Below, one piece after another: positions 1 through 11,180 of a stretch of 11,180 nucleotides of DNA. The stretch is from Candidatus Thorarchaeota archaeon (GTDB lineage: Archaea; Asgardarchaeota; Thorarchaeia; Thorarchaeales; Thorarchaeaceae), in the NCBI GenBank assembly GCA_016841005.1, contig JAEORG010000422.1, forward strand, positions 1 to 11,180, written 5' to 3'. Made by a program: the position numbers and the translations under genes. The notes beneath the pieces were generated by a model. The model made no database searches and was not told where the DNA came from. It worked only from the letters and a program-made list of their open reading frames with translations. The number at the start of each line of letters is the position of its first letter. Position 1 is the stretch's first letter.

Positions 1-74
1 AACAATCGAAGAATAACTCCTCTCTCTCTTGCTTTTTTTATAATGGATATAGATTCTTCAAATGCGTTCTTCAT
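1..74 (-). CDS. N-terminal 24 codons of a minus-strand gene, possibly a nucleotidyltransferase (partial)
   Basis: An open frame starts at ATG 74-72 on the minus strand and runs off the left edge of the window. It reads MKNAFEESISIIKKARERGV followed by ILRL. A GAGGT-like ribosome-binding sequence lies about 8 nt before the ATG. An amphipathic helix followed by RGVxLRL resembles the N-terminus of nucleotidyltransferase (AbiEii/MenAT-like) proteins, where this segment leads into the GG motif; that motif would lie outside the window, so the assignment is tentative. The start is 77 bp from tRNA-Asn fragment copy 1, and the gene is read away from it, so it would belong to a further cassette to the left. 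Confidence 0.45.
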   Translation of the reverse strand, partial: MKNAFEESISIIKKARERGVILRL

Positions 75-150
75 AACTAACCTCAACTATCAAACAGCAG
101 CAAAGCAACATATACAATTCGTCATATGCATGATAGCAACTGCACCCAAA

Positions 151-215
151 CAGCAACGTTAATATTACATTCCCTGCCGACTCCCCTACTAAGCCGTCGT
201 GGCTCAGCTAGGTAG
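151..215 (+). repeat. tRNA-Asn 5' fragment with promoter, copy 1
   Basis: This copy holds the shared leader (CAGCAACG, TATA-like TTAATATT at 159-166, then CCCTGCCGACTCCC). The tRNA 5' strand follows: acceptor GCCGTCG at 193-199, then TG and the D-arm GCTCAGCTAGGTAG, ending near 215. The same 60-bp unit recurs near 2831, 5184 and 9485. Similarity to the intact gene's leader extends left to about 141. The anticodon arm, T-arm and acceptor 3' strand are missing, so it cannot make a tRNA. Its promoter points at the membrane-protein gene that follows and could drive it. Confidence 0.85.
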
Positions 216-458
216 TCACATCATTGAATATTGAGGGATTGCTTGACTTTCATTAGCATATGAAAATCAAGTAGGTGAAAACGAAAACTGAAATTTACTT
301 CAAGTGCTAAATCAATCTTATCCGCACTAAAAAAGAAAATAAAAATTCAGAGAATCAAAGATGCAATTATCGATCTAGTCAAAGGTGGAACTATCGGAGC
401 TGGGATTGCAGTATCTTTCTTTATTCTAATCGTCGTTTTTTTCATTGCTGGCAGCTAT

Positions 459-1586
459 TTGATAGGGATTAATGCCATACCAAATACCCCGGTGGAGTTC
501 ATAAGGATTTCATTTATTGGCATATCAATAACATATGGTTCTCTTCTTTTCTTAGGGTATAGAAAATTTCTAGCAGGTAGTTCTACATGGACAGAAGAGA
601 GTTTTTCAGAGATTGATGATCACTATCACATTTGTTGTTTGGCAGGATTAGAATCCAAACAAGTACTTGAAAAATACAGACGAACAGGCATTCCTAATTT
701 TGCTGGCTGCGATACCATATCGACACGACTTCATATTGAAACGAACCTCTTCTGGCTCTTTATAGGAATTCTGTTTTTAGCTGGTGGATTGATATTAAGT
801 TCAATCCCCGTTGAGTCGTGGATTAATACAACTGGATTTATGATTGCTTTTACCTCTTGGATTTGGATTCTGATGGTGATTAGTGAAGGACTCATAGGTC
901 GTATCAGAAGATTCCAATACTGGCGGAAATTCTGGATTCAATATTGGGAATTTGCCAGAGATTTGAGTGCACCAGCCAACCGACTCATGGACCAGCAGTT
1001 TGACTGGACTCTTGACGGTGACACTGATTGGGGTGTTGTTGATGAGAACAAATATTCCGAGTATGTTCGAGAAGTACACAAGAAAACGCGTAAGATGGCT
1101 CGTAAAAGGCACCTCCAAGGAAGGGAAGATTGGCCTAAAATAGAAGACCTCGCAGGATTTGCAGATAGAATGATATGGTTTGAGAATATGAAAGAAGAAC
1201 TAGATTATATTGAGATTTCTGATGATGAACAAAAATGGTTCCCGATAGAAATACTTGATGAGCTGAAATCACTTGACAGACTGGAAGAACCCAAAGAATA
1301 TCCCCGATTGTTTCGTTGGTATAGAATTTTGGGGGCATTAGAAACCTATAGACAATGGCCTGAGCCAATTGAACAATTAACACTCGCTTTGAACTCTGCC
1401 AATCAGAACCAGCGACGTGAAATTTTTCGCTTCGCTTCAGAACGTCTGCGAGAATTTAGAGATTTGCCACACTTACCTGTTCCTGGATCGATGAAGTGGA
1501 TTGCACTACTATATGCGCTAGTAATTGCCGCTTCACAATATGTAGCTTCAATAATCTATTCGATTCTATTAGCCTTTAATGGATAG
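459..1586 (+). CDS. Multi-pass membrane protein of unknown function
   Basis: I do not recognise the family. From the first conventional start (TTG 459, 375 aa) there are hydrophobic segments at about residues 15-34, 96-116, 124-144 and 345-369. A long charged region lies at 150-340 (rich in W, R, E and K) and is probably cytoplasmic. The true start is probably upstream: the frame is open from 279, and codons 387-458 encode a strongly hydrophobic stretch (GAGIAVSFFILIVVFFIAG) that TTG 459 would cut in half. No in-frame ATG, GTG or TTG exists there. CTG 288 lies 9 nt after AGGTGA (273-278) and is a possible non-standard start. It is the only complete plus-strand protein gene here, directly downstream of tRNA fragment copy 1 and convergent with the next gene. 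Function and partner are unknown. Confidence 0.75.
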   Translation: MIGINAIPNTPVEFIRISFIGISITYGSLLFLGYRKFLAGSSTWTEESFSEIDDHYHICCLAGLESKQVLEKYRRTGIPNFAGCDTISTRLHIETNLFWLFIGILFLAGGLILSSIPVESWINTTGFMIAFTSWIWILMVISEGLIGRIRRFQYWRKFWIQYWEFARDLSAPANRLMDQQFDWTLDGDTDWGVVDENKYSEYVREVHKKTRKMARKRHLQGREDWPKIEDLAGFADRMIWFENMKEELDYIEISDDEQKWFPIEILDELKSLDRLEEPKEYPRLFRWYRILGALETYRQWPEPIEQLTLALNSANQNQRREIFRFASERLREFRDLPHLPVPGSMKWIALLYALVIAASQYVASIIYSILLAFNG

Positions 1587-1601
1587 TATTCTAAGAGCAG
1601 A

Positions 1602-1606
1602 TTTTT
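1602..1606 (+). terminator. Possible T-run terminator after the membrane-protein gene
   Basis: A run of five T lies 15 bp after the TAG stop, within a 103-bp convergent gap between two genes. Short T-runs are typical archaeal terminators. There is no hairpin and no other support. Confidence 0.25.
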
Positions 1607-1689
1607 GAGTGAAATTATGGTTTGAAAGGACATGACTATGACGACATAGTAGCTATCCTTGTAAATCACTATCAAAATATCTATGCCTG

Positions 1690-2118
1690 TTAGCCTGTCA
1701 GTACAATTTCTTCATCTAAATCTATTCCATAATCAGAGTCTTCGTGTTCAGTGTTTTTCACAGTAATCTTTTCGCCTTTATATCGCTTGACACCGACACC
1801 ATTCAAACGGGGCTTATGATGAGAAATTAAAGCCAATTCGATATTTGCCAAATCCTCATCTGTTTTGTTCCGATTTTTGACACAACCAAGTCCGATATAG
1901 ATATCTTCATCATAATCATGGATTACGGTCTTTAGTGCTTCGTGTTTATTGAGCAATCTGTCAGATACGGTTTGTTTGGATGTCATTCCAAGATATAGAA
2001 CCTCCCACTCGTTCTGTTTTTCTATTGCAATATAATAAAGATTGTATTTTGGATTGAATCCAGATTGTAGCCCTGCAATAACTTCAAACACTTCCCATTC
2101 AATAGTGTACACAGCCAT
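1690..2118 (-). CDS. GIY-YIG-like nuclease domain protein
   Basis: This 142-aa protein is probably a small DNA-cleaving enzyme of the GIY-YIG fold. The motif order fits: LYYIAIE (27-33) at the GIY strand, VLYLGMT (40-46) at the YIG strand, R54 and H59 on the following helix, and NIELALI with E94 as the metal-binding glutamate, then KPRLN with N106. The GIY tripeptide is degenerate (YYI) and YIG is YLG, so the call rests on the pattern as a whole. Residues after 110 form an acidic tail. Start ATG 2118 is preceded by GGATGTGA. It lies 31 bp downstream of the 189-aa gene on the same strand, so the two are probably co-transcribed. Role is unknown; defence, mobility or repair are all possible. Confidence 0.65.
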   Translation of the reverse strand: MAVYTIEWEVFEVIAGLQSGFNPKYNLYYIAIEKQNEWEVLYLGMTSKQTVSDRLLNKHEALKTVIHDYDEDIYIGLGCVKNRNKTDEDLANIELALISHHKPRLNGVGVKRYKGEKITVKNTEHEDSDYGIDLDEEIVLTG

Positions 2119-2149
2119 ATCATATCACATCCTACAAATCATAAAATGA

Positions 2150-2719
2150 TCATCCATCAAGTTTCAATGTTTCATGATAAACATGATACATGTATGAACC
2201 TAGGATATCGTTGGTTCCTAAAGAGGGAACATTGTATCGTTTTTCCCATTCTTCAACTGACAAACCAAATCCACTTGGAAGAAGTCTTGCTGGAATGCCA
2301 TACCTACGAGCTAAAGAATTACTAAAACTCTGATTCATAGAATAGTTATTTAGTCCTTGAAGAAACGAATGTGTCAACTTAGCAAATACCTGAACTTCAC
2401 TATTCAATAGTATCTTTTTGCGATACACAAGTATTGATCTGTTTCTTCGTGTGTCATTTACCTGCATATAGTGATAGTGATGAATTCCCTTCGAATAGGT
2501 GTCATACTGGAAAGTCAGAACTTCATTCTTGAGATTCCGAGTTAAGAAGAATTTTTCAAGATTTACCCTGAGCAATGCAATTCCTGAAGATTTGTCAACT
2601 TCTGCTCCATGTATGTATTGATATGCTGTAATTCCACCAGTGATATCCAAATCAGGCGCATTTTTCAGTAATCTACTTTTTACATCTGCATATAAATTCC
2701 AATCACGTTCTTTAAGCAT
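2150..2719 (-). CDS. Conserved-looking hypothetical protein, 189 aa
   Basis: I do not recognise this protein. It is soluble, mixed alpha/beta and basic, with a histidine/tyrosine-rich stretch HHYHY at residues 80-84, a central strand-rich part (LTFQYDTY, SILVYRKKILL) and a C-terminal part containing RRYGIPARLLPSGFGLSVEEWEKRY. That last segment looks like a compact helical motif but matches no family I can name. Start ATG 2719 has a strong upstream GGAGGGGCGA sequence, which supports it. The gene ends in TGA 31 bp before the GIY-YIG gene and is probably the first gene of a two-gene unit in this cassette. Its coupling to a nuclease suggests a partner or regulator role, which is inference. Confidence 0.7.
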   Translation of the reverse strand: MLKERDWNLYADVKSRLLKNAPDLDITGGITAYQYIHGAEVDKSSGIALLRVNLEKFFLTRNLKNEVLTFQYDTYSKGIHHYHYMQVNDTRRNRSILVYRKKILLNSEVQVFAKLTHSFLQGLNNYSMNQSFSNSLARRYGIPARLLPSGFGLSVEEWEKRYNVPSLGTNDILGSYMYHVYHETLKLDG

Positions 2720-2830
2720 GGTTCTTATCGCCCCTCCGATAAATACACAGCATTTTCTTTTAGATAGTAGTTAGTTATAAGGTAAATGATGACTTTTTGC
2801 GAATTTCGCGTTCTAGATTGGATTTGATGG

Positions 2831-2890
2831 AATCGTTAATATTGCATTCTCTGCCGACTCTCCCAGAACAATGCCGTCGTGGCTCAGCTA
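2831..2890 (+). repeat. tRNA-Asn 5' fragment with promoter, copy 2
   Basis: TATA-like TTAATATT (2836-2843), then CTGCCGACTC, acceptor GCCGTCG at 2873-2879, and TGGCTCAGCTA ending at 2890. Homology stops in the D-loop. The leader-to-tRNA spacing is 3 bp longer than in copy 1. The fragment ends 22 bp from the stop codon of the convergent OLD-family gene. Transcription from this promoter would run antisense into that gene. Confidence 0.85.
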
Positions 2891-2912
2891 GACTCATAAA
2901 CTCCTCTCTGAT

Positions 2913-5135
2913 TTATTCCTTCAACTTGCTAAGAAGCTGTTCCATATCAGCTGGAAATTTTTCACAGTGATTCAATAGCTCATCAACATTACATACTGAC
3001 CCTGCCATTCCCCTGTATTTATCTTCATCAAACTCTGCTTCTTCTTGATGAAGCAATTTTACCGCACCAACAAGTGCCTCTGGTAATATTTGTCTGAGGA
3101 AGATTTTCCCTGGTAGATTGGCGCAGACAAATCCATAGTTTACACTTCCTGAAGAATCAAAACACTGTTGTTTGAGATTGTCATAAGTTTCCTTGATACT
3201 AATCTCTGTGTATTGATTGGAAATATTCTGCAGAGTGTCCTCAATCAAGGTTTTTTCCTCAGACAATTCCTCGAGTGCTTCTTTCTGTGTAATTTTCCAA
3301 CGCTTCCCGGTTGATTTCTTGCGAAGGATTGGTCTTACGATATTTCCGAGGTCTGATTTTATTATCAAGAGGATCCACTTGTTGAGATAGTCCTCAATTA
3401 CTTTAGCTAGACCCATATCAAACAAACTTCTATTGGAATCATTATATTCCACACCAACTTTTCCGAAAAACTTCTCTAAAGTCTTTGAAATTGTCTTTTC
3501 TGTAATCACGAGATTCTCTATCTCTCTAACTGAGAGAATGAACTCGTAATCCTTTTTCCTTGCACGTTTTTCATCTCTATCAAGAATTACAATGAATGGT
3601 ATTTCTGGCGTTTGTAATGTTTCATCACCTTTTGCTATCAGGTCTACTACAGCTCTTCCTATTTTGCTAGCTTCCTCTACACCTCCTAATGGTACGAAGA
3701 GTGGCCTATGCTGCTCGAACTCATCAAGCCTATTGAACCTGTGTAGAATCTTTTTGATTATCGTGCCATCTGATTCGCCTTCAACAAGCAATATCACTCT
3801 GGAAAGAGCGGCCATGTGCTTCATAAAGCGACTGACTTTGATGCCCAAATCACCTAGAAATTGAATAATATCTGCTTCTGATCCCTTTTTGACCTGAGTG
3901 TGGCCATCATCATCCAATGTGACCCCATAGATTACCACATCACCACGAGTAATTGCATCATCTGGAACCGAGGAAACGATGGTTTCTGAATGAGTGGCTA
4001 TAACAAGCTGGCCTTTTCCGTGGTTTAGAAAGAAATCAATGATTTTGGGCTCTAATTTTGGATGAAGATGATTTTCGGGCTCATCAATAATGAGAAGGTT
4101 CTCTTCCTGATTCTGCATGAACGCCATAGCCATTAAAAGCTGCTTCAGTCCATCACCTTGAGTCCCCAACTCAAAGTCTCCATTCTTCTTTTTGATAATT
4201 ACTTTCACTTGTCCAATTGTAATATCATATGAAGGATCAATATCTTCAATATCGGGAAACACTTCTTTTACTAACTCTACAATTGACTCAAGAGCATATG
4301 AAGGAGCCTTATCACGTGTAGTGGATTCACTTGTGTAGAGAAGATACTCTCGAATTCTGTCTGGTGTCGGCAACTTCCCTCCCAGTCCACCCTGACCAAT
4401 CGTGTCGGGTCTATCAGGCGGCAACTTTCGTGGAAAATCCATGCATCTATGAACAAGGAATTCATACATTACTTGAATGTATTGAAATAGATGAAAATCT
4501 TTTGAGTAAGGGCCAACTTGCTCAAGAAATAATTGCTGCCATCTCTTTTCGTAAATCCCCCACTCATGTCTTATTCCGTCTTGAAACTGATCCCAGTGAC
4601 TCTTGAAATGAAAACTACTGTCGATTTTCCGAAATACACTCACTTGAATTTTCATCGGATTAGGGAAAAACACATTGGCATAATCACGTAGTTGTACGAG
4701 AAACCTATTCCAATATACTTCTGATTCAGGGTATCTTGCAATACACTGGGTTTTCATAATGCGAAAGGCTTCATAAATTGCATCATTTCTGTCAACATCT
4801 GTAATTGTTAGCGTCGCATCAATACATGCAATCTGATGCATCTCTGGTTCTTCTGAACTATCTAATGCAGCAAGAGCTCCCTTATTGACGACTTCGCTAT
4901 CAACCCTTTCTTCTTGGGTCGTATTTAGTACATAATTCAATGATTCCAGAATATTGGATTTTCCTGAGTTATTAGGACCTATTAGAATTGTTACTCGCCG
5001 CCCCAACTCGATTTCCAATGGATTCAGAATTGAAGTGATGTTTTGAATTCCAATTTTGTGAATTATAACCAATCTAGTTTTCCTCTTGCAGATTTGCACT
5101 TGGTATTCCTTATTCCCCCGAATCAGGAAACTCAT
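2913..5135 (-). CDS. OLD-family nuclease: SMC/RecF-type ATPase with C-terminal TOPRIM domain
   Basis: This 740-aa protein matches the overcoming-lysogenization-defect family: an ABC-type ATPase fused to a metal-dependent TOPRIM nuclease. The ATPase shows Walker A GPNNSGKS (53-60), signature QGDGLKQLLMA (326-336), Walker B NLLIIDEPE (346-354) and H-loop THSE (381-384). A variable insert of about 210 residues (90-300) separates Walker A from the signature. The TOPRIM part shows LLVEGESD (449-456, E452), ILDRDEK (517-523, D519 and D521) and VREIENLVI (536-544). Length and domain order are complete, so it looks functional. It occupies a whole cassette alone, between tRNA copies 2 and 3. There is no neighbouring UvrD-like helicase, so it is not a two-gene Gabija pair. 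OLD nucleases commonly act in phage defence. The conserved ATPase core begins near residue 24, so a slightly later start is possible. Confidence 0.93.
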   Translation of the reverse strand: MSFLIRGNKEYQVQICKRKTRLVIIHKIGIQNITSILNPLEIELGRRVTILIGPNNSGKSNILESLNYVLNTTQEERVDSEVVNKGALAALDSSEEPEMHQIACIDATLTITDVDRNDAIYEAFRIMKTQCIARYPESEVYWNRFLVQLRDYANVFFPNPMKIQVSVFRKIDSSFHFKSHWDQFQDGIRHEWGIYEKRWQQLFLEQVGPYSKDFHLFQYIQVMYEFLVHRCMDFPRKLPPDRPDTIGQGGLGGKLPTPDRIREYLLYTSESTTRDKAPSYALESIVELVKEVFPDIEDIDPSYDITIGQVKVIIKKKNGDFELGTQGDGLKQLLMAMAFMQNQEENLLIIDEPENHLHPKLEPKIIDFFLNHGKGQLVIATHSETIVSSVPDDAITRGDVVIYGVTLDDDGHTQVKKGSEADIIQFLGDLGIKVSRFMKHMAALSRVILLVEGESDGTIIKKILHRFNRLDEFEQHRPLFVPLGGVEEASKIGRAVVDLIAKGDETLQTPEIPFIVILDRDEKRARKKDYEFILSVREIENLVITEKTISKTLEKFFGKVGVEYNDSNRSLFDMGLAKVIEDYLNKWILLIIKSDLGNIVRPILRKKSTGKRWKITQKEALEELSEEKTLIEDTLQNISNQYTEISIKETYDNLKQQCFDSSGSVNYGFVCANLPGKIFLRQILPEALVGAVKLLHQEEAEFDEDKYRGMAGSVCNVDELLNHCEKFPADMEQLLSKLKE

Positions 5136-5160
5136 TTTACCAACTTATAGATTCCTTTTC

Positions 5161-5168
5161 ATATTTAC
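5161..5168 (-). promoter_or_regulatory. Possible TATA box of the OLD-family gene
   Basis: On the minus strand, GTAAATAT is centred about 28 bp before ATG 5135. That spacing fits a leaderless archaeal transcript, and no clear Shine-Dalgarno sequence precedes the ATG. It lies 15 bp from tRNA copy 3, so the cassette would carry its own promoter at its edge. Confidence 0.3.
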
Positions 5169-5183
5169 GTATTAAAGACTAAT

Positions 5184-5260
5184 CAGCAACGTTAGTATTG
5201 TATTCCCTGCCGACTCCCCTACTAAGCCGTCGTGGCTCAGCTATGCAGAGCAGGTTATCC
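5184..5260 (+). repeat. tRNA-Asn 5' fragment with promoter, copy 3
   Basis: CAGCAACG, TATA-like TTAGTATT (5192-5199, one A-to-G change from the other copies), CCCTGCCGACTCCC, acceptor GCCGTCG at 5226-5232 and TGGCTCAGCTA to 5243. The following TGCAGAGC still resembles D-stem GGTAGAGC, and AGGTTATCC resembles the anticodon loop with about 8 nt lost. The copy therefore appears eroded rather than sharply cut. It ends 15-30 bp before the stop codon of the HEAT-like gene. Confidence 0.8.
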
Positions 5261-5274
5261 TTGGAAATTTGGTG

Positions 5275-6546
5275 CTAGCAACCACCTTGTTTTCTTATCT
5301 TTTCTTTATCTAGTTCCCAAGTGGGACGTCCATATATCATCAATTCTCTGCCTTCTCGTATGGCCCGGTTAACAGTGCGAATATAGTGCTCATATCGTTC
5401 GCCTTCAGATTTAGCTTGTTTCCTTGCGATTCCAATCAGTATTTTGTCCAAGTCCTCGACTAATTCTTTCTCTGTAATTGCCTTTGTTTCAAATCTAGTA
5501 GCACGAGTTAATCCAACCACTTTATACGAACCTCTTGGATAGAGATTTTTACGTATATACACGCCCATATTGAAAACATCCCAAAAGCATCCGCGCCAGA
5601 TTTTCACATCTGCAAATAAAGTACCAAATGAATATCGGAAAACTACTCTATAGTCATCGTTTTTGTATTTATCAAGTCGGACTATCTCTTCTTGAGCCCA
5701 ATCCACATCTTTTTCTTCCGGTTTGATAATCCCAATTATGAGCCTTGAGAGATTATCAGTTGTTCGCGTCGGAAGTCTATCTCTGAAGCGAGGTGGCACA
5801 GGCAGATCTCTCTTCTTGAGAATCTCGGCAGATTGGATTCGGATTAGCAAGTCTTCTTTTTCATTTTCAACCATTCTATTGAGTCTATCAAGAACCGGTT
5901 TCTGAATCTTATCAATATCCTGAAGACTTAATGTATCAACTGCAAGCTGTCGAATATACTTACTTGAATCAGACAACAAATCAGCCATAGGAATATCTTC
6001 CATCTGGTTCATCTTGGCAAGTATTTGATCAATCATGTACGTATTGCCTGTTGACGCAATTTTCTTTAGAACTGGTATACATGCTGGTTTTGGTATCTCG
6101 TAAAGGGCATCAATGAACCACCTAGATAATCTATTTTTCTGCGGTTTTTTGAATAGTCGTTCAATAGCACTAATTGCATCCTGTGAACCTAATTCAAGCA
6201 GAGCAAGAAACATCTCTTTAACATGGAAGCAATGACTGCCTTTTTGATTACACCGCTCTAGTTCTACTTCCAGCGCTTTTGTAATAGCAGGATTACTCGA
6301 TTTGCCCAACGCTCTGTAGAAAACAGGATTTCCAGATCCTGTCAAGTGCCTCATACTACTTGGAGATCCCCGAGCGATTTCGAGGAAATATTGAAGATGA
6401 TCTGGATTTTTATCCAACCATTCAACGGTATCTGTAAGTATCTTCTCAAGTTCTTCCTTTTGTTCATTTTCGTTTAGATATGAGTTAAAATAACGAATAT
6501 CTAGCATATCTAGTTCTTTTCTGATCTTGGAATCATTTTCCTCCAT
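5275..6546 (-). CDS. HEAT-repeat-like helical protein with a distinct C-terminal domain
   Basis: This 423-aa soluble protein lacks signal or membrane segments. Residues about 110-245 contain paired helices of HEAT/ARM type: an EMFLALLELGSQDAISAIERLF unit, an ACIPVLKKIASTG unit, and YIRQLAVDTLSLQDI followed by LIRIQSAEILKKR. Residues 280-400 look like a separate alpha/beta domain (DYRVVFRYSFGTLFADVKIWRG, then GSYKVVGLTRATRF) that I cannot name. HEAT arrays usually bind protein or nucleic acid partners. The ATG overlaps the stop of the upstream membrane-protein gene by one base (TAATG), so the two are translationally coupled and probably form a complex. The gene ends 15-30 bp from tRNA copy 3. 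No catalytic motif was seen, so a sensor or scaffold role is inference. Confidence 0.75.
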   Translation of the reverse strand: MEENDSKIRKELDMLDIRYFNSYLNENEQKEELEKILTDTVEWLDKNPDHLQYFLEIARGSPSSMRHLTGSGNPVFYRALGKSSNPAITKALEVELERCNQKGSHCFHVKEMFLALLELGSQDAISAIERLFKKPQKNRLSRWFIDALYEIPKPACIPVLKKIASTGNTYMIDQILAKMNQMEDIPMADLLSDSSKYIRQLAVDTLSLQDIDKIQKPVLDRLNRMVENEKEDLLIRIQSAEILKKRDLPVPPRFRDRLPTRTTDNLSRLIIGIIKPEEKDVDWAQEEIVRLDKYKNDDYRVVFRYSFGTLFADVKIWRGCFWDVFNMGVYIRKNLYPRGSYKVVGLTRATRFETKAITEKELVEDLDKILIGIARKQAKSEGERYEHYIRTVNRAIREGRELMIYGRPTWELDKEKIRKQGGC

Positions 6547-7085
6547 TATGCTTCATCCTCCATCTTTTCACTATTCATCGGCTGCGTATTTCCAGAAACA
6601 GCAGTAATCCGTAATGCAGAAGATAATGAAATTGGATGAGTTGGAGCATAGGTGGATATGTGATTCTCTAAGTGTTTTATACGCATCTTGGCTTCTTCAA
6701 TCTCAAGGTCCATTGTCCTATTTGCTTGCTTCAGCTGTTGCTGGACAGCGTAGCTATTTTCATAGAATGGATTAATAAGGCGTTTTTTCAATTCCTTGAC
6801 TTCTGCGTGAAGACTGGTAATTGTAGTTAGATTGCTCTTGAATTGTTGGATTGTATAATCTAGGGAAGGATCGGATTTCTGCTTTTCTAGGTACTGTGAA
6901 ATATCGTAATATCCAGATGGAGCTGACAGCAGAAACGCAACAATTAGAAGTATTATTTCATCACTTGATATTACCAAATTCACGGATACAAAAACAATAA
7001 CAGCGATTGATAGCAAATAGGGTGAATAAACAGCAAGTATCCGTGGAATACTAGACAAATTCTTCCCTCCGTCAGTTGATTTCAA
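6546..7085 (-). CDS. Two-TM membrane protein with coiled coil, coupled to the HEAT-like protein
   Basis: This 179-aa protein has two hydrophobic segments at residues 18-40 and 43-58 with a short turn. A helical, charged region at about 75-145 follows (HAEVKELKKRL, QQQLKQANRTMDLEIEEAKMRIKHLENH), which looks like a coiled coil. The tail is polar and disordered. The start is TTG 7085, chosen because AAGGAT lies 5-6 nt upstream and no ATG is available before the first TM segment. Its stop overlaps the next gene's ATG by one base. A small membrane anchor coupled to a soluble HEAT-like partner resembles membrane-effector pairs in defence cassettes, but the family is not recognised. Confidence 0.7.
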   Translation of the reverse strand: MKSTDGGKNLSSIPRILAVYSPYLLSIAVIVFVSVNLVISSDEIILLIVAFLLSAPSGYYDISQYLEKQKSDPSLDYTIQQFKSNLTTITSLHAEVKELKKRLINPFYENSYAVQQQLKQANRTMDLEIEEAKMRIKHLENHISTYAPTHPISLSSALRITAVSGNTQPMNSEKMEDEA

Positions 7086-7247
7086 TTAAATCCTTGATTT
7101 TATTCCTATTGGTGATTGTATTCTTTCGCTTCATTCGATTTGTATGGGGTTTGAAAATCACGACTTGTAAAAGATAGGCGATACCTCGATTTGGTTTGGT
7201 TTTTGGATTCGACTTTGTGACAATCTATTGTTCATCGATACATCCTT

Positions 7248-7352
7248 TCAATTTTCGGGGAATCTATTGAGAAATGATTCTTTTCCATCTCTAATTAATA
7301 TCAATGCGCTCTTTCTAAGATATTCAATTATCACTGGAACACGTTTACTCGC
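7248..7352 (-). pseudogene. 3' stub of a second HEPN-family gene, paralogous to 8167-8727
   Basis: The minus strand encodes about 34 residues ending in TGA 7250-7248. The end reads KRVPVIIEYLRKSALILI, then RDGKESFLNRFPEN. This aligns with the C-terminus of the protein at 8167-8727 (ERIPVLIEYLRNSILILI, then KEENESFIDRF). The rest of the gene, including the catalytic HEPN motif, is gone. Homology stops within 2-3 bp of 7351, where tRNA-Asn copy 4 begins, so the tRNA sequence has replaced the gene body. It lies 163 bp upstream of the two-TM gene; the gap at 7086-7247 holds nothing I can identify. Confidence 0.8.
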
Positions 7353-7465
7353 TGTCGTGACTAAGTCGGTAGAGCAGCAGCTACTTGATGTATAGTGTGT
7401 CATGCAGCTAAAGCCTGTTGCCTTTCGGTTAGGTGACCGAGAGCCAGACAGTTATTAGTCGGAGG
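7351..7465 (+). pseudogene. tRNA-Asn 5' fragment, copy 4 (tRNA pseudogene, no promoter)
   Basis: Acceptor-like GCTGTCG (7351-7357), TG, a damaged D-arm (ACTA instead of GCTC, but GGTAGAGC kept), and anticodon-loop CTGTTG with anticodon GTT. An intron-like hairpin follows (CTTTCGGT with ACCGAGAG), then GAGCCAGAC shared exactly with intron 1 of the intact gene, GTTAT, TAGTC and T-stem GGAGG ending near 7465. An insert of about 30 nt lies between D-stem and anticodon stem, bounded by the direct repeat GCAGCTA (7377-7383 and 7404-7410). The variable-region intron is absent. The T-stem 3' strand and acceptor 3' strand are missing, so it is not functional. The leader seen in the other copies is absent. 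Confidence 0.85.
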
Positions 7466-7466
7466 T

Positions 7467-8048
7467 CTATTGAGCTCTTTTCTCTGTACGTTCTTTTTCG
7501 AGCTTGGAAAATTCTTCCATCCATTTCTTGCTCATTGTTTCTTTAAGTACTTCAGGGATTTTTTCAAGCGCTGTTTTTGTAAAACCCTCAGCAATTTGTA
7601 AACGCAGTTCATCCAATAAGTGACTATCAACTACAGTCGTGATTCTAGCTGCATCATATCGATCAACTAAAACATTGCGTCGAATAAGGACCTCATAAAT
7701 CGCATCAAACTTCCCTCGTTTTGAATTTTCAATGAATCTAATATCACCAGTTGATAATCCCATCTCCCATGCTTGTGTAGATCCTCTTATGAGTTTATCA
7801 TCTCTCAGAATCCAAAGGTTAAAGCAAAGCTCTTTTCCCAGTGCATAGGTAAGTTTGTTACCATTCTGTTGTTCGCCAGCAAGAGTGAAGGTTCTCTCAA
7901 AAGAAATAACCAGTGCAAAGCCGAGAGTTGTGCCTGCAACCTCAACCCATAGAGGGTCGTATTCTCACTGCGACAACCCAGTTAATATGATAAATGTGAG
8001 AGCTGCAGAGAGTATACAAGTAAAAATCCATACATACAGGTCTTTCAT
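7467..8048 (-). pseudogene. Two-TM membrane protein gene interrupted by an in-frame TGA
   Basis: A single minus-strand frame of 193 codons runs from ATG 8048 to TAG 7467, broken only by TGA at codon 28 (7967-7965). Before it, MKDLYVWIFTCILSAALTFI forms TM1. After it, EYDPLWVEVAGTTLGFALVISFE forms TM2, followed by a soluble part (LTYALGKELCFNLWILRDDK) and a charged helical tail ending KEMSK-like residues and EKRAQ. Both sides read as one protein, so this is one gene with a point nonsense change, a sequencing error or a recoded codon; TGG (Trp) is a likely ancestor. An internal ATG at 7763 could give a 98-aa soluble fragment. The stop codon begins 1-2 bp after tRNA copy 4. It lies downstream of the HEPN gene in the same orientation. 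Family not recognised. Confidence 0.8.
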
Positions 8049-8166
8049 CTTAGTCAAAGTTTTCTCTTAAAGAAATATAGACCTTATGACTCCAAAATAG
8101 AATTGCTAATATGTGGGCATCACATTCTTTCTGGAATCTATTTAAGACACAGATGCTCAGAAATTC

Positions 8167-8727
8167 TTAGAATCGATCAATAAACGATTCATTTTCTTCT
8201 TTAATCAGAATCAAGATGCTATTCCGTAAATACTCAATCAGAACTGGAATGCGTTCGTTTGCTGAGAATTGCTTCTTTTTGTCTAATGGTGTCCCATGAC
8301 TTGTTGGATTTCTAATAGCAAAATAGGATTCCTTGATATTCGTTTTAATCTCCCGGGCATCCAAGTCCTCGTTTGATAGTACAGCTGCAACTCTCCTAGC
8401 AAGCCTTGAGCCTTTCCCAGGGTTTCTATCCATTGGTAGATATAATGACTCGATTCCTCTGATTACTTCTGAAAGAATCTCATTGGGTGCATCAAGTTTG
8501 TATATAGCATTAGAATAGCATTGGTACGCAACTGCAAGGCGAGTGTTCTGGTGATAGGGACCCATCAGAAGATCTTTTGGAATTAGTTGAGGAAGGTCAA
8601 TAATATGGTATTTCAATTCATCGAAGTCACTATTGGTGATCAGACGCCCTCCGCGCTCGTGAGCTACAATGTTCTCAGATTTTTGAGGTGAATTAGAAAC
8701 AAGTGACTTGGGATTCTCAAAAATCAT
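8167..8727 (-). CDS. HEPN-domain RNase-like protein, C-terminal part of a split gene
   Basis: This 186-aa product carries the HEPN signature RNPTSH (R139 to H144, the R-x4-H RNase motif) inside IKESYFAIRNPTSHG. It is preceded by helices with GIESLYL (91-97) and LARRVAAVLS (109-118). HEPN proteins of this kind are typically metal-independent RNases in toxin-antitoxin and phage-defence systems. The frame continues directly from the gene at 8731-9417: TAA at 8733-8731, one GTC codon, then ATG 8727. There is no Shine-Dalgarno sequence before this ATG. I read the two as one ancestral protein of about 416 aa broken by a nonsense codon. Independent translation as a separate subunit, or readthrough, cannot be excluded. 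A truncated paralogue lies at 7248-7352. Confidence 0.75.
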   Translation of the reverse strand: MIFENPKSLVSNSPQKSENIVAHERGGRLITNSDFDELKYHIIDLPQLIPKDLLMGPYHQNTRLAVAYQCYSNAIYKLDAPNEILSEVIRGIESLYLPMDRNPGKGSRLARRVAAVLSNEDLDAREIKTNIKESYFAIRNPTSHGTPLDKKKQFSANERIPVLIEYLRNSILILIKEENESFIDRF

Positions 8728-8730
8728 GAC

Positions 8731-9417
8731 TTAATCGATACCAGGTCTGAAGAGCTTTAGAGATATGATGAGCTTTGCTACGTAATCGTAAGGCTGTTCA
8801 AAATGCTCATCGGGAATGAATATTGTTTCGAGAATTGCACTAGGAATTGTTCTCCGGGTTCTTAGCCAAAATGCAGGATCGCCCAATCCACGTTCGATCA
8901 TCAGATCTTCTTCTGTGGGGGTTTTAATTGTAATATTCTTGTATTGAAAATCACTCTCAAGATAGAAACCTATCAACCAGATTGTTATTTCCCAAGGAAT
9001 AGGCTTGCCAAATAAATCATTGAGAAAGATATTAGTGATGTCCGTAACTGGATCTGGTGGAACGTTCCAGAAGTGATTGTGCACAACTGATGCAAAAAAG
9101 AAGAAACCATCTTTTTCTAGGTTCTTCAGATGTTCTGGGTGGCTCGACTGAATAAACTCGTGTGTATCTTGATACTCCTTTGCAGGCATTATTTCTGCTT
9201 CGAAGAGATTACGTAGGTCATCGTGATGGAATCTACAAATTACAGCATTCTCAATTTTTGTTGAGCTCATCTGCGTAAACTTGCCTTGAGCTACCCTTCT
9301 GGTCTCTCTTATCCGAGGAATTACCATGAATCGGATTCTACTCTCTTTTTGTGCTCTACCTACCTTATTGATAGATAGTTCAGCTAGTTTCAGGAGTAAA
9401 TCCTCAAGCTCGACCAT
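8731..9417 (-). CDS. N-terminal part of the split HEPN-family protein
   Basis: This 228-aa protein starts at ATG 9417 and ends at an in-frame TAA (8733-8731) immediately before the HEPN part. No catalytic motif is seen in it. It has hydrophobic/aromatic patches (FFFFASVVHNHFW at 105-117, ITIWLIGFYLESDF at 144-157) and ends with VAKLIISLKLFRPG (213-226). In long HEPN proteins that type of segment commonly precedes the HEPN helices, so the junction is where a domain linker would be expected. As annotated it would be a truncated, RNase-less product unless the stop is read through or the two parts reassemble. The gene starts 67 bp from the leader of the intact tRNA-Asn and is read away from it. 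Confidence 0.7.
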   Translation of the reverse strand: MVELEDLLLKLAELSINKVGRAQKESRIRFMVIPRIRETRRVAQGKFTQMSSTKIENAVICRFHHDDLRNLFEAEIMPAKEYQDTHEFIQSSHPEHLKNLEKDGFFFFASVVHNHFWNVPPDPVTDITNIFLNDLFGKPIPWEITIWLIGFYLESDFQYKNITIKTPTEEDLMIERGLGDPAFWLRTRRTIPSAILETIFIPDEHFEQPYDYVAKLIISLKLFRPGID

Positions 9418-9474
9418 TCTTGGCTCACTAATCGGAGTTCAATGAGTTATCTCATCAAGAAAAGATATGAATGT

Positions 9475-9526
9475 TGCACCCCAACAGCAACGTTAATATT
9501 GCATTCCCTGCCGACTCCCTGATTAT
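9475..9526 (+). promoter_or_regulatory. Promoter and leader of tRNA-Asn
   Basis: TATA-like TTAATATT at 9493-9500, centred 30 bp before tRNA position 1, preceded by CAGCAACG as a possible BRE-side element. CCCTGCCGACTCCC is conserved in three upstream partial copies. The spacing suggests transcription starts a few bases before the tRNA, leaving a short leader for RNase P. Confidence 0.7.
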
Positions 9527-9564
9527 GCCATCGTGGCTCAGCTAGGTAGAGCGACAGCCTGTTA

Positions 9565-9592
9565 TCTCTCACCCGCTGGTCGAGAGCCAGAC
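9565..9592 (+). other. tRNA intron 1, anticodon loop (37/38), 28 nt
   Basis: BHB fold: anticodon stem, 3' bulge ACA (9591-9593), central helix CTGT with CCAG (one mismatch), 5' bulge TAT (9563-9565), then intron hairpin CTCTC with GAGAG. Cuts after A9564 and C9592 restore a 7-nt anticodon loop. Its 3' end GAGCCAGAC is conserved in tRNA copy 4. Confidence 0.8.
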
Positions 9593-9598
9593 AGTTGT

Positions 9599-9628
9599 AA
9601 CGCACTACATTTCGTGGTGCGTGACGAA
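9599..9628 (+). other. tRNA intron 2, variable region, about 30 nt
   Basis: Hairpin ACGCACTAC (9600-9608) with GTGGTGCGT (9614-9622). Removing 9599-9628 leaves a normal 5-nt variable region TGGTC, with 3-nt bulges GTA and AAT around a weak central helix. The boundaries could shift by one base (giving AGGTC). The intron is absent from tRNA copy 4. Confidence 0.7.
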
Positions 9629-9644
9629 TGGTCGGAGGTTCGAG

Positions 9645-9674
9645 ATCCAGCCCCCTTGCGAGGCTGGGAGAGTA
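9645..9674 (+). other. tRNA intron 3, T-loop (59/60), 30 nt
   Basis: BHB fold on top of the T-stem: central helix TTCG with AGAG (one mismatch), 5' bulge AGA (9643-9645), 3' bulge TAC (9673-9675), and intron hairpin TCCAGCC with GGCTGGG. Cuts after G9644 and A9674 give T-loop TTCGAGC. Confidence 0.8.
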
Positions 9675-9716
9675 CCCTCCCGATGGCGCTTTATATAAAC
9701 AAATATTTTATTAAAA

Positions 9717-11165
9717 CTATGAGAACCAGTCAGTCCACTCCTTTTTATCTAACCAATCTTCAACGAGAGTCCTTAACCAATCTTCCACTTTGTTTCTCTT
9801 ATATTCATCATTAGGTGGGCAGATAGTTCCCCAACGAATAGCATCTTTTTTAGTACTGGTACTTGCTGAATGCCGAACAGAAACTCTCTCCGATTTTGGA
9901 TAATATCTGGTCATAGGAGATGACAATGTTATTTGAATGCCAAGACTCTCTGCAATCTTCTTTTCATCTTCAATAAGATTGTTCGAGGAGTTTCGGATGA
10001 CCTCAATAAGACGCTTAGCTGAATGCGATTTGTTTGTATCATCATTAAACTGCAGCTCTTCCAATTTGCCATATGCCAGATTATACTGTGGAACAAGCCC
10101 CTTTGTTTGTGTTCCTTCATCGATGATAAGTTGAATCTCTCGGCGAGAAATCAGCGATTTGAAACGATGTCTACCACCTTCGGCCTCATCATATATTGCA
10201 TGATTTCTATTCCACGCAAAGCCTCTATGAGTTGAAAAGCTACCTTCCTCTGGAATAAGCTCTTCCAGGTATGCGCGTCGCGCCTCCTCGGACCAATTGG
10301 TGTAATTACTAGGGAGTCCCGGATTCTGAATAGCCTTACTCCCAGGCGTCATTCCCTCGTGAATCATCATGAGACCTATTTGGTTCGGAATGTGGCTTTC
10401 ATAGACTCCATGATGAAGTTTGGGAACAAGAGTGATATCTCCGAAGTTTCGAAGAATCTCTTGAACCTTAGCAACACGTTCAAGATTGTCTTCATTGTAG
10501 CTAATTCTCCCAGACTCTGCAAGATAACAATCACTTGCTATGATAGCAGCAAGACGAGCTTTGAGAACTTCTAGATTCCTACCTTCAGGGAAATGCGGAT
10601 TCTCTATTCCTGCCTGTCCATTGATGCCTGTAACCTTTACGACATGGCCTTCTAAGTCAGCGAGTCTGCTATCAGATGTGTCAAGATAGATTCGGATCAC
10701 TTTTCCTTCAAGTCTTGTGCTCTTCTCATCAATAGGACGTACCCGAGCAGTCTCACCATGGGATTCGTGAATAAGTTGCCGTGTAATTTCATTCAGATGT
10801 TTTAGTGACTCACGCTTACCCCCTTCGATACCAAGTCGGTTCCCCAAATCCTCAACAACACTACTTAGGTCACGACGGTCTTTGAAGTAGTAAAATTGCT
10901 TCTCATACGCATCAACGAGTTCATCAGGTCTAGATTTTGGAATCCATGTGTAGATTCTACAATCTTCTACTGCAATTCGTGCACGGATTTCACCTAGACC
11001 CATTCTCTTCGAAAGACCCTTCTCAATCTCGTGCTGTTTTGTACGAATTGTCGGTTCAATTTGACGAATCTGTTCTTGGCTGAGAACTTCGCTGAAGTCT
11101 GCATATCGAATCCTGTTATTGTCATTTACTGGAGCTTTGTTAATATGTTCTAAAGCGTCCGTCAT
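9717..11165 (-). CDS. Free-standing LAGLIDADG-type homing endonuclease-like protein
   Basis: This 482-aa protein has two LAGLIDADG-like helices: ARLAAIIASDC (203-213, acidic D212) and RAYLEELIPEEGSF (297-310, acidic E306/E307). The 95-residue spacing is that of one monomeric domain. Between them are YNEDNLERVAKVQEILRNFG, typical of the saddle, and GMTPGSKAIQNPGLPSNY, as often found before the second motif. Both acidic positions are kept, so cleavage activity is plausible. Residues 45-80 may be a helix-turn-helix ending in RIYTWI. It is not embedded in an intron or intein. It converges on the tRNA-Asn gene, with its stop 29 bp away. ATG 11165 has no obvious ribosome-binding site and the frame continues upstream to the window edge, so the start may be earlier. 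A role as a transcription factor, as in some LAGLIDADG proteins, is the main alternative. Confidence 0.75.
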   Translation of the reverse strand: MTDALEHINKAPVNDNNRIRYADFSEVLSQEQIRQIEPTIRTKQHEIEKGLSKRMGLGEIRARIAVEDCRIYTWIPKSRPDELVDAYEKQFYYFKDRRDLSSVVEDLGNRLGIEGGKRESLKHLNEITRQLIHESHGETARVRPIDEKSTRLEGKVIRIYLDTSDSRLADLEGHVVKVTGINGQAGIENPHFPEGRNLEVLKARLAAIIASDCYLAESGRISYNEDNLERVAKVQEILRNFGDITLVPKLHHGVYESHIPNQIGLMMIHEGMTPGSKAIQNPGLPSNYTNWSEEARRAYLEELIPEEGSFSTHRGFAWNRNHAIYDEAEGGRHRFKSLISRREIQLIIDEGTQTKGLVPQYNLAYGKLEELQFNDDTNKSHSAKRLIEVIRNSSNNLIEDEKKIAESLGIQITLSSPMTRYYPKSERVSVRHSASTSTKKDAIRWGTICPPNDEYKRNKVEDWLRTLVEDWLDKKEWTDWFS

Positions 11166-11180
11166 TTGATCTACGGAGAT

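Follow-up and report, generated by a model that had tools for sequence, protein, structure and literature searches.

Why should an essential tRNA gene be preceded by a row of its own broken 5' halves, with other genes lying between them? We addressed this question for an 11,180-nt stretch of DNA (the window) from a Candidatus Thorarchaeota archaeon (GCA_016841005.1, contig JAEORG010000422.1, positions 1-11180, forward strand), and we compared it with 47 genomes of the order Thorarchaeales (numbered with a G below). The reading that we favour, with somewhat more confidence than doubt, is that the array is a scar record of serial break-and-replace insertions into the essential tRNA-Asn gene, the 5' halves being the scars.

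The tRNA-Asn array and its complete gene

As shown in Table 1, all five tRNA-Asn copies described in the first-pass annotation were recovered in place on the plus strand: three with promoter and 5' half, one without promoter and one complete. The promoter block and 5' half of the first three recur at 9482-9549 inside the complete gene, and each of the two unit probe patterns matched at 4 places in the window and nowhere in 200 shuffles. The four window units are 82-94% identical to one another over their aligned parts; the first promoter-block bases are missing from the second, and the breakpoints of the fragments are not identical. No 3' fragment of tRNA-Asn was found within window positions 1-11180 (it would have to lie to the right of 11180), and an Rfam search of the window returned no match.

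Table 1. Features of the window
Feature	Position	Strand	Basis
Left chromosomal flank, common with FT5_021 (empty site)	1..147	+	5 mismatches vs FT5_021 over window 1-216
Fragment 1: host promoter block and tRNA-Asn 5' half, end in D-loop (GGTAG/)	148..215	+	R1 71.6 bits; 98.6% to FT5_021 unit
Cassette 1: membrane protein 459-1586(+), GIY-YIG-like 1690-2118(-), unknown 2150-2719(-)	216..2829		
Fragment 2: partial promoter block and 5' half, end in D-loop (CTAG/)	2830..2891	+	R1 52.1 bits
Cassette 2: AAA ATPase with OLD-like TOPRIM, 2913-5135(-)	2892..5180		Pfam AAA_21 4e-23
Fragment 3: promoter block and 5' half, end in D-loop (CTA/)	5181..5243	+	R1 65.7 bits
Cassette 3: HEAT-repeat protein 5275-6546(-), ORF 6546-7085(-), gene remnant about 7260-7355	5244..7348		
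Fragment 4: degenerate tRNA-Asn 5' part without promoter, intron remains, end in T-stem	about 7349..7466	+	83.8%/68 nt to FT5_021 gene
Cassette 4: ORFs 7467-7763(-), 8167-8727(-), 8731-9417(-)	7467..9481		no family above cut-off
Promoter block of working gene (AACAGCAACGTTAATATT...)	9482..9526	+	probe matches, R1 profile
Complete tRNA-Asn(GTT), exons 9527-9564, 9593-9599, 9630-9644, 9675-9689	9527..9689	+	spliced form recognised by ARAGORN
F1, LAGLIDADG homing-endonuclease-fold protein (predicted), cut by window edge	9717..11180	-	AlphaFold pLDDT 88.4; Foldseek

The complete gene contains three introns of 28, 30 and 30 nt; ARAGORN missed it in its unspliced form and recognised the spliced 75-mer, as well as the intron-free gene of G040. 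With an intact gene at 9527-9689, the locus is unlike a split tRNA gene, in which no intact gene would exist and the halves would be transcribed apart. The promoter core CAGCAAYGTTAATATT, allowing at most one mismatch, matched 13 sites spread over 8 of 10 genomes. Because 11 of these 13 matches lie at tRNA-Asn or its fragments and the upstream regions of 20 other G007 tRNAs deviate from the core at 5 or more of its 16 positions, the block belongs to tRNA-Asn, and a general tRNA promoter was rejected. The two matches outside tRNA-Asn (G017, G028) have one mismatch each; none was found at the tRNA-Asn of G003, G016 or G017.

The two ends of the array resemble different lineages. Window positions 1-216 are 97.7% identical to Candidatus Thorarchaeota FT5_021, in which this flank continues into one intact tRNA-Asn, so that the empty site anticipated in the first-pass annotation does exist. 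The leftmost unit shares this close similarity to FT5_021, unlike the last, working gene, which matches another lineage, G031, better (95.6% over 158 nt, 9480-9637; 92.5% over 67 nt to FT5_021) and has its anticodon-loop and variable-loop introns in common with G031. These similarities suggest that the promoter and 5' half of the replacement were acquired from outside. To this extent, the earlier proposal that each element brings a new promoter and 5' half appears sound, but the complete elements described below carry a whole inverted tRNA.

The cassettes had been called defence-like, a description that clearly suits only the AAA/TOPRIM protein (2913-5135); the rest of the cargo is mixed, and clear defence genes are a minority. 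The OLD-like_TOPRIM match of this protein (0.0027) is under its cut-off, and PADLOC, run on ten window ORFs, found it to resemble AriAB/AbiLi/PtuA/GajA, with neither a complete anti-phage defence system nor a partner gene among the ten. The remnant in cassette 3 corresponds to the terminal part of a gene resembling ORF 8167-8727 (tblastn, 59% over 32 aa), and F1 is absent from cassettes 1-3. As had been predicted, the cargo beside tRNA-Asn differs from genome to genome. Outside the window, the HEAT protein was found in 1 and the AAA protein in 2 of the 47 genomes, with no tRNA-Asn fragment in the short surrounding stretches examined.

Integrons line up their cassettes behind a fixed platform gene, the newest adjoining the platform. 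The Thorarchaeota array likewise presents ordered cassettes at a fixed gene, with what would be the newest next to it; unlike in integrons, what it repeats is a promoter-bearing tRNA 5' half, and no integron integrase or attC sites were seen.

Fragments, empty sites and replacement genes across the order

A profile search found the tRNA-Asn unit in 37 of the 47 genomes, compared with 9 for a 65-base DNA query and 3 for a strict 18-base 5'-half pattern. The gene is complete in 35 of these 37, the exceptions being G014 (contig end) and G026 (fragments only), and 5' fragments occur in 10 of the 47 genomes (14 copies). Contrary to the first-pass annotation, duplication is not confined to the 5' part: in the compared stretches, 3' and 5' fragments occur at similar frequency (22 credible copies and 18, respectively), whereas shuffled 3'-fragment probes gave 0.1 matches on average. 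The 3' junction is recurrent, with 17 of the 22 starting at the same T-stem base and the match extending one base leftward in none of the 17. The 5' breakpoints range from acceptor stem to T-stem, and some copies are decayed (window 7349, L017:3287). A single cut followed by random resection fails to explain these left junctions because 10 of the 18 5' fragments stop within the D-loop or shortly after it and not in the T-arm. One flank was found in three alleles, uninterrupted in G028 and broken in G029 and G032. As for free or viral forms, all 7 motif matches in viral contigs are followed by unrelated DNA, and these contigs contain no F1 relatives.

A complete element splits the host gene and supplies a replacement tRNA-Asn. 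Two such elements, in G018 (L075) and G033 (L071), have the order 5' fragment (+), F14, F1, F35, inverted tRNA and 3' fragment (+), the 3' fragment of G033 being weak (5 mismatches in 22). Further, G043, with an intact tRNA-Asn, is 93.7% identical to G042 up to unit offset 15 and 93.9% from offset 171; in place of host offsets 16-170, G042 has a 2.76-kb insert containing F1 and a complete tRNA-Asn in reverse orientation, an insert the right junction of which is also found in G045. In these elements, the incoming part is complete and the native part is displaced. For genomes with inverted genes, we also considered an inversion between two oppositely oriented 5' halves, and dropped it because the 3' fragments showed that the host gene was split in place. 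Most of this architecture recurs at tRNA-Ala in G043, where an inverted 5' fragment that breaks off in the D-loop accompanies the intact gene together with F1 and F14; this locus has no 3' fragment.

The F1 protein follows its target gene

F1 adjoins the intact tRNA-Asn of the window and is convergent with it, the 3' end of the module lying against the 3' end of the target gene. Foldseek with the predicted structure matched I-Tsp061I (E 6e-7), as well as I-DmoI and PI-SceI, and LAGLIDADG nucleases or inteins account for all 18 PDB matches at E<=0.001. The acids ending both LAGLIDADG motifs are kept in the aligned F1 rows (D212 in 30 of 30; D or E at 307 in 30 of 30). By sequence, no Pfam family, LAGLIDADG or other, reached its cut-off for F1 (LAGLIDADG family PF14528, E 0.045) or for three F1 homologues; when the F1 profile was searched against PDB sequences, the only matches were weak ones to RsiG and to subunit F of RNA polymerase (best E 0.0039), with no LAGLIDADG protein among them. 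On its modelled structure, then, the F1 of the window is a protein with a LAGLIDADG homing-endonuclease fold, and its cutting of a target is putative.

Elsewhere, F1 is often paired with F14, a HerA/TraD-like ATPase, and also with the small protein F35. The F1 tree groups by target gene and not by host: it requires 5 label changes, where the least possible is 4 and shuffled labels average 8.6, and none of 200 shuffles was as low. F1 relatives thus sit at the same gene in other genomes, the exceptions being the two-copy label "X", which does not form one group, and two copies with other or unknown targets within the tRNA-Ala group. At L147, F1 is flanked by direct repeats of the end of a protein gene. 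No F1 was found among the ORFs of the 3'-side cassettes of FT5_021.

F1 is also associated with the fragments. In hand-coded tables of related and hence not independent loci, 5' fragments were present at 9 of the 15 loci where an intact or remnant F1 adjoins the complete gene, compared with 1 of 21 others (p 4e-4). We prefer this stricter count to a looser one of modules (11 of 17 vs 0 of 20, p 1.4e-5), in which G026 and G009 count as module-bearing through F14 beside 5' fragments. G009 accordingly is an exception in the stricter count, having a 5' fragment without F1 beside the complete gene, and 6 of the 15 F1 loci have no 5' fragment.

T-arm introns in the incoming gene may make it uncuttable. 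In tables likewise coded by hand over related loci, such an intron was present in 11 of 11 genes beside an intact F1 and in 14 of 21 without (p 0.066). For the T-loop intron, the figures were 8 of 8 in clade A vs 11 of 21 (p 0.027), one of the 8 (G046) being absent from the tree; 7 of 7 vs 11 of 20 (p 0.059) in a strict count leaving out G022, the downstream side of which is cut off; and p 0.14, or 0.24 in the strict count, with clade B added. The link between intron and F1 is therefore weak, and weaker still with strict handling of G022 and G046.

Origin of the array and its closest known relatives

In the break-and-replace reading, F1 or a relative would cut the host tRNA-Asn near the T-loop or T-stem, and the essential gene would have to be restored after the break. 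Repair would take in a segment with a complete tRNA-Asn, its promoter and neighbouring DNA (F1/F14 or cargo). The old gene would be reduced to a 5' fragment at one end of the insert and, as a rule, a 3' fragment at the opposite end, while the incoming gene takes over. Repeated rounds would yield several promoter-bearing 5' halves, separated by cargo and followed by the most recent intact gene, and the rungs of the window would share this origin.

The first-pass annotation had instead suggested that an unusual non-autonomous cassette system might stack defence genes at one tRNA. A special 5'-only, integrase-like system is not supported, and we rejected integrase-only 5' cassettes as the main account: 3' repeats of tRNA-Asn exist alongside 5' repeats and inverted whole genes, a LAGLIDADG-fold protein stands at the site, and domain searches of ten window ORFs and of the element ORFs tested revealed no integrase. 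A broader version, which we consider rather unlikely, is that a site-specific recombinase, encoded elsewhere or unrecognised, integrates cassettes at the D-loop and T-stem, the gene being restored each time and F1 travelling as a passenger. The start base common to most 3' junctions, the clustering of D-loop ends within a few nucleotides and the DUF6487 zinc-ribbon genes between tRNA and 3' fragment in FT5_021 and G025 would fit it, and a single Caldiarchaeum 5' fragment was so interpreted in the available part of Sugahara et al. 2012 (PMC3293823). However, PF00589, the sole recombinase family searched, is absent from 7 of 14 genomes, which may be incomplete MAGs; five of the seven have 5' fragments, and they include G018 and G033, the two with complete elements. 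PF00589 is likewise on none of the ladder contigs. Moreover, inverted whole tRNAs and lost host bases are unlike conservative integration, and F1 follows its target in the tree.

Homologous recombination alone, in which incoming DNA with a tRNA-Asn and its neighbours uses either the conserved 65-bp block or the tRNA itself as its site of exchange and the cassettes spread from genome to genome with no nuclease of their own, would suit the similar window units that directly flank the cassettes and the differing lineages of last gene and left flank; we judge it improbable, since it leaves the recurrent 3' junction, the target loss, the inverted genes and the association of 5' fragments with F1 unexplained. 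That the promoter-bearing 5' halves are working parts (trans-splicing halves or regulatory RNA) is very improbable: three of the four window fragments keep all or part of a promoter block that is tRNA-Asn-specific in the genomes tested, but nearly all genomes with a match have a complete gene, the breakpoints vary and copies decay.

The components of the favoured break-and-replace reading are known, and the Thorarchaeota system is a variant of them. In Allomyces atp6 and in Glomus atp6, atp9, cox2 and nad3, mobile endonuclease ORFs carry a replacement gene end, according to the available text of PMC3630166; as there, the endonuclease gene adjoins the host gene, the incoming part takes over, and the displaced native part, closer to near relatives, stays alongside. 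The Thorarchaeota elements differ in targeting mainly tRNA genes, in a replacement that is often a whole inverted gene, in a module with an ATPase partner and in scars that accumulate with cargo over rounds. In the tRNA-dependent lysogeny of actinobacteriophages (Guerrero-Bustamante and Hatfull 2024, PMC10865867, available part), similarly, the host tRNA is broken and a same-isotype tRNA is on the insert, as in G042 and G045 compared with G043; the actinobacteriophage system relies on a phage with a tyrosine integrase, neither of which was recognised in Thorarchaeota, and the predicted F1 fold is that of an endonuclease. In Caldiarchaeum subterraneum, an intact tRNA-Thr gene with an acquired intron is preceded, at a distance of about 1.8 kb in one clone, by a 5' half (nt 1-27 with upstream DNA); the arrangement was read as pNOB8-type integration (PMC3293823). 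This locus equals one rung of the Thorarchaeota ladder, although the available part of that account describes no homing endonuclease, 3' fragments or serial array. HeimM2, a Heimdallarchaeum mobile element between 16S rRNA and tRNA-Arg genes, is likewise an Asgard element with a homing-endonuclease-like gene adjoining a tRNA; no broken or replaced tRNA is described in the available part of its account (PMC8813620).

A bolder possibility, which we hold only tentatively and on balance doubt, is that the elements are natural cleave-and-rescue systems: F1 would cut tRNA-Asn, tRNA-Ala or other essential genes, the working copy on the same element would have its cut site broken by a T-arm intron, and only cells keeping the element would survive. 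The many odd introns of archaeal tRNAs would then be armour, and the stacked 5' halves a fossil record of takeovers. If the break-and-replace reading holds, a mechanism would be at hand for the repeated breakage of essential archaeal tRNA genes, and the proposal of Randau and Soll, as cited in PMC3293823, that tRNA introns shield against mobile DNA would become directly testable. The elements would also constitute a mobile-DNA family, in archaea related to eukaryotes, for which we found no prior description of F1/F14 elements in the open-access literature, as well as a natural counterpart of laboratory cleave-and-rescue elements.

The tRNA-Asn ladder and its empty site

The first-pass annotation had described a ladder of tRNA-Asn 5' fragments, and we indeed found four promoter-bearing units (promoter block plus tRNA-Asn 5' half) and a degenerate fifth copy where it had placed them, all on the + strand. 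The rightmost copy is a complete tRNA-Asn(GTT) with three introns; ARAGORN recognises it once spliced, and likewise its intron-free orthologue in G040. A truncated second copy of a downstream gene ends beside the degenerate tRNA copy (59% over 32 amino acids). Upstream of tRNA-Asn, 7 of 10 genomes searched keep the 18-bp block AACAGCAAYGTTAATATT almost without change, and 20 other tRNAs of genome G007 lack it; its conservation exceeds the requirement of a TATA box.

In a pattern scan with one genome per species, the only stretch returned belongs to Candidatus Thorarchaeota archaeon FT5_021. Compared with window 1-216, its left flank and 5' half show 5 differences, and where the window turns into its first cassette it goes on as an intact tRNA-Asn. 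Because this near-identical sequence runs on into an intact gene, FT5_021 represents an empty state of the 5' array. The working gene of the window is closest to that of G031 (95.6% over 158 nt), not FT5_021, and shares with G031 its anticodon-loop and variable-loop introns; its T-loop intron is FT5_021-like (86.9% over 61 nt). Judged by these alignments, at least the 5' two thirds of the working gene seems to come from another lineage, which would uphold the suggestion that incoming DNA brought its 5' part.

The annotation also proposed that defence genes are stacked here. The stacking is real, but specificity for defence is not supported: the cargo includes one clear defence-like protein (AAA/TOPRIM) among a GIY-YIG-like protein, a HEAT-repeat protein and several without an assigned family. 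Homologues of the two cargo proteins searched are rare in the order (1/47 and 2/47 genomes). Cargo in other loci comprises an AAA/STAND-like ATPase, NosD- and LVIVD-repeat proteins, a peptidase C39-like protein and an NYN-domain protein.

Features of the window and of related loci
Feature	Position	Strand	Remarks
5' scars	148-215; 2830-2891; 5181-5243	+	promoter-bearing
Degenerate copy	7349-7466	+	promoter-less
Complete tRNA-Asn(GTT), exons	9527-9564, 9593-9599, 9630-9644, 9675-9689	+	ARAGORN on spliced form
18-bp block	9482-9499
Truncated gene copy, end	7260-7355		full copy at 8167-8727
AAA/TOPRIM protein	2913-5135
F1	9717-11180		adjoins and converges with complete tRNA-Asn; AlphaFold model, mean pLDDT 88.4
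Elements of G018 (L075) and G033 (L071)			5' fragment(+), cargo, F14, F1, F35, inverted complete tRNA-Asn, 3' fragment(+)
tRNA-Asn fragment, G033	L071:6958-7090
3'-side ladder, FT5_021	L027:13553-15824
3'-side ladder, G025	L070:7609-9058
tRNA-Ala, G043	L135:5079-5180
Inverted repeat	L145:7129-7299 and 8466-8636		172 bp

tRNA-Asn fragments across the order

A sequence-only profile of the unit matched 37 of the 47 genomes of the order (E <= 0.01), and each match was read for downstream exons to class the gene as complete or a fragment. One complete gene was present in 35 of these genomes; that of G014 is cut by a contig end, and G026 has fragments only. On contigs that are long enough, tRNA-Asn mostly lies between a transporter gene, which we take to be ZIP-like, and a conserved gene block. 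Further copies of the unit do occur in related genomes: ten genomes of the order contribute fourteen 5' fragments, one of which (L017:3287) scores just 12.9 bits, and the four of the window bring the total to 18. Read by eye, the end falls within the D-loop or immediately after it in ten of the 18. The anticodon or variable region accounts for three others (L020, L066, L071), the T-stem for three (L023, L065, window 7349) and the acceptor stem for one (L017:2090); one fragment is too degraded to place. In the G033 fragment the anticodon loop is continuous and lacks the usual intron, as would be expected of a spliced copy or a piece of an intron-free gene.

Further, scanning 597,592 bases with a 22-base probe for the tRNA 3' end, with up to 5 mismatches allowed, found many copies outside complete genes, whereas 20 shuffled probes averaged 0.1; a 15-base probe added a few more. 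With two doubtful rows left out, 22 3' fragments are credible. Seventeen share their start base, which is the C of CTNNC and lies in the 3' strand of the T-stem, two bases beyond the site of the T-loop intron; in none of the 17 does the match extend one base further left. The remaining five are shorter. FT5_021 has two 3' fragments on its 3' side. Scars of both kinds therefore exist, the right-hand junctions being sharp and the left-hand ones frayed. FT5_021 and G025 have 3'-side ladders, in which the complete tRNA-Asn is followed by small cassettes with tRNA 3' fragments at their ends; cassettes of both include a DUF6487 zinc-ribbon gene.

An endonuclease-fold protein beside the target gene

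The model of F1, the protein adjoining the working gene, matches LAGLIDADG homing endonucleases and inteins (I-Tsp061I, E 6e-7; PI-SceI; I-DmoI), and the acid at both motif ends is kept in 30/30 aligned rows; no Pfam family scored above cut-off for F1. A protein search returned 49 relatives, those named by NCBI all being from Thorarchaeota. The F1 profile matched 31/47 genomes of the order and 36/227 genomes of the phylum; a genome of the order has up to 10 matches, some of which are pieces of one copy. F1 is often preceded by F14, a DUF87/HerA-like ATPase whose resemblance to CedD and TraD is below cut-off, and followed by the small protein F35.

Complete elements in G018 and G033 place this module between tRNA fragments, the 3' fragment of G033 being weak (5/22 mismatches), and parts of the same order occur on broken contigs of G029, G032, G036 and G026. 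The cleanest empty/occupied case compares G043 with G042 and G045 (flanks 93-94% identical): in the latter two, an insert with a complete inverted tRNA-Asn stands in place of the host tRNA seen in G043. The insert of G042 holds F1 and that of G045 another ORF; their right junction is common and their left junctions differ. Overall, 5' fragments occur at 9/15 loci with intact or remnant F1 beside the complete gene compared with 1/21 others (p 4e-4, only a guide because the rows are related); a looser count with and without the module gave 11/17 and 0/20.

F1 also lies at tRNA-Ala (anticodon GGC, assigned by eye) in G043, G045 and G009. In G043, the intact gene is followed by F1, F14 and, in inverted orientation, a 69-bp 5' fragment that includes the promoter and stops in the D-loop; a 3' fragment was sought at this locus and none was found. 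In G009, a 3' fragment begins at the anticodon stem. The G043 gene has a D-loop insert of ~31 nt that the G045 gene lacks. The inverted repeat in L145, of the F1 3' end plus the tRNA-Ala 3' end, is likely a remnant of an earlier element. Other F1 copies abut protein genes (L137, L141, L132, L134, L148, L147), presumably rpl2, an Sm-like protein, S-adenosylhomocysteinase, rpS19 and a deacetylase-like protein. F1 lies between direct repeats of the gene end in L147 (88 bp, 73%) and of gene sequence in L148.

Several F1 with different targets can occur in one genome, yet the tree of 30 F1 proteins groups by target: tRNA-Ala copies group across genomes, as do rpl2 copies, and those at tRNA-Asn fall into two groups; one label, with two copies, does not group. 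The five target labels need 5 changes (least possible 4), compared with a mean of 8.6 in 200 shuffles, none of which was as low. On this phylogeny, the pattern is that expected of an endonuclease choosing its target.

The T-arm is interrupted in 11/11 tRNA-Asn beside intact F1 compared with 14/21 without F1 (p 0.066). A T-loop intron is present in 8/8 for the larger F1 clade compared with 11/21 (p 0.027), or 7/7 compared with 11/20 (p 0.059) without one copy not in the tree and one with its downstream side cut off; adding the smaller clade gives p 0.14. T-arm introns might hint at a protected replacement gene. By eye, tRNA-Asn introns differ among relatives at six sites (D-loop, anticodon stem, anticodon loop, variable loop, T-stem and T-loop).

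Proposed mechanism and known relatives

An incoming complete gene has taken the place of the split host gene, and the 3' junction falls repeatedly on one base. A LAGLIDADG-fold protein whose motif acids are kept accompanies this event and follows the target. We propose that F1 would cut near the T-loop, that repair would incorporate DNA carrying a spare tRNA, through end joining or one-sided recombination and in either orientation, and that successive rounds would accumulate. The copies at 148, 2830, 5181 and 7349 would then be scars of successive hosts and that at 9527 the newest gene, with matching 3' scars expected right of 11180, beyond the window end. This mechanism leaves the frequent D-loop stop of left fragments unaccounted for.

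Related systems have been described. In fungal mitochondria, endonuclease ORFs arrive with replacement ends for genes, and the native end is left displaced (PMC3630166). Actinophages disrupt a tRNA and provide their own copy (PMC10865867). In Caldiarchaeum, a single 5' fragment of tRNA-Thr is reported upstream of an intact gene that contains an intron (PMC3293823), and HeimM2 of Heimdallarchaeum has a homing-endonuclease-like gene beside a tRNA (PMC8813620). The literature searched held no account of an archaeal, serial system combining a whole inverted replacement tRNA, an ATPase partner and two tRNA species.
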